This document shows positions 1 through 64,000 of a stretch of DNA of 64,000 nucleotides, piece after piece. Below the pieces are notes generated by a model. It did no database searches. It saw only the letters and a list, made by a program, of their open reading frames with translations, and was not told the DNA's origin. Positions within the stretch are counted from its first letter, which is position 1; each line of letters starts with the position of its first letter. The position numbers and the translations under genes were made by a program. This DNA is from Georgenia yuyongxinii (lineage in GTDB: Bacteria > Actinomycetota > Actinomycetes > Actinomycetales > Actinomycetaceae): assembly GCF_006352065.1 (NCBI RefSeq), contig NZ_CP040915.1:186001-250000 (forward strand), given 5' to 3'.

Positions 1-692
1 CCTCCGGCTGCCTCGCCGCCGGGTGCGAGGTCACCCTCGCCGCGCCCGTGCCCCCGCTTGTCCAGCAGCTGGGGAACTACCTCTCCGACGTGTTCGTTGC
101 CGCCGGCCTACGGCACGGGCTGAGGATCGTGTCGGCCCAGGCGGTCGACATCTGCGGCGCCGGCGGGCACGCGGCGGTGGTGCTAGCAGACGGCTCGGTC
201 CTCGAGGCCGAGCTCGTGGTCAGCGCCGTCGGCGACGTGCCCAACCTCGAGTGGCTGGCCACGAGCGGGCTTCTCACCGACGGCCGGCTCGAGGTCGACA
301 CCCGTGGCCGCGTCCGGCCAGACGTCGTGGCCGCCGGTGACGTGGCGACCTTCGCCACCGCACGCGGGCCTCGCCGGGTCCCGCTGTGGACCAGCGCCAT
401 CGAGCAGAGCAAGATCGCGGCGCTCGGGCTGGTCCAGGGGGACGAGGCCCCGGAGCTGAACTTCCAGCAATATTTCTGGACCGAGCAGTTCGGGCTCAGC
501 CTCAAGGCCTGTGGCTTCATGCCGGTGAACGGGGCCCCCGAGGTGGTCGACGGCAACCCGTACGACGGCGCGGCACTTCTGCGCTGGTCCCACGACGACG
601 GCTCCGGCACCGCCGTCGCCTTCAACTACCGGATCCCCGTGCCCAAGCTGCGCCGCCTGAGCGCCGCTACCCCCGTGGCCGTGCCTGCCTGA
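1..692 (+). CDS. Ferredoxin reductase, C-terminal part (5' end outside window)
   Basis: C-terminal 229 residues of an FAD-dependent ferredoxin reductase of the putidaredoxin-reductase type, which moves electrons from NAD(P)H to a small ferredoxin serving a P450. The frame is open from base 3 with no start, so the gene is cut by the window edge. Visible are the end of the NAD-binding domain, the second FAD motif VVAAGDVATF, and the C-terminal domain opening with RVPLWTSAIEQSKIAA, as usual in this family. The gene ends 78 bases before a P450 on the same strand, so the two are probably partners in one operon. The matching ferredoxin is not seen and may lie to the left. Family assignment is firm; substrate is unknown. 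Confidence 0.88.
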   Translation, partial: SGCLAAGCEVTLAAPVPPLVQQLGNYLSDVFVAAGLRHGLRIVSAQAVDICGAGGHAAVVLADGSVLEAELVVSAVGDVPNLEWLATSGLLTDGRLEVDTRGRVRPDVVAAGDVATFATARGPRRVPLWTSAIEQSKIAALGLVQGDEAPELNFQQYFWTEQFGLSLKACGFMPVNGAPEVVDGNPYDGAALLRWSHDDGSGTAVAFNYRIPVPKLRRLSAATPVAVPA

Positions 693-770
693 ATTTCTCT
701 CCCGACCCGACGACTTCCCGACGGCGCGAAACCCTCCCGCCTTCGCCTCCACCGAACCCCGAGGTGCCTG

Positions 771-1949
771 ATGACCGTTGAAACGATCGCCACGTCCGAT
801 ATCGACCTCTTCACCGACGAGGTCCTGGCCGACCCTTACCCGCACTTCGCGAAGCTTCGCGAGCAGGCCGCCGTCGTTCGGCTCGAGAAGAACGGCGTGT
901 GGGCGCTGACCCGCTACGGCGAGATCCGTGACGCGCTTGCCAACTGGGAGGTGTTCTCCTCCAACTACCTCGCCTTCAACGACGCCATGAACGAGGCGCT
1001 GCAGGGCACGTCCCTGACGACGGACCCGCCGGAGCACACGGCGCTGCGCGCGGCCCTGACCGAGAACCTCACCCCGCGCGCGCTGCGCGGGATGAAGGCC
1101 GACATCGACGCCAAGGCCGACGCCATGGTCGCGCGGCTCGTGGAGCAGGGGTCTTTCGACGCGATCGACGACCTCGCACGCGCGCTGCCGCTGCAGGTCG
1201 TCGCCGACCTCATCGGCGTCCAGGACGACATCAGGGCGAAGATCCTGGGGTGGGGTGAGGCGGCGTTCAACGTGCTCGGCCCGATGAACCAGCGCACCAT
1301 CGACAGCTTCCCGATCGCGGGCGAGATGTTCGAGTGGTCGCTGCAGGTCAAGGCCTCGGACCTGGCCGAGGGCAGCATGGGCCGCGCCATCTTCGACGCC
1401 GGCGAGCGCGGTGACATCCCGCTCGAGAGCTGCGGGCACATCATCCACCAGTACGTCGCGGCCGGCATGGACTCGACGATCGCGGCCATCGGCAACGCCA
1501 TCCACCAGCTCGCCACGCACCCGGACCAGTTCGACCTCATCCGTGAGGACCCGTCGCTGATCCCCTCCGCGTTCAACGAGGTGCTGCGCTACGAGTCCCC
1601 GGTCCACGCCTTCGCTCGCCTCGTCAAGCAGGACGTCGTCGTCGCCGGGCAGCTGATCCCCGCCGGGGACCGGATCGCCGTCCTGTACGGCTCCGGCAAC
1701 CGCGACCACCGCCACTACGAGGACCCCGACACCTTCGACGTGCGGCGCAACCCGATCGACCACCTGTCCTTCGGGTACGGCGTGCACGGCTGCGCCGGAC
1801 AGGGACTGGCCCGCCTCGAGGCGTACGGCGTGATCGCCGCGCTCGCCCGCCGGGTGAAGCGGATCCACGTGGGGGAGGGCGAGCGTCACATGAACAACAT
1901 GATGATGGCTCTCGGCAAGCTCCCCGTGCTCGAGGTCGAGCGCGCCTGA
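771..1949 (+). CDS. Cytochrome P450 (CYP199-like)
   Basis: Soluble bacterial P450 of 392 residues that would insert one oxygen atom into an organic substrate using electrons from a ferredoxin. Seen: I-helix motif AAGMDSTIAAIG with the acid-alcohol pair, the ExxR helix in NEVLRYES, and the heme-binding loop FGYGVHGCAGQGLARLE with the Cys ligand near residue 343. The C-terminal pattern with paired Asn and LPV resembles the CYP199 branch, whose known members act on para-substituted benzoates; that is inference from recall, not a search. The upstream reductase fragment is the likely redox partner. Start ATG chosen because GAGGTG lies 4 bases upstream and the N-terminus has normal length. Confidence 0.92.
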   Translation: MTVETIATSDIDLFTDEVLADPYPHFAKLREQAAVVRLEKNGVWALTRYGEIRDALANWEVFSSNYLAFNDAMNEALQGTSLTTDPPEHTALRAALTENLTPRALRGMKADIDAKADAMVARLVEQGSFDAIDDLARALPLQVVADLIGVQDDIRAKILGWGEAAFNVLGPMNQRTIDSFPIAGEMFEWSLQVKASDLAEGSMGRAIFDAGERGDIPLESCGHIIHQYVAAGMDSTIAAIGNAIHQLATHPDQFDLIREDPSLIPSAFNEVLRYESPVHAFARLVKQDVVVAGQLIPAGDRIAVLYGSGNRDHRHYEDPDTFDVRRNPIDHLSFGYGVHGCAGQGLARLEAYGVIAALARRVKRIHVGEGERHMNNMMMALGKLPVLEVERA

Positions 1950-1978
1950 CCCCTCGCTCCCACCCGCGAGATGTCAAC

Positions 1979-2018
1979 TTCTCCGCGAGATGTCATCGGT
2001 GTGACATCTCGCGGAGAA
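1979..2018. terminator. Perfect 17-bp inverted repeat between convergent genes
   Basis: Arms 1979-1995 and 2002-2018 are exact reverse complements with a 6-base loop. The hairpin sits 29 bases after the P450 stop and 33 bases before the convergent carboxyltransferase stop, so it could end transcription from both sides. There is no T-tract, as is common in high-GC actinomycetes. A further direct copy of CCGCGAGATGTCA lies at 1964-1976, which is unusual for a simple terminator and could instead mark a REP-like or mobile repeat. Confidence 0.7.
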
Positions 2019-2050
2019 GGCCCTGACAAGTCGCGGCATGTCCGACGAGC

Positions 2051-3598
2051 TCACTGCGTCACCACGAACCCACCCGTCTCGGCGGGGGCCAGCTGCCCGG
2101 CTGGTCGGGCAGGCGGACGAGCTGCGCTGGCGAGGAGCCCGCGCAGCTCTTCCGCGCAAGCGGACGCCATGGCCAGCGCGAAGCCGCGAGCATCGTCGGC
2201 GGCGTCCGGAAGCTCCGGCACCACCTGGTGGACGATGCCCGCCGCCAGCAGGTCGTACGCACTCACACGCTGGCTTCGGGTCATCTCCGCCGCATGGTCG
2301 ACGTCATGGTGAACGATCACGCTCGCCCCCTCGGGCGGTAGCGGCGAGAGCCAGCTGTGCTCCGCGGCGATGACCCGCTGCGCGGGCAACAGCGCGAGCG
2401 CGCCGCCGCCGCACCCCTGGCCGAGGAGGATTGCCACGCTGGGCACGCGGAGCCGTGACATGTCGGCGAGGCACCTGGCGATCTCCCCGGCCAGCGCCCC
2501 CTCCTCCGCCCGAGGTGACAGGTCCGCCCCTGGGGTGTCGATAACCGTCACGAGCGGCAGGCCCAGCTCGTCGGCCAGGCGCATGCCCCGACGCGCCTCC
2601 CGCAAGGCGGCTGGGCCCATGGAGTCACGGGGACTCTGGTAGCGCCGGTCCTGACCCACGAGCACGCACGGGAGGCCGTCGAAGGAGGTCAGGGCCAGCA
2701 TGAGCCCCGCCTCGTGCTCACCGTCACCAGTACCGGACAGGGGGATGACGTCGTCGGCGGCGTACCGCAGGAGCTCGCGCACTCCTGGTCGTCGGGGGTC
2801 CCGGGTGCGCATCACGGACTCCCACGCGTCGCGCGACGTGGCGGACGGCGGGCGCACCGCCCGCGCCGGACGCGTGGTGGTCGCAGCCAGAATGCCAGTC
2901 TGGTCGCTGGGCGCCGGCGTCACCGTGGCCGGGGAGAGGAGGGCGAGCACGCGAGCGGCCACCTCGGCCAGCTTCTCGAGCGGGACGACGGCGTCGAGGA
3001 TGCCCTTGTCGACGAGGTTCTCCGCGACCTGCACCCCCTTGGGAAACGGCTGGCCGTGCAGCGCCTCGTACACGCGGGGCCCGAGAAACCCGACGAGGGC
3101 TGCGGGCTCGGCCACGGTCACGTGCCCGAGCGATCCCCACGAGGCGAAGACGCCGCCGGTCGTCGGGTGGCGCAGGTACACGATGTACGGCAAGCCCGCT
3201 GCCTTGTGGGCGACCACGGCCTTCGAGATCGTGACCATCTCCACGAACGCGGGGGTGCCCTCCTGCATGCGCGTGCCGCCAGAGGCGGGCGCCGCGATGA
3301 GCGGCAGCCGCTCGCGGGTGGCGCGACGGATCGCCGCGGTGATCCGTTCCGCCGTCGCCTGGCCGATGGTCCCGCCGAGGAACGTGAACTCGCTGACGAT
3401 CACCGCGACCCGGTGGCCGCGGATCGCGCCGCGACCGGTGATGACGGCCTCGTCGGTGCCGGCCTTCTCCCGTGCGAGCCGCAGCTCCCGGACGTAGTCG
3501 TCGTCGTAGCCGGCAAGATCGATCGTGCTGTCCCATGAGGCGAAGGTTCCGGGGTCGAGCACCTGCTCAAGCAGCTCACCGGCGCGTGGGTGCGTCAT
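2051..3598 (-). CDS. Acyl-CoA carboxylase carboxyltransferase, fused beta-alpha type
   Basis: 515-residue carboxyltransferase with both crotonase-like halves in one chain. It would move CO2 from carboxybiotin to an acyl-CoA such as acetyl- or propionyl-CoA. The N-terminal half carries the AccD-type oxyanion-hole region around GGTRMQEGTPAF, and the C-terminal half the AccA-type region around IDTPGADLSPRAEEGA and GQGCGGGALAL. A Cys4 zinc finger, present at the N-terminus of many AccD proteins, is absent. No biotin carboxylase or biotin carrier gene is nearby, so it must work with partners elsewhere. It overlaps the CoA transferase end by 23 bases and is last in a four-gene operon. The acyl-CoA substrate cannot be told from sequence alone. 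Confidence 0.88.
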   Translation of the reverse strand: MTHPRAGELLEQVLDPGTFASWDSTIDLAGYDDDYVRELRLAREKAGTDEAVITGRGAIRGHRVAVIVSEFTFLGGTIGQATAERITAAIRRATRERLPLIAAPASGGTRMQEGTPAFVEMVTISKAVVAHKAAGLPYIVYLRHPTTGGVFASWGSLGHVTVAEPAALVGFLGPRVYEALHGQPFPKGVQVAENLVDKGILDAVVPLEKLAEVAARVLALLSPATVTPAPSDQTGILAATTTRPARAVRPPSATSRDAWESVMRTRDPRRPGVRELLRYAADDVIPLSGTGDGEHEAGLMLALTSFDGLPCVLVGQDRRYQSPRDSMGPAALREARRGMRLADELGLPLVTVIDTPGADLSPRAEEGALAGEIARCLADMSRLRVPSVAILLGQGCGGGALALLPAQRVIAAEHSWLSPLPPEGASVIVHHDVDHAAEMTRSQRVSAYDLLAAGIVHQVVPELPDAADDARGFALAMASACAEELRGLLASAARPPARPAGQLAPAETGGFVVTQ

Positions 3599-4790
3599 GG
3601 GTCTCCTCCTCCCAGGCCAGCCAGGCCCGCACCGCCGCGCCGTCGGCGTCCAGGACGGGGGGCGCCCTGTGCCGTGTCCGAGTCACCTCGCGGCCCGCGG
3701 TGTCGAAGAACCGCAGCGGTGGGCCGGGGAGCTGGAGGGAGCCGAGGCTCTCGTGCTCGACGTCGACAATCAACCCTTGGCTCAGCGTCTGGTCCCAGCT
3801 GTAGACCTCGTCGATGGTGCGGACCTTGCCCGCAGGAATGCCGACGTCCCGCAGCCGTGCCAGCAGCGCGGCGGCCTCCCATCTGGCGAAGACCGCCTCA
3901 ACCCGGGCGATGAGCGCGTCACGGTTCATCACACGCTCGGCGTTGGTGGCGAAGCCGGGCGCGAGAGGGTCGATGCCGAACGCTGCGCAGAACGCTTGCC
4001 ACAGGCTCTCGCTTCCGACGGCGATCTGCACCGACCCCTCCGCGCAACGGAACAACCCGTACGGGGCGATCGAGGCGTGGTGGTTGCCCTGCGCCCGGCC
4101 GACCTCCTCGGCCACAGTCCAGCGGGTGCCCTGGAACGCGTGCACCCCCACGGTCGCGGCGAGCAGCGAGGTGCGGACAACGGTCCCGCGCCCGGTTGTC
4201 GCGCGTTCGTAGAGGGCGGCGACGACGCCGTAGGCGCCGTACATGCCGGCGAGCAGGTCGGAGATCGGCACGCCGGACTTCTGCGGCGCCTGCGGATCCG
4301 GCCCGGTCAGCGACATCAGGCCCGCCTCGCCCTGGGCGATCTGGTCGTAGCCCGCGCGGCCCCCTTCGGGACCGTCGTGCCCGAAGCCGGTGATCGAGAG
4401 GATGACCAGGGCAGGGTTGATCTCGTGCAGCCGCGCGAACCCCAGTCCCAGGCGGTCGAGCACGCCGGTGCGGAAGTTCTCCACCAGTACGTCGGCACGC
4501 CGGACCAGGTCGAGCAGGACGGCGCGGTCGCCGTCGTCCTTGAGGTCGAGCGTGACCGACTCCTTGTTCCGGTTGGCCGAGAGGAAGTAGGTGGACTCCG
4601 TGGGTCCACCGTCGGCGGGGGCGACGAACGGCGGCCCCCACCCGCGGGTGTCGTCGCCAGTCCCGGGGGCCTCGATCTTGACGACCCGCGCCCCGAGGTC
4701 GCCGAGCATCATCGTGGCGTGGGGACCGGCGAGGGCACGGGAGAGGTCGACGACTAACGTGCCCGCGAGCGGGCCGCGTGGTTCGGGCAT
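3576..4790 (-). CDS. CaiB/BaiF family CoA transferase
   Basis: Family III CoA transferase of 404 residues, moving CoA between carboxylic acids. Seen: N-terminal GTLVVDLSRALAGPHATMML with the usual Rossmann-like start, KIEAPGTGDDTRGWGPPF, NRNKESVTLDLK, and SGVPISDLLAGMYGA, which holds the Asp expected to carry the acyl intermediate. Start chosen at the ATG preceded by CAGGAGG with a 9-base spacer; an upstream in-frame extension is only read-through of intergenic sequence. It lies between the dehydrogenase gene and the carboxyltransferase, whose start it overlaps, so activation of an acid followed by carboxylation of the CoA ester is plausible but unproven. Confidence 0.9.
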   Translation of the reverse strand: MPEPRGPLAGTLVVDLSRALAGPHATMMLGDLGARVVKIEAPGTGDDTRGWGPPFVAPADGGPTESTYFLSANRNKESVTLDLKDDGDRAVLLDLVRRADVLVENFRTGVLDRLGLGFARLHEINPALVILSITGFGHDGPEGGRAGYDQIAQGEAGLMSLTGPDPQAPQKSGVPISDLLAGMYGAYGVVAALYERATTGRGTVVRTSLLAATVGVHAFQGTRWTVAEEVGRAQGNHHASIAPYGLFRCAEGSVQIAVGSESLWQAFCAAFGIDPLAPGFATNAERVMNRDALIARVEAVFARWEAAALLARLRDVGIPAGKVRTIDEVYSWDQTLSQGLIVDVEHESLGSLQLPGPPLRFFDTAGREVTRTRHRAPPVLDADGAAVRAWLAWEEETHDAPTRR

Positions 4791-4899
4791 GGCTGAGACC
4801 TCCTGGAGAGAACCGGGCGGCACTCGCCGCCGCCCTGCGTGCGCGGCGGGCCGGGCAGGCCGATGCTGCGACGCAGGACGTGCGGGTCGAGTGCGGGAG

Positions 4900-5784
4900 T
4901 CAGTCGGTGACTCGCCCCGACAGCTGCTCGACGCCCTTGAGCAGCGCCGAGTGGTCCAGGCCGCCGTGCCCCTGGGCGACGAGTGAACCGACGAGCTGCC
5001 CGACCACCGCGCCCAACGGGATGACGACGCCCGCCTCCCGGGCCGCCGCCTGCACGATGCCGAGGTCCTTGTGGTGCAGCTGCAGCCGGAAGCCCGGGTC
5101 GAAGGTGCGCTCGCGCATGTTGCCCTGCTTCTGCGCCAGCACCTTGGAACCGGCGAGCCCGCCGCCGAGCACTTCGAAGGCGGCCTCGACGTCGACGCCG
5201 TACGCCTCGAGGAAGACGGTGGCCTCGGCCAGGGCCTGGATGTGGGCGGCGACCATGAGCTGGTTCGCCGCCTTGACGGTCTGGCCGGACCCGCTCGGAC
5301 CGACGTGGACGACCGTCTTCCCGACGACGTCGAACAGCGGCTTCGCCGCGGCAAAGTCGGCGGCCTCGCCGCCGACCATGATGGACAGCGCGGCGTCCCT
5401 GGCGCCCGCCTCCCCACCGGACACCGGGGCGTCGAGGTACCGGAGGCCTCGTCGCCGGGCCTCGGCCGCGAGACTGACGGTGACGTCGGGCCGGATCGAG
5501 GAGAAGTCGACGACGAGCGCACCGGGCGCGGCGAGGGCGAGCACGCCGTCCTCTCCGAGGAGCACCGCCTCGACGTCGGGGGAGTCCGGGAGCATGGTCA
5601 TCACGACCTGCGCGCCCTGGACGGCCTCGCGCGCCGAGGTCGCGGCCCGGCCGCCCGCCGCCACGAGCGGCGCGGTCTTCTCAGGTGTGCGGTTGAACCC
5701 GACCACGTCGTGCCCCGCGCGTGCGAGGTGGGCGGCCATGGGGCTGCCCATGATGCCGAGCCCGATGAAGGCGATGTGGGTCAT
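4900..5784 (-). CDS. glxR: NAD(P)-dependent 3-hydroxyacid dehydrogenase, tartronate semialdehyde reductase-like
   Basis: 294-residue beta-hydroxyacid dehydrogenase with N-terminal Rossmann motif GLGIMGSPMAAHL, substrate motif DAPVSGGEAGARDAALSIMV and the catalytic helix GQTVKAANQLMVAAH with its Lys. Family members reduce tartronate semialdehyde to glycerate or oxidise 3-hydroxyisobutyrate. The tartronate assignment rests mainly on the hydroxypyruvate isomerase-like gene directly upstream, whose stop overlaps this start by 4 bases (ATGA). A gap of 109 bases separates it from the CoA transferase downstream. If the substrate is 3-hydroxyisobutyrate instead, a link to valine-like branched acids would be possible. 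Confidence 0.82.
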   Translation of the reverse strand: MTHIAFIGLGIMGSPMAAHLARAGHDVVGFNRTPEKTAPLVAAGGRAATSAREAVQGAQVVMTMLPDSPDVEAVLLGEDGVLALAAPGALVVDFSSIRPDVTVSLAAEARRRGLRYLDAPVSGGEAGARDAALSIMVGGEAADFAAAKPLFDVVGKTVVHVGPSGSGQTVKAANQLMVAAHIQALAEATVFLEAYGVDVEAAFEVLGGGLAGSKVLAQKQGNMRERTFDPGFRLQLHHKDLGIVQAAAREAGVVIPLGAVVGQLVGSLVAQGHGGLDHSALLKGVEQLSGRVTD

Positions 5785-6638
5785 GCCAGCTCCGATCCTG
5801 TTCCGTGGGCCATGGCCCGGCCTGTCGTGGACTGCTCGGGCGTGAGCCACCCGAGGGAGTCGATCGTGCGGGCGGTGGTCGGCTTGTACTCCAGCGCCAC
5901 CCAGCCGGTGTAACCCGCGTCGTCGAGCCTGCCGAGGAAGCCCGGGATGTCGAGGCTGCCTGTCCCCGGCTCGCCGCGGCCGGGTGCGTCGGCGATCTGC
6001 ACGTGCCCGGTGCGCGCGAGGTGGTTGTGGAGGACGGCATCGACATCGTCCCCGTTGACGCTGAGGTGGTAGGCGTCCAGAAGGAACCTGAGGTTCGTGG
6101 CACCGGTGTCCTGCTCGACCCGGTCGAGCACGCGGATCGCGTCGGCCGCCAGCTTGAGCGGGTACGCCTCGGACCCGCTCACGGCCTCCAGGAGGACGAC
6201 GCCGTCGATGCCCTCGACCGCCCGGGCGGCGAGCGCCAGGTTCTCCACCGCCAGGTTGTCCTGCGTGTCCGGATCGACGCCGGCCACGCGGTTGCCGTAG
6301 AGCGCGTTGAACGCCCGGCAGCCCAGGCGTCGCCCGATGTCGACGACGACGTCGACGTTGTCGCGGAACTCGTGCGAGCGCTCGGGCCACGACACGGTGC
6401 CCCGGTCCCCGCCGGGCATGTCACCGGCGAAGAAGTTCAGGCCCACCAGCTGCACGCCGGCATCGCGGACCGATGCCACGAAGCGATCGACGTCGGAGTC
6501 GCTCGGCACGGCGTCGGGGAAGGGCCACCAGAACTCGACCGCGTCGAACCCGGCTGCCCGGGCCGCCTGTGCTCGCTCGAGAAGGGGAAGCTCCGTGAAC
6601 AGGATGGAGCAGTTGACTGCGAACCTTGACGGGTGCAT
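5781..6638 (-). CDS. hyi: Hydroxypyruvate isomerase-like TIM-barrel protein
   Basis: 285-residue AP-endonuclease-family-2 TIM barrel, the fold of hydroxypyruvate isomerase and related sugar isomerases. Seen: N-terminal FAVNCSILFTELPLLERAQA, the GFDAVEFWWPFP strand with a metal-binding Glu, the VVLLEAVSG strand with a second Glu, FLLDAYHLSVNGDDV with the Asp and His expected at the metal site, and WVALEYKP near the C-terminus. Known family role is interconversion of hydroxypyruvate and tartronate semialdehyde, which fits the reductase encoded next. It is the first gene of the minus-strand operon and is divergent from the peptide-type importer. Confidence 0.83.
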   Translation of the reverse strand: MHPSRFAVNCSILFTELPLLERAQAARAAGFDAVEFWWPFPDAVPSDSDVDRFVASVRDAGVQLVGLNFFAGDMPGGDRGTVSWPERSHEFRDNVDVVVDIGRRLGCRAFNALYGNRVAGVDPDTQDNLAVENLALAARAVEGIDGVVLLEAVSGSEAYPLKLAADAIRVLDRVEQDTGATNLRFLLDAYHLSVNGDDVDAVLHNHLARTGHVQIADAPGRGEPGTGSLDIPGFLGRLDDAGYTGWVALEYKPTTARTIDSLGWLTPEQSTTGRAMAHGTGSELA

Positions 6639-6796
6639 CGATGCGACCCTTTCAATAGCCGGTAGTAACGCCTCATTGCGTGAAACCGGAACGTAGCGCT
6701 CACGGCCGGTTCGGTCAACGGTTCAGCGATATCCATCCCGGTGTATCGGCAGTTTGGCCAGTGTTGGCGGCGTTTATCCGCGCTTTTGCAGCTCAC

Positions 6797-6811
6797 GTCC
6801 ACTCAGTGGAA
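6797..6811. promoter_or_regulatory. Palindromic operator candidate, site A
   Basis: GTCCACTCAGTGGAA contains the perfect 6+1+6 palindrome TCCACT-C-AGTGGA. Related 15-mers with the same ACT-S-AGT core lie before the first IclR gene (16324-16338) and before the second P450 (18134-18148). Its centre is about 25 bases upstream of the -35 box of the importer promoter, a placement suited to activation. The binding protein is inferred to be one of the two IclR regulators of the region. Confidence 0.5.
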
Positions 6812-6829
6812 GTCGGTTTATTGAACCCG

Positions 6830-6857
6830 TTGACTTTCGAAGAGTGAGATGTACTGT
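6830..6857 (+). promoter_or_regulatory. Sigma-70-type promoter candidate for the importer operon
   Basis: TTGACT at 6830-6835 and TACTGT at 6852-6857, spaced by 16 bases, give a good match to the vegetative -35 and -10 boxes on the plus strand. The expected transcript would begin near 6864, about 117 bases before the importer's first GTG. No other good pair was found in this gap. Confidence 0.5.
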
Positions 6858-6980
6858 TCACAACCAACACGAGGGACCGGCGATGGCCACAAGCCAGAGG
6901 CGGGTCGGTGTGCAGGCCGGGCGGCGCCCGCCTGGACGACAGAGCGAGTCCCACGAAACATCCCATAACGCGAGGTCACA

Positions 6981-7901
6981 GTGACGTACTTCGTGCTGAA
7001 AAGATTGCGCCACGGGCTCCTGAGCCTGTTCGGCATCGTGATCCTGGTCTTTCTCCTGGCACGTGCCACAGGAAGCCCGGCTCGGCTGTACCTCCCCGAG
7101 GACGCCGGTGCCGACGCGATCGCACGCTTCAACGCCGAGCACGGACTCGACCAGCCCATCTACATCCAGCTCGTCGACTACCTCAAGGGTCTCGTCAGAC
7201 TCGATCTCGGGGAGTCGATGGCCTACGGCGAGCCGGCGCTGTCCATCGTCCTGTCGCGGTACCCCGCGACGATCCAGCTGGCCGTGGTGACCATGGCCAT
7301 CGCGGCCACACTCGGCGTGCTCGTCGGGGCGGCCAGCGCGGCACGGCGTCGGTCCGTCTTCGACGGCGGCTCACGAGTGATGTCCCTGGCCGCCCTGAGC
7401 GTGCCCGACTTCTGGATCGGCATCACCGGCATCGCCGTGTTCGCCGTCTGGCTGGACCTCCTGCCGACCTCGGGCAACCACGGCTGGCAGTACTGGATCC
7501 TGCCGGTCATGACGCTGGCCATGCGGCCGGCCGGGATCCTCACACAGGTCACCCGCAGCTCCATGATCGGCGCGCTGGACTCCGACTACGTCAAGGTCGC
7601 CCGCGGCAAGGGCGTCCGGCCCGCGGGGATCGTCTACAAGCACGCGCTGCGCAACGCGGCCATCCCCATCATCACCGTCGCCGGGCTCTCGCTGGCCCAG
7701 GTGGTCAACGGCGCGCTCGTCGTCGAGACGGTGTTCGGCTGGCCCGGCGTCGGCACCTTGATGGTCACCTCGATCTACGCCCGGGACTTCGCCGTCATCC
7801 AGGCCGTCGTGCTGGTCACCGGCGCCGCGATCATCACCCTGAACTTCCTCATCGACGTCGCCTACTCCTGGGTGAACCCGCAGATCCGGTTTGGAGGCTG
7901 A
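6981..7901 (+). CDS. Opp/Dpp-type ABC importer permease (DppB-like)
   Basis: 306-residue inner-membrane permease, first of two in a peptide/nickel-type ABC importer. It starts MTYFVLKRLRHGLLSLFGIV, the usual DppB N-terminal helix after a basic patch, followed by a periplasmic loop with GLDQPIYIQLVDYLKGL and further membrane helices. The EAA-like loop for ATPase contact is seen as DYVKVARGKGVRPAGIVYKHALRNA. The GTG start follows CGAGG by 7 bases. It is followed after one base by the second permease. The substrate is unknown; family members carry peptides, metals, opines or sugars. Confidence 0.92.
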   Translation: MTYFVLKRLRHGLLSLFGIVILVFLLARATGSPARLYLPEDAGADAIARFNAEHGLDQPIYIQLVDYLKGLVRLDLGESMAYGEPALSIVLSRYPATIQLAVVTMAIAATLGVLVGAASAARRRSVFDGGSRVMSLAALSVPDFWIGITGIAVFAVWLDLLPTSGNHGWQYWILPVMTLAMRPAGILTQVTRSSMIGALDSDYVKVARGKGVRPAGIVYKHALRNAAIPIITVAGLSLAQVVNGALVVETVFGWPGVGTLMVTSIYARDFAVIQAVVLVTGAAIITLNFLIDVAYSWVNPQIRFGG

Positions 7902-7902
7902 C

Positions 7903-8844
7903 GTGTTGAAGACAGCACTTCCGCGCCGCAGGTTGGTCTCGGCGTCCGACGCCGCCCTGCACGGCGGCGATCCGCGGAGCGACGCCGAGCAGGTGCAGCA
8001 GTCGGAACGGTTCCGGGCCAAGCTCGCCCACACCGTCCGGCACGACCGGGGGGCCCAGTTCGGGATCGTGTTCCTCGGCGTCGTCCTGCTGTCCTCCGTG
8101 CTCAGCCCGCTGTTCGTCGGCGACGCCCTCGAGCCCCGGCTGGACATGCGGTTCACGCCGCCGACGCTCGAGCACGGCTGGCACTACGTGCTCGGGGCCG
8201 ACGCCCTCGGGCGGAGCTTCCTGGCCCGGCTCGTCGTCGCCGGCCGGACGACGATGCTCATCGCCTCCGCCGCGGTGCTCCTCGGGTCCGTCCTGGGGTC
8301 CGTCATCGGTGCCACGGTGGGGTACGTGCGCGGCCGGGTGGAGACCGTCGTGATGCGGATCGCCGACGTGATGCTCGCCTTCCCCTCGCTCCTGCTCGCC
8401 CTGATCGTGCTCTACATCCTGGGACCGGGCGTGGCCTCGCTGATGTTCGTGCTCGCCATCAGTCGGCTCCCGGCCTTCACCCGGGTGGCCCGGGGCGAGG
8501 CCCTCGCGGTCCGGGAACGGGTGTTCATCACGGCGTCGCGGTCGTTGGGCAGCGGCCCGCTGCGCATCATGGCCAAGCAGATCCTGCCTGTGATCGCCCC
8601 GCCCCTCGTCGCGCTGGCGACGCTGGAGTTCGCGCTGATCATCCTCGCCGAGTCGGCACTGAGCTTCCTGGGCCTGGGCATCCAGGCGCCGGACGTCACG
8701 TGGGGCGGCCTCATCGCGGAGGGGCGCAACTACCTCCGGGACGCCTGGTGGGTCGCGCTGCTGCCCGGTCTCGTCATCACCCTGACGGCGGTCTCCGTCA
8801 ACCTCGTCGCGGACGCGGTCCGGCGCACCAACGAGACGGACTAG
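7903..8844 (+). CDS. Opp/Dpp-type ABC importer permease (DppC-like)
   Basis: 313-residue second permease of the importer. The N-terminal cytoplasmic stretch is followed by a first helix near GIVFLGVVLLSSVLSPLFV, a periplasmic segment with GADALGRSFLARLVVAGRTT typical of DppC proteins, and the EAA loop FITASRSLGSGPLRIMAKQI. The GTG start was chosen because GGAGG lies 5 bases upstream, overlapping the previous stop; an upstream TTG would sit over that ribosome site. It ends 18 bases before the chosen start of the first ATPase gene, so the set is cotranscribed. Confidence 0.92.
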   Translation: MLKTALPRRRLVSASDAALHGGDPRSDAEQVQQSERFRAKLAHTVRHDRGAQFGIVFLGVVLLSSVLSPLFVGDALEPRLDMRFTPPTLEHGWHYVLGADALGRSFLARLVVAGRTTMLIASAAVLLGSVLGSVIGATVGYVRGRVETVVMRIADVMLAFPSLLLALIVLYILGPGVASLMFVLAISRLPAFTRVARGEALAVRERVFITASRSLGSGPLRIMAKQILPVIAPPLVALATLEFALIILAESALSFLGLGIQAPDVTWGGLIAEGRNYLRDAWWVALLPGLVITLTAVSVNLVADAVRRTNETD

Positions 8845-8862
8845 GCCATGGGAGGCCACGAC

Positions 8863-9909
8863 ATGAGGACCATGACCACCGCCGCGAGCGCCACCGAGAC
8901 GAGAGTCGAGACCGCCCCGAGAGAGAACACCCTGCTGGAGGTGGAGGACCTGCGGGTCGAGTTCCACCTGCGGCGCGGGATCGTCAAGGCGGTCGCCGGA
9001 CTCAGCTACCACGTGGGCCGGCAGGAGACCCTCGCCATCGTCGGGGAGAGCGGCTCCGGCAAGAGCGTGGCGGCGCACGCCGTCCTCGGCGTGCTCAACG
9101 AGCTGCCGGTCCACGAGATCCGCGGGTCGGTGCGGCTGAGCGGCACGGAGCTCCTGACGATGCCCGAGCGTGAGCGGCGGACGGTGCGGGGCGACCGACT
9201 GTCGCTGATCAGCCAGAACTCCTCGCTCAACCCCGTCTTCACCGTCGGCTGGCAGGTGGGTGAGCCGTTCCGGATCCACCGCGGGATGTCCCACTCACAG
9301 TCCCTCAAACACGCTGCCGAGCTGCTCGACCGGGTGGGCATCCCCTCGGCGAGCACCCGCGTGAACGACTACCCGCACCAGTTCTCGGGCGGTCAGCGCC
9401 AGCGCGCCAGCATCGCGATGGCCCTGGCGCTGGGGCCCGACGTCCTCATCGCGGACGAGCCGACGACGGCGCTCGACGTCACCATCCAGGCCCAGATCAT
9501 GGACCTGCTCACCGAGCTCAAGGATGAGAACGGGATGGGGCTCATCCTCATCACCCACGACCTCGGGCTCGTCGCCGAGGCCGCGGACCGCGTCGTCGTG
9601 ATGTATGCCGGCCGGGAGGTCGAGACCGGGACGGCGGAGGAGATCTTCACGAGCCCCGCCCATCCCTACACCCGCGGGCTGCTCCGCTCCATCCCCGACG
9701 TCACCCACAAACGCGACCACCTGCACCCGATCATGGGCTCACCCCCCGACCTCATGCAGCCACCGGCCGGGTGCGCGTTCCACCCCCGGTGCGAGTGGGC
9801 AACCGACCTGTGCAGCGTCGAGCTCCCGCCCGTGCAGTCGCTCGGGCCGGGACGTGCCGCCAGCTGCCACCGACTCGAGGAGGTTGCCGGTGTCTCCCAC
9901 CGTGACTAG
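8863..9909 (+). CDS. Opp/Dpp-type ABC importer ATPase 1 (DppD-like)
   Basis: 348-residue ATPase that powers the importer. Seen: Walker [10 protein letters not shown]-loop [13 protein letters not shown], signature [15 protein letters not shown], Walker [13 protein letters not shown], switch His in ITHDLG. The C-terminal oligopeptide-transporter extension has Cys residues in [14 protein letters not shown] that in relatives bind an iron-sulfur cluster. The second of two nearby ATGs is preferred because GGAGG lies 7 bases before it. Its end overlaps the next ATPase start by 20 bases. Confidence 0.92.
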
Positions 9910-11026
9910 CACCCAACGCGCACACGGGGCGCCCGGCGAGCCCCTCCTGGAGGTCGTCGACCTGCACAAGCACTACCCCGTCAAGGAGGGGCGGGTGCGC
10001 AAGCGCCAGACCGCCACGCTGCGGGCTGTGGACGGCGTCACCTTCACGGTGCACGAGGGCGAGTCCTTCGGTCTCGTGGGCGAGTCCGGGTGCGGCAAGT
10101 CGACCCTCGCCCAGACGATGACGAGGTTGGTCGAGCCCACCTCCGGGCAGGTGCGCTACCGCGGCCAGGACATCATGACGATGACGAAGGCCGAGCTGCG
10201 CGGCTTCCGCCGCAAGGTGCAGATCGTCTTTCAGGACCCGTTCGAGTCATTGAACCCGCGCAAGACGGTCCGTCAGATCCTCGGGGAGCCGTGGGAGGTC
10301 CATCCCGACGTCGTGGCCCGCAAGGACCGCCGGCGCCGCGCGGCCGAGCTGCTCGAGATGGTCGGGCTGCGGCCGGACCACCTCGACCGTTACCCCGGCC
10401 AGTTCTCGGGCGGCCAGCGTCAGCGGATCGGCATCGCCCGCGCTCTCGCTCTGGAGCCGGAGCTGATCGTCTGCGACGAGCCGGTCTCGGCGCTGGACGT
10501 ATCGGTGCAGGCGCAGGTCATCAACCTGCTCCAGGAGCTCCAGACCGAGCTCGGGCTGTCTTACGTGTTCATCGCCCACGACCTCGGCGTCGTGCGGCAC
10601 ATCGCCGACTCCGTCGGGGTGATGTACCTCGGGCGGATGGTCGAGCACGGAGCGGAGGCCGACATCTTCGAGCGGACGCAGCACCCGTACACGCAGGCGC
10701 TGCTGCGCTCGGTCCCCGTGGCTCGTTTCGGCGCCGGCGCCGACCGGCCTCCGAGGCAGCTCCTCACAGGTGACGTGCCCAGCCCGATCAATCCGCCGTC
10801 CGGGTGCCGGTTCCGCACCCGGTGCGCCTTCGCGACCGACCGCTGCGCCGAGTCGGAGCCGCTGCTCCCGGGTTACCACACCGTCGGCCACGGCGTCGCC
10901 TGCCACTTCCCCGGCATCGCCGCGGGCGTCGTCGAGCCGGCGCGTCCGAGCCCCACAGAAGCGGACGCCGTCACCCCCGCGCGTCCGCAGCACATAGCAA
11001 CGGAAGCCGTCGCTCGCCCGAGCTGA
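9890..11026 (+). CDS. Opp/Dpp-type ABC importer ATPase 2 (DppF-like)
   Basis: 378-residue second ATPase of the importer. Seen: Walker A GESGCGKS, Q-loop QIVFQDPFESLNP, signature [15 protein letters not shown], Walker B LIVCDEPVSALD, switch His in IAHDLG, and the C-terminal Cys motif CRFRTRCAFATDRC. GTG start chosen from GAGGAGG 6 bases upstream, inside the end of the preceding gene. A tail of about 40 residues rich in Ala and Pro follows the usual family end. It is followed by the NifU-like gene after 33 bases. Confidence 0.92.
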   Translation: MSPTVTSTQRAHGAPGEPLLEVVDLHKHYPVKEGRVRKRQTATLRAVDGVTFTVHEGESFGLVGESGCGKSTLAQTMTRLVEPTSGQVRYRGQDIMTMTKAELRGFRRKVQIVFQDPFESLNPRKTVRQILGEPWEVHPDVVARKDRRRRAAELLEMVGLRPDHLDRYPGQFSGGQRQRIGIARALALEPELIVCDEPVSALDVSVQAQVINLLQELQTELGLSYVFIAHDLGVVRHIADSVGVMYLGRMVEHGAEADIFERTQHPYTQALLRSVPVARFGAGADRPPRQLLTGDVPSPINPPSGCRFRTRCAFATDRCAESEPLLPGYHTVGHGVACHFPGIAAGVVEPARPSPTEADAVTPARPQHIATEAVARPS

Positions 11027-11059
11027 CGGTGCCGACGAACCTCACAGAAAGGAAGTGCC

Positions 11060-11314
11060 ATGAGCGATCAAGACGCCGCGGTGCGGGAGGTCCTCGACTC
11101 GATGAGCCAGATCGTGGCTCGCGACGGCGGGGAGATCAAGCTGGTCGGCTTCGACGCCCAGGCGGGGGTGCTGAACGTCGAGTACCGGATGGGTATCGAC
11201 CCCGACTGCGACACGTGCTCCATCCCGCCGGAGATGCTCCAGTCGTTCCTCGCCGAGGGCCTCAAGGCGCACGGGGTGGCGGCGAATCAGGTCATCGTCG
11301 CCGGCGTCGAGTGA
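11060..11314 (+). CDS. NifU C-terminal-domain-like protein
   Basis: Small 84-residue protein that looks like a stand-alone NifU C-terminal (Nfu) domain. Such domains hold or deliver iron-sulfur clusters through a CxxC pair. Seen: VLDSMSQIVARDGGEIKLVGF, matching the conserved DGG region, and C50-D-T-C53, although the residues around the Cys pair (DPDCDTCSIPPEM) differ from the usual GxCxxCP-S form. AGAAAGGA lies just ahead of the start. It sits between the importer ATPase and the UGSC-family gene on the same strand, so a role in the same process is likely; iron-sulfur delivery to that protein is inference. Confidence 0.7.
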   Translation: MSDQDAAVREVLDSMSQIVARDGGEIKLVGFDAQAGVLNVEYRMGIDPDCDTCSIPPEMLQSFLAEGLKAHGVAANQVIVAGVE

Positions 11315-11331
11315 CGCTGGGCAGCTGTTCA

Positions 11332-11370
11332 GGCCCGGTCGGGCCACATTGACCCGCTCGGAGATCCGAG
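11332..11370 (+). other. Two short hairpins before the UGSC-family gene
   Basis: GGCCCG-GT-CGGGCC (11332-11345) and CTCGGA-GA-TCCGAG (11357-11370) are two perfect 6-bp inverted repeats with 2-base centres in the 89-base gap. The 2-base centres make stable RNA hairpins less likely than protein-binding dyads. They could also weaken read-through between the NifU-like and UGSC genes. Low-confidence sites. Confidence 0.3.
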
Positions 11371-11403
11371 GCGGCGAGCAGTCAGACACGAAGGAGAAAT
11401 CGA

Positions 11404-13143
11404 ATGGCGTCCGATCACAGCGTCGACGTGCTCGAGCACGAGCACAGTGAGACCCCTGAGGGTTCGGTACAGCTCGAGGTGCTCGACCCCCGGCCGGCCA
11501 GGCACGGGGGGCAGGAGCCGGGCAAGCGCGCCCCGCGGCTGCGCACCCTGGAGAACACCACGATCGGTTTGCTGTGGAACGGGAAGGCCAACGGCGACGT
11601 CGCCCTGCGCACCGCGGCACGGCTCATCGAGGAGCGCGTGCCCGGTGTGACGTTCAAGTTCTACAGCGGCTCCATGCCCTGCCCTCCCGACCTGGTGAAG
11701 CAGGCCGCCGAGGAGTGCGACGCCGTCATCGGCTGCACCGCCGACTGCGGTTCGTGCACCTCGTGGATGACCCACGACACCACGCAGATCGAGCGGATGG
11801 GCAAGCCCACGGTCATCCTGGCCTCGAAGGGCTTCGAGCACGACGTGGAGGTCAGCGCCCGCGCGTTCGCGCTGCCCGACCCGAACTACGTGCTGGCTCC
11901 GTTGGTCTACAACAACCTCACCGAGGAGGAGGCGGTCGAGCAGACCGTCGACCTGATCGACGCCGTGATCGAGAACCTCACGGTGCCACGGGACGGCTCC
12001 TCGGTGCTGCTGGACGAGCCGAAGGAGAGCTGGCGGTATGGCGCTGGTGACGCGATCGGCGTCATCGAGGAGTTCAACAAGGACTTCATGGACCGGGACT
12101 GGGGCGACGGTTACCCGCTGTGGCCGCCGACCCGGGACGCGGTCGCCCGTCTCATGGGTGCCGTCGACGGCCGGCCGGACGACGTCGTCTGCGTGCTGCC
12201 GCCCGGGAACGGTGAGGCCACGGTCCGCTCCGTCGCGGTCAACGCGGCGATGGCCGGGTGCCTCCCGCAGGAGATGCCGGTGGTCATGGCGTCGCTGCGC
12301 GCCATCGCCAACATGCGTCCGGTGCCGCGCGGAGCGCTCATGTCCACCAGCGCCTACGCCCCCCTGGTGGTCGTCAACGGTCCCATCGCCCGCGAGCTGG
12401 GCATCAACGGCGGCCGTTCGTGCGTCGGGCCGGGCAAGCAGAACGAGGTGAACATCCGGATCAGCCGGGCCATCGTGTTCTGCCTGAAGAACATCGGGTC
12501 CTGGTACCCGGGTGTCATGGATCTGGACACCATCGGCACCACCCGCAAGCACATCGTCGTCGTCGCCGAGAACGAGGACGAGAGCCCGTGGGAGCCGTAC
12601 CACGTCGGGCTCGGCTACAAGCGGACGGACAGCACCGCGTCGGTCTTCTTCACCAGCGGCGAGTGGGACATCAGCATCCAGGGCGCCGTGGACGCCCCCC
12701 AGCTCGCGCGGTCCATCGCCTCCTTCAGCGGCGGCAACAACAGCAGCGGATACTTCACCAACCTCGGTGGCGACGACCGGTTCTCACCGCTGGGACGCCT
12801 GCTGTTCCTGGCCCCGCCGCACGCCCTGCCGCTGGCGAACGAGGGCGGCTTCTCCAAGCACGCGCTGGAGAAGTTCATGTTCCACCACGGCCAGGAGCCG
12901 GTCGATCGCATGATCGAGCCCATCCGCAAGCTCTACGCCGACGGCAAGGTCAAGCCGGAGTGGCGCTGGCTGTTCGAGCTGTCTCCGGAGGAGGCGAAGC
13001 GCACCACCCTCCCGGTGATCGAGAAGCCCGAGGAGTACTCCATCGTGGTCGTGGGCTCCGTGCGGGCGAAGGACCTGCTCATGCCCACCCGCTCACGGCC
13101 GTACACCGAGCCGGTCACGGCGACGCCGACCCTCAAGCGCTGA
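11404..13143 (+). CDS. UGSC-family protein, cysteine form (CGSC)
   Basis: 579-residue protein whose N-terminal part (about 50-200) matches the UGSC selenoprotein family: a flavodoxin-like start LENTTIGLLWNGKANGD, FKFYSGSMPCPPDL and the redox motif GCTADCGSCTSWMTHD. Here the Sec position is Cys115 (codon TGC), with Cys118 completing the pair and Cys111 close by. Residues about 215-570 form a second conserved-looking region (PLWPPTRDAVARLMGAV, GNGEATVRSVAVNAAMAG, SGGNNSSGYFTNLGGDDRF) that I do not recognise. Enzymatic role is unknown. The motif and the nearby thioredoxin reductase-thioredoxin fusion suggest thiol redox chemistry on an imported compound. GAAGGAG precedes the ATG. Confidence 0.8.
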   Translation: MASDHSVDVLEHEHSETPEGSVQLEVLDPRPARHGGQEPGKRAPRLRTLENTTIGLLWNGKANGDVALRTAARLIEERVPGVTFKFYSGSMPCPPDLVKQAAEECDAVIGCTADCGSCTSWMTHDTTQIERMGKPTVILASKGFEHDVEVSARAFALPDPNYVLAPLVYNNLTEEEAVEQTVDLIDAVIENLTVPRDGSSVLLDEPKESWRYGAGDAIGVIEEFNKDFMDRDWGDGYPLWPPTRDAVARLMGAVDGRPDDVVCVLPPGNGEATVRSVAVNAAMAGCLPQEMPVVMASLRAIANMRPVPRGALMSTSAYAPLVVVNGPIARELGINGGRSCVGPGKQNEVNIRISRAIVFCLKNIGSWYPGVMDLDTIGTTRKHIVVVAENEDESPWEPYHVGLGYKRTDSTASVFFTSGEWDISIQGAVDAPQLARSIASFSGGNNSSGYFTNLGGDDRFSPLGRLLFLAPPHALPLANEGGFSKHALEKFMFHHGQEPVDRMIEPIRKLYADGKVKPEWRWLFELSPEEAKRTTLPVIEKPEEYSIVVVGSVRAKDLLMPTRSRPYTEPVTATPTLKR

Positions 13144-13183
13144 CACGAGTCAGTCACCCCCCGCTGATCCGAAAGGCATGTCA

Positions 13184-14773
13184 ATGACGACACTCAGGAA
13201 CCTCGGGCACCACCGATTCAGAACCTCCGGCCGGCCTCTGCGGGCCACCGCCGTCGCGGCCGTCGTGGCGCTCGCACTCGCCGCCTGCGGCACGGGCGGC
13301 GCGGACGAGCCCGGCGAGTCCTCGTCGGCCGGCGCGGATGCCAGCCTGCGCATCGTGATGGCCAACCCTCCCAAGGAGGGGACGCTGGACACGTGCAACG
13401 GAGACAACAACCAGCTCCTCCAGGAGAACATCACCGAGCCGCTCGTCCGGGTCAACGGCGAGACGGGAGAGCTCGAACCGCTCCTGGCCGAGGAGTGGAC
13501 GGAGGAGAGCCCGACACGGTGGGTCTTCACCCTCCGGGAGGGCGTCACGTTCCACGACGGGCAGCCCTTCGACGCGGAGGCCGCGGCGTGGTGGTTGAAC
13601 CGGGTCCTGGACCCGGCGGCGGACTGCTACGTGCTCGACAGCGTCCTGACCAGCGACATCTCCTCGGTGAGCGCGGTCGACGAGAAGACGCTGGCGATCG
13701 AGCTCGGGTCCCCGGACCCGATCCTGCCTCGCCGGCTCGCGTTCACCCCGATCGGCGCGCCCACCGACGACCCGCTGGTCGAGGTCACCGACCCCGTGGG
13801 CACGGGCCCGTACCAGTTCGTCAGCTTCACCCCCGACCAGTCCTTCAGCATGGAGCGCTACGCGGACTACTGGGGCGAGGCGCCCGACGTCGGGGAAGTC
13901 GAGTACATCTTCCGCAGCGAGAGCGCGGTGCGCGCCGCCATGGCCTCGACGGGGGAGGTGGACCTCGCCACGTCGATCACCGCGCAGGACGCGGACGCAC
14001 CCAACGCGCAGACCTACACCGTCTCAGAGACGCTCTACGCCCGGCTGGACAGCGAGGTTCCGCCGTTCGACGACGCGCGGGTCCGCAAGGCGGTGAACCT
14101 CGCGATCGACCGGCAGACCTTCGTCGACAACGTCTTCGGCGGCAAGGGCGAGCCCGCCAGTGAGATCTTCCTGCCGAACGTGGTCGGCTACGACCCCGAC
14201 GTGACGTGGGAGTACGACCCCGAGGAGGCGAAGCGGCTCATCGCCGAGGCTCAGGCCGACGGCGTCGACGTGAGCCGCGAGATCGAGGTCATCGGGCGCA
14301 CGGGGCTTCGCAACTCCAACGGGTCCGAGACGATGGACACGCTCGCCGCCATGCTCGGGGCGGTCGGCCTCAAGGCCCGGACCGTCGTGATGGAGTTCGA
14401 GCAGTACCGGGAGCGGTTCGAGGCACCCCAGGACCCGGCGGCGCTGCCGACGATGATCGTCAACGTGCACGGGAACTCCCTCGGTGACGCCCACCTCAGC
14501 CTGGACGGCAAGCTCGGCTGCAACGCGCCGCAGTCGCCGGCCTGTGACGAGACGTTCCAGCAGATGCTCGATGACGCCGGCGCCGCCAGCGGCGACGAGC
14601 GGGAGGGCCTGCTTCAGGACGCCGCACGGTACGCCCACGACGAGATGACGTTCCTGGTGCCCGTCGCGTACACGACGGACACGCTCATCACGGCGAACGA
14701 GTGCGTGCAGTACACCCCCAACCCGGCGACGCTCCAGAAGCTGGTCGTCGCGGAGATCAAGCTGCAGTGCTAG
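13184..14773 (+). CDS. Opp/Dpp-type ABC importer substrate-binding lipoprotein
   Basis: 529-residue family-5 solute-binding lipoprotein, the likely receptor for the importer encoded 2 kb upstream. The N-terminal basic region and hydrophobic stretch end in the lipobox LAAC, so the mature protein is anchored outside the membrane by Cys. Seen: LLAEEWTEESPTRWVFTLRE, FHDGQPFDAEAAAWWLNRVL, VGTGPYQFVSFTPDQSFSME and VRKAVNLAIDR, all family landmarks. The second of two close ATGs is preferred, 7 bases after GAAAGG. Its distance from the permeases, with the UGSC gene between, ties the redox protein to the transported substrate. Confidence 0.9.
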   Translation: MTTLRNLGHHRFRTSGRPLRATAVAAVVALALAACGTGGADEPGESSSAGADASLRIVMANPPKEGTLDTCNGDNNQLLQENITEPLVRVNGETGELEPLLAEEWTEESPTRWVFTLREGVTFHDGQPFDAEAAAWWLNRVLDPAADCYVLDSVLTSDISSVSAVDEKTLAIELGSPDPILPRRLAFTPIGAPTDDPLVEVTDPVGTGPYQFVSFTPDQSFSMERYADYWGEAPDVGEVEYIFRSESAVRAAMASTGEVDLATSITAQDADAPNAQTYTVSETLYARLDSEVPPFDDARVRKAVNLAIDRQTFVDNVFGGKGEPASEIFLPNVVGYDPDVTWEYDPEEAKRLIAEAQADGVDVSREIEVIGRTGLRNSNGSETMDTLAAMLGAVGLKARTVVMEFEQYRERFEAPQDPAALPTMIVNVHGNSLGDAHLSLDGKLGCNAPQSPACDETFQQMLDDAGAASGDEREGLLQDAARYAHDEMTFLVPVAYTTDTLITANECVQYTPNPATLQKLVVAEIKLQC

Positions 14774-14779
14774 TCCCGG

Positions 14780-14815
14780 CCAGGTTCCGGCGGGCACCCG
14801 CCCGCCGGAACCTGG
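14780..14815 (+). terminator. Strong hairpin terminator after the binding-protein gene
   Basis: Arms 14780-14794 and 14801-14815 are perfect 15-base reverse complements around a 6-base loop, starting 7 bases after the stop codon. No T-tract follows. This is the strongest terminator-like structure of the left region and probably ends the importer/UGSC transcript, which would give the thioredoxin reductase fusion its own promoter. Confidence 0.78.
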
Positions 14816-14951
14816 CACCACGCCGCGAGCTCCGCCGTCGGCGCCACATAGTCCCGCACGACGGACGAGCTTCGTCTGGTGCATCACCCGATCTCTGCTT
14901 GTGCGCGGGGCGTCCCGTACTGCTCGCGCACCCACTCTTCTGGAGGTACCC

Positions 14952-16322
14952 GTGTCGCCTACCGTCCGAGCGATCGCGATCATCGGATCCGGTCCTGCGG
15001 GATACACAGCCGCGCTGTACGCGGCACGTGCGAACCTCGCGCCGCTCGTCTTCGAGGGTTCGGTGAGCTCGGGTGGCGCGTTGATGTCCACTACGGGTGT
15101 GGAGAACTTCCCGGGGTTCCCCGGAGGGATCCAGGGCCCCGATCTGATGGCCCTGCTGCGCCAGCAGGCCGCGGAGTTCGGCGCCGAGCTCGTGACGGAG
15201 GACGTCGTCGAGGTGGACCTGGCACCCGCGGCCAAGCGCCTTCGGACCGAGAGCGGCGTGGAGTACGACGTGCAGGCGGTGATCGTCGCCACCGGTGCGG
15301 GCTACCGCGAGCTGGGGCTCGCCGACGAGCGCCGGCTGACCGGGTACGGCGTCTCCTGGTGCGCCACGTGCGACGGGGCGTTCTACAAGGAGAAGGAAGT
15401 GGCCGTCGTCGGCGGTGGGGACTCCGCCCTCGAGGAGGCCCTCTTCCTGACCCGGTTCGCCCGTTCGGTGACCGTCGTCCACCGCAGGGACACGCTCCGC
15501 GCGTCCGCCGTCCTGCAAGACCGCGCCCGCGACAACCCCCGGATCTCCTTCGCGTGGAACAAGGAGATCATCGGCCTCCGTGGGCAGGACCGGCTTACCG
15601 GGGTCCAGCTGGCCGACGCCCGATCCGGTGACCTCAGCGAGGTCCCGGCGGACGGCCTGTTCGTCGCCATCGGGCACCTGCCGCGGAGCGACCTGTTCCG
15701 CGACCAGCTCGAGCTGACCGCCGGCGGCCACATCCGCGTGCAGTCCCCGACGACGGCGACGAGCGTGCCGGGCGTCTTCGCGTGCGGCGACGTCGTCGAT
15801 GCGCTCTACCGCCAGGCCATCACCGCGGCCGGCAGCGGCTGCGCCGCGGCGCTGGACGCCCAGCGGTTCCTCGCAGGTCTCGAGACACCCGTCGCTGGAA
15901 GTGGCTTCCGTCCCACGGGTACCGTGGCGTCACGACCGGCGGAGCCGGTGCGGCCCGCGACGGAGGAGGCGACGATGGTCCGTGGCAGCGCGGTCGAGAC
16001 CGTCACCGACGCGAGCTTCGCCGGCGAGGTGCTGGACCACGACAAGCCGGTGCTCGTCGACTTCTGGGCCACCTGGTGCAGCGCCTGCCAGCTGATGTTC
16101 CCCGCGCTGGCCGACTTCGCCCGGGAGTACGAGGGCCTGATCGCGGTGAAGAAGGTTGACGTCGACGAGAGTCCCGTGACCGCCGAGAAGTACGACATCG
16201 GGTCGATGCCCACCTTGAAGCTGTTCCGTGGCGGCGAGGTGGTCCACACCATCGTGGGCGCGAAGACCAAGTCCAGCCTGGTCGCTGAGCTGAGCCAGTT
16301 CCTCCCGGCGCGCACACCATGA
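14952..16322 (+). CDS. Thioredoxin reductase-thioredoxin fusion
   Basis: 456-residue fusion. Residues 1 to about 310 are an NADPH thioredoxin reductase: FAD motif IIGSGPAGYTAALYAA, redox pair WCATCDGA (C137, C140), NADPH motif VGGGDSALEEALFL and second FAD motif VFACGDVVDALYRQAI. After a Pro/Ala-rich linker (about 315-341) comes a thioredoxin domain with VLVDFWATWCSACQLMFPAL (C376, C379) and the cis-Pro region SMPTLKLF. The active site is CSAC instead of the common CGPC. The GTG start follows GGAGG by 5 bases. Fusions of this order are known from Mycobacterium leprae. Placement beside the CGSC protein suggests it supplies electrons to it. An internal start is listed separately. Confidence 0.92.
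   Translation: MSPTVRAIAIIGSGPAGYTAALYAARANLAPLVFEGSVSSGGALMSTTGVENFPGFPGGIQGPDLMALLRQQAAEFGAELVTEDVVEVDLAPAAKRLRTESGVEYDVQAVIVATGAGYRELGLADERRLTGYGVSWCATCDGAFYKEKEVAVVGGGDSALEEALFLTRFARSVTVVHRRDTLRASAVLQDRARDNPRISFAWNKEIIGLRGQDRLTGVQLADARSGDLSEVPADGLFVAIGHLPRSDLFRDQLELTAGGHIRVQSPTTATSVPGVFACGDVVDALYRQAITAAGSGCAAALDAQRFLAGLETPVAGSGFRPTGTVASRPAEPVRPATEEATMVRGSAVETVTDASFAGEVLDHDKPVLVDFWATWCSACQLMFPALADFAREYEGLIAVKKVDVDESPVTAEKYDIGSMPTLKLFRGGEVVHTIVGAKTKSSLVAELSQFLPARTP
15962..15977 (+). promoter_or_regulatory. Internal ribosome site and ATG for free thioredoxin
   Basis: GGAGGAGG at 15962-15969 lies 5 bases before an in-frame ATG at 15975-15977, inside the linker of the reductase-thioredoxin fusion. 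Initiation here would give a 115-residue stand-alone thioredoxin starting MVRGSAVETV. The site is stronger than most true starts in this window. It may be a relic of two separate genes or a working start that yields both fused and free forms. Confidence 0.55.
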
Positions 16323-16323
16323 G

Positions 16324-16338
16324 TCCAACTGAGTCGGA
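16324..16338. promoter_or_regulatory. Palindromic operator candidate, site C
   Basis: TCCAACTGAGTCGGA is a 15-base dyad (6 of 7 pairs match) in the 28-base gap between the fusion gene and the first IclR gene. It shares the ACT-S-AGT core with sites A and B. Its position just ahead of a regulator gene is typical for autoregulation. Confidence 0.45.
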
Positions 16339-16350
16339 CCGGAGTCTGTC

Positions 16351-17136
16351 ATGAGTGTCGTACCGAAGCTGGTGACCGATGAGGCGCCCGACGCCGACAG
16401 GGCCGAGCAGCGCATGCAGTCCCTCACGCGGGCGTTCCAGCTGCTGGAGCTGATGGCGTCGAACGGCGGCTCGATGGCGCTGAGCGAGCTCTCCCACCAG
16501 TCGGGCCTTCCCCTGCCCACGACCTACCGGGTGGTCAACTCGATGGTGTCGGAGGGGTACGTCCGCCGCCTCCAGGAGCGTGGGTACGCGCTGGGTCCGA
16601 GGCTCATCGGCCTGGGGGCCGTCGCCTCCCGGATGCTGGGGGCCTGCGCGGACCCGTTCATCGAGGAGCTCGTCGAGGCGGTCGGCGAGACGGCCGGCGT
16701 CGCCGCGCTGGACGGAGAGAGCGCGGCCTACATCGCGCAGGCGCCCTCGAGGTTCGCGATGCGGATGTCGATCGAGGTCGGGCACCGTTCGCCGCTCCAC
16801 TGCACCGCGGCGGGGAAGGTCATCCTCGCCCAGCTGCCGCCCAGCCAGGTCAAGCACCTTCTGGCACGCACCGAGCTGCAGCGCTACACCCCCCGCACGA
16901 TCTCCTCGTTCCCGGAGCTGAAGGAAGAGCTGGCGACCGTCGCGAAGCAGGGGTTCGCCGTGGACGACGGCGAGTCCGAGAAGGGCTTGCGCAGCATCGC
17001 GGTCTCCGTGCCCGAGGCGCCGGTCCCCATGGCGCTGTCAGTCCTGGGCCCGGACTCCCGGCTCACCATCGACACAGTCACCGCCATCGTTCCCCTGCTG
17101 CACAGCACGGCAGCCAAGCTGATGACGTGCGTCTGA
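16351..17136 (+). CDS. IclR family transcriptional regulator 1
   Basis: 261-residue IclR regulator: N-terminal winged helix-turn-helix (about 20-80; RAFQLLELMASNGGSMALSEL, LPTTYRVVNSMVSEGYVRR) and C-terminal effector-binding domain (SPLHCTAAGKVILAQLP, GFAVDDGESEKGLRSIAVSV). IclR proteins bind short palindromes and respond to small organic acids or aromatics. The start follows GGAG by 6 bases and lies 28 bases after the thioredoxin fusion, with a palindrome between. It may control the importer/UGSC set or the downstream P450 operon; which is not decided by sequence. Confidence 0.92.
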   Translation: MSVVPKLVTDEAPDADRAEQRMQSLTRAFQLLELMASNGGSMALSELSHQSGLPLPTTYRVVNSMVSEGYVRRLQERGYALGPRLIGLGAVASRMLGACADPFIEELVEAVGETAGVAALDGESAAYIAQAPSRFAMRMSIEVGHRSPLHCTAAGKVILAQLPPSQVKHLLARTELQRYTPRTISSFPELKEELATVAKQGFAVDDGESEKGLRSIAVSVPEAPVPMALSVLGPDSRLTIDTVTAIVPLLHSTAAKLMTCV

Positions 17137-17169
17137 CCCGGTCCGCCACCGGCGGGTGACGTCCTCGAC

Positions 17170-17181
17170 CATCGCGCGATG
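17170..17181. promoter_or_regulatory. 12-base perfect palindrome before IclR 2
   Basis: CATCGCGCGATG at this position is a perfect palindrome in the 118-base gap between the two IclR genes, about 75 bases ahead of the second start. It could be an operator, but short GC palindromes are frequent in such DNA. Confidence 0.25.
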
Positions 17182-17254
17182 ACCACCGCACGATCGGGAA
17201 CCTGCGAGATCGACGTCGCTCCCGCCACGTCGTCACGAACTTCGAAGGAGGCAG

Positions 17255-18142
17255 ATGGCCGGCGGTGCGCGCACGCCCGGGCAGAGCGTGACCTCAAAGG
17301 TGCTCGCCATCCTCGGCGCCTTCGAGCGCGGACCGAACGCCCGGTCACTGACCGACATCGCCGCCGACAGCGGTCTCCCGCTCAGCACGGTCCACCGGCT
17401 CGTGGGCGAGCTCGAGCAGTGGGGCGCGCTCAACCGTGACCCGGGCGGCGGCTACCGCGTCGGCATGCGTCTGTGGGAGCTGGGCCAGCACGCGGGCCGC
17501 CAGATGCGCGAGCGTGCCCGGCCCATCCTCCAGGACCTCTTCGGCCTCACCCAGGAGACCACCCACCTGGCGATCCGCTCTGGCGCCGACGTGCTCTTCG
17601 TGGACCGCATCTACAGCTCCAAGCGGGTGCCCCGCGCCGCACGTGTCGGGGGCCGGCTGCCCCTGCACGTCTCCGCTGTCGGGAAGGTGCTCCTCGCCCA
17701 CGAGGACAAGTGGTTCCGGGAGACGTACCTCCTGCGCGACCTCGAGGCGATGACCCGCGCCTCCCGGGTGGACGCCGCGACGCTGCGCGCCGAGCTGGAC
17801 CAGATCACCCGGCAGGGTTACGCCATGACCGAGCAGGAGGCGCGGGTGGGCTCCTGCTCCGTCGCCGTACCGGTCTTCCACCGCGAGGGCCCGGTGTTCG
17901 CCGGGCTCGGGCTGGTCGTGGCCGCGGCGCAGGCCGGGTCGCTCACCCGGTACCTTCCTGCGCTACGGGCCGCGGCCGCCGAGATCGAACGCGTCACGGC
18001 ACCGTTCCCGCTCTCGACCATCCTGTCCACCATGCGCGGGGGCAGCTCGGCCGACCGGAGAGTCGACCCGCCCGGCGGCGAGCTCTCGGGCGGCGGCAGC
18101 GAGCGGCCTGGCGCCGCCACCAGCGGAACCGGCTTCAACTGA
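17255..18142 (+). CDS. IclR family transcriptional regulator 2
   Basis: 295-residue IclR regulator, related to but distinct from the preceding one. The winged helix-turn-helix is seen in VTSKVLAILGAFERGPNARSL and LPLSTVHRLVGELEQWGAL. The effector domain has ETTHLAIRSGADVLFVDRIY, LPLHVSAVGKVLLAHED and GYAMTEQEARVGSCSVAVPV. A tail of about 40 low-complexity residues, rich in Gly and Ser, follows. The ATG follows AAGGAGG. It lies directly upstream of the P450/dikinase operon, and palindrome B overlaps its stop codon, so it is the leading candidate to control that operon. Confidence 0.92.
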   Translation: MAGGARTPGQSVTSKVLAILGAFERGPNARSLTDIAADSGLPLSTVHRLVGELEQWGALNRDPGGGYRVGMRLWELGQHAGRQMRERARPILQDLFGLTQETTHLAIRSGADVLFVDRIYSSKRVPRAARVGGRLPLHVSAVGKVLLAHEDKWFRETYLLRDLEAMTRASRVDAATLRAELDQITRQGYAMTEQEARVGSCSVAVPVFHREGPVFAGLGLVVAAAQAGSLTRYLPALRAAAAEIERVTAPFPLSTILSTMRGGSSADRRVDPPGGELSGGGSERPGAATSGTGFN

Positions 18143-18148
18143 GTGGAA
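18134..18148. promoter_or_regulatory. Palindromic operator candidate, site B
   Basis: TTCAACTGAGTGGAA overlaps the stop codon of the second IclR gene and lies 71 bases before the P450 start. Six of seven pairs of the dyad match. It shares ACTGAGT with site C and AGTGGAA with site A. No clear -35/-10 pair was found between it and the P450 start. Confidence 0.5.
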
Positions 18149-18219
18149 GAACCACCTTGGCGGGCACCCGCCCCCCGGGTTGTATGTGACCTACGTTCAA
18201 AACCGGCGATGGAGCAGGT

Positions 18220-19482
18220 ATGGCAACGACGCAGGACGTGACGGCGCAGCCCAAGGGCTGTCCGGTGGACCACCACGGCTACCAGCCGTTCGACCAGCAC
18301 GACCCCTTCCCCGCCTACGCCGAGCTGCGGCGCGAGGCGCCCGTCATGTTCGACGAGCGGATCGGCTACTGGGTGGTCACCCGCTACGACGACATCAAGT
18401 CAGTCTTTGCCGACTGGGAGACCTTCTCCAGCGAGAACGCCCAGGCGCCGGTGCGCGAGCGCGGCCCCCAGGCCACGCAGATCATGAAGGAGGGCGGCTT
18501 CACCGCCTACTCCGGCCTGTCCGCCCGCATCCCCCCGGAGCACACCCGCATCCGCGAGATCGTCCAGCGCGAGTTCACCCCGCGCCGGTACAAGACCCTC
18601 GAGCCGGCCATCCGCCAGAACGTGGTGGACCTGCTGGAGAAGCTCCTCGCCCACCCCGACCGGCGCGCCGACCTCTTCCGCGACCTCGCCTACGACGTCC
18701 CGACCATCACGATCCTCACTTTGCTCGGCGCCGACGTCACCCAGATCGACACCTACAAGCGCTGGTCGGACTCCCGCGCCGCGATGACGTGGGGCGACCT
18801 CAGCGACGAGGAGCAGGTGCCGCACGCGCACAACCTCGTCGAGTACTGGCAGGAGTGCCTGGCGCTGGTCGCCCGCGCCCACGAGGAGGGCGGCGACAAC
18901 CTCATCGCCGACCTCGTCCGCGACCAGCGGGACGGCGCCGAGATCACCGACCACGAGATCGCCTCCGTGGCCTACAGCCTGCTCTTCGCCGGCCACGAGA
19001 CCACGACGACGCTCATCGCCAACTCCCTGCGCGTGCTCCTGGCCCACCGCGACCAGTGGCAGGCCCTGGTCGAGGACCCCAAGAAGATCAAGGCCGCGAT
19101 CGAGGAGGTGCTGCGGTACAGCCCGTCCATCGTCGGATGGCGCCGCCGTGCGCTGAAGGACGCGCGCATCGGCGACGTCGACATCCCCGCCGGCGCGAAC
19201 ATCCTCCTGCTCATGGGCTCGGCCAACCACGACGAGACCCACTTCGAGGGCGGCGAGTCGTTCGACATCGACCGGCCCAACGCCCGCGAGCACCTGTCGT
19301 TCGGGTTCGGCATCCACTACTGCCTGGGCAACATGCTCGCCAAGCTCCAGGCCCGCATCGTGCTCGGGGAGGTCGCCGCCCGCGCTCCCCACCTCACCCT
19401 CGACGACCCCGAGGGCATCGGCTTCAGGGAGAACCTCTCCTTCCGCATCCCGCTCGCCGTGCCCGTCGCCTGGGAGGCCTGA
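18220..19482 (+). CDS. Cytochrome P450, first gene of the dikinase operon
   Basis: 420-residue P450 with all key motifs: I-helix LLFAGHETTTTLIAN, ExxR in EEVLRYSPS, and heme loop FGFGIHYCLGNMLAKLQ with the Cys ligand near residue 367. It starts with a Cys-Pro-containing leader (PKGCPVDHH) and is soluble. Its redox partners are very likely the ferredoxin and ferredoxin reductase encoded 4-5 kb downstream in the same operon. It is followed after one base by the first dikinase-like gene, so oxygenation and phosphorylation belong to one pathway. The substrate is unknown; an aromatic or cyclic alcohol is a guess from the neighbours. Confidence 0.94.
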   Translation: MATTQDVTAQPKGCPVDHHGYQPFDQHDPFPAYAELRREAPVMFDERIGYWVVTRYDDIKSVFADWETFSSENAQAPVRERGPQATQIMKEGGFTAYSGLSARIPPEHTRIREIVQREFTPRRYKTLEPAIRQNVVDLLEKLLAHPDRRADLFRDLAYDVPTITILTLLGADVTQIDTYKRWSDSRAAMTWGDLSDEEQVPHAHNLVEYWQECLALVARAHEEGGDNLIADLVRDQRDGAEITDHEIASVAYSLLFAGHETTTTLIANSLRVLLAHRDQWQALVEDPKKIKAAIEEVLRYSPSIVGWRRRALKDARIGDVDIPAGANILLLMGSANHDETHFEGGESFDIDRPNAREHLSFGFGIHYCLGNMLAKLQARIVLGEVAARAPHLTLDDPEGIGFRENLSFRIPLAVPVAWEA

Positions 19483-19483
19483 C

Positions 19484-20557
19484 ATGACGACGTACGTGCA
19501 GTTCTTCGACGCCGGCCTCGCCCCGGAGCACGACCTGCTGGGCGGCAAGTGCGCCTCGCTGGTGTCCATGACGGCGGCCGGGATGCCCGTCCCACCCGGG
19601 TTCGCCGTCACCACCGCGCTCTACGACGCCTTCCTCGCAGACGCCGGCATCGCCGCTGACATCTCCCGCCTCCTCGCCGGTATCGACGCCGACGACGTCA
19701 CCGATGTCGACGCCGCCTCCGCCCAGATCCGGGACGAGATCTGCTCGCGGGCGATCCCCGAGCCGCTACGGACGGCCACGCGGGCGGCCTACGACGAGCT
19801 CATGGCCCGGTGCGGCGGCGAGGTGCCGGTGGCCGTGCGGTCCTCGGCGACGGCGGAGGACCTGCCCGGCGCGAGCTTCGCCGGCCAGCAGGACACCTAC
19901 CTGTGGCTGACCGGCTGGGACGAGGTCCGCGAGCACATCCGCCGCTGCTGGGCCTCGCTCTACACCAGCCGCGCGATCATCTACCGGCTGAGGAACGACA
20001 TCCCCGACGAGGGCCTGTCCATCGCCGTCGCCGTGCAGAAGATGGTCAACGCCCGCACCTCCGGCGTCGCGATGACCCTGGACCCCACCAACGGCGACCG
20101 GTCCAAGATCGTCATCGACGCCTCCTACGGCCTCGGCGAGATGGTCGTCTCCGGGCAGGTCACCCCGGACAACGTCTCCCTGGACAAGGTCATGCTGACC
20201 GTCGTCGGGGAGCACCTCGGGGACAAGCACGCCGAGCTCGTGCCCGACCCCGCGTCCCGGGCCCTCGTGGAGCGGGAGGTCGACGCCGAGCGCCGCGCCC
20301 GCCGCAGCCTCACCGACACCGAGCTGGTGGCGGTCGCCACGATGGCGAAGCGGGCGGAGAAGCACTACGGGTGCCCGCAGGACATCGAGTGGGCGATCGA
20401 CGCCGACCTGCCCGACGGGGAGAACCTGCTCCTCCTGCAGTCCCGGCCCGAGACCGTCTGGTCGGCCAAGAAGGCCGCCGCTCCGGCGTCCGCCGCCCGC
20501 ACCGGCGTGGGAGGTATCGCCGGCATCACGAGCGTCCTGCTGGCCGCCGCCGGCTGA
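19484..20557 (+). CDS. PEP synthase-like ATP-binding subunit of a two-subunit dikinase
   Basis: 357-residue protein equal to the N-terminal ATP-grasp part of PEP synthase/pyruvate phosphate dikinase, which binds ATP and phosphorylates a swivelling His on a partner. Seen: LLGGKCASLVSMTAAGMPVPPGFA, VAVRSSATAEDLPGASFAGQ, SGVAMTLDPTNGDRSKIVI, GLGEMVVSGQVTPD and PQDIEWAID. The His domain is missing here and is found in the next gene. This division matches phenylphosphate synthase of anaerobic phenol degraders and the acetovanillone kinases of Rhodococcus (Hpe) and Sphingobium (Acv). The start lies 1 base after the P450 stop. Confidence 0.88.
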   Translation: MTTYVQFFDAGLAPEHDLLGGKCASLVSMTAAGMPVPPGFAVTTALYDAFLADAGIAADISRLLAGIDADDVTDVDAASAQIRDEICSRAIPEPLRTATRAAYDELMARCGGEVPVAVRSSATAEDLPGASFAGQQDTYLWLTGWDEVREHIRRCWASLYTSRAIIYRLRNDIPDEGLSIAVAVQKMVNARTSGVAMTLDPTNGDRSKIVIDASYGLGEMVVSGQVTPDNVSLDKVMLTVVGEHLGDKHAELVPDPASRALVEREVDAERRARRSLTDTELVAVATMAKRAEKHYGCPQDIEWAIDADLPDGENLLLLQSRPETVWSAKKAAAPASAARTGVGGIAGITSVLLAAAG

Positions 20558-20736
20558 GGCCACCGGACCCACCGCCCGCCACGAGACCGACCCGCCCCCG
20601 GACAGGCACGTCCCTCCACGAAACCCAGTCCTTCACGACACCTACACCCACACGTAACCGCCCCGCGCACGACCCCCACCGCGACGATGACGCCGCGCCC
20701 CCGCTGCAGTGACGCAGCCGACGGAAAAGGTGAGAC

Positions 20737-22605
20737 ATGGCAAGGAAGTCATTCCCCAGCCCGTTCGACCTCCCCACGCCCCCCGGAGCCGAGGGCTGGG
20801 AGGGCATCTACCCCTACTACCTCGTCTTCCAGGACGCCCTGAAGGCCGAAGAGGACGAGAAGTTCTGGTTCTGCGACAGCCAGCACTGGCCCACGGTCTT
20901 CAAGCCCTTCGAGACCATCGGCGGGGAGTTCGCCGTCAAGTGCCTCGGGCAGTACAACGCCCGCCACCTGATGATCCCCAACGCCAACGGCATCGAGTTC
21001 CGGGTGCACCTGGGCTACCTGTACATGTCCCCCATCCCGGTGCCGGAGGACCAGATCCCCGCCCGGGTGCCCCTCTTCGAGGAGCGGGTGGGGTACTACT
21101 TCCAGAACTGGGAGCGCCTCCTCGGGCAGTGGAAGGTCAAGGTGCGCGCCACCATCGACGAGATGGAGGGCATCGAGTTCACCCGGCTGCCCGACGTCGT
21201 GCCCACCGAGGACATCACCTCCGGCAAGGCCATGGACGGCAGCGAGCGGCTCCTGGAGGACTACGACCGACTCATCCAGCTGTGCTACCGCAACTGGCAG
21301 TACCACTTCGAGTTCCTCAACCTGGGCTACATCGCCTACCTGGACTTCTTCAACTACTGCAAGGAGGTCTTCCCCGGGATCCCGGACCTGGCGATCGCCA
21401 CCATGGTCCAGGGCGTCGACATGGAGCTGTTCAAGCCCGACGACGAGCTGAAGGAGCTGGCGACCCTCGCCGTCGAGCTCGGCCTGCAGAACCAGTTCAC
21501 CGCCACCGACGACGTCGCCGGCACCCTCGCGGCCGTCGCGGCCGCACCCGGCGGGGACCAGTGGATCGCCCGGTACGAGCAGGCCCAGGACCCCTGGTTC
21601 AACTTCACCGTGGGCAACGGCTTCTACGGGCACGACAAGTACTGGAACGAGCACCAGGAGATCCCGCTCGGCTACATCGCCGACTACATCCGCCGCGTCG
21701 AGGACGGCCAGCAGATCCTGCGGCCCGTCGAGGCGCTCGTCGCGGAGAAGGAGCGCATCGTCGCCGAGTACCGCGACCTGCTCGACGGCGAGTCGCTCGC
21801 CACCTTCGACGCCAAGCGCGAGCTCGCGGCCACCGCCTACCCGTACGTGGAGAACCACAACTTCTACATCGAGCACTGGACCATGGGCGTGTTCTGGCGC
21901 AAGATCCGCCAGCTCAGCCGCATGCTCCACGCCGAGGGCTTCTGGACCGAGCCCGACGACCTGCTCTACCTCGGCCGCAACGAGGTGCGCGACGCGCTCT
22001 TCGACCTCGTCACCGGCTGGGGCGTCGGCGCCCCGCACCGAGCGATCGGCCCGATCCACTGGCCGGCCGAGATCGAGCGGCGCCGCACGATCGTCGACGC
22101 ACTCAAGACCGCGCGGCCCGCCCCGGCGCTCAACACGCCGCCGGCGTCGATCACCGAGCCGTTCACCCGCATGCTGTGGGGCATCACCACCGAGCAGGTC
22201 CAGTCGTGGCTGGGCGCCGGGGACGACGACGGCTTCACCGGCCTGCGCGGCATGGCCGCCTCCCCCGGGGTGGTCGAGGGCGTGGCCCGGGTGGTGCACG
22301 ACGCCGACCAGCTCGCCGAGGTCCAGGAAGGCGACATCCTCGTCGCGACAGTGACCGCGCCGAGCTGGGGACCGATCTTCGGGAAGATCAAGGCCACCGT
22401 CACCGACATCGGCGGCATGATGAGCCACGCCGCGATCGTGTGCCGCGAGTACGGCCTGCCGGCCGTGACCGGCACCGGTTCCGGCTCGACGACCATCCGC
22501 ACCGGCCAGCGGCTGCGGGTGGACGGCAACGCCGGCACCGTCACCATCCTCGACGACGAGGCCCCGGAGACCTCCGAGGCCGTGCTCGACGGGGCGGTGC
22601 GGTGA
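20737..22605 (+). CDS. Phenylphosphate synthase-like subunit with phosphohistidine domain
   Basis: 622-residue partner of the ATP-binding subunit. The N-terminus (FPSPFDLPTPPGAEGWEGIY) and the next 450 residues resemble the large subunit of phenylphosphate synthase, thought to hold the alcohol or phenol substrate. The C-terminal PEP-utiliser mobile domain has GMAASPGVVEGVARVV and the phosphohistidine motif GGMMSHAAIVCREYGLPAV, His near residue 567. By analogy it would take phosphate from ATP through that His and pass it to a hydroxyl group. It follows the ATP subunit after 179 bases and overlaps the SDR start (GTGA). Similarity is from memory of the family. Confidence 0.85.
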   Translation: MARKSFPSPFDLPTPPGAEGWEGIYPYYLVFQDALKAEEDEKFWFCDSQHWPTVFKPFETIGGEFAVKCLGQYNARHLMIPNANGIEFRVHLGYLYMSPIPVPEDQIPARVPLFEERVGYYFQNWERLLGQWKVKVRATIDEMEGIEFTRLPDVVPTEDITSGKAMDGSERLLEDYDRLIQLCYRNWQYHFEFLNLGYIAYLDFFNYCKEVFPGIPDLAIATMVQGVDMELFKPDDELKELATLAVELGLQNQFTATDDVAGTLAAVAAAPGGDQWIARYEQAQDPWFNFTVGNGFYGHDKYWNEHQEIPLGYIADYIRRVEDGQQILRPVEALVAEKERIVAEYRDLLDGESLATFDAKRELAATAYPYVENHNFYIEHWTMGVFWRKIRQLSRMLHAEGFWTEPDDLLYLGRNEVRDALFDLVTGWGVGAPHRAIGPIHWPAEIERRRTIVDALKTARPAPALNTPPASITEPFTRMLWGITTEQVQSWLGAGDDDGFTGLRGMAASPGVVEGVARVVHDADQLAEVQEGDILVATVTAPSWGPIFGKIKATVTDIGGMMSHAAIVCREYGLPAVTGTGSGSTTIRTGQRLRVDGNAGTVTILDDEAPETSEAVLDGAVR

Positions 22606-23357
22606 CCTCAGCAGCACCCGGCAGGACCGTGCTCGTCACGGGCGGGGCCGGCGGGCTCGGGCGCGCGTTCGCGCTCGGGTTCGCCGACCCCGGCACCAAG
22701 GTGGCGGTCGCCGACGTCAACCTCGCCGGCGCCGAGGAGACCGCGGCGCTCCTGCGCGAGCGGGGGGCCGCGGCCCTCGCCGTCGAGGTCGACGTCACCT
22801 CCACGGCCTCCACCGAGGCGATGGCCACCCAGGTGGCCGCGTTCGGCGACGGCGGCCTCGACGTGCTCATCAACAACGCCGCCATCTACGCCGGCATCAC
22901 CCGCAGCCCCTTCGAGGAGATCGACCCGGACGAGTGGGACCGCGTCATGGCGGTCAACCTCAAGGGCCCGTGGCTGTGCGCCCGGGCGTGCAGCCCGCAC
23001 CTGCGCGCGGGCGGGGCGGTCATCAACATCTCCTCGGCCACCGTCTACAGCGGCTCGGAGCAGTGGATGCACTACGTGGCCTCCAAGGGCGGGGTCATCG
23101 CCCTGACCCGGGTGATGGCCAAGGAGCTGGGCCGGCGCGGGATCCGCGTCAACGCCATCGCCCCCGGCTTCACCCTCACCGAGGCCAGCTACGCGCTCAT
23201 GGAGGACGCCGCCAGCTACGGCGTCGACCGCGCCGCCCTCAAGCGCCCCGCCCAGCCGGACGACGTCGTGGGGGCCGCCCGGTTCCTCGCCTCGCCGGAC
23301 AGCTCGTACATGAGCGGGCAGACCCTCGTGGTCGACGGCGGACGCCAGTTCATCTAG
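22602..23357 (+). CDS. Short-chain dehydrogenase/reductase (operon member)
   Basis: 251-residue classical SDR oxidising an alcohol or reducing a ketone with NAD(P). Seen: cofactor motif TGGAGGLGRAFALGF, NNAAIYAG, catalytic Ser in INISSATVYSG, YVASK with Tyr and Lys of the triad, and C-terminal SSYMSGQTLVVDGGRQF. An acidic residue after the second strand (VADVN) favours NAD. The GTG start overlaps the preceding stop by 4 bases, so translation is coupled to the dikinase subunit. Probably oxidises the product of the P450. Confidence 0.92.
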   Translation: MTSAAPGRTVLVTGGAGGLGRAFALGFADPGTKVAVADVNLAGAEETAALLRERGAAALAVEVDVTSTASTEAMATQVAAFGDGGLDVLINNAAIYAGITRSPFEEIDPDEWDRVMAVNLKGPWLCARACSPHLRAGGAVINISSATVYSGSEQWMHYVASKGGVIALTRVMAKELGRRGIRVNAIAPGFTLTEASYALMEDAASYGVDRAALKRPAQPDDVVGAARFLASPDSSYMSGQTLVVDGGRQFI

Positions 23358-23368
23358 AAGGAGCCACC

Positions 23369-23689
23369 ATGCCGCAGATCACCTACACCGACCACGCCGG
23401 CGCCACCACCGTCGTCGAGGGCAACGTCGGGGACTCCGTCATGGAGACCGCCGTGCGCCACGGCGTGCCCGGGATCGTCGCCGAGTGCGGCGGGTCGCTG
23501 TCCTGTGCCACGTGCCACGTGTTCGTCGACTCCGGCCACCTGGGCCTTCTCGATCCGATGAGCGAGATGGAGGACGAGATGCTCTACGGCACCGCCGTGG
23601 ACCGGGAGGACAACTCCCGCCTGTCCTGTCAGCTGCGCCTTCAGGACGGCTGCGACCTGCACGTCACGACCCCCGAGACGCAGGTCTGA
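23369..23689 (+). CDS. [2Fe-2S] ferredoxin, putidaredoxin type
   Basis: 106-residue ferredoxin that carries electrons to the P450. The Cys ligands are seen in AECGGSLSCATCHVFV (C-x5-C-x2-C) and the fourth in LSCQLR. The middle holds the acidic stretch DPMSEMEDEMLYG typical of P450-serving ferredoxins. The ATG follows AGAAGGAG. It lies between the SDR and its reductase, 6 bases before the latter. Together with the P450 the three make a class I P450 system. Confidence 0.95.
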   Translation: MPQITYTDHAGATTVVEGNVGDSVMETAVRHGVPGIVAECGGSLSCATCHVFVDSGHLGLLDPMSEMEDEMLYGTAVDREDNSRLSCQLRLQDGCDLHVTTPETQV

Positions 23690-23695
23690 GTCATC

Positions 23696-24964
23696 ATGAC
23701 CGGACTGCTCATCGTCGGCGCCAGCCAGGCCGGGGTCCAGCTCGTCGCGTCGCTGCGGGCGCTCGGCTTCGACGAGCCCATCACGCTCCTCGGCGAGGAG
23801 AACCACCGGCCCTACCAGCGCCCAGCCCTGTCCAAGGACTTCCTCCAGGACAAGGTGGGCAAGGAGTCGCTGATCTTCCGCACCCAGGAGTACTGGGACG
23901 AGCACCGCGTCGACCTGGTCAAGGGCGAGCGGATCGAGCGGGTCCACCGCGCGGACGACGGCTCCGGCACCGCCCACGCCGCCTCCGGCCGGCAGTTCGC
24001 GTTCGACCGGCTCGCGCTCGCCGTCGGCGCCCGCGCCCGGCGCCTGGAGATCGACGGTTCTTCGCTCGACGGCGTGCTCTACCTGCGCAACGCTGACGAC
24101 GCCCTCGCCCTCAAGGCCGCGATGCCCGCGGCGAGCGACGTCGTCGTCATCGGCGGCGGGTTCATCGGGCTCGAGGCGGCCCGCAGCGCCCAGGCGCTGG
24201 GCAAGCAGGTCATCGTGCTGGAGGCCGGGCCGCGCCTGGTCGGCCGGGCGGTGGGGGAGGAGACCTCGGAGTTCTTCCTCGCAGCGCACCGCGCAGCCGG
24301 GCTGGACATCCGCCTCGGCGCGCAGGTGACCCGGTTCGTCGGCGACGGCGCCGACCGCGGCACCGGCGGCGGCGGGCGCCTCACCGGGGTCGAGCTCGCC
24401 GACGGGGAGGTGCTGCCCGCGCAGATCGCGCTCGTGGGGATCGGCGTCCTGCCCAACACCGAGCTCGCCGAGCAGATGGGCCTGGCCGTCGACAACGGGA
24501 TCGTCGTGGACCGCTACGCCCGCGCGTCCGACGGCGCCACGGTCGCCGTCGGCGACTGCGCGAACCTGCCCAACCCGGTGCCCGGCTCGCCGGCCGGGGA
24601 GCGGCTGCGGCTCGAGAGCGTCAACAACGCCGTCGAGCAGGCCAAGGTGGCGGCGTACTCGCTGGTGGGCCGCCGCGAGGAGTACGCGGGCATCCCCTGG
24701 TTCTGGTCGAACCAGGGCGACCTCAAGCTCCAGATCGCCGGGCTGTCCCTCGGGCACGACGCGACCGTGGTGCGCCGCGACGACGCCCGGGGCAAGTTCT
24801 CCGTCCTGTACTACCGCGCCGGCCGGCTCATCGCCGCCGACTGCGTCAACCACCCGCTCGACTTCATGGCCGTCAAGAACGCCCTCGCGCAGGGCGCGAC
24901 GATACCCGCCGATCTCGCCGCCGACGCCTCCGTCCCGCTCAAGGGCCTAGCCCGGCCGGTCTGA
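23696..24964 (+). CDS. Ferredoxin reductase, putidaredoxin reductase type
   Basis: 422-residue FAD enzyme that reduces the adjacent ferredoxin with NAD(P)H. Seen: FAD motif LLIVGASQAGVQLVASLRAL, YQRPALSKDFL, NAD motif VVVIGGGFIGLEAARSA, and second FAD motif TVAVGDCANL, followed by the C-terminal domain with RLESVNNAVEQAKVAAYSLV. It is the full-length counterpart of the fragment at the left window edge, with clear sequence differences, so the region carries two separate P450 electron chains. Confidence 0.94.
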   Translation: MTGLLIVGASQAGVQLVASLRALGFDEPITLLGEENHRPYQRPALSKDFLQDKVGKESLIFRTQEYWDEHRVDLVKGERIERVHRADDGSGTAHAASGRQFAFDRLALAVGARARRLEIDGSSLDGVLYLRNADDALALKAAMPAASDVVVIGGGFIGLEAARSAQALGKQVIVLEAGPRLVGRAVGEETSEFFLAAHRAAGLDIRLGAQVTRFVGDGADRGTGGGGRLTGVELADGEVLPAQIALVGIGVLPNTELAEQMGLAVDNGIVVDRYARASDGATVAVGDCANLPNPVPGSPAGERLRLESVNNAVEQAKVAAYSLVGRREEYAGIPWFWSNQGDLKLQIAGLSLGHDATVVRRDDARGKFSVLYYRAGRLIAADCVNHPLDFMAVKNALAQGATIPADLAADASVPLKGLARPV

Positions 24965-25008
24965 CCGCCGCGCCCGCCCGCTCGCCGCCCGAACCCGAGG
25001 AAGTGCCC

Positions 25009-25674
25009 ATGCCCGCACCGTCCACCACGCGCCTGCCCACCGACCTGGCCGTGGACACCTCGCCCATCGTCCTCACTCCGCCCGCGGGGACCGACCTCGA
25101 CGACATCTGGCGCGCGGTGATCCCCGAGACCCGGACCCGCAGCAACGACGTGCACCTGCCGATGTCGTTGGCCTACGCGGAGCGGCTGTGCGTGGTGCAC
25201 CCCGAGGCCGACTCGCTGCTGGTGCGGGTGACGATCCTGCTGCACGACACGGGCTGGGGCCGGGTGGACGAGGGCCGCATCTTCTCGGAGGGGTTCAGCG
25301 GGGACTGGCGCAAGGCGCAGATCCGGTTCGAGCACGAGCGCCAGGGCTGCCTCATCGCCCAGGAGGTCCTGCCGCCGCTGGGGTACGACGCGGAGTTCGT
25401 CGAGCGGGTGGTCACCATCATCGACGGGCACGACACCCGCCCGTTCTCGAAGTCGCTGGAGGACTCCCTCGTCCGGGACGCCGACCGGCTCTGGCGCTTC
25501 GACTACGCCGGCATCGCCGTCGCCGCCAGCTGGTTCCGGCTCGACCCGGCGACCTACGCCGACCGGCTCGAGACGGAGATCCTCCCCGAGCTGCTCACCG
25601 AGGCGGGCCACACCATCGCCGTCGCGCACCTGGCCCGCGCCCGGGCGCTGCTCAAGACGGACGTGCTGCGATGA
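25009..25674 (+). CDS. HD-domain phosphohydrolase-like protein 1
   Basis: 221-residue HD-superfamily protein. The metal-binding set is visible: His in NDVHLPMSL, the HD pair in LLHDTGWG, further His in RFEHERQG and IIDGHDTRP, and the distal Asp in RDADRLWRFD. HD proteins are metal-dependent phosphohydrolases. In an operon with a dikinase it may remove a phosphate from a pathway intermediate; HD-type hydrolysis in such pathways is inference. ATG chosen 7 bases after GAGGA rather than a GTG two codons earlier. Its stop overlaps the aldehyde dehydrogenase start (ATGA). A paralogue lies after that gene. Confidence 0.82.
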   Translation: MPAPSTTRLPTDLAVDTSPIVLTPPAGTDLDDIWRAVIPETRTRSNDVHLPMSLAYAERLCVVHPEADSLLVRVTILLHDTGWGRVDEGRIFSEGFSGDWRKAQIRFEHERQGCLIAQEVLPPLGYDAEFVERVVTIIDGHDTRPFSKSLEDSLVRDADRLWRFDYAGIAVAASWFRLDPATYADRLETEILPELLTEAGHTIAVAHLARARALLKTDVLR

Positions 25675-27185
25675 GCGCGGCACCCCGCGAGGCGGCCCTG
25701 GGCGGCGGGTCCGCCGCCGCGGTGCTCGACCGGGCGACCCTCGCCCTGCCCTACACGCGCGAGGCCGACCACTTCATCGACGGCGGCTGGGTGCCCTCCA
25801 CCGGCACGGCACGCGTTGCGGTGGTCGACCCGGCCACCGAGGAGGAGTGGGGCGCCGTCCCGCTGGCCACCGGCGAGGACGTCGATCGTGCCGTGGCCGC
25901 CGCGCGGCGGGCGCTGCCCGGCTGGGCCGCCCTGGCGCCGTCGGAGCGGGCCGCGCTCATGCGCCGGGCAGCCGACGAGATCGAGCGCCGGGCCCAGCCG
26001 CTGGCCTGGACGAACACCCGGGAGAACGGCTCACCACTGGCCGAGACGTTGGGCGCCGCGGCGAACGCCGCGGGGATCCTCCGCTACTTCGCCTCCCTCG
26101 CCGGGCACCTGGAGACCCCGGACGTGCGGCCCTTCCCGAACGGGGCGGGGGAGAGCGTGGTCAGCTGGGACCCGGTGGGGGTGTGCGCGCTTATCGCCCC
26201 GTGGAACTTCCCCATCAACCTCGTGGTCATCAAGCTCGCGCCGGCGCTGCTGGCGGGCTGCACGGTGGTCATCAAGCCCGCCTCGCCCACGCCCCTGTCG
26301 ATCCGGCTGGTGATCGACGCCGTCGCCGCCGCGGGAGTGCCCGCGGGCGTGGTCAACCTCGTCACGGGGAACGGCGCGGTGGGTGACGCCCTGGTGCGGC
26401 ACCCGCAGGTGAACAAGGTCGCCTTCACCGGGTCGACGCCGGTGGGCCGGCGCATCGCCGCCGCGTGCGGGGAGCTCCTCCGGCCGGTGACCCTGGAGCT
26501 GGGCGGGAAGTCCGCCGGGATCGTGCTGCCCGACGTGGACATGGACGAGATGTCCCAGGTGCTCCTGCGCTCGTGCCTGCGCAACACCGGCCAGACCTGC
26601 TACATCTCCACCCGGCTGCTCGTGCCCGCCGCGCGGTACGAGGAGGTGGTCGACGCCGTCACCGCCACGGTCGCCGCCGCGCCGCTGGGAGACCCGCTCG
26701 ACGAGCGGACCGTCTTCGGGCCGGTCGCCACCCGGGCGCAGTATGACACGGTGCTGGAGTACCTCGCCGCCGGGCAGGCCGAGGGCGCGCGGGCCACCAC
26801 CGGTGGCGCCGCGGCCGACGCGGACCGCGGCTACTACGTCCAGCCCACCGTCTTCGCCGACGTCACCGCGGACATGCGGATCGCCCGGGAGGAGATCTTC
26901 GGGCCCGTACTCAGCGTGCTGCGCTACGACGATGTCGAGCAGGCCGTGGCGCTCGCGAACGACACCACGTTCGGCCTGGGCGGGATCGTCTTCTCCGCCG
27001 ATCCCGAGCGGGCCTACCAGGTGGCGCGCCGGGTGAACACCGGCTCGATCGGGCTGAACTTCTTCGCGTCCAACCACGCCGCGCCGTTCGGCGGGCGCGG
27101 CGACTCCGGGCTCGGGGTGGAGTACGGGCTCGAGGGCCTGCACGCGTACCTGTCGCCGCAGTCGGTGCACCGGCGGGCGCGGTGA
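25671..27185 (+). CDS. Aldehyde dehydrogenase (operon member)
   Basis: 504-residue NAD(P)-dependent aldehyde dehydrogenase. Seen: WNFPINLVVIKLAPALLAGC, FTGSTPVGRRIAA in the cofactor site, general base Glu in LELGGKSAG, catalytic Cys in NTGQTCYIS, EEIFGPVLSVLRY and the C-terminal substrate region. The ATG overlaps the preceding stop and the gene is coupled to a second HD gene by GTGA. It would turn an aldehyde made by the P450 or SDR steps into an acid. The substrate is unknown. Confidence 0.94.
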   Translation: MSAAPREAALGGGSAAAVLDRATLALPYTREADHFIDGGWVPSTGTARVAVVDPATEEEWGAVPLATGEDVDRAVAAARRALPGWAALAPSERAALMRRAADEIERRAQPLAWTNTRENGSPLAETLGAAANAAGILRYFASLAGHLETPDVRPFPNGAGESVVSWDPVGVCALIAPWNFPINLVVIKLAPALLAGCTVVIKPASPTPLSIRLVIDAVAAAGVPAGVVNLVTGNGAVGDALVRHPQVNKVAFTGSTPVGRRIAAACGELLRPVTLELGGKSAGIVLPDVDMDEMSQVLLRSCLRNTGQTCYISTRLLVPAARYEEVVDAVTATVAAAPLGDPLDERTVFGPVATRAQYDTVLEYLAAGQAEGARATTGGAAADADRGYYVQPTVFADVTADMRIAREEIFGPVLSVLRYDDVEQAVALANDTTFGLGGIVFSADPERAYQVARRVNTGSIGLNFFASNHAAPFGGRGDSGLGVEYGLEGLHAYLSPQSVHRRAR

Positions 27186-27883
27186 GCTCGCCCCAGCACC
27201 GCGCGACGACGCGGACGTCCCGGCTCGGGCGGGACGTGAGCCACCTTGTGCCGCCGGCCGGCGAGGTGCCCGGGTTGGTGACACTGACCGAGCGGGACCG
27301 GGCGCTGTGGGAGTGGGCGGCCGGGTACCTGCACGTGCGCGACAACGACGCGCACACCCTGTACTCCTACGGCTTGGCGACGGCGCTCGTGGCGCGGACG
27401 CCGTCTGCGCGGCCGGAGATCGTGCTGCCCGCGATCCTGCTGCACGACACCGGCTGGTCCACCGTGCCCGAGGAGGACATCCTCGAGGCCATCGCACCGC
27501 AGGCGCGGCGGCCCGAGCTCGTGCGCGCACATGAGATCGCCGGGGCACGCATCGCCCGGGAGGTCCTGAGCGAGCTCGGCCACGATGAGGCGGACGTCGA
27601 GGAGATTGTCGAGATCATCGACGGCCACGACAGCCGCGCCGAGGCGCTCTCGGTAAACGATGCCTGCGTCAAAGACGCCGACAAGCTGTGGCGGATCACG
27701 CCGCACGGGCTGGCGACGGTACAGCGCTGGTTCGGCCTCGACGCCGACGAGGCGCTGCGGATCGTGAGCGCTCGCACCCATGAGCACCTGCACACCGAGG
27801 CCGGCCGGGCGATGGCCGGGGCTATGGGCGCACTGGCCTCAATCGAGCTGACCGCTGAGTGTGCGGTACTCCGCGCAGAATGA
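27182..27883 (+). CDS. HD-domain phosphohydrolase-like protein 2
   Basis: 233-residue paralogue of the HD protein encoded before the aldehyde dehydrogenase. It shows the same pattern: NDAHTLYSYG, LLHDTGWS, RAHEIAG, EIIDGHDSRA and KDADKLWRIT. It is the last gene of the P450/dikinase operon, joined by a 4-base overlap. Two different HD proteins in one operon suggest two phosphorylated substrates, or a heteromer. Function is not established. Confidence 0.82.
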   Translation: MSSPQHRATTRTSRLGRDVSHLVPPAGEVPGLVTLTERDRALWEWAAGYLHVRDNDAHTLYSYGLATALVARTPSARPEIVLPAILLHDTGWSTVPEEDILEAIAPQARRPELVRAHEIAGARIAREVLSELGHDEADVEEIVEIIDGHDSRAEALSVNDACVKDADKLWRITPHGLATVQRWFGLDADEALRIVSARTHEHLHTEAGRAMAGAMGALASIELTAECAVLRAE

Positions 27884-28363
27884 GCCGCACCCCCGACTGG
27901 GACGTCGAGGTGCCTGGACACGGGCTCCCCGGTCCCGAGGCCCACGGCGGGGGCCCGCAACAAGGGCCGCCCAGGTAGTTGAAATGGGGCACTAGGTTCG
28001 CGGGTAGTCTCGGGATGTGTTGCCGATGATTCGCAAGGTCAAGACCGCCTCGGGGCGACGACTGTGCAGATCGTGGACAGGAGTGGCGGACGCGGCCGAT
28101 CGTGGCTCATGTCGGCTCGGCCCACGACCTTCTTGCCGGCCAGTTCGTTACCGAGGAGTACGGCGACCGCGACCCCGCTCGCAGCCACGACGATGCCACC
28201 AATGCTGATGGGTATGAGTGGGAGCGGCATATCTGTTCCTGAGCCTCGCTTCGTTGAGGGCCCCAGCGTCGACCGGGGACTCCAGTGACTCTAGGGATCA
28301 CGTACGCGGCGTTTGAGGATCGCCCCGAAGACGCGTAACGCACGCTCCAGGACCCAAACACAT
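27884..28363. other. Intergenic left edge of the defence island
   Basis: 480 bases between the end of the catabolic operon and the stop of the Z1 gene. Base composition falls from the GC-rich operon to more mixed DNA at about 27970, marking the likely island edge. One small minus-strand ORF with a membrane helix is listed separately. No tRNA, direct repeat or integrase was found. No confident terminator was found for either flanking gene. Confidence 0.5.
28039..28230 (-). CDS. Small predicted membrane protein
   Basis: 63-residue ORF with one clear hydrophobic segment (IPISIGGIVVAASGVAVAVL, about residues 6-25) followed by a basic, Pro-containing tail. AGGA lies 6 bases before the ATG. It overlaps a similar-sized plus-strand ORF without such features. 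It is downstream of the Z1 gene on the same strand, at the island edge. I do not recognise it; it may be an accessory membrane peptide of the island or a remnant. Confidence 0.4.
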   Translation of the reverse strand: MPLPLIPISIGGIVVAASGVAVAVLLGNELAGKKVVGRADMSHDRPRPPLLSTICTVVAPRRS

Positions 28364-30574
28364 TTACCCGGCTAGCTCTGCCTGAAGAATCACCCTGTCG
28401 CTGAGATCTGTCGGGATGTGGATCGCCACGGAGGTCGCACGAGATCGGGTGCCCGGGCCAACCTCTACGGCGAGCTCATGCACCTGGACCGTGACAGTGT
28501 CGCCCGCCGCGAAACCCCGGTCGCCCCGGTAGGTGCTTCCGTCAGCCGGGTCAGGACCCTGCATCAAGTTCCCGACCTCGAGCGCTTCGACGTCGTCAAT
28601 CAGGTTCAAGTCCCAACCTGCACCCGCGAGCACCGGACGAGAGGCGACTGACGGACCACGATCGCGAGTGGCTCCGCCGTTCATGAAAACGACGTCAACC
28701 GGGATCTCCCCCTCGACGCTGCCGAGCGCGAGGAGGCTCGAGTAGAGGACGTTCTTCTCATCCGCTGCCGCACGCCAGTCTGCGAGGACTTCGGCCACTT
28801 CGCCCCACGTGCTTCGGACAACCGTGTTGCGGGCATGTGTGCGGTGATCCCGAGGGTCATCTGTCGCTGAGGCGCGAAGCCCGTCAAGGCGAGACCTACC
28901 TTCGGCGGTAGGACCGGTCGGCTCACCGTAGACATGGGTCTGCGTGAGCACCCATCCGCTTAGCCTAAAGTCGTCGACGTCCAGACTGATCACCGCACGG
29001 CGCGTCGGGTTCAGGCTCGAGTCGAGCAGGATCGTCCGTCGCCACGTCGACAGCTCTCGCCCGTTGGTGTCGAGCTCAGACAGAGCGCCCCTCATCGCGT
29101 TCTCGTGTCTGACGTACTTTCGGAACACGTCCGCCGTATCCGGGTTCATCCAGGCGCGCAGCAGGTCTAGGTACGACCGCTTGTACCCGAAGAAGCGTCC
29201 GCGCTGCTGGACTGTGTCAGCGTTGCGGACGCCTGGCCCCCTCGGCATGTACGTCACCGCCAGATTTTCCACGGTGAAGCCACGGTCAAGCTTGTTGCCC
29301 CCGATGACGATCCATCCGGGCGCCTGCGTCCACTCGCTCGAGGTGATCTCGTTGCCCTGGGCACTGTTGACCACGCGAACTCTGACCGCTTCGAGATACC
29401 CATCGTCGGCAAGCATCTCGATGAGCTCTTCGAGCGAGACTGACGCACCCTCGACGACATTGCCGCCGGTGGTTGCGAGGTCGTCGTATGCAGGAGAGAA
29501 CACTTCGGTTGTGACCTGATCCCTGAGCACCTCGTCACCATCGGTGAGCGCGACAGTCAGCCGGCCCATGATGCCTCGCACCCATGCGTCGTAGGCGCGG
29601 TGCAGGTCGGTCCCTGAGGACGGGTGGATCAGCATCGTGAGAGGTCGGGGTCTTCCTCGGAGCTGCGCGACAACCATCGCGAGGAGGTAGGTCGCGATCG
29701 CGCGCTCGAGCGACTCGGGCGGACTGATCGACTCGTCATCGAGAGCGTCGTCGTTGATCTCTCGCACAAACCCGGCGTAGGACTCGTCGAACAGGTCCGC
29801 ACCTCCGACGTAACCCTCGCCGGGGGTTAGGACAGAGACCGTCCGCGGCGAAAGGGTGTCCTCAAGAGCGATCAGGAGCGGAGCCTGCGGTGTCGCCGTA
29901 TACAGGACGTACGAGTGGTTCGCTGCGGTCTCCCGGAGAAGACGGATCGCGCGATATGTCGAGCTCTCTGCGCCGCCTGGCCTCGCGACGTTGAGGCCAG
30001 CCTGGTCTGCTTCGTCGTCGATGAACAGGACTGGCGCGCCCGGGACCTGACCGAGGACATCTGCCAGCACAGATCGGGCACGTCGAAGGCTTGCGTGGTT
30101 CTTGAGGACGACGGCGACGGTCGTGACCCGGCTCCTCGTCCTGCGTTCGTCCTGCCACCGCTGAGCTCGCGCGAGGATCTCCCCTGCGTTCACCGGCCGC
30201 AGGTCATTGACCGGATACCAACTCGGGAGGCGGCCGTCACCGTCCATGGCAAGGTCCCTGACCAGCCGCTCGTAGGTTTGATCACGCAGGTTGGTCTTTG
30301 TCCCTGCAAGCACGACGACGAGCGGGAAACCGTTGTCGCGGGCAGTGGCGATAAGACCGGTGAAGGAGAGGGTCTTGCCGCTCTGTACGGCACCCACCAC
30401 CAGTTCAGCCGAGGTGCCATCGTTGTCCCACTCCGGCGCGCGGCAGCGTCCGAGTATACGGAGGGTCTCCTGCTCGACGCGTGACTGCTCGTGCCGGCTC
30501 AAGTTCGTGCGGCCGAGCAGGTCCTGCAACTTCTGCCCCGATTGAGGCGTCCACAGGTTCGCATTTCTGGTCAT
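28364..30574 (-). CDS. Z1-domain ATPase/helicase-like protein of a MORC-type R-M system
   Basis: 736-residue Z1-domain protein, a superfamily II-like ATPase found in restriction systems with MORC/MutL ATPases. Seen: Walker A VVGAVQSGKTLSFTGLIA, a DEAD-like Walker B VLFIDDEADQAG, motif III-like YTATPQAPLL, the Z1 region GWIVIGGNKLDRGFTVENLA and the arginine-finger-like TVQQRGRFFGYKRSYLDL. ATG chosen where the preceding ATPase gene ends with a 4-base overlap; the open frame upstream is shadow. Its job is presumably ATP-driven DNA remodelling or translocation during restriction. Product length is near the family norm. Confidence 0.88.
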   Translation of the reverse strand: MTRNANLWTPQSGQKLQDLLGRTNLSRHEQSRVEQETLRILGRCRAPEWDNDGTSAELVVGAVQSGKTLSFTGLIATARDNGFPLVVVLAGTKTNLRDQTYERLVRDLAMDGDGRLPSWYPVNDLRPVNAGEILARAQRWQDERRTRSRVTTVAVVLKNHASLRRARSVLADVLGQVPGAPVLFIDDEADQAGLNVARPGGAESSTYRAIRLLRETAANHSYVLYTATPQAPLLIALEDTLSPRTVSVLTPGEGYVGGADLFDESYAGFVREINDDALDDESISPPESLERAIATYLLAMVVAQLRGRPRPLTMLIHPSSGTDLHRAYDAWVRGIMGRLTVALTDGDEVLRDQVTTEVFSPAYDDLATTGGNVVEGASVSLEELIEMLADDGYLEAVRVRVVNSAQGNEITSSEWTQAPGWIVIGGNKLDRGFTVENLAVTYMPRGPGVRNADTVQQRGRFFGYKRSYLDLLRAWMNPDTADVFRKYVRHENAMRGALSELDTNGRELSTWRRTILLDSSLNPTRRAVISLDVDDFRLSGWVLTQTHVYGEPTGPTAEGRSRLDGLRASATDDPRDHRTHARNTVVRSTWGEVAEVLADWRAAADEKNVLYSSLLALGSVEGEIPVDVVFMNGGATRDRGPSVASRPVLAGAGWDLNLIDDVEALEVGNLMQGPDPADGSTYRGDRGFAAGDTVTVQVHELAVEVGPGTRSRATSVAIHIPTDLSDRVILQAELAG

Positions 30575-32121
30575 GCCGTCGCCCTCTTCGCGAGCGGGCC
30601 GGTGAGAATTCGGTTGAGCTCCGCGATCAGGTAGCGCGGTTCTCGCGCTCCACTGCGTTCCGCCTTGATCTGGGCCAGAGCGATAGCGACAGCGAGCCGG
30701 AGCACGGGCTCCAGGTCCATGCCCGGCAGGTAGGCGAATGACTGCGTAAAAGTGTGGGACCGGTTGACCGTGACCGTCCACGCTGAGTCCTCCTGGAGGA
30801 CCCGTATCCAATGGTTCTTGTCCGCTGGGTTGTCGATGACACTGATGGTCAGACGTTCGCCCAGGACTTCCCACTCGGTGTCGCCAAGCATCACCGACTC
30901 TGCAACTGGTGGCGACGCCGGGGCCGCACCGATCGTCTCAGTCTCATCCCCGGGATCAGCCGCCTCGGGGATCGGCTGGACGACCGCCTGGACGACCTGC
31001 TCCACAATTCCACGCACAGTGCTCTGGATGCCGCGTCCGCGCTCGGTCGTTCGGTGGTTGCGCGCCATCTTGAGCAGCGGCAGCGGTTCCGCGTCGAGCG
31101 CCTGCCCGAGCTTCTCCAGGAACTCGTCCTCTTCTTCGTCATGCCAGACGAGGGAGTCTTTTGTATGGGTCACTTTGACCTGCGAGACGTCGAGCTCTCC
31201 GACGAGCCGCTGGGACTCGAAGGAGTTGCCACGCCCAAAGACCCGAGCCGGCTTGTACCCGTCGCTGTCTCGCGCCGCACCTCCTGCACCCTGTACGACC
31301 TTGTCTCGGTACAAGAGAGCGAAACCGGCTGCAGCGGTGTCGCCCTTGGCGAAGAGCCCGGCCCAGCCCATGATCATCCGGCCCGAGTCGAGCACGATCG
31401 AGACGTCTTTCCTCCACATCTCTGGCGGGGCGTCGGGCGTGCTCCATCGCGGGGCGACCAGGAACTCAGGGGCCGAGTAGGTGAGCTTACGTCCAGCGAC
31501 GACGATCTCCACCCGCTCGTCGGCAATGAACCTCCGGTAAATCGACGAAAGGTAGTCACGGATCTTGCCGAGCGTGCGCCCGGTGGGTGCTGGCTGGTTG
31601 AGGTCTGTGAGGACGAGCGTCGTCCCGTGCTCCTCTGCCCGTGCCGGTGTCGTCACGACAGCGATGTGATCTGACTTCTCCTCGACGATGGTCGGGATGT
31701 CGAACGTGACCTCACGGCGGACATCCTCTCCGAGCGCTGTCGTGGTCACGACGAAGTGCTTGGCGTACCAGCTCGCGGCGCTCTTCATACCAATGCCGAA
31801 CTGTGAGAGCCCAGACGCGTCGGCTGGCGGGGCAGCCGGCGTGAATGCGCGACCGATGTCCTCGGTGTAGATACCCGCGGCGTTGTCGGCGACCGAGATT
31901 CGTCCGCCCGAGCGGTCGATCTCGATGTCGATGTTGAGCCTGGCTACTCCGCCGCCCGCAAGGGCGAGGCGATCCTGGTTTGCGCGCCAGGACTGCAGGG
32001 AGTTGTCGACGAACTCGCCGATAGCGTACCAAGCCCTGTAGTTCATCGAGGGGAACAACGCGAGCATTCCGACACCGGGCCGTACTTCGACCTGTTTGAC
32101 CTGTTCGACCTGCAGACTCAT
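30571..32121 (-). CDS. MORC/MutL-like GHKL ATPase of the R-M system
   Basis: 516-residue ATPase with a GHKL (Hsp90/MutL-type) fold. Seen: N-box GEFVDNSLQSW, G1 box VADNAAGIY, G2 box FGIGMKSAASWYAKHF and a Thr in TLVLTDLN. The C-terminal 200 residues (after about 330) have no motif I recognise. Such ATPases clamp DNA or act as switches and are paired with Z1 proteins in predicted restriction systems. ATG chosen at MSLQVEQ, with GGGAG upstream; an earlier ATG lacks a ribosome site. It overlaps the Z1 start by 4 bases and is separated from vsr by 160 bases that hold hairpins. Confidence 0.88.
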   Translation of the reverse strand: MSLQVEQVKQVEVRPGVGMLALFPSMNYRAWYAIGEFVDNSLQSWRANQDRLALAGGGVARLNIDIEIDRSGGRISVADNAAGIYTEDIGRAFTPAAPPADASGLSQFGIGMKSAASWYAKHFVVTTTALGEDVRREVTFDIPTIVEEKSDHIAVVTTPARAEEHGTTLVLTDLNQPAPTGRTLGKIRDYLSSIYRRFIADERVEIVVAGRKLTYSAPEFLVAPRWSTPDAPPEMWRKDVSIVLDSGRMIMGWAGLFAKGDTAAAGFALLYRDKVVQGAGGAARDSDGYKPARVFGRGNSFESQRLVGELDVSQVKVTHTKDSLVWHDEEEDEFLEKLGQALDAEPLPLLKMARNHRTTERGRGIQSTVRGIVEQVVQAVVQPIPEAADPGDETETIGAAPASPPVAESVMLGDTEWEVLGERLTISVIDNPADKNHWIRVLQEDSAWTVTVNRSHTFTQSFAYLPGMDLEPVLRLAVAIALAQIKAERSGAREPRYLIAELNRILTGPLAKRATA

Positions 32122-32234
32122 TCGACTCCCTTGGCTCCGGGAGAAGGCTAACGGCGAACCGAACACTGGGGGGCGTACCTACGGTCATGTCGCAATGCGT
32201 GCACGGGGTCGGCAGGATGGAAGCGACCGTCCAA

Positions 32235-32262
32235 GGGTGCGAAGGGAGCACCCCTGTAGGGG
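32235..32262 (-). promoter_or_regulatory. Two competing hairpins between vsr and the GHKL ATPase gene
   Basis: GGGTGC (32235-32240) pairs with GCACCC (32248-32253), and CCCC (32251-32254) pairs with GGGG (32259-32262) around TGTA. The two structures share bases and cannot form together. They lie in the only large gap of the minus-strand defence genes. They may form an attenuator or a terminator separating methyltransferase-vsr from the ATPase pair. Low confidence. Confidence 0.3.
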
Positions 32263-32281
32263 CGCACGCTTCACGCGGGCT

Positions 32282-32722
32282 TCAGCGAATGGCAGCCTCA
32301 ACTCGATCCGCCGCGGAGTCAGGCGACTCGTGCTCCCAGACGCGCACAACGGTCCAGGCGAGCTCGCCGAGCAGTCGGTCGGTGTCTCGGTCGCGAGCGT
32401 GGTTTGCCGAGAGCTTAGACTCCCACCACTCGCTATTCGATCGCGGCCGAGTGCCGTGGTTTGGGCAGCCGTGCCAGAAACATCCGTCGACGAAAACCGC
32501 CACTCTTGCCTTCGTGAACGCGATGTCGATCGTCCGCCGGCGCTGGCCCGGGATCGGGTAGGCCACCCGGTACCGCAGGCCGCGGGAGTGGAGCTCTCGG
32601 CGCAGCGCCATCTCGGCAGCGGTGTCACGCCGCTTGGCAGTGCTCATCCGCCGCGAGAGAGCCGGCGAGGATGAGCCCGGGTGGGCCGGGACATGCTGCG
32701 GTACTGGCGGTTGGAATGTCAC
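32282..32722 (-). CDS. vsr: Very-short-patch mismatch repair endonuclease
   Basis: 146-residue Vsr endonuclease, which nicks DNA at T:G mismatches that arise when 5-methylcytosine deaminates. Seen: SRRMSTAKRRDTAAEMALRR, the catalytic region TIDIAFTKARVAVFVDGCFW and zinc-site residues in HGCPNHG and WESKL. It lies 15 bases after the C5-methyltransferase gene, the usual pairing. The start is a GTG with only a weak ribosome site; the internal Met26 lies within the conserved Vsr core and is not a better start. In MORC-type systems a Vsr-like enzyme is a known companion. Confidence 0.93.
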   Translation of the reverse strand: MTFQPPVPQHVPAHPGSSSPALSRRMSTAKRRDTAAEMALRRELHSRGLRYRVAYPIPGQRRRTIDIAFTKARVAVFVDGCFWHGCPNHGTRPRSNSEWWESKLSANHARDRDTDRLLGELAWTVVRVWEHESPDSAADRVEAAIR

Positions 32723-32737
32723 CGCCCCATCGTGCCG

Positions 32738-34201
32738 TCACACAGCGATCGACAGCATCGACTCCGCGAAACGGCTCTGCCCCTCCGCCACGACGCGCTC
32801 CAGGCGGTCGTCTGGGCTCTTAGGTGCGTCGTCGAGGATCGCTTTGAGCAGGTCGCGGCCCTTATCGGTTGTCTGCAGGATCGCCCGGTCGCGCTCGGCA
32901 TGCGCGCGCAGCATGTTCCATACCGCGCCAATATTCACTCCGTTGCCCAGCTGCTTGTAGGTGGCAGCGTCGGTCTGAGGGCCGAAGTCGAAGTTGTCGG
33001 GAAAGCCCTGCAAGCGGGCAGCTTCTTTAGTGGACAGCCGCCGGCGGTACTTCCCGATGATCGAGGTCTGTGTGATCGCCACGAGCGCGGGCAGATGTGT
33101 GGGGCGCTTCGCGCGGATGCCGGACGGGCGAAGCTGAAGCACACACTCCCACAAGGTCGGAGTCTGCTGGGCCTGCCATTCGAGCTTGCGGCGCGAGGGG
33201 GGGAAGGATGCGACGTCGTGGCGTGACAGCCACTTGTCGAGTTGCGCCTTGTACTGCGTGTAGAAGTGGGCGTTCTTCACAAGGAAGGTCTGCTTCCAGG
33301 CCGGCACGTCCTCCCAGTTCTCCGGAAGTTCGAGCTGACGCCGATAGGGCATCCGCGCGACGCCTACAGCCCAGGCCTCGAGCTCGTCGATTTTGATCCA
33401 CCGGTCGACCCAGATCGGGAACCCCGGCAGGGTCGCGTCCCGGGCGGTGTTGGTGTTCGCGCGGCGCACCAGAGGCCACATCGTCGTCACGAAGTCGTCC
33501 CACGCGTCGATCCACGCGATCTCGTCACCTGAGAGCTCCGTCCCGCGCACTGCACCTTCAGTAAGGGGAAGGTCGGTGGCCAGATCCCACTCTTCACCGC
33601 CGCGCAGCGAGAAGTTCGCTAGTGGCGGCTTGGCTACGACTCCGTCGAGCACGCCATCGGGGTCATAGGTCGCAGTGATGAACACTCGCTCCCGCACCTG
33701 TGGGCGGCCGCCGCGCTCGAGCGGGAGGAGGTGCGGGGAGAACACTGCCGGGGTGTCGGAGACCCGGTATCCCTCGTCGCGGAGGGTCTGGATGATGACA
33801 TCCCACTCATGCTTGTGGCGCGGGCCAGCAAGGTTGCGCACATTCTCGAGCATCACGACCGTCGGGTGGTGCGCCTGGATGATCTTCAGGATGTTCCAGT
33901 AGAGCGTGCCGCGCGTCTCCTCCATGCCACGTTGGGCGCCGGACTTCGAGAACGGCTGGCACGGGAACCCGGCCGCGAGGACGTCGTGGGCTGGCACACT
34001 CATCGCAACGTCGTTCGCGTCGCGGGTGATGTCGCCAAGCGGGAAGTGACCCCAGTTGCGCTCGTAGACCTTCGCTGCGGCCTCGTCGATCTCGACCGAG
34101 TAGACGCACTCGCCGCCGAAAGCCTCAAGGGCGGCAGCGAACCCGCCGATGCCGGCGAACAGGTCGATGTACCTGAACGGCGCGCTCGTCGTCGTACTCA
34201 T
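32738..34201 (-). CDS. dcm: C5-cytosine DNA methyltransferase
   Basis: 487-residue DNA cytosine-5 methyltransferase. Seen in order: motif I YIDLFAGIGGFAAALEAF, motif IV GFPCQPFSKSG with the catalytic Cys, motif VI ENVRNL, motif VIII RPQVRERVFI, a long variable target-recognition region (about 200-400), motif IX-like RRLSTKEAARLQGFP and motif X YKQLGNGVN. The recognition sequence cannot be read from the protein. It modifies host DNA so that the island's nuclease spares it. ATG chosen with GGGAG 5 bases upstream. A 9-bp inverted repeat lies just upstream of the start. Confidence 0.94.
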   Translation of the reverse strand: MSTTTSAPFRYIDLFAGIGGFAAALEAFGGECVYSVEIDEAAAKVYERNWGHFPLGDITRDANDVAMSVPAHDVLAAGFPCQPFSKSGAQRGMEETRGTLYWNILKIIQAHHPTVVMLENVRNLAGPRHKHEWDVIIQTLRDEGYRVSDTPAVFSPHLLPLERGGRPQVRERVFITATYDPDGVLDGVVAKPPLANFSLRGGEEWDLATDLPLTEGAVRGTELSGDEIAWIDAWDDFVTTMWPLVRRANTNTARDATLPGFPIWVDRWIKIDELEAWAVGVARMPYRRQLELPENWEDVPAWKQTFLVKNAHFYTQYKAQLDKWLSRHDVASFPPSRRKLEWQAQQTPTLWECVLQLRPSGIRAKRPTHLPALVAITQTSIIGKYRRRLSTKEAARLQGFPDNFDFGPQTDAATYKQLGNGVNIGAVWNMLRAHAERDRAILQTTDKGRDLLKAILDDAPKSPDDRLERVVAEGQSRFAESMLSIAV

Positions 34202-34220
34202 CTCGTCTCCCACCCTCGAA

Positions 34221-34251
34221 GCTTGCCAGCTGGACGGCTCCCCTGGCAAGC
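34221..34251. promoter_or_regulatory. 9-bp inverted repeat upstream of the methyltransferase
   Basis: GCTTGCCAG (34221-34229) and CTGGCAAGC (34243-34251) are perfect reverse complements with a 13-base spacer. They lie 20-50 bases before the methyltransferase start, in the 193-base gap to the divergent small-protein gene. It may be an operator (methyltransferase genes are often autoregulated) or a 5' leader hairpin. CCAGCTGG at 34226-34233 is a second small palindrome inside it. Confidence 0.4.
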
Positions 34252-34394
34252 CAGCACGAGGCGGCCGCCGAAAGAGCACTAAGGACAACCTAGTTCGGGC
34301 GTCTGACATCGCCGGACGTGGCGTCTTGCGGGCGAGTGTTCAACGCTCAGACCCCTCGCAAGTGGGCTGCAATCGCCGTGCTAAGAATCCTCGT

Positions 34395-34793
34395 GTGACC
34401 GACGACGAGTGCATCCACGGCATGACGGCCGCCTGGTGTGGGCTTTGCATCAAGGTCGAGCCCGTGCCAACGGTCCGCTCAGGCTCGTATGGCTTCCACG
34501 GGGGCGAAACCAAGCAAGACGTCATCGACGAGATCCACGACCTCCTCGGCATGCGGCGTCAGGCCGTCTCCAACGGCTCCTCACTTCCCGCTTCGATGTT
34601 CCGCATCGCGTGCGAGCGACTGGGACTGCCGTACCGGAACATGCCCGACGCATGTGAGCGCATCGTCAAACGTGCTGGCCTGCGCTGGAACCCCGATTTC
34701 GACTCGCGCGCGACGAGGTCGGGTGGCGGCTCGACGGTCACGCTTGAAGGCGCACAGGCGATGCGTGACGCGCTACGCGCGCTTCTGTCGTAG
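34395..34793 (+). CDS. Small Cys/His-rich protein of the defence island
   Basis: 132-residue protein with CIHGMTAAWCGLC near the N-terminus (Cys, His and a CxxC), a likely zinc site, then a helical region with MFRIACERLGLPYRNM and a Ser/Gly linker. I do not recognise the family. It is divergent from the methyltransferase and on the same strand as the nuclease gene 104 bases downstream, with a hairpin between. It may be a DNA-binding helper or a regulator of the system. The GTG start is chosen because the motif begins four codons later; longer frames upstream run into the methyltransferase region. Confidence 0.55.
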   Translation: MTDDECIHGMTAAWCGLCIKVEPVPTVRSGSYGFHGGETKQDVIDEIHDLLGMRRQAVSNGSSLPASMFRIACERLGLPYRNMPDACERIVKRAGLRWNPDFDSRATRSGGGSTVTLEGAQAMRDALRALLS

Positions 34794-34810
34794 CCGGTCC
34801 GCTACGACAG
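34785..34810 (+). terminator. 10-bp hairpin terminator overlapping the stop codon
   Basis: CTGTCGTAGC (34785-34794) and GCTACGACAG (34801-34810) are exact reverse complements with a 6-base loop. The stop codon lies within the left arm. This probably ends the small-protein transcript, so the nuclease gene needs its own promoter or depends on read-through. Confidence 0.65.
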
Positions 34811-34897
34811 GTACGGCATGATCGGGACTATGGAATCCGGCTTGGCCCTCTCACAGACACACGCCCTGCACCTTGTGCTCGCGACCAGGGACGCCGA

Positions 34898-36121
34898 GTG
34901 GGTTCGATAAGCGTCGATCAGATCCGCGCGGATGGCACCCTGATCCAGGATGTCGACACCACGCTTAGCCCGAGTCAAAAAGTCAACCTTCTCCTCGACG
35001 CCCTGCCTGGGGCGACGGTCGAGAACTACGCCGGCGTACGGCTCGTTCGATTCGCGGACCAAGTCCTCCTGTATAAGCAGGTCACGCACCTAGGGAATCC
35101 TTGGCCTGGCTTCAAGAAGCGTATCCAGATCCCAAAGGAATGGCTCGACGTCGAGCGTCAGGCTCGTGCGGACGGCCTGATACCACGGTTCGTCGGCATC
35201 TACCACTACGACGGGGTGACCATCTTCGTCGACTTCGACGTCGAGACCTACGTCCAACGCAGGGCCAACAACTCGGCTGCACATGTCGCAACCAACGATC
35301 TGTTCCAGGCCCAGACTGCTGGGCAGTTCTCGCGCGTCGACCGCAACGGCAACCGCGTGTCGAGCATCCGAGCTGATGAGTTCGCGACATATCTGCTGGC
35401 GGGTTACGAGGAGAAGAACCCGCACATCGACGTCTTCGACCGCTTCAGCGATGCGTTCCTCGACGGGGTCCGGATCGACGGGCTGACCGCCGTGCAGGAG
35501 ATGTACGCCGCCGACTGGCCCGACAGGTTCCAGAACGAGTGGGCGGGCTTCTACGTCGAGTTCCGACTAAGCAACTACCTCACACAGCACAACCTGCATG
35601 AACTGCTCGCGGTCCAGAAGGAGAAGCGCAAAGGCGAGTACGACTACGACCTGCGGTTTCTCAAGAACGGCGCGCTTGAACACTACGGCGATCTGAAGGC
35701 CTCGAACATCGCTGTCAACGACTCACCTGGAAACGACGCTGAGAACTTCTTCCGCTGCCTCTCGGAGACGGGTCGCTTTTGGTACGTGATCTTCGAGCAC
35801 GAAACATGGCACGGGCGCGACAACAGCAACGTGGCTACAATCGCGTGGAACGACTGGCGCCGGTCGGCCGGACACATTGGACATAGCAAGGTCTATGACC
35901 CCCTGTCCTATGCCGGGCGTTTCAAGGAGGCCGTGCGGTTCGTCGGAGTGAAGATCCTCGAGGTAAACCAAGCGAACGCCGACAAGGTGCTCGGGCACTT
36001 CCAGAAGGACTTCAGGCAGCCCGATGGCAAGCCCCGTAAGGGCAAGGTCATGATCAAGAAGAAGGACATCGACAACTTCCTGATCTACACGAAGTCGCTC
36101 GAGGTGTCCAAGGTCATGTAG
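34898..36121 (+). CDS. Predicted PD-(D/E)XK restriction endonuclease
   Basis: 407-residue protein with a probable PD-(D/E)XK nuclease core at about 248-267: YDYDLRFLKNGALEHYGDLK, where an Asp and the DLK triplet fit the catalytic pattern. The region around it predicts alternating strands and helices. No other domain is recognised. Its place next to the methyltransferase, Vsr, GHKL ATPase and Z1 genes makes it the likely cleaving subunit. The start is a GTG; the ribosome site is weak. The gene is AT-richer than the flanking chromosome, like the rest of the island. Confidence 0.72.
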   Translation: MGSISVDQIRADGTLIQDVDTTLSPSQKVNLLLDALPGATVENYAGVRLVRFADQVLLYKQVTHLGNPWPGFKKRIQIPKEWLDVERQARADGLIPRFVGIYHYDGVTIFVDFDVETYVQRRANNSAAHVATNDLFQAQTAGQFSRVDRNGNRVSSIRADEFATYLLAGYEEKNPHIDVFDRFSDAFLDGVRIDGLTAVQEMYAADWPDRFQNEWAGFYVEFRLSNYLTQHNLHELLAVQKEKRKGEYDYDLRFLKNGALEHYGDLKASNIAVNDSPGNDAENFFRCLSETGRFWYVIFEHETWHGRDNSNVATIAWNDWRRSAGHIGHSKVYDPLSYAGRFKEAVRFVGVKILEVNQANADKVLGHFQKDFRQPDGKPRKGKVMIKKKDIDNFLIYTKSLEVSKVM

Positions 36122-36160
36122 TGCGCATCGCCTGACCGTCGCGTCTGAGTGTAGTAGCAG

Positions 36161-36316
36161 TCACCCAACCTCGACACCCCGGAGATGCGCGAGACCCTCA
36201 CCTGGCTGCGTGGCCTCGTGGAGGACGGCGTCGTGCCGCAGGACTTCATGGCCCCGACATTCGACCCCATGTCTGAGTTCCGCGCCGGACGCATCGCGAT
36301 CCTGGGCGGAGCGATG
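36161..36316 (+). pseudogene. Fragment of an extracellular sugar-binding protein
   Basis: An open frame with NLDTPEMRETLTWLRGLVED and MSEFRAGRIAILGGA matches the middle of family-1 ABC sugar-binding proteins, where a helix is followed by the FRAGRIAM-like stretch. Both ends are missing: the island begins just upstream, and downstream the frame runs straight into permease sequence. It has no signal peptide or start of its own and is judged a remnant. Confidence 0.7.
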
Positions 36317-36768
36317 GCCGAGCGTCTGGACCTGGTCAACACCTACACCGGGATGATCCTGACCCACGTCGGCTTCATGCTCCCCTTCGCGGTCCTCGTG
36401 CTCCACGGCTACTTCCAGAACAGCTGCCCCAAGGAGCTCGAGGAGTCCGCCTACGTCGACGGCTGCTCCCACTTCGGAGCCTTCCTCCGCGTGTTCCTGC
36501 CCGTCTCTCGGGCTGGGATCCTGTCCATCGTCTGCGTGGTGTTCCTGCAGATCTGGAACGACTTCATCTGGGCCAGCACCCTGCTCTACCAGGGCGAGAA
36601 GGCGATGCTGCAGGTGGGGCTGCGGTCGTTCTTCGGCCAGGGCGGCGCGGTGGAGTTCATGGGCCCGTTCATGGCGGCCTGCGTGCTGACCATGCTGCCC
36701 GCCGTCGTCCTGTTCGTCTTCGTCCAGCGGTACATGGGTCTCCGGCCTGGGCAGCGGGGCGCTCAAGG
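36317..36768 (+). pseudogene. C-terminal part of an ABC sugar permease (MalG type)
   Basis: About 150 residues of a MalG-type permease: LVNTYTGMILTHVGFMLPFA, then the ATPase-contact loop SAYVDGCSHFGAFLRVFLPV, and the final helices through YMGLRPGQRG. The N-terminal helices are missing. It is fused in frame to a binding-protein fragment, so a deletion removed the end of the binding protein, the other permease and the start of this one. The frame runs on into the 3' end of the convergent molybdoenzyme gene. Confidence 0.72.
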
Positions 36769-39081
36769 GGTAGTGGGGAGGATCTCCGGAGGGGTGAAGC
36801 ACCCGACCGTGGGAACCGGCCCGGTCCAGGGCTCGAGCTCGACGAGCGTGGAGCCGGGCGAGGGCCCCTGGGCGAGCCGCGACGTGGCCCGGTCCGACGT
36901 GAGGACATTGGGGTTCCCGTGGCGCTCCAGCGAACCCGGCACCCCCGGGTCCTCCGGATCGAACCATGCGCCCGTGGAGAGCACCACGACCCCGGGCCGG
37001 ACGTCGGTGGTGAGCCGCGCCCCGGCCAGGCAGGCGCCCCGGCCGTTGAACAGGCGCACCACCTGGCCGTCCGTGATGCCCCGGGCGCGAGCGTCGTCGG
37101 GGTGGATGAGCACGGGTTCGCGATCGCGCACCTCGGCGGCGCGGCTGTGCGCCGCGTGGTTCAGCTGGCTGTGCAGCCGGGTCCGCGGCTGGTTGGAGAC
37201 CAGGTGCAGCCCGGGTCCGCGCGCCGCCACCGCGCCGAGCCACTCCTCCGGCTCCAGCCACACCGGATGTCCGGGGCAGTCGTCGTACCCGAACGACGCG
37301 ACCGTCGCCGAGAAGATCTCGATCCGCCCCGACGGCGTCTCGAACGGGTGCGCCCGCGGGTCCGCGCGCAGCAGCGCGAAGGACCGGTCCGGCACGGGGG
37401 CCGGCTCGGGCGTGCTCGCCACCCCGGCCGACCAGAACGTCTCGAAGTCCGGCAATGCGACGCCCTCCGCGGCCAGGCCGTCCCGGGTGCGGGCGTACAG
37501 GTGACGCACCCACTGCGCGGCACTGCGCCCCTTGGTGAACTCCTGCCCGTAACCCAGCCGGTCGGCCAGGGCGGCGAAGGCCTCGTGGTCGGTCGGGACG
37601 CCCGGAGGCGGGTCGAGCACGCGGTGCATGGCCGTGACGGTCAGGTCCATCATCCCGACGGCGAAGTCCTCCCGCTCCAGCGGCGTCGCCACGGGCAGGA
37701 CGACGTCGCTGAACCGGGCGAGCGGGTTCCACCACGATTCGTGGCTGACCACGGTGTCGGGCCGCTGCCAGGCGCGGACCAACCGGTTGAGGTCCTGCTG
37801 GTGGTGGAACGGGTTGCCACCCGCCCAGTAGACGAGCCGGACGTGTGGGTAGGTGCGCCGCTCGCCGTTGAAGTCGTAGGTCTGCCCTGGTGAGAGCAGC
37901 ATGTCGGAGATCCGGGCCACGGGGATGGACTCGGTGACCTTGTTCGGTCCTTGCGGGAGCGAGGCGACCTGGTGCCGCCGTGGCCGCACGCCCATCTGCG
38001 AGATCCCCAGGCCGCCGGCGTACCCGCCGCCGGGGCGGCCCAGGGAGCCGGACATCGCAGAGAGCACGATGGCCATCCAGTGCACCTGCTCGCCGTGGCG
38101 CATGCGCTGGAGCGACCAGCTGACGTTGATGGTGGTCCGTCGCGTGGCGATCCGCGCCGCGAGCGCGGTGAGGACACCGGCGTCGACCCCACAGATGGCC
38201 CCAGCCCACCGCGCGTCCTTCGCCACGCCGTCGACGGCGCCGCCGAGGTAGCGCTCGAACCGGTCCCAGCCCACGCAGCAGCGGGTGAGGAAGTCGACGT
38301 CGTGCCGGCCCGTCCGCACGAGCTCGTGCGCGAGACCGAGCATGAGCGCGACGTCGGTGCCCGGCCGCGGCGCGATCCACTCCGCACCGAGGAAGTCGGC
38401 GGCGTCGGTGCGCAACGGAGAGATGCTGACGAACGCCACGCCGGCGTCCTTGCACCGACGCTGCCATTCTGGCTGCATGTGCCGGCCCACGCCGCCCGCG
38501 TTGGCGAAGGCGTTCTTGGGTGCGAGACCGCCGAAGCTCACCACGAGCTCGCCATCGCCGGCGATCTCGGGCCACTGAACGCCGCGCTCGGCGAACGCCC
38601 AGGAGTCACCGCCGATAACGTGCGGGAGGATCACCTCCATGGCGCCGGCGCTGTAGGAGTTCACGGAGTCGGTGTATCCGCCGCCCATGCGCAGGAACCG
38701 GTGGATCTGGCTCTGCGGGTGGTGGAACCTGCCGGCGCTGCCCCAGCCGTACGAGCCGCCGTAGACGGCGGCGTCGCCGTGCTCGACGCGCACGCGTGCC
38801 AGCTCGCGGGCCACAAGGTCGTAGGCGGTGTCCCAGTCGACCGCGACGAACGGTTCCGTGCCACGGGCGCCGCCTGCGGGGCCGGGGCCGCGCTCGAGCC
38901 AGGCCCGCCGCACCATCGGCCGGGTGATCCGTAGCGGGCCACGATGGGCGTCGATCAGCCCGTCGCCGAGCCGGTTGGGGGAGGCGTCCTCGCCCACCGG
39001 CGTCAGGGTGACGGCGTCGCCCGAGCCCCGCACCTCGTAGCTGCCGAAGTGGGTGGCCGTGCGAAGGTGCTGAGTGCTCAT
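36763..39081 (-). CDS. Molybdopterin oxidoreductase, BisC/TMAO-reductase type
   Basis: 772-residue molybdenum enzyme of the DMSO reductase family, close to the biotin-sulfoxide/TMAO reductase branch that reduces S- and N-oxides. Seen: GGSYGWGSAGRFHHPQSQIH, NSYSAGA with the Ser expected to bind Mo, WSLQRMRHGEQ, YWAGGNPFHHQQDL and the C-terminal molybdopterin domain with HGNPNVLT. There is no N-terminal Cys motif for a 4Fe-4S cluster and no Tat signal, so it is probably a soluble cytoplasmic enzyme. It is the last gene of the polyamine operon, 30 bases after the aldehyde dehydrogenase; its role there is unclear. Confidence 0.88.
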   Translation of the reverse strand: MSTQHLRTATHFGSYEVRGSGDAVTLTPVGEDASPNRLGDGLIDAHRGPLRITRPMVRRAWLERGPGPAGGARGTEPFVAVDWDTAYDLVARELARVRVEHGDAAVYGGSYGWGSAGRFHHPQSQIHRFLRMGGGYTDSVNSYSAGAMEVILPHVIGGDSWAFAERGVQWPEIAGDGELVVSFGGLAPKNAFANAGGVGRHMQPEWQRRCKDAGVAFVSISPLRTDAADFLGAEWIAPRPGTDVALMLGLAHELVRTGRHDVDFLTRCCVGWDRFERYLGGAVDGVAKDARWAGAICGVDAGVLTALAARIATRRTTINVSWSLQRMRHGEQVHWMAIVLSAMSGSLGRPGGGYAGGLGISQMGVRPRRHQVASLPQGPNKVTESIPVARISDMLLSPGQTYDFNGERRTYPHVRLVYWAGGNPFHHQQDLNRLVRAWQRPDTVVSHESWWNPLARFSDVVLPVATPLEREDFAVGMMDLTVTAMHRVLDPPPGVPTDHEAFAALADRLGYGQEFTKGRSAAQWVRHLYARTRDGLAAEGVALPDFETFWSAGVASTPEPAPVPDRSFALLRADPRAHPFETPSGRIEIFSATVASFGYDDCPGHPVWLEPEEWLGAVAARGPGLHLVSNQPRTRLHSQLNHAAHSRAAEVRDREPVLIHPDDARARGITDGQVVRLFNGRGACLAGARLTTDVRPGVVVLSTGAWFDPEDPGVPGSLERHGNPNVLTSDRATSRLAQGPSPGSTLVELEPWTGPVPTVGCFTPPEILPTTP

Positions 39082-39111
39082 GGGCGTCTGCCTCGGAGGG
39101 TGCTCAGGCGC

Positions 39112-40569
39112 TCACGCAGGGCGGAAGGAGTCGTGGGCCTGCCGGACGGTGTGCTTGATCATGACGTGCTGTGTGACCGTGTACTCCAGCACCGCCTCGT
39201 GGCTCATGTCCTTGCCGAAGCCGCTGCCCTTGACGCCGCCATGCGGGGCCTCGGACGCGATCGGCAGGTGGTCGTTGACCCAGGTGACGCCCGCGTGGAT
39301 CTGGGGCGCCACGCGCAGGGCGGTGGCCACGTCCACGGTCCAGATCGAGGACGCCAGGCCGTAGGCGCTGTCGTTCGCCAGGGCGATGGCCTCCTCCTCG
39401 GTGTCGAAGGCATTCATCACGAGCACCGGCCCGAACACCTCGTCCTGGACGATCTCGGCGTCCTGCGCCGCGCCGGTGAGGAAGGTCGGTGGGTAGTAGG
39501 CGCCCGGCCCGTCCGGCAGCGACCCGCCGGCGCGCAGCGTGGCGCCCGCCTCGACGGCACGCGTGACGAACCCGTGCACGCGGTCGCGGTGCCCCACCGA
39601 CACGAGCGGGCCGATGTCGGTGGACTCCTCCCGGGGGTGGCCCACCCGAACCCGGTCCATCTGCTCGGCGACGAGATTGGCGAAGCGGTCCGCGACGGAG
39701 CTGTGCACGTACGCCCGGGTGGCGGCGGTGCAGTCCTGGCCGCTGTTGTACGTGGCGGCCATCGTCAGCGCGACGGCCGCGGCCTCGAGGTCGGCGTCGG
39801 CGAAGACGAGCGCCGGCGCCTTGCCGCCGAGCTCGAGGTGCACCCGCTTGGTGCTCGCCGCCGCCGACGCCATCACCGCGCGGCCGGCGCCGGGCGACCC
39901 GGTGATGGAGACCATCGCCACCCGGGGATCGTGCACCAGGGCCTGACCGACGTCGGTGCCGCCGGTGACGACGTTGAGCACGCCCGCCGGCAGGCCCGCC
40001 TCGGCCGCGAGCGCGGCGAGCCGGAGCGTGCTGCGCGGGGTGCTGGGTGCGGGCTTGAGCACGATCGTGTTGCCGGCGGCCAGGGCGGGCCCGATCTTCC
40101 AGATGGCCATGACGAGCGGGAAGTTCCACGGCGCGATGCCCGCCACCACGCCGAGGGGGCGGCGCACGAGCATCGAGGTGTAGCCCGCGCTGAATGTGCC
40201 CGCGCCGGTGCCGTCCAGCGACCGGGCAGACCCGGCGAAGAAGCGCAGGTTGTCCGCCGCGAACGGCAGCTCACCGTCCCGGAACACGGCCACCGGCTTG
40301 CCGGTCTCGGCCACCTCGAGGTCCGTGAGCGTCCCGGCGTCGTTCTCGAGGAGGTCCGCCAGGCGCAGCAGCACCCGTGCCCGCTCCCCGGGGGTGCGGG
40401 CCGCCCACGCCGGGAAGGCGGCGGCGGCCGCGTCGACGGCGGCGGTGACGTCGGCGACGCTCGCCTGGCTGACGGTGTCGATCGGGTCGCCGGTGGCGGG
40501 GTCGACGAGCAGGGTGGTCTCGCCGGTGCCGGCGCGGGTGACGCCGTCGACGTGGAGTCCGTGTGCCAT
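39112..40569 (-). CDS. Aldehyde dehydrogenase, gamma-aminobutyraldehyde type
   Basis: 485-residue NAD(P)-dependent aldehyde dehydrogenase. Seen: WNFPLVMAIWKIGPALAAGN, ITGSPGAGRAVMA, general base in LELGGKAPAL, catalytic Cys in NSGQDCTAAT (Asp before Cys is common in the aminobutyraldehyde/betaine-type branch), QDEVFGPVLVM and KGSGFGKDMS. Its place after polyamine transport genes and an amine/amino acid oxidase suggests it converts gamma-aminobutyraldehyde to GABA. It follows the oxidase after 12 bases. Confidence 0.9.
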   Translation of the reverse strand: MAHGLHVDGVTRAGTGETTLLVDPATGDPIDTVSQASVADVTAAVDAAAAAFPAWAARTPGERARVLLRLADLLENDAGTLTDLEVAETGKPVAVFRDGELPFAADNLRFFAGSARSLDGTGAGTFSAGYTSMLVRRPLGVVAGIAPWNFPLVMAIWKIGPALAAGNTIVLKPAPSTPRSTLRLAALAAEAGLPAGVLNVVTGGTDVGQALVHDPRVAMVSITGSPGAGRAVMASAAASTKRVHLELGGKAPALVFADADLEAAAVALTMAATYNSGQDCTAATRAYVHSSVADRFANLVAEQMDRVRVGHPREESTDIGPLVSVGHRDRVHGFVTRAVEAGATLRAGGSLPDGPGAYYPPTFLTGAAQDAEIVQDEVFGPVLVMNAFDTEEEAIALANDSAYGLASSIWTVDVATALRVAPQIHAGVTWVNDHLPIASEAPHGGVKGSGFGKDMSHEAVLEYTVTQHVMIKHTVRQAHDSFRPA

Positions 40570-40581
40570 TTCAGTCTTCTC

Positions 40582-41961
40582 CTAGCTGGTGAAGCCGACG
40601 CCGAAGCGGTCCATGACCTGCAGCAGGGGGCCGCGGCGTCCGGTGCGGTCCTCCCGGGCGAGCGCCGCCCGGGTGACCTGGACGGCCGGCCACCGCAACG
40701 GCTCAGGGGGGACGGGGACGGGGCGCTTGCGGACCAGGGACAGGCGGGTGCGCTCGGTCTCACTGCCTGCGAGCGCGTCGAGCGCGACGCGTGCGCCGAA
40801 GCGGGATGCGGCCACGCCCAGGCCGGTGTAGCCGACGGCGTACGCCACCCGGCCGCCCAGCGCGGTGCCGAACACGGGCGTGAACCGTGAGGTGGTGTCG
40901 ATGAGCCCGCCCCACCGGTGGGTGAAGCGGACGTCTGCCAGCTGCGGGAAGGTCTCGCGGAAGTGGCGGGCGAGCAGCTCGTGGGTGCGGTCCCGCTGCT
41001 CGCGGCCGGGGGCGGTGGGGCTGCGGAAGTAGTAGACGGCGTCGTACCCGCCCCACAGGATCCGGTCGTCGGAGGTGCGCCGGTAGTAGTGGAACTCGTT
41101 GCCGGCGTCGGTCAGCCCCTGGTTCTGGCTCCAGCCGATCGACGCGAGCTGGGCGGGCGTCAGCGGCTCGGTGGCGAGCACGTAGTCCCACACGGGGATG
41201 ACGTAGGCGCGCAGCCGGCGCAGGAGCGGGTCGAAGGCGTTGGTCGCGATGATGACCTGGCGGGCGTGGACCTCGCCGTGCTCGGTGCGGCAGCGCACGC
41301 CGGCGCCGTCGCGCTCGAGCCCGGTCACCGTGGTGGACTCGTGCAGCCGAAGCCCTCGGGCGAGCGCGGCGTCGCGAAGCCCGGCGCACAGGGCGGCCGG
41401 GTCCACCAGCCCACCGCCCATGGTGCGCAGGCCGGCGAGGTAGGTCGGGGAGTGCACGTCTGCCTGTGCCTCGTCCCGGTCGAGCAGGTGGGACTCCTCG
41501 CCGTACCGCTCGTTCCGCTCGTGGGCTGCGAGCAGCGCCGCCACCTCGTGCGGTCGGGTGGCCATCGTGGTCTTGCCGCACAGCCGGAAGTCCGCGCCGA
41601 TCCGCTCGGCCCTGAGGAACTCGCCGATCTCGCGCACGTTCTCCCGGCCCAATCGCACGAGCTCGTCCAGCTCGCCGGGCCAGGTGGCCTCGCCGTGGGC
41701 GAGCCCGTGGCTGAGGGACTCAGACACGAAGCCGCCGTTGCGGCCCGAGGCCCCCGCCGCCACGTGCGAGGCCTCGAGCAGGATGACGTCACGGTCCGGC
41801 GACTCCTCCAGCGCGTGGATGGCGGCCCATAGGCCGGTCAGGCCCCCGCCCACGATGACGAGGTCGGCGGTGGTGGACCGGACGAGCGGGCCGGAGACGG
41901 CGGAGACGTCCCGGCCCTCCCACCACACCGGCAGCGGGCGCGCGTCGCCGAGCACGCTCAC
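40582..41961 (-). CDS. FAD-dependent amine oxidase, PuuB/DadA family
   Basis: 459-residue flavoprotein of the DAO family, as in gamma-glutamylputrescine oxidase (PuuB). Seen: FAD motif DLVIVGGGLTGLWAAIHALE, ASHVAAGASGRNGGFVSESL with the flavin-contact region, HARQVIIATNAFDPLL, and the C-terminal GYTGLGVAASRFGARVALDA. It would oxidise an amine to an aldehyde with release of ammonia and peroxide. The GTG overlaps the stop of the ATPase gene by 4 bases. The family also holds amino acid oxidases, so the exact substrate is inferred only from the polyamine context. Confidence 0.85.
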   Translation of the reverse strand: MSVLGDARPLPVWWEGRDVSAVSGPLVRSTTADLVIVGGGLTGLWAAIHALEESPDRDVILLEASHVAAGASGRNGGFVSESLSHGLAHGEATWPGELDELVRLGRENVREIGEFLRAERIGADFRLCGKTTMATRPHEVAALLAAHERNERYGEESHLLDRDEAQADVHSPTYLAGLRTMGGGLVDPAALCAGLRDAALARGLRLHESTTVTGLERDGAGVRCRTEHGEVHARQVIIATNAFDPLLRRLRAYVIPVWDYVLATEPLTPAQLASIGWSQNQGLTDAGNEFHYYRRTSDDRILWGGYDAVYYFRSPTAPGREQRDRTHELLARHFRETFPQLADVRFTHRWGGLIDTTSRFTPVFGTALGGRVAYAVGYTGLGVAASRFGARVALDALAGSETERTRLSLVRKRPVPVPPEPLRWPAVQVTRAALAREDRTGRRGPLLQVMDRFGVGFTS

Positions 41962-43043
41962 GCGAGCTCGTCCTGGACGACGACGGCGTCCGCGGCGTTC
42001 CAGGAGACGCCGACGGCGGCGCCGCGCTCCACGGTCGCGGCGCCCGGGACGCCCACGAGCAGAGGCGTCTTGAGGCCCGCGACGGCGACGGCGATGGTCG
42101 AGCCGCCGCCGTGGAACTGCACGTCGCGGACGCTGCCGCGCAGCAGGCCGCGCTCCGGCTCGTCCAGATGGACCCACTCGGGCCGCAGCACGAGGTGCGC
42201 CGGGCCGGTGAGATCTGTCGCCACGGTGCCGGGCAGGGCGCCCAGGTCGCCGGCGGTGAAGGTGCCGCCGGCCGCGGTGCCGGGCACCAGGGTGCTCGAG
42301 CCGATGAAATCGGCGACGAACAGGTTGCGGGGGTGCCGGTAGAGCTCGACCGGACTGTCCACCTGCTGGAGGCGCCCCTCGGCCATGACCGCGATGCGGT
42401 CGGCCATCGACAGCGCCTCCTCCTGGTCGTGCGTGACGATGACGAAGGTGATGCCGACCTCGTGCTGCAGCCGCTTGAGCTCGAGCTGCATCTCCCCGCG
42501 GACCTTGCGGTCCAGGGCGGAGAGCGGCTCGTCGAGCAGCAGCACCTTGGGGCGCTTGACGATCGCCCGGGCCAGTGCGACGCGCTGACGCTGCCCGCCG
42601 GAAAGCTGAGCGGGGCGGCGCCCGCCCATGGCTGAGAGCCCGACGGTCTCCAGGACCTCACCGACGCGGCGGTCGATCTCGGCCCGGCGCAGCTTCTCCC
42701 GTTCGAGGCCGTACGCGACGTTCTTCGCCACGCTCATGTGGGGGAAGAGCGCGTAGGACTGGAACATGAGGTTGACCGGGCGGCGGTGCGCCGGCATGGC
42801 GAGCAGGTCCTCGCCGCCCAGCCGGATGCCGCCGGCGTCGGGCTGCTCGAACCCGGCGATCGAGCGCAGGAGCGTCGTCTTCCCGCAGCCGGACGGCCCG
42901 AGGAGAGCGAAGAACTCGTTCTCGCCGATGGATAGGGAGACGTCGTCCAAGGCCGTGACGTCGCCGTAGGCGCGGCTGACCTCGGAGATCTGCAGCAGTG
43001 GGCGCACGGCCGTCCGGGTGGGCGTGCCTTCGAGGACGGTCAT
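41958..43043 (-). CDS. potA: Polyamine-type ABC importer ATPase
   Basis: 361-residue ATPase of the PotA/FbpC class. Seen: Walker A GPSGCGKTT, Q-loop MFQSYALFPHMSV, signature LSGGQRQRVALARAI, Walker B VLLLDEPLSALD, and switch His in VTHDQEEA. A C-terminal TOBE-like domain (about 270-361) ends the protein. Start and stop overlap both neighbours by 4 bases (ATGA, GTGA). Substrate assignment follows from the PotD-like protein and downstream amine oxidase. Confidence 0.93.
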   Translation of the reverse strand: MTVLEGTPTRTAVRPLLQISEVSRAYGDVTALDDVSLSIGENEFFALLGPSGCGKTTLLRSIAGFEQPDAGGIRLGGEDLLAMPAHRRPVNLMFQSYALFPHMSVAKNVAYGLEREKLRRAEIDRRVGEVLETVGLSAMGGRRPAQLSGGQRQRVALARAIVKRPKVLLLDEPLSALDRKVRGEMQLELKRLQHEVGITFVIVTHDQEEALSMADRIAVMAEGRLQQVDSPVELYRHPRNLFVADFIGSSTLVPGTAAGGTFTAGDLGALPGTVATDLTGPAHLVLRPEWVHLDEPERGLLRGSVRDVQFHGGGSTIAVAVAGLKTPLLVGVPGAATVERGAAVGVSWNAADAVVVQDELA

Positions 43044-43840
43044 GATGCGGGCTTCTCCGTTCTACGCACGGCACGGGCCGCGACGACGATCACCGTGACG
43101 GTGATGGTGATGAGCACGGTCGCGAGCGCGTTGATCTCGGGGGTGACGCCGGTGCGGACCATCGCGTAGATGGCGATGGGCAGCGTCTGGGTGGTCGGCC
43201 CGGCCGTGAAGTAGGCGATGACGAACTCATCGAGCGAGAGCGTGAACACCAGCAGCGCACCCGCCACGACCGCCGGGGCGATCGACGGCAGCGTCACCCG
43301 AAGGAACGTGGTGGCCGCGTTCGCGCCGAGGTCGCGGGAGGCCTCCTCCAGCGAGGCGTCCGTACCGTTCAGCCGTGCGCGGACCACCGCGACGACGAAG
43401 GCGGTGCCGAAGACCGAGTGGGCGATGAGCACGCTCAGCGTGCCCGTGGGAATGGACGCGAGCGTGAAGAACGACAGCAGCCCGATCGCCAGAACCAGGT
43501 CCGGCAGGATCCCCGGCGCCATGGAGGCCGCCTCGAGCGCGGTGGAGCGCACGTGCCGGGCCAGGCCCACCGCGAGCATCGTGCCCAGCACCGTGGAGAC
43601 GACCGTGGCGCCGACGGCGACGACGAGGGAGGTCCCGAGGGCCGCGATCAGGTCGCCGTTCCGCGCCAGCTCGCCGTACCAGCGGAAGCTGAAGCCGCCC
43701 CAGGTGAACGCCGTGCGCGAGGCGTTGAACGACATCCCGATCAGCACGACGATCGGCAGGTACAGGAACAGCCCGCACCCCGCCAGCGCGATCCAGAGCC
43801 GGCCCGTCCCGGTGGCCGACGTCCTACGCACGGCGACCAC
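43040..43840 (-). CDS. potC: Polyamine-type ABC importer permease PotC
   Basis: 266-residue permease with a first helix in WIALAGCGLFLYLPIVVLIG, the PotC signature SFNASRTAFTWGGFSFRWY, and the ATPase-contact loop EEASRDLGANAATTFLRVTL. Several more helices follow. It overlaps the PotB gene by 17 bases and the ATPase gene by 4. It forms the membrane channel with PotB. Confidence 0.92.
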   Translation of the reverse strand: MVAVRRTSATGTGRLWIALAGCGLFLYLPIVVLIGMSFNASRTAFTWGGFSFRWYGELARNGDLIAALGTSLVVAVGATVVSTVLGTMLAVGLARHVRSTALEAASMAPGILPDLVLAIGLLSFFTLASIPTGTLSVLIAHSVFGTAFVVAVVRARLNGTDASLEEASRDLGANAATTFLRVTLPSIAPAVVAGALLVFTLSLDEFVIAYFTAGPTTQTLPIAIYAMVRTGVTPEINALATVLITITVTVIVVAARAVRRTEKPAS

Positions 43841-44717
43841 CGCCCTCGATGTGCCGCGCGATGCGGGACTGCACCAGGAACAGCACCACGAGCAAGATGA
43901 TGAGGATCATTGCCAGCACCGCGCCGAAGGGCCAGTCCCGTGCCCGGAGGAACTGGTCGCGCACGAGCGTGCCCACCATCGAGACCTTGCCGCCGCCGAG
44001 CAGCTCGGGGATGACGAAGTTCCCCATGGTCGGCACGAACACGAGGATCCCGCCGATGAGCGCGGCCGGAAGCGTGAGAGGGAACGTCACCGTCCAGAAC
44101 GTCCGGGCCCGGGTGGCGCCGAGGTTGGCGGAGGCCTCCAGCAGCTCGGGGTCGACCTTCGAGAGGGCGGCGTACAGCGGCAGGATCATCAGCGGCAGGT
44201 AGGCGTAGACCATGCCCACCACGACGGCGCCCCTCGTGTAGAGCAGCTCGACCGGCGCGTCGACCACGCCGAGCGCCACCAGGGCGTCGTTGACCAGGCC
44301 CTGGCTGTTGAGAAGGACGATCCAGGCGTAGGTCCGGATGAGGAAGTTCGTCCAGAACGGTACGACGACCAGCACGAGGGCCACCGTGCGCCACCGGGGC
44401 GGCAGCTTGGTGATCGCGTACGCCGTCGGGTAGCCGATGAGGAACGCGAGCACGGTCGCGAGCCCGGCTACGAAGAGGGAGTCGGCCAGGACCTTGAGGT
44501 AGATCGGCTCCAGCGCCCGGGAGAAGTTCTCGAGCGTGAAGGTCCACTCGACGCCTGAGAGACGGCCGCGGGTGGCGAACATGTAGGCCCCGACAAGCAG
44601 CACGGGGACCGCTACGAAGACCGTCAGGTACAGCAGGCCGGGCGCGAGGAGGAGGGTCGGCTCGAGCCGGGCGCCGCGACCGCGGCGGCGCCCGGGACGA
44701 GCTGGTGATGCGACCAT
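43824..44717 (-). CDS. potB: Polyamine-type ABC importer permease PotB
   Basis: 297-residue permease starting with a basic Arg-rich stretch, then a first helix near LLLAPGLLYLTVFVAVPVLL. Seen: WTFTLENFSRALEPIYLKVL, FWTNFLIRTYAWIVLLNSQG typical of PotB, and the contact loop LEASANLGATRARTFWTVTF. Its ATG overlaps the PotD stop by one base (TGATG), which favours translational coupling. Confidence 0.93.
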   Translation of the reverse strand: MVASPARPGRRRGRGARLEPTLLLAPGLLYLTVFVAVPVLLVGAYMFATRGRLSGVEWTFTLENFSRALEPIYLKVLADSLFVAGLATVLAFLIGYPTAYAITKLPPRWRTVALVLVVVPFWTNFLIRTYAWIVLLNSQGLVNDALVALGVVDAPVELLYTRGAVVVGMVYAYLPLMILPLYAALSKVDPELLEASANLGATRARTFWTVTFPLTLPAALIGGILVFVPTMGNFVIPELLGGGKVSMVGTLVRDQFLRARDWPFGAVLAMILIILLVVLFLVQSRIARHIEGGGRRA

Positions 44718-45823
44718 CAGGACGCCGTGACCTCGGTGATGATCTTGGTGTACAGGGACGCAGCGTCACCGACGTCCGTCAACGCCTCACCCTCGAGCAT
44801 CTCCGGACGGCGCTCGCCGAGGACGTCGTACGTCTTGAGGAGCTCGTCAGGGAGCAGGTCGAGGGCGGCCTGGTTCGGCACGTTGTAGAGAATGTTCTCG
44901 GCTGCCCAGGCGTGGTTCTCCGGCTTCAGCACGGTGTCGATGAACGCATACGCGGCCTCCTTGCTCTTGGAGGACTTGAGGATCGCCATGCCATCGACGA
45001 ACAGGTCGGAGCCCTCCTCCGGGACGACGAACTTGATGTTGTCGTTCTCGGCGGTGCCGTAGTTGCACCAGCCGTCCCAGGCCTCCACCATGACGGCCTC
45101 GCCGCTGATGAGCCGCTCGTAGAAGGTGTTGTCGTCGTAGGCGAGCAGGTTGGGCTTGGCCTGCAGCATGAGGTCCTTGACCTCGGCCATCTCAGCCTCG
45201 TCCGTGGTGTTGGCGGAGAACCCGAGAGCCTTCTGTGCGGGCAGCACCGCCCATCGGTCGGTGCCCATCATGGTCACCTTGCCCTTGTACTCGTCCGCGG
45301 GCGTCAGCAGGTCGTACCAGCTGTTGGGGGCCTCGTCGACGAGATCCTCGCGGTAGCAGATCCCGGTGGTGCCCCAGGTGTAGGGCGCCCAGTAGGTCTC
45401 ACCGTCGATCACGGCGCCATCGGTGGCCAAGGCGTCGAGCTCGCCCCAGTTCTCCAGGAGTGAGGTGTCGATCGGCTCAAGGAGGCCCTCCTTGGCGAAG
45501 GCCTCGAGGAAGGGTGCGGTGCCGAAGATGACGTCGAGGCCGTCGCCGCCGCCGGCGGTGACCTTGGCGACGAGGTCCTCGTTGGTGGCGTGGTGGGTGA
45601 CCTTGACCGTCGCGCCGGTCTCGTCCTTGACGAGCTCGGCAATGTCCTCGGGCATGTAGGACTCCCAGTTGGACACCACGATGGTCTGCTGGGTGAGGTC
45701 GGCGTCGGGGTCGAGGGCGGCGGGCTCGTCAGCGGTGCCACCGCCGCAGGCGGTCAGCACGACCGCTGCGGTGGTCCCGAGAGCCGCGACGGCGGTGCTG
45801 CGCCGGAGGAGGGACTTCGTCAC
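44717..45823 (-). CDS. potD: Polyamine-binding lipoprotein
   Basis: 368-residue solute-binding protein. A basic N-terminus and hydrophobic stretch lead to the lipobox LTAC, so it is membrane-anchored. Seen: QTIVVSNWESYMPEDIAELV, the PotD/PotF start, FGTAPFLEAF, YWAPYTWGTTGICYREDLVD and AWDGWCNYG. PotD-class proteins bind spermidine or putrescine; selectivity is not settled here. GTG start chosen, 6 bases after GGAG; an earlier GTG and ATG are possible but would extend before the signal peptide. First gene of the operon, divergent from a TetR gene. Confidence 0.9.
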   Translation of the reverse strand: MTKSLLRRSTAVAALGTTAAVVLTACGGGTADEPAALDPDADLTQQTIVVSNWESYMPEDIAELVKDETGATVKVTHHATNEDLVAKVTAGGGDGLDVIFGTAPFLEAFAKEGLLEPIDTSLLENWGELDALATDGAVIDGETYWAPYTWGTTGICYREDLVDEAPNSWYDLLTPADEYKGKVTMMGTDRWAVLPAQKALGFSANTTDEAEMAEVKDLMLQAKPNLLAYDDNTFYERLISGEAVMVEAWDGWCNYGTAENDNIKFVVPEEGSDLFVDGMAILKSSKSKEAAYAFIDTVLKPENHAWAAENILYNVPNQAALDLLPDELLKTYDVLGERRPEMLEGEALTDVGDAASLYTKIITEVTAS

Positions 45824-45953
45824 GGGGTTCTCCACATCATCGGGGTGGGGCGCGGCGCCAGTGCCAGGCCCTTGGCGCAAAGATTTGCATGTCGGTTCAA
45901 AGTTCGCAATGCCCTGACCGCCCCAATTTTTGCCCTTGGCGGGGAAGATCCTG

Positions 45954-45968
45954 AATTGCCCTTCAATT
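45954..45968. promoter_or_regulatory. Inverted repeat in the pot/TetR divergent gap
   Basis: AATTG (45954-45958) and CAATT (45964-45968) around CCCTT form a small dyad in the 194-base gap between potD and the TetR gene. TTGCCCTT also occurs at 45929-45936. Its AT-rich half-sites stand out in this DNA. It is a candidate TetR operator. No clear promoter boxes were assigned. Confidence 0.3.
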
Positions 45969-46017
45969 TCTGTTCGTCCCGTGCCATGCTCTGCGCCACG
46001 ACTCATCCCCTCCAGAG

Positions 46018-46665
46018 ATGGATCCGGTCATGCCCGTAGGCAGGAAGCAGCGCCGCGAGAGTCTCATCGCGGCGGCGCGGCGTGCCGTCGCGGAGCACGG
46101 TGCCGACGTGCGTCTCAAGGACGTCGCCCAGCAGGCCGGCCTCACCTCCGGGGCGGTCCTCTACCACTTCCCGGACATCCAGACCCTGCTGGTCGAGGCG
46201 AACCGGGCGGGCATGGAGCGGTTCTACGACGAGCGGCTGCGCACCGTCGCGGCGATTGCCGACCCCGCGGAGAAGCTCGTGGTCACGATCGCCTCCGGCC
46301 TGCCGCTCGACGCCGACGACGAGGCGGTCCGGCTGATGTGCGAGCTGGGCGGGTCCGCCGGGCGGTACCCCGTCTACGGCGCCATGCTCACGTCCCTGTA
46401 CGACCGGCAGGTCTCGATGTACCAGCTGCTCCTCGAGACCGGCGCCGCCGCCGGGGCGTTCGTCCTCGCGCGGAAGTCCCTGGCCATCGCCCGCAACATC
46501 GTCGCCCTCGAGGACGCCTACGGCTACCGCATGGTCGCCCGGCATCCCATGATCGACCGCCGCGTCGCGACCGAGCTGATCCTCGACTACGCCCGGCTGG
46601 CCACCGGACACCCGCTCGACCGCCCCAGAGTCCGCGCCGACAAACCGACTCACGCCCTCCACTGA
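46018..46665 (+). CDS. TetR family transcriptional regulator
   Basis: 215-residue regulator with an N-terminal TetR helix-turn-helix: LIAAARRAVAEHGADVRLKD and VAQQAGLTSGAVLYHFPDIQ. The C-terminal ligand domain is variable. It is divergent from the polyamine operon and 56 bases before the glycosyltransferase gene. It may repress either or both; divergent placement and the polyamine genes make PuuR-like control likely, by inference only. A Met four codons in is an alternative start; neither has a strong ribosome site. Confidence 0.9.
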   Translation: MDPVMPVGRKQRRESLIAAARRAVAEHGADVRLKDVAQQAGLTSGAVLYHFPDIQTLLVEANRAGMERFYDERLRTVAAIADPAEKLVVTIASGLPLDADDEAVRLMCELGGSAGRYPVYGAMLTSLYDRQVSMYQLLLETGAAAGAFVLARKSLAIARNIVALEDAYGYRMVARHPMIDRRVATELILDYARLATGHPLDRPRVRADKPTHALH

Positions 46666-46721
46666 CCGACCGCCCAGCCTCGCTACAGACCGACCGCCAT
46701 CCCCACCGACAAGGAGCTCCG

Positions 46722-48065
46722 ATGAAGAAGCTGACCGTCCTGTTCCTGCCCGAGTCCGCCTACGGGCCCACCAACCAGTGCATCGGCCTGGGTGACCTGC
46801 TCCTCAAGCGTGGGCACCGGGTGGTCTTCGCGTCCGAGTCCTCCTGGGCCGGCCGGCTGAGCCCGCTCGGCTTCGAGGAGCACCTGGTCGACCTCGCCGA
46901 GCCCGACCCGGACGCCGGGGACGAGGATGCCGGGCAGTTCTGGACCGACTTCATCGCCGAGACGGCGCCGGAGTTCCGCAAGTCCACGACCGAGCAGCTC
47001 GAGACGTTCGTGCGGCCCACCTACCAGGCGCTCATCGACGGCGCGAAGTACGCCGAGCCGGCCCTGCGCAAGATCATTGCCGAGACCCGGCCGGACGTCC
47101 TGGTCGAGGACAACGTGGTGGTCTTCCCCGCCCTCACCACGAGCGGCGCACCCTTCGTCCGGATCGTCTCGTGCAACCCGCTCGAGGTGTCCGGGCCGGA
47201 CGTCGCCCCGGGCCTTTCCGGCCTCGCGCAGGACGATCCCGCCGCCTGGGAGCCGTTCCGCGCCGAGCTCGAGCGCACCCACCGCGAGATGTGGGGGGCG
47301 TTCAACGCCTGGGTCGTCGAGCAGGGCGCCGCGCCCCTGCCCGAGCTGGAGTTCATGCCCCGCGACAACGCGGCGAACCTCTACGTCTACCCCGAGGAGG
47401 CCGACTACACCGACCGCCGCCCGCTCGACCCCTCCTGGCACCGCATCGACTCCAGCGTCCGGCTCACCGACGACGCCTACGAGCTGCCCGCCGAAGTAGC
47501 CGACCGGCCCGAGGGCAGCGCCCTGGTGTACGTCTCGCTCGGCTCCCTCGGCGGAGCCGACGTCGGGCTGATGCAGCGCATCGTCGACGCGCTCGCGCAG
47601 AGCCCGCACCGCTTCATCGTCAGCAAGGGCCCGGTGGCCGAGAACATCACCCTCGCCGGCAACATGGTGGGTGCGGCCACACTGCCGCAGACGAACGTGA
47701 TCCCGCAGGTCGACCTCGTCATCACCCACGGCGGCAACAACACCACCACCGAGGCCCTGCACTTCGGCAAGCCGATGGTGCTGCTACCGCTCTTCTGGGA
47801 CCAGTACGACAACGCCCAGCGCATGCATGAGCTCGGCTACGGTGTCCGGCTCAAGACCTACGAGTTCACGCCGGAGGAGCTCAACGGCGCGGTCGAGCGG
47901 CTCCTCGCCGACACCGACCTGCGTGCCCGTCTCGCAACGATCGGCGAGCGTATCCGCGCCCGCGACGGGCTCCGCAGGGCGGCCGACATCATCGAGTCCG
48001 TCGGCCTGGAGCACGCGCGCGCCCGGGACGCCGGCCTCGAGCCTGCCGGCGTCGCCCAGACGTGA
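46722..48065 (+). CDS. GT1 family glycosyltransferase (macrolide glycosyltransferase-like)
   Basis: 447-residue GT-B enzyme of family 1. The N-terminal domain starts LTVLFLPESAYGPTNQCIGL with GDLLLKRGHRVVFAS. The C-terminal sugar-nucleotide motif is HGGNNTTTEALHFGKPMVLL with PLFWDQYDNAQRMHELGYGV after it. Related proteins glycosylate macrolides, lipids or phenolics. The ATG follows AAGGAG. Its stop overlaps the kinase start (GTGA), so it is coupled to the glucosamine-kinase-like and SIS genes, hinting at an amino-sugar pathway. Donor and acceptor are unknown. Confidence 0.9.
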   Translation: MKKLTVLFLPESAYGPTNQCIGLGDLLLKRGHRVVFASESSWAGRLSPLGFEEHLVDLAEPDPDAGDEDAGQFWTDFIAETAPEFRKSTTEQLETFVRPTYQALIDGAKYAEPALRKIIAETRPDVLVEDNVVVFPALTTSGAPFVRIVSCNPLEVSGPDVAPGLSGLAQDDPAAWEPFRAELERTHREMWGAFNAWVVEQGAAPLPELEFMPRDNAANLYVYPEEADYTDRRPLDPSWHRIDSSVRLTDDAYELPAEVADRPEGSALVYVSLGSLGGADVGLMQRIVDALAQSPHRFIVSKGPVAENITLAGNMVGAATLPQTNVIPQVDLVITHGGNNTTTEALHFGKPMVLLPLFWDQYDNAQRMHELGYGVRLKTYEFTPEELNGAVERLLADTDLRARLATIGERIRARDGLRRAADIIESVGLEHARARDAGLEPAGVAQT

Positions 48066-49351
48066 CGACGGACCTCCGCGGCGCCGTCGAGCGCGCGTCC
48101 TGGGCGTTGCTCCTGCCGGCGCACCGGGCGGACGGCGACGACCAGCCGACCGGCGCCCCCAGGTACCTCGACGCCCTGGACCTGGCGCCCGGGCGGTGGC
48201 TGGCGCTCGTCGCCGACGGCCGCGGCCGCACCTATCCGGTGCCCCTGGTCGCGGCCGGCCCGGGCGTGCGGCGCGCCCGGGCCGGCGACGGCGCGGCCGA
48301 GGCTCTCGCGGGTCTGCTCGCCGGGGGCAGCCGGGACGTGGGGGCCTTCGCCCTGACCGGCTGGCACGCCGAGCCGGCGACGGGGGAGGCCCCGATCGAC
48401 GTCGACCAGACGAACGAGTCGGTGGTGCTCGGCGGGCGCGCGGTGGTGAAGTGGACCTTCCAGGCCACGGACGGCCCGCACCCGGCCCCGACGGTCCTCG
48501 ACCTGCTCGAGCGCGCCGGGTTCACCGGCACACCACGCCCGTGGGGGCTCGTGCAGTGGCGGCCCGCGCGCGAGGCGGCGCCGCGCCTGGTGGCGAGCGT
48601 CGCCGCGTACCTGCCGGGCGCCGCCGACGGCTGGACCTGGGCGGTGGCGGACCTGCGCCGGGCGTGCACCGACGGCCCGGCGGCCGTGCGCGCGCCTGGG
48701 CGACGGCTCGGTGAGCTTGTCGCGGACTTCCACCTCGCGCTCCTGCCCACGCGCCGGCCCGCCGACGCCGCCGACGTCGAGCGCTGGCAGGCGGAGGCGC
48801 TCGCGGACCTGCGCCGCGCCCTCGAGGTGACCACGGGCGCCGAGCACGCACTGCTCGAGCGCCATCGCGACGAGCTCACCGCGGCCGCGACGCTGCCGCT
48901 CGAGCTGGCGGGGACACCCATGCTGCGCGGGCACGGCGACCTGCACGTCGGCCAGGTGCTGCGCACGGGCGAGACGTACGCCGTCATCGACTTCGACGGC
49001 AACCCCGTGGTGCCGCCCGCGCAACGCAGCCGCGCGCACCCCCCTGCGCTCGACGTCGCCGGCATGACCCAGTCGATCCGCCACGCCGGGCTCGTGCTGC
49101 GCAGGCACGACCCCGACCTCGACGCCGCCCGGGTCGAGCAGGTGACCGGGGCGTTCGTGCAGGCGTTCCTCGACACCTACCGGGCGACGCTGGCCGCGGC
49201 CGGGCATCCCGACCTGCTGGAGGAGGCGCTGCTGCGCCCGTTCCGCCTGCGGCAGGTGTGCCGGGAGTTCACCTACGCCGCCACGCACCTGCCCCGCTGG
49301 GCGTACGTGCCCACCGGCGCGCTGCCGGAGCTCATGGAAGGAAGACGATGA
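48062..49351 (+). CDS. Aminoglycoside phosphotransferase-fold sugar kinase, glucosamine kinase-like
   Basis: 429-residue kinase with a maltokinase/aminoglycoside phosphotransferase fold. Seen: catalytic loop RGHGDLHVGQVLRTGE and metal motif VIDFDGNPVVPPAQR. The latter resembles the signature of actinobacterial glucosamine kinases, which phosphorylate glucosamine at O6. The N-terminal 110 residues match the cap domain of maltokinases in length. It is placed between a glycosyltransferase and a SIS protein, with both junctions overlapping by 4 bases. A glucosamine 6-phosphate product fits the SIS neighbour. Maltokinase is less likely, as no trehalose synthase is present. Confidence 0.78.
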   Translation: MTTDLRGAVERASWALLLPAHRADGDDQPTGAPRYLDALDLAPGRWLALVADGRGRTYPVPLVAAGPGVRRARAGDGAAEALAGLLAGGSRDVGAFALTGWHAEPATGEAPIDVDQTNESVVLGGRAVVKWTFQATDGPHPAPTVLDLLERAGFTGTPRPWGLVQWRPAREAAPRLVASVAAYLPGAADGWTWAVADLRRACTDGPAAVRAPGRRLGELVADFHLALLPTRRPADAADVERWQAEALADLRRALEVTTGAEHALLERHRDELTAAATLPLELAGTPMLRGHGDLHVGQVLRTGETYAVIDFDGNPVVPPAQRSRAHPPALDVAGMTQSIRHAGLVLRRHDPDLDAARVEQVTGAFVQAFLDTYRATLAAAGHPDLLEEALLRPFRLRQVCREFTYAATHLPRWAYVPTGALPELMEGRR

Positions 49352-50343
49352 AGCCCGAGGAGTTCCTCGCCGACCTCACCCGCAAGCCCGAGGTGCTCGC
49401 CGCCCTGGCCGGGTCGCTGCGCGCGGCCAACCCCTGGGACCACCTGCGCGCGCTGCCCGAGCGGGTAGTCCTGCTCGGGATGGGCTCCTCGGCCTACGCC
49501 GCCGGCGTCGCGGCCCGGCGGATGCGGGCGCATGGGCTGTTCGCCGTCGCCGAGCTGGCCAGCAGCGACCTCCTGCCGCGGTGGGGGCGCGGCACCCTCG
49601 CCGTCGCCGTCTCCGCCACGGGTGGCTCGAAGGAGACGCTCGACGCGCTCGGCCGGCTGGAGGAGAGCGCCACCGTGGCGGCACTGACCAACGTGCCCGG
49701 CTCGCCCCTCACCCGGTCGGCCGCGAGCACCGTGCACATGAGTGCGGAACCGGAGCTCGGCGGGGTGGCCTGCCGCAGCTTCCAGCACACGCTCGTGATG
49801 CTCCTGGCGCTGGAGGACCACCTGCTCGGCCGGCCAGGTGACCGGCTGGTGGCGACCGTGGAGAAGGCCGCGGAGGCGACCGCCCATCTGCTCGCGACCG
49901 AGGCGGACTGGCGGCCGGCGGTGGCCGAGCTCGTCCTGGGGCCGGTGGGCACGCACGTGGCCGCCCCGGCGCGGCGGCTGAGCTCGGCGCAGCAGTCCGC
50001 CCTCATGCTCCGGGAGGGACCACGGCGCGCCGCCGTCGCCTGCGAGTCCGGCGACTGGGCGCACGTGGACGTCTACCTCACCAAGAACACCGACTACCGG
50101 CTGCTGTCCTACGCGGGGTCCTCCTGGGACGACGGCATCCTGGAGTGGACGCTGCCGCGCCGCACGACCGTGGTGAGCGTGGGTGGTGAGCTCGAGGGCG
50201 CCGCCTACGCGCTGCGATACCCGCACGACGACGATGATGACGTCCGTCTGCTGACCGAGACGCTGGTCGCGGAGCTGGTCGCGGCGCGGGCGTGGCTCGC
50301 CGCAGAGGCAGAGGCAGAGGCAGAGGCGGTCGCGGCGGGCTGA
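49348..50343 (+). CDS. SIS-domain protein, glucosamine-6-phosphate isomerase/deaminase-like
   Basis: 331-residue protein with two sugar-isomerase (SIS) folds, as in GlmS C-terminal halves and related deaminases. Seen: VVLLGMGSSAYAAGVAARRM, SATGGSKETLDALGRL (sugar-phosphate Ser/Thr cluster), FQHTLVMLLALEDHL and SSAQQSALMLREGPR. It probably acts on glucosamine 6-phosphate made by the preceding kinase. The C-terminus ends in an Ala-Glu run made by hexamer repeats in the DNA. The ATG overlaps the kinase stop (ATGA). Confidence 0.8.
   Translation: MKPEEFLADLTRKPEVLAALAGSLRAANPWDHLRALPERVVLLGMGSSAYAAGVAARRMRAHGLFAVAELASSDLLPRWGRGTLAVAVSATGGSKETLDALGRLEESATVAALTNVPGSPLTRSAASTVHMSAEPELGGVACRSFQHTLVMLLALEDHLLGRPGDRLVATVEKAAEATAHLLATEADWRPAVAELVLGPVGTHVAAPARRLSSAQQSALMLREGPRRAAVACESGDWAHVDVYLTKNTDYRLLSYAGSSWDDGILEWTLPRRTTVVSVGGELEGAAYALRYPHDDDDDVRLLTETLVAELVAARAWLAAEAEAEAEAVAAG
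50302..50325 (+). repeat. Four tandem GCAGAG hexamers in the SIS gene
   Basis: Four perfect copies of GCAGAG near the 3' end of the SIS gene encode an Ala-Glu run. Six-base units keep the frame, so slippage would change only tail length. Confidence 0.9.
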
Positions 50344-50381
50344 AAGGCGTCGCCGCCGTCGTCCACCGGCACACGACGGCG

Positions 50382-51101
50382 TCATCCCATGTCGCCCGGG
50401 CGGGCGGCGCGGGATCGCAGGAGGACGGAGATCCCCGCCGCCGGCAGCCACAGCGTGAAGCCGTAGAGGCCGGCGAGGAAGAAGGCGGTCGAGGCCGCCT
50501 CCAGGTGTGCGGCGTGCAGGGCAAGGCTCAGGAGGTTCATGGGCACCAGTGCGAGCGCCGCCCACGCCACAGGCCGGTGCAGGAAGCGGCCTGTGAGCCC
50601 GGTCCAGCCCACCCCGGCGAGAAACAGCGTCTGGCCGGCCTTGCCGATGTCGCCGAACGCCTCCTGGAGCGCGCCGAGCGCGTACCAGCCGCGCGCCACC
50701 TCTGGGGTGACGCCGGCCAGGTCCTCCACGATCACGGGGATGCCGGTCACCGCGCCGAACATCCACCAGTCCAGCAGCACCATGGTGCCGCCGAGAAGCA
50801 GGACGGCCGGCAGGACGCCGTCGCCCAAGCTCCGGCGGGCCAGTGTCCACAGCGCGGCAAGGGCGACGGTGAACGCCACCAGCGCCGCGGCGGTGCCGTG
50901 CATGGCGAGGTCGCGCATGGCGAGGGTCTCCCCGAGGACCGACCGCGCCTCCTCGGCCGTGATGGAGCCGGCGGCGGGGCCCGGGGTGCCCCACATGGTG
51001 AACATGAGCCCGAAGGTGGCGAGCAGCGCCACCCCGGCGGCCACGTGGGTCGCCGGGCGGGGGAGGACGGCGGCGGGCGCCGTCGGCTGGGTCGTTGTCA
51101 C
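50382..51101 (-). CDS. Multi-pass membrane protein of unknown function
   Basis: 239-residue protein with about six hydrophobic helices (for example VAAGVALLATFGLMFTMWG, VLLLGGTMVLLDWWMF, LALVPMNLLSLAL). No family is recognised. It is divergent from a sensor kinase gene, with a TGTCCCGGGACA palindrome in the 190-base gap, which suggests it is a target of that two-component system. It is convergent with the SIS gene, 38 bases away. Confidence 0.75.
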   Translation of the reverse strand: MTTTQPTAPAAVLPRPATHVAAGVALLATFGLMFTMWGTPGPAAGSITAEEARSVLGETLAMRDLAMHGTAAALVAFTVALAALWTLARRSLGDGVLPAVLLLGGTMVLLDWWMFGAVTGIPVIVEDLAGVTPEVARGWYALGALQEAFGDIGKAGQTLFLAGVGWTGLTGRFLHRPVAWAALALVPMNLLSLALHAAHLEAASTAFFLAGLYGFTLWLPAAGISVLLRSRAARPGDMG

Positions 51102-51209
51102 GTCAGTGCCTCTCTGTCACGGGACGGTGGATCGCGTCCAACCTCGCCCACGCCGCGTCCCGGTGGGCAGGGCCGGGCGTCCCCGAACGCGCCCGCGAGA
51201 ACACCACCG

Positions 51210-51221
51210 TGTCCCGGGACA
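51210..51221. promoter_or_regulatory. Palindrome TGTCCCGGGACA before the sensor kinase
   Basis: A perfect 12-base palindrome, 14 bases with the flanking G and C, in the divergent gap between the membrane protein and the kinase. The half-site TGTCCCG recurs in the dyad at 61945-61995 before the paralogous kinase. It is therefore a likely binding site for the NarL-type regulator of this pair. Confidence 0.5.
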
Positions 51222-51291
51222 CCTGTCCGCTGACGACGGGACGCGCGGCCCGGCATGATGGCGCGCAAGTCCAGGCGTGCAAAGGAGCGTG

Positions 51292-53223
51292 ATGAGGGCG
51301 TACGGATCCTTCACGGTGCGTCCCGGCCGGGTGCCCGGGCTCCTCGTGGCCGGCGCCTGCGGCGCTCTCGCCCTCGTCGTCGTGCTCGGCGACCGGCTGA
51401 TGCCACCCGCGGAACGTATGGCGTGGACCGACCTGGTCTGGTTCGGTGCGCTGCTGCTCTACCCGCTCATGGGCGCCGTCATCGTGCATCACCGGCCCCG
51501 TCACCGGGTGGGTTGGGTCTTCCTGGCGGTGGGGCTGTGCATCACGGCGGCCCCGCTCCTCGAGGGTGTCTCGTTCCTCGTCGACGAGCCCCTGGCGACG
51601 ACGACCGCGGCGACGTCGCGGGTGCTGTTCGGCGGGGCGTGGGCCCTGGCGACCACGGTCGCCCTCCTGTACTTTCCGACCGGGTCGTTGCCCTCGCCCC
51701 GCTGGCGCGGCGTAGCACAGCTCGCCGCGCTCGGCGCCGGGCTCGTCACGGCCGGCGCCCTTGGCGTCCCCGGGCTGGAGACCGCCGGGCTGCTGACGCT
51801 CGGCGCGGTGACGCTGGCGTCGCTGATCTCTCTGGTGGTGCGATGGCGACGCCACGACGACGTCCGGCAGCTCTCCTGGGTCATGCTCGCCGTCGTCGTC
51901 ATCGTGACCGCCGCGGGCGTCCTCGCGCTGAACACCCTGGCCGACGGTCCCGCCGCGGTGGGTGTGATGTGCGAGGCGCTCGCCCTCGCCGCGCTGCCGC
52001 TGGCGACCGGGGTCGCCATCGTTCGGGACCGGTTGTTCGACATCGAGCTCGTGCTCAACAGGTCGCTCGTCTACCTCACCCTCGTGGTGGGCGTGCTCGC
52101 CGTGTTCGCCCTCGCGGTGCTGGTGGCCACCCAGCTCGTCGGCGCCGCCGCGGGCCAAGGTGCGGCGCTGGTCGCGGCGGTCGTCGTTGCGGTGGCCTTG
52201 GGGGCGGTCAAGGACCGCCTGGTCGCCGCGGTGGACCGACGGCTCTACGGTGCGCGCTCACGCCCCTACGCGGTCCTCGCCGGCGTTGCCGCCCGGCTGG
52301 AGGGCACCCTGGCCGTCGACGAGCTGCTCACGACGGCGGCCGCCGCGGTGGCCGAGGACCTTCGGCTCCCTCACGTGACGATCCAGCACCACCCCCACGC
52401 CCTCGACGCTGACGGGGGCGTCGAGGTGTTCGACCTGCGTCACGGCACCGTCAGCGAGGGGATGCTGGTCGCCGGGCTGCGCCGCGGTCAGTCGGCGTTC
52501 TCCCAGCGTGAGCGGGCGCTGCTTACCGCGATCGCACGGCACCTCGCCGTCGCCGTGCGGGCGGTGCGGCTGACCGACACGGTCGAGCAGGCACGCGAAC
52601 GCCTCGTGCGGGCGCGGGAGGAGGAGCGGCTGCGGATCCGGCGGGACCTGCACGACGGCGTCGGCCCCACGTTGGCCGCGGTCCGGCTGCAGGTCGACAC
52701 CCTCGGCGACCGGCTCGCCCCGGCCGACGGCGCGGCGCACGCCCTGCTCGGGCGCATCCAGGCACACCTCGCCGACGCCGTCGGGGACGTCCGCCGGGCG
52801 GTGGAGGGCCTGCGCCCGCCCGCGCTGGACCAGGTCGGCCTGGCGGGCGTGGTCCGCGGGCGGGCCGACGACCTGCGCGCTGCGGGTCTGGAGGTGCAGG
52901 TGGTGTGCCCGGACCGGCTCGAGATCAGGTCGGCGGCGGTGGAGGTGGCCGCCTACCGGATCGTGACGGAGGCCCTGACGAACGTGGTGCGCCACGCCTC
53001 GGCGCGCCGGTGCACCGTGCGGCTGGCCGTCGAGCGTGGCGTGCTGACGGTCGAGGTGGCCGACGACGGCACCGGCCTGCCCGTCGAGGTCCGGGCCGGC
53101 GTGGGTCTGGCGTCCATGGCGGAACGTGCCGCCGAGCTCGCCGGGCGCTTCGAGGTGAGCGCCGGGCCGGCGGGCGCTGGGACGGTCGTGCGGGCCGAGC
53201 TGCCGCTGCGGGCGGACGCATGA
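51292..53223 (+). CDS. NarL-system sensor histidine kinase 1
   Basis: 643-residue membrane kinase. The N-terminal half has about nine hydrophobic helices with a short PTGSLPSPRWR loop. A GAF-like linker follows VDRRLYGARSRPYAVLA (about 325-440). The dimerisation/phosphoacceptor helix is EEERLRIRRDLHDGVGPTLA with the His, and the HATPase has EALTNVVRHASA (N-box), VADDGTGLP and GVGLASMAERA. The ATG is preferred after AAAGGAG; a GTG five codons earlier overlaps that site. Its stop overlaps the response regulator start by 4 bases. The signal is unknown. It is a paralogue of the kinase near the right end. Confidence 0.93.
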   Translation: MRAYGSFTVRPGRVPGLLVAGACGALALVVVLGDRLMPPAERMAWTDLVWFGALLLYPLMGAVIVHHRPRHRVGWVFLAVGLCITAAPLLEGVSFLVDEPLATTTAATSRVLFGGAWALATTVALLYFPTGSLPSPRWRGVAQLAALGAGLVTAGALGVPGLETAGLLTLGAVTLASLISLVVRWRRHDDVRQLSWVMLAVVVIVTAAGVLALNTLADGPAAVGVMCEALALAALPLATGVAIVRDRLFDIELVLNRSLVYLTLVVGVLAVFALAVLVATQLVGAAAGQGAALVAAVVVAVALGAVKDRLVAAVDRRLYGARSRPYAVLAGVAARLEGTLAVDELLTTAAAAVAEDLRLPHVTIQHHPHALDADGGVEVFDLRHGTVSEGMLVAGLRRGQSAFSQRERALLTAIARHLAVAVRAVRLTDTVEQARERLVRAREEERLRIRRDLHDGVGPTLAAVRLQVDTLGDRLAPADGAAHALLGRIQAHLADAVGDVRRAVEGLRPPALDQVGLAGVVRGRADDLRAAGLEVQVVCPDRLEIRSAAVEVAAYRIVTEALTNVVRHASARRCTVRLAVERGVLTVEVADDGTGLPVEVRAGVGLASMAERAAELAGRFEVSAGPAGAGTVVRAELPLRADA

Positions 53224-53864
53224 GCGCCACCCGCGTGCTCCTCGTCGACGACCACCCCATCTTCCGGGAGGGGCTGCGTACCGCGCTGGCGGGGGCGGCC
53301 GAGCTCGAGCTCGTCGGGGAGGCCGCCGACGGCGCGCAGGCGCTCGAGCTCGTCACGGCGCTGCGGCCCGACGTCGTCCTCATGGACCTGACGATGCCCG
53401 GGATGTCGGGCCTGGAGGCAACCCGCCAGCTGCGGGCGCGGGCGGACGCGCCGGCCGTGCTGATCCTGACCATGCACGAGGATGACGAGTCCCTCTTCGC
53501 GGCCGTCCGGGCCGGGGCGGCGGGCTACCTGCTCAAGGACGCCGGCCGCGACCACCTCGTCCGGTCGGTCCTCGCGGTGGCGGCCGGGGAGGCCGTGTTC
53601 GGGCCCGGGGTGGCCCAGCGGGTGCTCGCGGCGATGCGCGGCCCGGCGGCCCCTGCCGCGCCGTTCCCGGTCCTGACCGACCGGGAGCGGGAGATCCTCG
53701 ACCTGGTCGCGCACGGCCAGGGGAACCAGGCGATCGCGCGGCGGCTGTACCTGTCGGACAAGACGGTGCGCAACACCGTCTCCGTCGTCCTGGCGAAGCT
53801 CCAGGCGGCCGACCGTGGCGAGGCGATCGCGCGGGCGCGGGCCGCCGGGCTGGGACGCGGCTGA
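53220..53864 (+). CDS. NarL-family response regulator 1
   Basis: 214-residue regulator: receiver domain with LLVDDHPIFREGL, phosphoacceptor Asp in VVLMDLTMPGMSG, conserved Thr and Lys in LTMHED and YLLKDAGRD, then a LuxR-type helix-turn-helix (LTDREREILDLVAHGQGNQA, LYLSDKTVRNTVSVVLAKL). It is coupled to its kinase by a 4-base overlap and probably binds the palindrome upstream of that gene. Confidence 0.95.
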   Translation: MSATRVLLVDDHPIFREGLRTALAGAAELELVGEAADGAQALELVTALRPDVVLMDLTMPGMSGLEATRQLRARADAPAVLILTMHEDDESLFAAVRAGAAGYLLKDAGRDHLVRSVLAVAAGEAVFGPGVAQRVLAAMRGPAAPAAPFPVLTDREREILDLVAHGQGNQAIARRLYLSDKTVRNTVSVVLAKLQAADRGEAIARARAAGLGRG

Positions 53865-53946
53865 GAGGGCGTGAGCGCTGCCTCGGTGCCATTCGTCAGG
53901 AGGTGAAGGAGGGAGCCGCGCCGGTCCCCGCGGGCATGATGGTCGG

Positions 53947-54291
53947 GTGAGGATTCGTGCCGCCGCAGCCGCCGCGCTCCTGGTGACCGGGGGTGCGGTG
54001 GCATGCGCAGGTGTCGGTAGCCCGCCGGTTCGGGAACCCGATGTCACCGGCGTGGTCGCGCTCGTGAGTGCACGGGAAGGTCCGGTCCTCACCGACGCGT
54101 CCGACGGCTACTACGACGGCATGCGGCTCTTCCCTGACGACTCGGTCACCCTGAGCGGAACCCGCGGTGAGCGCCTCGAGCCGAGCGAGCTCGCAGAGGG
54201 CGACCGCGTCGAGGTGTGGGTCGGGGACGCCTGCGCGGAGTCCTTCCCCGTCCAGTGCCACATCGAGGCCGTGCGGCTGCTGGGGCCGTGA
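53947..54291 (+). CDS. Small predicted lipoprotein
   Basis: 114-residue protein with a signal peptide (RIRAAAAAALLVTGGAVACA) ending in a lipobox VAC, so it is probably exported and lipid-anchored. The mature part is mostly beta-like and holds one more Cys pair (DACAESFPVQC) that might form a disulfide. No family is recognised. The start is GTG with a poor ribosome site. It lies 15 bases before the winged-helix gene, probably in one transcript. Confidence 0.7.
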   Translation: MRIRAAAAAALLVTGGAVACAGVGSPPVREPDVTGVVALVSAREGPVLTDASDGYYDGMRLFPDDSVTLSGTRGERLEPSELAEGDRVEVWVGDACAESFPVQCHIEAVRLLGP

Positions 54292-54306
54292 CGACTTGAG
54301 GGGCGC

Positions 54307-55482
54307 ATGACGGTCCGGCAATTCGATGCGACCGAGCGCCGCGCCCGGCTCGTGACCCGGCACGGGCTCGACCCGTCGACGCGCGCCGACGACCCGGTGG
54401 GTGCCGCCCGTTACGTGGTCGCCCTGCACGCGACCGATCCGCTGACCGTGTTCCTCTCGGTGCGGGCCCGCACCAACGGTGTCGGGCCTGAGGACATCGA
54501 GCACGCGGTCGTCGAGGACCGGTCGCTCGTGCGGTGGATGGGCTGGCGCCGCACACTCTGGGCCGCACCTCGCGAGCTGATTCCCGTCATCCACGCGTCG
54601 GCCACACGGGCGGTCGCCGCTCGGGAACGACGCTCCCTGACCGCCGTCGTCGCGAGCAGCGGCATCACGGACCCGGAGCGCTGGCTCGACGACGTCGAAC
54701 ACGCCGTCGTCGAGGCGCTGGCCGCTCGCGAGGAGGCAACCACCAGCGAGCTGATCGAGGCGGTGCCAGCCATGGCCGCACCAATGCGCACGGCCGTGGG
54801 CACGCGATGGGAGCGGACGCACCGCGCCGGCGCCCTGGTCCTTCCACTCCTGGCGATGCAGGGGCGGCTGGTGCGCGGCCGGCCGCGCGGCACCTGGGTG
54901 AGCTCGCAGTTCCACTGGGCGACCACCGAGTCCTGGCTCGGCGGCCCGGTCGACGATCAGGATCCGGCGGCGGCCCGCGCCGAGGTCGTGCGCCTCTGGC
55001 TGCGGACGTTCGGTCCGGGCACGGAAGCCGACCTGCGCTGGTGGACCGGCTGGCCCGCCCGGGACATCCGGGCCGTTCTCGCCGCGGTGCCGCACGCGCA
55101 GGTCGACCTCGACGGCGCCGTCGGTTACGTGCTCGACGACGACCTCGAGCCCACACCGGTCCCCGAGCCCGAGGCCGCGCTGCTACCCACGCTCGACCCC
55201 ACCACGATGGGATGGCGTGACCGTGACTGGTACTTCGGCCAGCCCGACGGGCTGGTGGACAGCGTCGGCAACGTCGGCCCGACGGTGTGGTGGGCGGGAC
55301 GCGTGGTGGGCGGCTGGGCTCAGCGCCCCGACGGGGTGGTGGTGACCGGGCTTAAGGAGGACGTCGGCGCGGACGCCCGCCGGGCGATTGCGGAGGAGGC
55401 CGACCGGGTTCGCGACTGGCTCGGCTCCGTGCGCCTCGCACCACGCGTGCTGCCGCCTTACCAACGCACACTCGTCGACTGA
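54307..55482 (+). CDS. Winged-helix DNA-binding protein, AlkZ/YcaQ-like
   Basis: 391-residue protein of the HTH_42 family, which includes the AlkZ and YcaQ DNA glycosylases that unhook bulky or crosslinked bases. Seen: N-terminal RRARLVTRHGLDP, VVALHATDPLTVFLSVRART, RTLWAAPRELIPVIHA and the C-terminal DLRWWTGWPARDIRAVLAA, LDPTTMGWRDRDWYF, TVWWAGRVVGGWAQRPDG. The catalytic QxQ or QxD pair of AlkZ/YcaQ is not obvious at the expected place, so glycosylase activity is uncertain. It is followed by tandem hairpins. Confidence 0.85.
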   Translation: MTVRQFDATERRARLVTRHGLDPSTRADDPVGAARYVVALHATDPLTVFLSVRARTNGVGPEDIEHAVVEDRSLVRWMGWRRTLWAAPRELIPVIHASATRAVAARERRSLTAVVASSGITDPERWLDDVEHAVVEALAAREEATTSELIEAVPAMAAPMRTAVGTRWERTHRAGALVLPLLAMQGRLVRGRPRGTWVSSQFHWATTESWLGGPVDDQDPAAARAEVVRLWLRTFGPGTEADLRWWTGWPARDIRAVLAAVPHAQVDLDGAVGYVLDDDLEPTPVPEPEAALLPTLDPTTMGWRDRDWYFGQPDGLVDSVGNVGPTVWWAGRVVGGWAQRPDGVVVTGLKEDVGADARRAIAEEADRVRDWLGSVRLAPRVLPPYQRTLVD

Positions 55483-55512
55483 CCGCGCGCGGAGCCTATC
55501 CCGGGGCTCTCC

Positions 55513-55553
55513 TCGGGCGTCTGCCCGACCGGGCGGTTATCGTCGGTCGCCCG
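55513..55553 (+). terminator. Two tandem hairpins after the winged-helix gene
   Basis: TCGGGC-GTCT-GCCCGA (55513-55528) and CGGGCG (55530-55535) with CGCCCG (55548-55553) form two 6-bp stems 31 bases after the stop codon. They probably end the lipoprotein/winged-helix transcript before the SDR gene. Confidence 0.45.
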
Positions 55554-55614
55554 TGGGTGCGCCTCATCGGTGCTCGCCCGGGACAGTTCTGGCCGCCTGA
55601 CTCGAGGAGGCGTT

Positions 55615-56589
55615 ATGCGCATCAAGGGCTCCGTCGTCGTCATCACCGGGGCGTCGAGCGGCATCGGCCGGGCGGCGGCGCTGCGCTTCGCCAAGGAGGG
55701 GGCCGACGTCGTGCTGGCCGCCCGGCGAGCCGAGGCGCTCACCGCGCTCGCGGCGGAGTGCGAGAAGGCCGGCGTCCGCGCCTTGGCGGTCCCCACGGAC
55801 GTGAGTGACGTCGCGGCGGTGGACCAGCTCGCCGAACGTGCCGTGGCGGTTTTCGGGCGCATCGACGTCTGGCTCAACGACGCCGCCGTCGGGGTCTACG
55901 CGCGGTTCGACGACATCCCGCCGGCAGACTTCCAACGCGTGATCGACGTCAACGTCATGGGCTACGTCAACGGCGCCCGGGCCGCGCTGCGCCAGATGCG
56001 CCGCCAGGGGAGGGGCGTGCTCATCAACGTCGCCTCCGTCGTGGCCGAGATCCCCCAGCCCTGGTCGACGGCGTACACCGTCTCCAAGGCCGCCGTTCGC
56101 GCGCTCTCCCTGGCGCTGCGCACCGAGCTTCGCCTCGACGGCGACAAGCGCATCCATGTCTGCACCGTGCTGCCCGCGACGGTGGACACCCCCTGGTACC
56201 AGCACGCTGCCAACTACACCGGGCACCGCGTGGGCACGGTGCCGCCTGTCTACGGCGCCGACCGGGTAGCCCGGGCGATCGTGGACCTCGCCCGGTCGCC
56301 GCAGCGCGAGGTCACCGTCGGCGCCATCGGCAAGGCCGCGGCCTGGCAGCACCGCGCCGCCCCGCGGGCGGTCGAGGCGACCTTCGGCACCCTGACAGAC
56401 AAGCGCAGCATCAGGCGCAGCCGGAGGGCGGCGCCGTCGAGCGGCAACCTCTACCGGCCCTCGGCCGACCCGGGCACCGCCGCCGTCTCCGGCGGCTGGG
56501 GCGGCGGCAGGAAGACGGCGGTCCGGCGGCTCGCGTCCGTGGGTGCCCTGGCGGCCGCAGGTCTGGCGATCCGTCGCGCCCTGCGTTGA
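55615..56589 (+). CDS. Short-chain dehydrogenase with C-terminal extension
   Basis: 324-residue SDR. Seen: cofactor motif ITGASSGIGRAAALRFAKEG, ALAVPTDVSD, catalytic region INVASVVAEIPQPWSTAY with YTVSK, and VLPATVDTPWYQHAANY. After the core (about 240) there is an extension with a basic stretch and a final hydrophobic helix (LASVGALAAAGLAIRRAL), so it may associate with the membrane. GAGGAGG lies 4 bases before the ATG. The lineage is often annotated as an oxidoreductase of unknown substrate. Confidence 0.9.
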   Translation: MRIKGSVVVITGASSGIGRAAALRFAKEGADVVLAARRAEALTALAAECEKAGVRALAVPTDVSDVAAVDQLAERAVAVFGRIDVWLNDAAVGVYARFDDIPPADFQRVIDVNVMGYVNGARAALRQMRRQGRGVLINVASVVAEIPQPWSTAYTVSKAAVRALSLALRTELRLDGDKRIHVCTVLPATVDTPWYQHAANYTGHRVGTVPPVYGADRVARAIVDLARSPQREVTVGAIGKAAAWQHRAAPRAVEATFGTLTDKRSIRRSRRAAPSSGNLYRPSADPGTAAVSGGWGGGRKTAVRRLASVGALAAAGLAIRRALR

Positions 56590-56630
56590 CTTCCAACCAT
56601 CGCCCCATGCCCCCGACGGGGCGACGAGAC

Positions 56631-57836
56631 TCAGCCTTCCTGGCGGTCCGGGAAGGACTGTGGACCGGGCTCGGCACCGGCTGCGCCATCGTCGTCAGTC
56701 ACGACCGCGGGCTCTGCCGCTGCCCCGGGCTTCTCCACCGCCGCGGGCTTCTCCGCCGCCGCGGGCTTCTCCGCCGCCGCGGCGGTGACCAGGAAGGCGT
56801 CCACCCATCGGGCGTCCGGGTGGGCGTCGACGAGGACCGCCTTGAAGAAGAGGGTGAGCGGCACCGCGAGCAAGGCGCCGAGCGGCCCGACGACGAGTGC
56901 CCAGAACACCAGCGAGAAGAACGTGACCGTCGGGCTCAGGCCGACGACGTCACCGGTGATCTTGGGCTGGATGATGGACTGAATGGTGAAGTTGATGACG
57001 CTGTAGACGGCCACGACCCACAGCATCGAGCTCACGCCGCCGTCGAGGAGCGCCACGAGCGCGGGCGGGACGAGGCCAAGGACGAAGCCGATGTTGGGGA
57101 TGTAGTTCGTGACGAACGCCAGCACGCCCCAGGTCACCGCCAGCGGAACCCCGATCACATAGAGGGCGACGACGTCCACGGCGGCGACGATCAGGCCGAA
57201 CACGGTGGCGACGATCCAGTACCGGCCCACCGCGACGAAGAAGCCCGACAGGGCGACGGAGAGTCCGGGCCGCGCCCGTGCCAGCAGGGCGCGCCGGCTG
57301 GTCGTGTCGGTGGAGTCGAGCGCGAGGAAGAACATCACCACGACGAGCAGTGCGACCTGCGCCCCCACGGCACTCAGGCCGCTCGCGGCCTGGCGCACGA
57401 CCCCGAGGATGCTGTTGAAGTCGACGACCCCCAGGAGCTGGTCGACGTCGGCGACCTGGACGCCCAGCGAGGTGAGCCAGTCGGCGACGGTCTGGTAGAG
57501 GCCCTCGAACTCCGGCCCGTACTGCGGCAGCGTCGTCGAGAGCTGGGCGATCGACCAGCCGAGCGCGAAGGCGAGCACCACGAGCACCAGATAGAGCGCG
57601 AGGAGCACCAGGAGGGCGGCGAGCATCCGGTGAATCCCGAGCCGCACGAGCCGGCGCTGCACCGGCCGGCCCGCCACCACGAGGGTCAGGGCGAAGAACG
57701 CCGGGGCGACGATGCTCTGGGCCGCGTGCATCCCCGCGGCGACGACCACCAGGCCGGCGAGCGTGAGGACAAGGGCCAGGGTAGAGGGGACCCGGCCGGC
57801 CGCCGTGGCGGGGGGTTCCGGGTTCGGGACGGCCAC
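56631..57836 (-). CDS. AI-2E family transporter (PerM/YdiK type)
   Basis: 401-residue membrane protein with eight or so helices, of the AI-2E/PerM family; members export small molecules or ions and only a few truly handle autoinducer-2. Seen: ALWVVAVYSVINFTIQSI-type segments, TNYIPNIGFVLGLVPPALVA and IIQPKITGDVVGLSPTVTFF, the family signature. The last 60 residues are a low-complexity Ala/Glu/Lys/Pro tail encoded by 18-base tandem repeats. It lies 49 bases after the MFS gene on the same strand. Confidence 0.9.
   Translation of the reverse strand: MAVPNPEPPATAAGRVPSTLALVLTLAGLVVVAAGMHAAQSIVAPAFFALTLVVAGRPVQRRLVRLGIHRMLAALLVLLALYLVLVVLAFALGWSIAQLSTTLPQYGPEFEGLYQTVADWLTSLGVQVADVDQLLGVVDFNSILGVVRQAASGLSAVGAQVALLVVVMFFLALDSTDTTSRRALLARARPGLSVALSGFFVAVGRYWIVATVFGLIVAAVDVVALYVIGVPLAVTWGVLAFVTNYIPNIGFVLGLVPPALVALLDGGVSSMLWVVAVYSVINFTIQSIIQPKITGDVVGLSPTVTFFSLVFWALVVGPLGALLAVPLTLFFKAVLVDAHPDARWVDAFLVTAAAAEKPAAAEKPAAVEKPGAAAEPAVVTDDDGAAGAEPGPQSFPDRQEG
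56727..56780 (-). repeat. Three tandem 18-base repeats in the AI-2E transporter tail
   Basis: Three copies (56727-56744, 56745-56762, 56763-56780) of GGGCTTCTCCGCCGCCGC; the first has one change. In the gene frame they encode repeated Ala-Glu-Lys-Pro units of the cytoplasmic tail. The unit length keeps the frame. Confidence 0.9.
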
Positions 57837-57885
57837 GGCGCCATCATGCCACCGCAGGGCGCACCGGCCCGCTGGACTGTGCGGG

Positions 57886-59088
57886 CTACCGCGCCGGCTG
57901 GGGGGCCCGGGCGGCCAGGGCGGCGCCCACCGCGCCGAACGTGTAGGCGATGGTCGCCACGAGGACCAGTGCGAGGGGCGCCGCCCACCCCCCGGTCACG
58001 GAGTTCAGCGCGCCGGCGAGCGGCGGACCGAAGGTCGCGGCGATGTACCCCCCGGTCTGCACCCGGGCGGACATCGAAGCGGCCTCGCGGTCGCTGCGGG
58101 TCACCCGCGCGATGATCGACAGGATCGCGGTGAACCCGCCGCCCTGCGCGACGCCGCCCACGATGGACCAGAGAATGTAGGCCTCCGGTGCGACGAGCAG
58201 GCCGACCGGCAGCGACATCCAGAGCAGGCCGATCACGCCGGCGGGCACCCAGGCCGGTGTCCGGGCCGCCAGGGCCGGCACCCCGAACGCGCCGACGATG
58301 GCGGCGATCTGGAACAGGGACGCGGTGGCACCCGAGGCGGCGGCGCCGAGGCCGCGGGTGTCCGCGAGGATCGTCGGCAGCCAGGTGGTGACCGCGTAGT
58401 ACGCGGTGGACTGACCGCAGAACGCGATGAGGAGCAGCCAGCCGATCCGTCCGATGTGCGCCCCGCCGGCGGTCGGGTCACCGGCGGACGGTGCCGCCAC
58501 CGCGCCGCCCCGGAGGCGCTGGGCCAGCCATACCCAGTACAGCGCCCCGCCCAGCGCCAGCACACCCCACGTCGCGAGCGCCCAGCGCCACCCGACCGCG
58601 GCGGCGAGCGGCGCCGTGCCGAGCGAGGTGATCATCGAACCGACGTTGAGCGCGGCGGTGTACGCACCGGTCACGGCGGCCGCGCGCTGCCACGGCACGT
58701 CCCGCCGGATGATCACCGGCACCACGATGTTGCCGATCGCGATCGCCACCCCGATGACCACGGTGCCGGCGAACACCACGGGCGCCGTCCCCGCCGAGCG
58801 GACCACCGTGCCCAGCAGCACCCCCAGCAGGCAGGTGATAACGGCTATCTCGGGGCCGAAGCGGCCGATGACCCGGGTCGCCAGCGGCGTGGCGAGCGCG
58901 AAGCACAGGATCGGCAGGCTCGTGAGCAGGCCGGCCGCCGTCGCCGACAGACCCAGGTCCGCCTGGATCTCGCCCAGCACCGGGGCCGGCGCGACGATGG
59001 GGCCGCGCATGCTCAGGGCGACGATGACGATCCCGGCGACCACCGCCCAGGGCAGGGTGGTGCGCGCGGCAGAGAGGGGGGTGGGCAT
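57886..59088 (-). CDS. MFS transporter, CynX/NimT (cyanate) family
   Basis: 400-residue major facilitator with 12 predicted helices, closest to the CynX/NimT group. Seen: MRGPIVAPAPVLGEIQADLG, LLTSLPILCFALATPLATRV, and the second-half motif AAASGATASLFQIAAIVGAF. Family members include cyanate and nitroimidazole transporters; the substrate here is unknown. It follows a two-component system on the same strand, after a hairpin terminator, so it probably has its own promoter in the short gap. Confidence 0.88.
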   Translation of the reverse strand: MPTPLSAARTTLPWAVVAGIVIVALSMRGPIVAPAPVLGEIQADLGLSATAAGLLTSLPILCFALATPLATRVIGRFGPEIAVITCLLGVLLGTVVRSAGTAPVVFAGTVVIGVAIAIGNIVVPVIIRRDVPWQRAAAVTGAYTAALNVGSMITSLGTAPLAAAVGWRWALATWGVLALGGALYWVWLAQRLRGGAVAAPSAGDPTAGGAHIGRIGWLLLIAFCGQSTAYYAVTTWLPTILADTRGLGAAASGATASLFQIAAIVGAFGVPALAARTPAWVPAGVIGLLWMSLPVGLLVAPEAYILWSIVGGVAQGGGFTAILSIIARVTRSDREAASMSARVQTGGYIAATFGPPLAGALNSVTGGWAAPLALVLVATIAYTFGAVGAALAARAPQPAR

Positions 59089-59112
59089 GGATACCGATGC
59101 TAAGCGCGACCG

Positions 59113-59159
59113 GAATCGCGTGGCGGCCCTGTCCTCCCCGCGAGAACAGGGTGCGATTC
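59113..59159 (-). terminator. Nested hairpin after response regulator 2
   Basis: Outer arms GAATCGC (59113-59119) and GCGATTC (59153-59159) enclose inner arms CCCTGT (59127-59132) and ACAGGG (59146-59151). The outer arm overlaps the stop codon of the response regulator on the minus strand. It probably ends the kinase/regulator transcript. Confidence 0.55.
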
Positions 59160-59814
59160 AGCGACCGTGACGGCCGACCCCCGCGTCGCGCGCCCGGGCG
59201 ACGGCGGCCGCGCGGTCCGGGGCGTGCAGCTTGACGAGGATCGTCGCGATGTTGTTGCGCACGGTCTTCTCGGAGAGCGTGAGGCGACCCGCGATCGCGT
59301 GGTTGCCAAGGCCCTCCGCCACCAGCTCGAGAATCTGCTCCTCGCGCGGCGTCAGCTCGGGAAAGGGTCGGGAGGTGGGGTCCGGCCGCTGCGTGAGGAG
59401 CTCGCTCACTCGCCGGCCCACCTGCGCCCCGTAGACGGTGCCGCCACCGGCCACCGTGAGGATGGCTCGGACGATCTCCTCCCGTTCGGCGCCCTTGAGC
59501 AGGTAGCCGCGTGCCCCGGCCCGCAGCCCGCCGAGGACGGCGTCGTCGTCGGCGTGCATGGTCAGCACGAGGACGGGCAGGTCGGGGAACCGGGTCAGGA
59601 CGTCGCGGATGGCCGTGTACCCGTCGACGCCGGGCATGTCGAGGTCGGTGAGCACGACGTCCGCCGCCGTCCGTTCGACGAGCGCGACCAGCCCGGCGCC
59701 GTCGCTAGCCTCGCCGACGACCTCCACCTCGGCCGCTCCCTCGAGCGCGGCGCGCAGGCCGTACCGGAACATCGGGTGGTCGTCGGCGATGACCACCCGC
59801 AGCTGGGCGCTCAC
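59158..59814 (-). CDS. NarL-family response regulator 2
   Basis: 218-residue regulator: receiver with VIADDHPMFRYGLRAALEGA, phosphoacceptor Asp in VVLTDLDMPGVDG, LTMHADDD and YLLKGAERE, and a LuxR-type helix-turn-helix (LTPREEQILELVAEGLGNHA, LTLSEKTVRNNIATILVKL). It is a close paralogue of regulator 1 in both domains. The GTG start overlaps the kinase stop by 4 bases. It probably binds the large dyad upstream of its kinase. Confidence 0.95.
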   Translation of the reverse strand: MSAQLRVVIADDHPMFRYGLRAALEGAAEVEVVGEASDGAGLVALVERTAADVVLTDLDMPGVDGYTAIRDVLTRFPDLPVLVLTMHADDDAVLGGLRAGARGYLLKGAEREEIVRAILTVAGGGTVYGAQVGRRVSELLTQRPDPTSRPFPELTPREEQILELVAEGLGNHAIAGRLTLSEKTVRNNIATILVKLHAPDRAAAVARARDAGVGRHGR

Positions 59815-61904
59815 GGCACCCTCACCGGGGACCGGGCGGGCTGTGCCTGGACGTACGGGTCCGAACCGGTCGTCCCTGTCGCGGTCGTGGCGGTCGTGCC
59901 GACTACCGGAACCTCGAGGACGACGGTCGTGCCGCCGGGTGTCGTCGTCGTGCTGAGCTCGCCACCCAGGGCGTCGGCCCGTTGCCGCATCGAGGCCAGG
60001 CCCAAGCCGGCCGCGGCGTCCGGTGGGAACCCCGCCCCGTCGTCGGCCACCCGCAGGACGACCCGCGCGCCGGCGACCCGCACGTCAACCGTCGCCCGCG
60101 TGGCCGCGGCATGACGGCGCACGTTGGTGACCGCCTCGAGCGCAACCCGGTACACAGCGTCCTCCACTGCGGGCGGCATCGGGGGCAGGTCTCCGACGGT
60201 GACCTCGACGGCGAGCGATGAGCCAGGCGTAGCCAAGCCCCGGACGAGTGCCGCGGCGAGACCATGCTCGGCGACCGGCGCCGGGCGGAGGTCTTGAAGG
60301 ATCCGGCGCACCTCCGTCACGGCGGCGGACACCTCGGTCTCCAGCACGGACGCGATCTCCCGGGCGCGTGCGGCGTCACCCGTCTCGACGGCGTCGTCGA
60401 GCGCTCGCAGGCCAAGCCCCACGCCGGTGAGGGAGGGCCCCAGGCCGTCGTGCAGGTCCCGGCGCAGCCGCTCGCGTTCCGCCCGCCGCGCGTCGACGAC
60501 GGCGTCGCGCTGGGCCTCGAGCGCCGCGGCGAGGTCGAGCGCGCGCACGACGACGGCGACCTGTGGTGCCATTGCTGCCACGAGGCGCTCGTCGGGCGGG
60601 GAGTACTGCTCGCTGGGCGCGCGCGGCGCGAGCTGCAGCGTGCCGACGGGCTCGCCGCTGACGGTCAGGGGCACGGCGAGCGAGTCCGGCGGCATGTCGG
60701 GCGGGTCCGGCACGCGGGGCGGCCCCGGCGCTGTGGCGCACGAGCCCGCGACAGCGAGCACCGCGCCGTCGGACCCGAGAATCCGTGCCCCGGCGGCCCG
60801 CACCGCCGTGCGAACTCCCTCGAGGACGGCGTCGAGCAGGTCCCGTTCCCGCGCGGCGGCCACCCGGTCCCCGAGGTCCGCCACCGCGCGGACCGGGTCC
60901 GACCGGTGCCCGTAGAGCAGCCGGTCCACCCCGCGCTGCAGCCGTACCCGCACCGGGGTCAGCCCGACGGCGACGACGGCGGCCGCGACCACCCCGGGCA
61001 GGGCGCCGCCGGTGAGACGGGCCCCGGTCACGAGCGCAACGACCGCGTGGAGGGCGACGATCGCGGCCGTCAGCGCCGCGTACACCAGGCCACGGCGCAG
61101 CACGAGCTCGATCCCGAGCAGCCGGTACCGCAGGATGCCCACGGCGACCGCCGCGGGCAGCAGGTACAGACCCGCCGCCTGCGCCCACAGTGCGGCGGTG
61201 GAGTCGCCCAGCGACTGGGTGACCAGAATGACCACGACCGCCGTGAGCAGCCAGGACAGCTGCTGACGCTCGGGGCGCCGCGCCCGCACGAGCCGCGCCA
61301 CGCACCCGGTCCACACCGCGAGCGTCGCCGCGGCGTACACGGCGGTCGGCGCCCACACCAGCCAGACCGGCTGGGTGGAGTGCGGGGCGGCCGAGAACGG
61401 CCACGCCCACGCGTCGTCGAGCGCGGCGAGCAGCCACTGCACCTGCATCAACGCCGCCGCGGTGAGTACGGCGACCGTCGGGGCGCGCCAGCGCGGGCCG
61501 GGCAGCCGGCCGGAGGGGTAGAGCACGGGCAGCAGCCCGAGGAGCGCAAAGATGAGGAAGCCGCCGACGATGGTGAGGGCGAGCCCGGCGCCGCGCCCGT
61601 CCCAGGGGTGTGCCGGGTCACCGCCCAGCACGCCGAGGCGGGCGAGGGACTCCTCCGCCAGGGCCACCTGCGTCGTCGTGCCGACGACGAGCATGAGCCA
61701 GCCAAGGACGTTCCGCGGTCGGAGCCAGGTCAGGACGGCGCCGATCGCCGCCCAGCCGAGCCCGACGAGGGACAGGGCGACCTGGACGAGCGCGATCGAG
61801 GTGGGCTCGCCGGCCCGGTGCTGCCACTCGGCCCAGCCGCCCCACACCGCGGCGACCAGGCTGACCAGCAGCAGCCCGGTGCCGACCGCCCGTTGTGCCC
61901 GCAT
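59811..61904 (-). CDS. NarL-system sensor histidine kinase 2
   Basis: 697-residue paralogue of sensor kinase 1. The membrane half has PSGRLPGPRWR and RYRLLGIELVLRRGLVYAAL, the linker VDRLLYGHRSDPVRAVADL, a GAF-like domain with GEPVGTLQLAPR, phosphoacceptor helix RRAERERLRRDLHDGLGPSL and HATPase with EAVTNVRRHAAAT, VADDGAGFP and GLGLASMRQRA. The ATG is chosen where membrane helices begin; there is no sign of a longer protein. It is divergent from a membrane protein, and a 51-base dyad lies in the gap. Confidence 0.93.
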   Translation of the reverse strand: MRAQRAVGTGLLLVSLVAAVWGGWAEWQHRAGEPTSIALVQVALSLVGLGWAAIGAVLTWLRPRNVLGWLMLVVGTTTQVALAEESLARLGVLGGDPAHPWDGRGAGLALTIVGGFLIFALLGLLPVLYPSGRLPGPRWRAPTVAVLTAAALMQVQWLLAALDDAWAWPFSAAPHSTQPVWLVWAPTAVYAAATLAVWTGCVARLVRARRPERQQLSWLLTAVVVILVTQSLGDSTAALWAQAAGLYLLPAAVAVGILRYRLLGIELVLRRGLVYAALTAAIVALHAVVALVTGARLTGGALPGVVAAAVVAVGLTPVRVRLQRGVDRLLYGHRSDPVRAVADLGDRVAAARERDLLDAVLEGVRTAVRAAGARILGSDGAVLAVAGSCATAPGPPRVPDPPDMPPDSLAVPLTVSGEPVGTLQLAPRAPSEQYSPPDERLVAAMAPQVAVVVRALDLAAALEAQRDAVVDARRAERERLRRDLHDGLGPSLTGVGLGLRALDDAVETGDAARAREIASVLETEVSAAVTEVRRILQDLRPAPVAEHGLAAALVRGLATPGSSLAVEVTVGDLPPMPPAVEDAVYRVALEAVTNVRRHAAATRATVDVRVAGARVVLRVADDGAGFPPDAAAGLGLASMRQRADALGGELSTTTTPGGTTVVLEVPVVGTTATTATGTTGSDPYVQAQPARSPVRVP

Positions 61905-61944
61905 GTTGCACAGTGTGGGGCATCGGTGCAGGTGATCGGTGCGG

Positions 61945-61995
61945 GTCGATGTCCCGAGGTCTCGGGCAGGTTGCCCGGGTCCTCGGGACACCGAC
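61945..61995. promoter_or_regulatory. 51-base dyad with TGTCCCG half-sites before sensor kinase 2
   Basis: TGTCCCGAGG (61950-61959) and CCTCGGGACA (61981-61990) are perfect reverse complements; GTCG and CGAC extend them past one mismatch. Inside, CGGGCA (61963-61968) pairs with TGCCCG (61972-61977). It can be read as two adjacent operators, each with one TGTCCCG-type and one degenerate half-site, or as one strong hairpin. The half-site matches the palindrome at 51210-51221. Confidence 0.6.
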
Positions 61996-62081
61996 CCCTG
62001 CCGCCCGGCCCGCCGGGCGCCGAAGGATCGCGGTGCGGCCGGCGCCAGCGGGGCGCCGACCAACCTCGACAGGAGCACCTC

Positions 62082-62870
62082 ATGGCCTCGACCTCCGTCG
62101 ACCAGGTCGTCCCCGGCAGGGTCCGTGCCCGCCGTTACCTGCTGTTCCGGATCTTCGCTGTCCTCGTTGCGCTCGTGTTCCTCGTCCTGTTCGGGGTGTG
62201 GCAGTCGATCCTCACCCCGTGGGTGCTCTTCCCCGACGCCACGGACCACGGCTGGGTGCGCACCGCGGAGCTGCACCGGTACGCCGACGCGGCTGCGGCG
62301 GCCGGGATGGGCGCGGCCGGAGTGGGCGCGCTGGTGGCGGCGCTGCGGCCCGCCCGGCGTTCCGGCCTGGTCGCATGGGTCGGCGGAACTCTGACGATCA
62401 TCGGCCTGGGCAGCATCGCCTCGGTGCTCCTCCAGCAGCACACCGGTCTGCTGGGGGCGCTGGTGCAGGGGCTGGTCACCGTGGCGGTGACCGCGGTGCC
62501 CCTGGTGCTGCTGCACCCCGAACGCCGGACGGTGCTGCGTGGGGGCGCCGCGGTGGTGGGGGGACCCGCGGGAGCCCGTGCGTCGAGGGGCACGGATGTG
62601 CCCGCGGGGGCCGCACGGATCGGTCTGCTCGCGCTCGGCGGTGCCGGTGTCGTGCTGGCGGTCGGGATGCTGATCTGGCGCCTGACGGGCGGAGTCTTCG
62701 AGAGCCCCCGTGAGGACGACGTGCTCAGCTTCGTCATCCTGGGCCTGTCCGTCGCCCTCGGCAGCCGGCTGTGCCTGACCGGCCGGGAGGGCTGGCGTCC
62801 GCTCGTGGTGATCCTCGCGGTCGTGGGTGCCTACGCCGTCGTCGGCGGGCTGTCGCTCGCCCTGGGCTAA
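62082..62870 (+). CDS. Multi-pass membrane protein of unknown function
   Basis: 262-residue protein with about six hydrophobic helices (for example IFAVLVALVFLVLFGVW, LVQGLVTVAVTAVPLVLL, IGLLALGGAGVVLAVGMLIW). No family is recognised. AGGAG precedes the ATG by 6 bases. It is divergent from sensor kinase 2 and shares the dyad-containing gap with it, so it may be a target of that system. It is not clearly similar to the membrane protein beside sensor kinase 1. Confidence 0.75.
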   Translation: MASTSVDQVVPGRVRARRYLLFRIFAVLVALVFLVLFGVWQSILTPWVLFPDATDHGWVRTAELHRYADAAAAAGMGAAGVGALVAALRPARRSGLVAWVGGTLTIIGLGSIASVLLQQHTGLLGALVQGLVTVAVTAVPLVLLHPERRTVLRGGAAVVGGPAGARASRGTDVPAGAARIGLLALGGAGVVLAVGMLIWRLTGGVFESPREDDVLSFVILGLSVALGSRLCLTGREGWRPLVVILAVVGAYAVVGGLSLALG

Positions 62871-62919
62871 GGGCCCCGGTGCGCGGTGTGCGCCGGTCGG
62901 CGGAGTTGCCGGGGGCTGA

Positions 62920-62934
62920 TCTACCGGTGGTAGA
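62920..62934. promoter_or_regulatory. Palindrome before icmF
   Basis: TCTACC-GGT-GGTAGA is a perfect 6-bp inverted repeat with a 3-base centre, 45 bases before the icmF start. Its form suits a TetR-type operator, as acyl-CoA pathways are often under TetR repressors. No regulator gene is seen nearby inside the window. Confidence 0.4.
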
Positions 62935-62979
62935 CGCTCCTGCGGTGGTCGATGCGGACCGGATGTCTATGCTCGAAGC

Positions 62980-64000
62980 ATGTCCAACGACGGGCAGGGC
63001 ACCCAGGGCAGGCTCGCGCTCGCGCCGGGGAGCCCGGCCGAGGCGACGGCGGACCGGCAGGCCGAGCTCGAGGACCGGCAGGCCGAGCCCCGGACGGAGC
63101 GCGGCCCCGCGCTCCACGTGCCCGCCCACCCGGTCCGCGTGGTCACCGCCGCCAGCCTCTTCGACGGCCACGACGCCGCCATCAACATCATCCGCCGCAT
63201 CCTGCAGGCCCAGGGCTGCGAGGTCATCCACCTCGGCCACGACCGCTCCGTGGCGGAGGTGGTCGCCGCCGCCGTGCAGGAGGACGCCCAGGCCGTCGCG
63301 ATCTCGTCCTACCAGGGCGGGCATGTGGAGTACTTCACCTACCTCGCCGACCAGCTGCGCGCGCACGGCTGCGGCCACGTGCGGGTCTTCGGCGGCGGCG
63401 GCGGGGTGATCGTCGCGGACGAGATCGCCGCGCTCGCGGACGTCGGCGTGCGGATCTTCTCCCCGGAGGACGGCCAGCGCCTCGGCCTGGCGGCGATGGT
63501 CAACGAGGTGGTGCGCGAGGCCGACGTCGACCCCGTCGCCGCCGCCGGCGGCCCGCCCGCCGACCTCGCCGCGCTCGGCGTCGGGGACGTGCGCGCCCTG
63601 GCCCGCACCCTCACCGCCCTCGAGCTCGGCCGCCTGCCCGAGCACCTGCTCGCCGAGCTGCGCCGGGCCGCGGAGGCGAGCGCCGCCGTCGTCCTGGGGA
63701 TCACCGGCACCGGCGGGTCGGGCAAGTCCTCCCTCACCGACGAGCTGCTGCTGCGGGCGCGGCTGGACCAGGGCGACGGGCTGCGCATGGCGGTGCTCGC
63801 CGTCGACCCCACCCGCCGGCGCGGCGGCGGGGCGCTCCTGGGCGACCGGATCCGGATGAACGCCCTCACCGAGGGCACGTTCTTCCGGTCCGTCGCCACC
63901 CGCGGCGCGGGCGGGGACCTGCCCGCCGCGCTGGACGAGATGGTCGCGGCCGCCAAGGTGTGGGGCGCCGACCTGGTGATCGTCGAGACGCCGGGGATCG
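62980..64000 (+). CDS. icmF: Isobutyryl-CoA mutase fused, IcmF (3' end outside window)
   Basis: First 340 codons of the B12-dependent mutase IcmF, which interconverts isobutyryl-CoA and n-butyryl-CoA and carries its own G-protein chaperone. After a 45-residue leader comes the B12-binding domain with SLFDGHDAAINIIRRILQAQ, where His is the expected cobalt ligand, SYQGGHVEYFTYL and VFGGGGGVI. The MeaB-like GTPase follows with P-loop GITGTGGSGKSSLTDELLLR, DPTRRRGGGALLGDRIRMN and VIVETPGI, where the window ends. The mutase core lies to the right. The ATG has a weak ribosome site, but the leader is in frame with no better start. It could act in valine breakdown or in synthesis of branched precursors. 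Confidence 0.93.
   Translation, partial: MSNDGQGTQGRLALAPGSPAEATADRQAELEDRQAEPRTERGPALHVPAHPVRVVTAASLFDGHDAAINIIRRILQAQGCEVIHLGHDRSVAEVVAAAVQEDAQAVAISSYQGGHVEYFTYLADQLRAHGCGHVRVFGGGGGVIVADEIAALADVGVRIFSPEDGQRLGLAAMVNEVVREADVDPVAAAGGPPADLAALGVGDVRALARTLTALELGRLPEHLLAELRRAAEASAAVVLGITGTGGSGKSSLTDELLLRARLDQGDGLRMAVLAVDPTRRRGGGALLGDRIRMNALTEGTFFRSVATRGAGGDLPAALDEMVAAAKVWGADLVIVETPGI

What the first reader, a model, noticed from the sequence alone, without database searches (positions are those of the whole stretch)
28364..36121. MORC-Z1 restriction-modification island
Seen: Z1 ATPase, GHKL (MORC/MutL-like) ATPase, Vsr, C5-methyltransferase, small Cys-rich protein and a PD-(D/E)XK-like nuclease, in DNA less GC-rich than its surroundings. 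Known: restriction systems combining MORC-like ATPases, Z1 proteins, methyltransferases and Vsr-like nucleases were predicted by Iyer, Abhiman and Aravind (2008). How the two ATPases and the nucleases work together is still poorly understood. No integrase or tRNA is present.
Basis: partly seen in the sequence, partly recalled or inferred. Interest (0 to 1): 0.7.

Follow-up and report, generated by a model that had tools for sequence, protein, structure and literature searches.

The report
Two restriction modules sharing one methyltransferase
A horizontally acquired 9-kb island in a high-GC actinobacterium carries one DNA-marking enzyme beside two different predicted DNA-attack modules (a restriction nuclease and a MORC-Z1 ATPase pair that lacks its usual nuclease gene): an unusual mix of known anti-phage parts rather than a new kind of system.

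Summary
The stretch encodes Z1 (DEAD-type helicase plus Z1 domain), a MORC/paraMORC-like GHKL ATPase, a Vsr-like nuclease, a C5-cytosine methyltransferase, a small Cys-containing protein and a 407-aa PD-(D/E)XK nuclease with an MTaX1 domain. All six frames are intact, at 0.64 G+C against 0.73 outside. The Iyer 2008 interpretation is right in kind but incomplete. (1) The nuclease that normally follows Z1 (DUF4420) is missing; the nearest MORC/Z1 relative also lacks it. (2) The MTaX1 nuclease belongs to a simpler restriction-modification pair that occurs with this methyltransferase clade, without MORC-Z1 nearby, in 13 of 15 loci. (3) Methyltransferase, MORC and Z1 trees show that MORC-Z1 and the MTaX1 pair were brought together at least twice. 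(4) The island spans about 27,852-36,779, a spot where same-genus genomes carry a different ~12 kb; a broken transposase marks its left edge. Best reading: a composite restriction-modification locus in which one methyltransferase licenses two effector modules. Whether MORC-Z1 drives the MTaX1 nuclease (as the Z1 protein of CglI drives its nuclease) or acts separately is open. New variant of a known kind; function untested.

The parts
27852..36779 (.). whole island: segment absent at this spot in two same-genus genomes
   Evidence: left flank 85-87% identical up to 27,845/27,851 in G1090 and G1095, right flank 88% identical from 36,780 in G1090; the relatives carry a different ~12 kb there
27978..28123 (+). 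remnant of the start of a DDE transposase (insertion-sequence end), frameshifted
   Evidence: 77% over 148 bp to an intact 506-aa transposase gene in same-genus genome G446; that protein matches PF01609 E=1.7e-16
28364..30574 (-). Z1 protein: SF2/DEAD-type ATPase with Z1 domain; start overlaps the MORC stop
   Evidence: PF10593 E=1.4e-34; GAVQSGKT, DDEADQ, TATPQ and DTVQQRGRFFGYK regions conserved in the 8-sequence alignment
30571..32166 (-). MORC/paraMORC-like GHKL ATPase (internal ATG start possible)
   Evidence: PF13589 E=2.4e-12; N, G1 and G2 box residues invariant in 6 sequences
32282..32722 (-). Vsr-like PD-(D/E)XK nuclease
   Evidence: TIGR00632 above curated cut-off; D66, C81, H84, C86, H89 invariant in 11 sequences, D79 where the recalled E. 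coli Vsr sequence has His
32738..34201 (-). C5-cytosine DNA methyltransferase
   Evidence: PF00145 E=2.1e-70; motifs DLFAGIGG, GFPCQPFS, ENV, RERVF, GNGV; PADLOC DruM PDLC00034 627 bits
34202..34394 (.). divergent intergenic region between the methyltransferase operon and the Cys/REase operon
   Evidence: gene starts; position only, promoters not tested
34395..34793 (+). small protein: N-terminal CxHG..CxxC stretch plus helical domain also found at the N-terminus of an HNH nuclease
   Evidence: 38% over 94 residues to the HNH_2 protein in L016; alignment; model pLDDT 77.8, no credible PDB match
34898..36121 (+). restriction nuclease: N-terminal MTaX1 domain (Hjc-like fold, catalytic residues apparently lost) and C-terminal PD-(D/E)XK domain (E221, D251, D265-L-K267)
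   Evidence: PF20296, PADLOC REase_II; 15-sequence alignment; model pLDDT 84.9; SwaI/HincII for 172-394 and Hjc for 23-171
36185..36779 (+). fused remnant of a sugar ABC transporter (end of a binding protein joined to the last part of a permease)
   Evidence: permease part PF00528 E=4.9e-13, residues 55-184, NCBIfam permeases matched from about position 124 on; binding-protein part read by eye

Best explanation
A composite restriction-modification locus. One C5-cytosine methyltransferase marks the host genome and so protects it from two effector modules acquired separately. Module 1 (Cys protein plus MTaX1/PD-(D/E)XK nuclease) is a type II-like restriction enzyme: the MTaX1 domain, an Hjc-like fold that seems to have lost its catalytic residues, probably reads the target and its methylation state, and the C-terminal PD-(D/E)XK domain cuts unmethylated DNA. 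Module 2 (MORC-like GHKL ATPase plus Z1 ATPase) is the ATP-dependent module of the Iyer type: Z1 probably hydrolyses ATP and moves on or remodels unmethylated DNA, as the Z1 protein of CglI is thought to do, while the GHKL protein acts as an ATP-gated clamp. Its usual DUF4420 nuclease is absent, so cutting must come from Vsr, the MTaX1 nuclease or an unlinked enzyme. Shown: gene content, intact motifs, separate histories of the modules, island boundaries. Inferred: methylation, target reading, cleavage, ATP-driven steps and phage defence.
For: Domains and motifs. The MTaX1 nuclease lies near the same methyltransferase clade in all 15 loci seen; 13 of them, including Bacteroidales, show no MORC or Z1 nearby. 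MORC-Z1 lies beside a C5 methyltransferase in all nine loci examined, the window included. The same methyltransferase clade also pairs with HNH nucleases and ~1000-aa Z1 proteins. In the methyltransferase tree the window's gene is sister to L038 (MTaX1 nuclease, no MORC-Z1), and L017, the other locus with both modules, falls in a different MTaX1-only clade, both with strong support. In the MORC and Z1 trees the window groups with L016 (DUF4420-less), not with L017 (98/99 and 99/99). Hence at least two independent joinings. Island boundaries and absence of MORC in 8 other genomes of the genus. CglI Z1-protein biochemistry: PMC4267653. MTaX1 as modified-DNA discriminator: PMC10853773.
Against: No activity, methylation or phage data exist. 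The target sequence of the methyltransferase is unknown, so it is not shown that both modules are blocked by the same mark. Only two loci carry both modules. The Hjc match of MTaX1 is moderate (Z 8.4 over 111 residues) and no PDB sequence matches the family.
Confidence: 0.52

Rival explanations
1. One coupled machine: the MTaX1 nuclease has taken over the job of the missing DUF4420 nuclease, so MORC and Z1 power an ATP-dependent nuclease, like the N and R proteins of CglI/NgoAVII with a GHKL clamp added.
For: DUF4420 is absent although it follows Z1 in L015, L017, L018, L077, L088, L090 and L091. In L017 the MTaX1 nuclease is the last gene of a MORC-Z1-DUF4420-REase run, 7 bp after DUF4420. 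CglI needs its Z1 protein to cut.
Against: Close MTaX1 relatives (68-74% identical) have no MORC-Z1 nearby, so the nuclease should work alone. In the window it is in a divergent operon. L016, the other DUF4420-less locus, has an HNH enzyme instead.
Confidence: 0.28
2. MORC-Z1 is a leftover: the module lost its nuclease and no longer restricts; the methyltransferase and MTaX1 nuclease do all the work.
For: The core nuclease gene is missing, and L015 keeps only a short match to the MTaX1 nuclease (residues 191-221), so modules in such loci may decay.
Against: MORC and Z1 are full length with all ATPase motifs intact and overlapping start/stop codons. They form a clade with L016, which also lacks DUF4420, so absence of DUF4420 looks like a stable lineage trait.
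Confidence: 0.15
3. The locus is mainly a methylation and mismatch-repair unit (methyltransferase plus Vsr) with restriction genes inactive.
For: Vsr next to a C5 methyltransferase is the Dcm-Vsr arrangement.
Against: The nuclease keeps all PD-(D/E)XK residues that are invariant in 15 sequences, and Vsr travels with many restriction systems of this clade.
Confidence: 0.05

Closest known systems
MORC/paraMORC-Z1 restriction-modification operons (Iyer, Abhiman and Aravind 2008, PMC2292703, third type)
   Same: GHKL ATPase with conserved ATP-binding motifs, Z1-type SF2 helicase with a DTxxQxuRhFG signature, C5 methyltransferase, Vsr
   Different: no RE-fold DUF4420 gene; extra MTaX1/PD-(D/E)XK nuclease and Cys protein; S5 motif of the GHKL protein has K in place of the MORC R
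CglI and NgoAVII restriction-modification systems (PMC4267653)
   Same: C5 methyltransferase with a DEAD-Z1 ATPase and a separate nuclease gene
   Different: their nuclease is PLD-B3, here MTaX1/PD-(D/E)XK; they are described as three genes, without a GHKL protein or Vsr
MZA (mzaABCDE, Gao et al. 2020) and the Z1-DUF4420-methyltransferase systems of PMC9523054
   Same: Z1 protein similar to MzaC; GHKL protein family weakly like MzaB in two relatives
   Different: far below the NCBI MzaC cut-off (133 of 1500 bits); no DUF4420, AIPR or sigma factor among the six proteins; has a methyltransferase and Vsr
MTaX1-type type II restriction-modification pairs (PADLOC REase_II PDLC03409)
   Same: methyltransferase plus MTaX1 nuclease close together, often with Vsr; nuclease up to 75% identical (Nocardioides ungokensis, L002)
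   Different: MORC-Z1 added

Membership tests
MORC-Z1 RM operon (Iyer 2008, type 3) | GHKL ATPase with all ATP-binding motifs | tested here: met
   invariant E51, N55, D94, G98, G124/G126 and K128 in 6 sequences
MORC-Z1 RM operon (Iyer 2008, type 3) | MORC signature GhXhhpXXRhl in the S5 domain | tested here: not met
   GFALLYRDKVV here; K instead of R and an aromatic instead of a polar residue in all 6 sequences; may be a paraMORC, so not filed as strict MORC
MORC-Z1 RM operon (Iyer 2008, type 3) | SF2 helicase with C-terminal domain bearing DThhQXuRhFG (Z1) | tested here: met
   DTVQQRGRFFG; one departure, the fourth position is Q in nearly all relatives
MORC-Z1 RM operon (Iyer 2008, type 3) | additional RE-fold nuclease gene (taken here as DUF4420) | tested here: not met
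   no match to three DUF4420 proteins in window 20,000-44,000
MORC-Z1 RM operon (Iyer 2008, type 3) | frequent C5 methyltransferase and Vsr | tested here: met
CglI/NgoAVII type RM | PLD nuclease with B3 DNA-binding domain | tested here: not met
   nuclease is MTaX1 plus PD-(D/E)XK
CglI/NgoAVII type RM | DEAD-Z1 ATPase required for cleavage | not testable with these tools
   ATPase present with motifs; dependence needs biochemistry
MZA system | MzaC equivalog score, with MzaD (DUF4420) and MzaE | tested here: not met
   133.5 of 1500 bits; no MzaD or MzaE hit among the six proteins
Druantia | DruE helicase together with DruM methyltransferase | tested here: not met
   methyltransferase matches a DruM model (627 bits) but none of the six proteins matches DruE
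MTaX1-type type II RM | MTaX1 nuclease with intact PD-(D/E)XK site next to a C5 methyltransferase | tested here: met
MTaX1-type type II RM | sequence-specific cleavage blocked by the methyltransferase | not testable with these tools
   needs enzyme assays

The most novel reading that the evidence does not exclude
A nuclease swap: in this DUF4420-less lineage the MORC-Z1 motor pair has been coupled to whatever restriction nuclease accompanies the methyltransferase (MTaX1/PD-(D/E)XK here, HNH in L016), turning an ordinary ATP-independent type II enzyme into an ATP-dependent, clamp-assisted one.
Probability: 0.25. Interest if true: 0.65.

Novelty: new variant of a known kind. Interest (0 to 1): 0.45.

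Why it matters
How bacterial MORC-like ATPases and Z1 helicases cooperate with nucleases is still unsolved, and MORC proteins are conserved in animals and plants. This locus and its relatives form a natural set of swaps (same methyltransferase clade with MTaX1 nuclease only, MORC-Z1 only, or both; with and without DUF4420) that allows the contribution of each part to be tested. It also suggests that MTaX1, a domain proposed to read DNA modification, is a retired Holliday-resolvase-like nuclease fold.

Tried and rejected
A DUF4420 remnant downstream of Z1: none found. Target-site repeats at the island ends: only a 9-bp chance match. PDB sequence relatives of the nuclease and of Z1: none; MORC-like protein only weak MutL. 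Fold of the Cys protein: no credible match. Relatives of the nuclease on plasmids: none. MORC relatives in viral contigs: only distant partial matches, not pursued. More DUF4420-less MORC-Z1 loci: none found in further draws of 396 phylum, 258 order and 101 family genomes (partly overlapping earlier draws), so that lineage rests on two loci. Druantia and MZA were considered and rejected. The organism's name was not determined.

Full report
Observation. Six intact genes fill 28,364-36,121: Z1, MORC-like GHKL ATPase, Vsr and C5 methyltransferase on the minus strand in one run, and a small Cys-containing protein and an MTaX1/PD-(D/E)XK nuclease on the plus strand. Composition differs from the flanks (G+C 0.64 against 0.73; GC3 0.76-0.84 against 0.90-0.96).

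Borders. Two genomes of the same genus, G1090 and G1095, keep the left flank at 85-87% identity up to window 27,845/27,851. G1090 keeps the right flank at 88% from 36,780 on. Between these points they share a different segment of about 12 kb with a TetR regulator and a response regulator. The RM genes therefore sit in a spot with variable cargo between an HD-domain gene and a molybdopterin oxidoreductase gene. In the relatives the two flanks lie on different contigs; that they are joined is inferred from the shared segment bridging them. None of the other eight genomes of the genus has the MORC gene. Inside the left border is a frameshifted stub of a DDE transposase, and inside the right border a fused remnant of a sugar ABC transporter. 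No tRNA was found, and no integrase was seen in the island.

Parts. Z1 keeps Walker A, DDEADQ, TATPQ and the DTVQQRGRFFGYK signature. The GHKL protein keeps all ATP-binding residues, but its S5 motif reads GFALLYRDKVV, with K where the published MORC motif has R, as in its five relatives (motif from PMC2292703). Whether it is a MORC or a paraMORC is therefore open. Vsr keeps D66, C81, H84, C86 and H89; the residue that I recall as catalytic His64 in E. coli Vsr is Asp in all 11 sequences. The nuclease has E221, D251 and D265-L-K267 invariant in 15 sequences from Actinomycetota and Bacteroidota. Its model (pLDDT 84.9) matches SwaI and HincII over residues 172-394 (Z 8.4 and 8.1) and archaeal Hjc over 23-171 (Z 8.4, rmsd 3.0 over 111 residues). 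At the positions that line up by eye with the Hjc active site the N-terminal part has no conserved acidic residues, so MTaX1 is probably a nuclease fold turned DNA reader. Aravind and colleagues suggested modified-DNA discrimination for MTaX1 (PMC10853773). The Cys protein has a helical domain also found N-terminal to an HNH nuclease in L016.

Comparative anatomy. The MTaX1 nuclease lies near the same methyltransferase clade in all 15 loci seen; only the window and L017 also have MORC-Z1. The methyltransferase clade occurs in 24 of 395 sampled class genomes, next to MTaX1 nucleases, MORC-Z1(-DUF4420), ~1000-aa Z1 proteins with a ~362-aa partner, HNH enzymes or other genes. MORC-Z1 is usually followed by DUF4420 (L015, L017, L018, L077, L088, L090, L091); the window and L016 lack it. 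A Rathayibacter plasmid shows the plain operon dcm-MORC-Z1-PD-(D/E)XK. The 'MTaX1 only' label rests on 10-21 kb around each locus; genome-wide absence of MORC was tested only for some of them (for example G158 and G249).

History. In the methyltransferase tree the window is sister to L038, then L003, both MTaX1-only; L017 lies inside another MTaX1-only clade. In the MORC and Z1 trees the window groups with L016 and not with L017. The two modules were therefore combined at least twice. The DUF4420-less lineage rests on two loci with long branches.

Mechanism. Most likely one methyl mark protects against two effectors. CglI shows that a Z1 ATPase can drive a nuclease on unmethylated DNA (PMC4267653), which makes the coupled-machine rival plausible; the missing DUF4420 and the L017 operon order favour it, and the many MORC-free MTaX1 loci and the divergent operon count against it. 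No step has been tested at the bench.

Known or new. The kind is known (Iyer 2008; MZA; PMC9523054). The combination, without the core DUF4420 nuclease and with a second restriction module, is a variant that I did not find described in the papers searched.

Noticed in passing
L093 (G000:C1 around 1138556-1139701, outside the window): The same genome has a second C5 methyltransferase flanked by a GIY-YIG-like protein (GVYAIYY...YVGK, resembling Eco29kI-type nucleases by eye) and another Vsr-like gene.
   Followed up: partly
window 36185-36779: A binding-protein end is joined in frame to a truncated sugar ABC permease, a deletion scar of a transporter operon just inside the right border of the island.
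   Followed up: partly
L015:12847-13598 (-): Between MORC-Z1-DUF4420 and Vsr/methyltransferase lies a broken stretch matching residues 191-221 of the MTaX1 nuclease, perhaps a decayed third case of both modules together.
   Followed up: partly
L015:3274-5280 and L018:12759-14570: A PglW-like kinase-related gene follows DUF4420 in two MORC-Z1 loci (PADLOC PglW E=7.5e-180 for L015), a possible further component.
   Followed up: no
L078:5783-9899, L080:9504-13584: The same methyltransferase clade sits beside ~1000-aa Z1 proteins followed by a ~362-aa protein without a clear Pfam family, a possible unclassified CglI-like nuclease pair.
   Followed up: no
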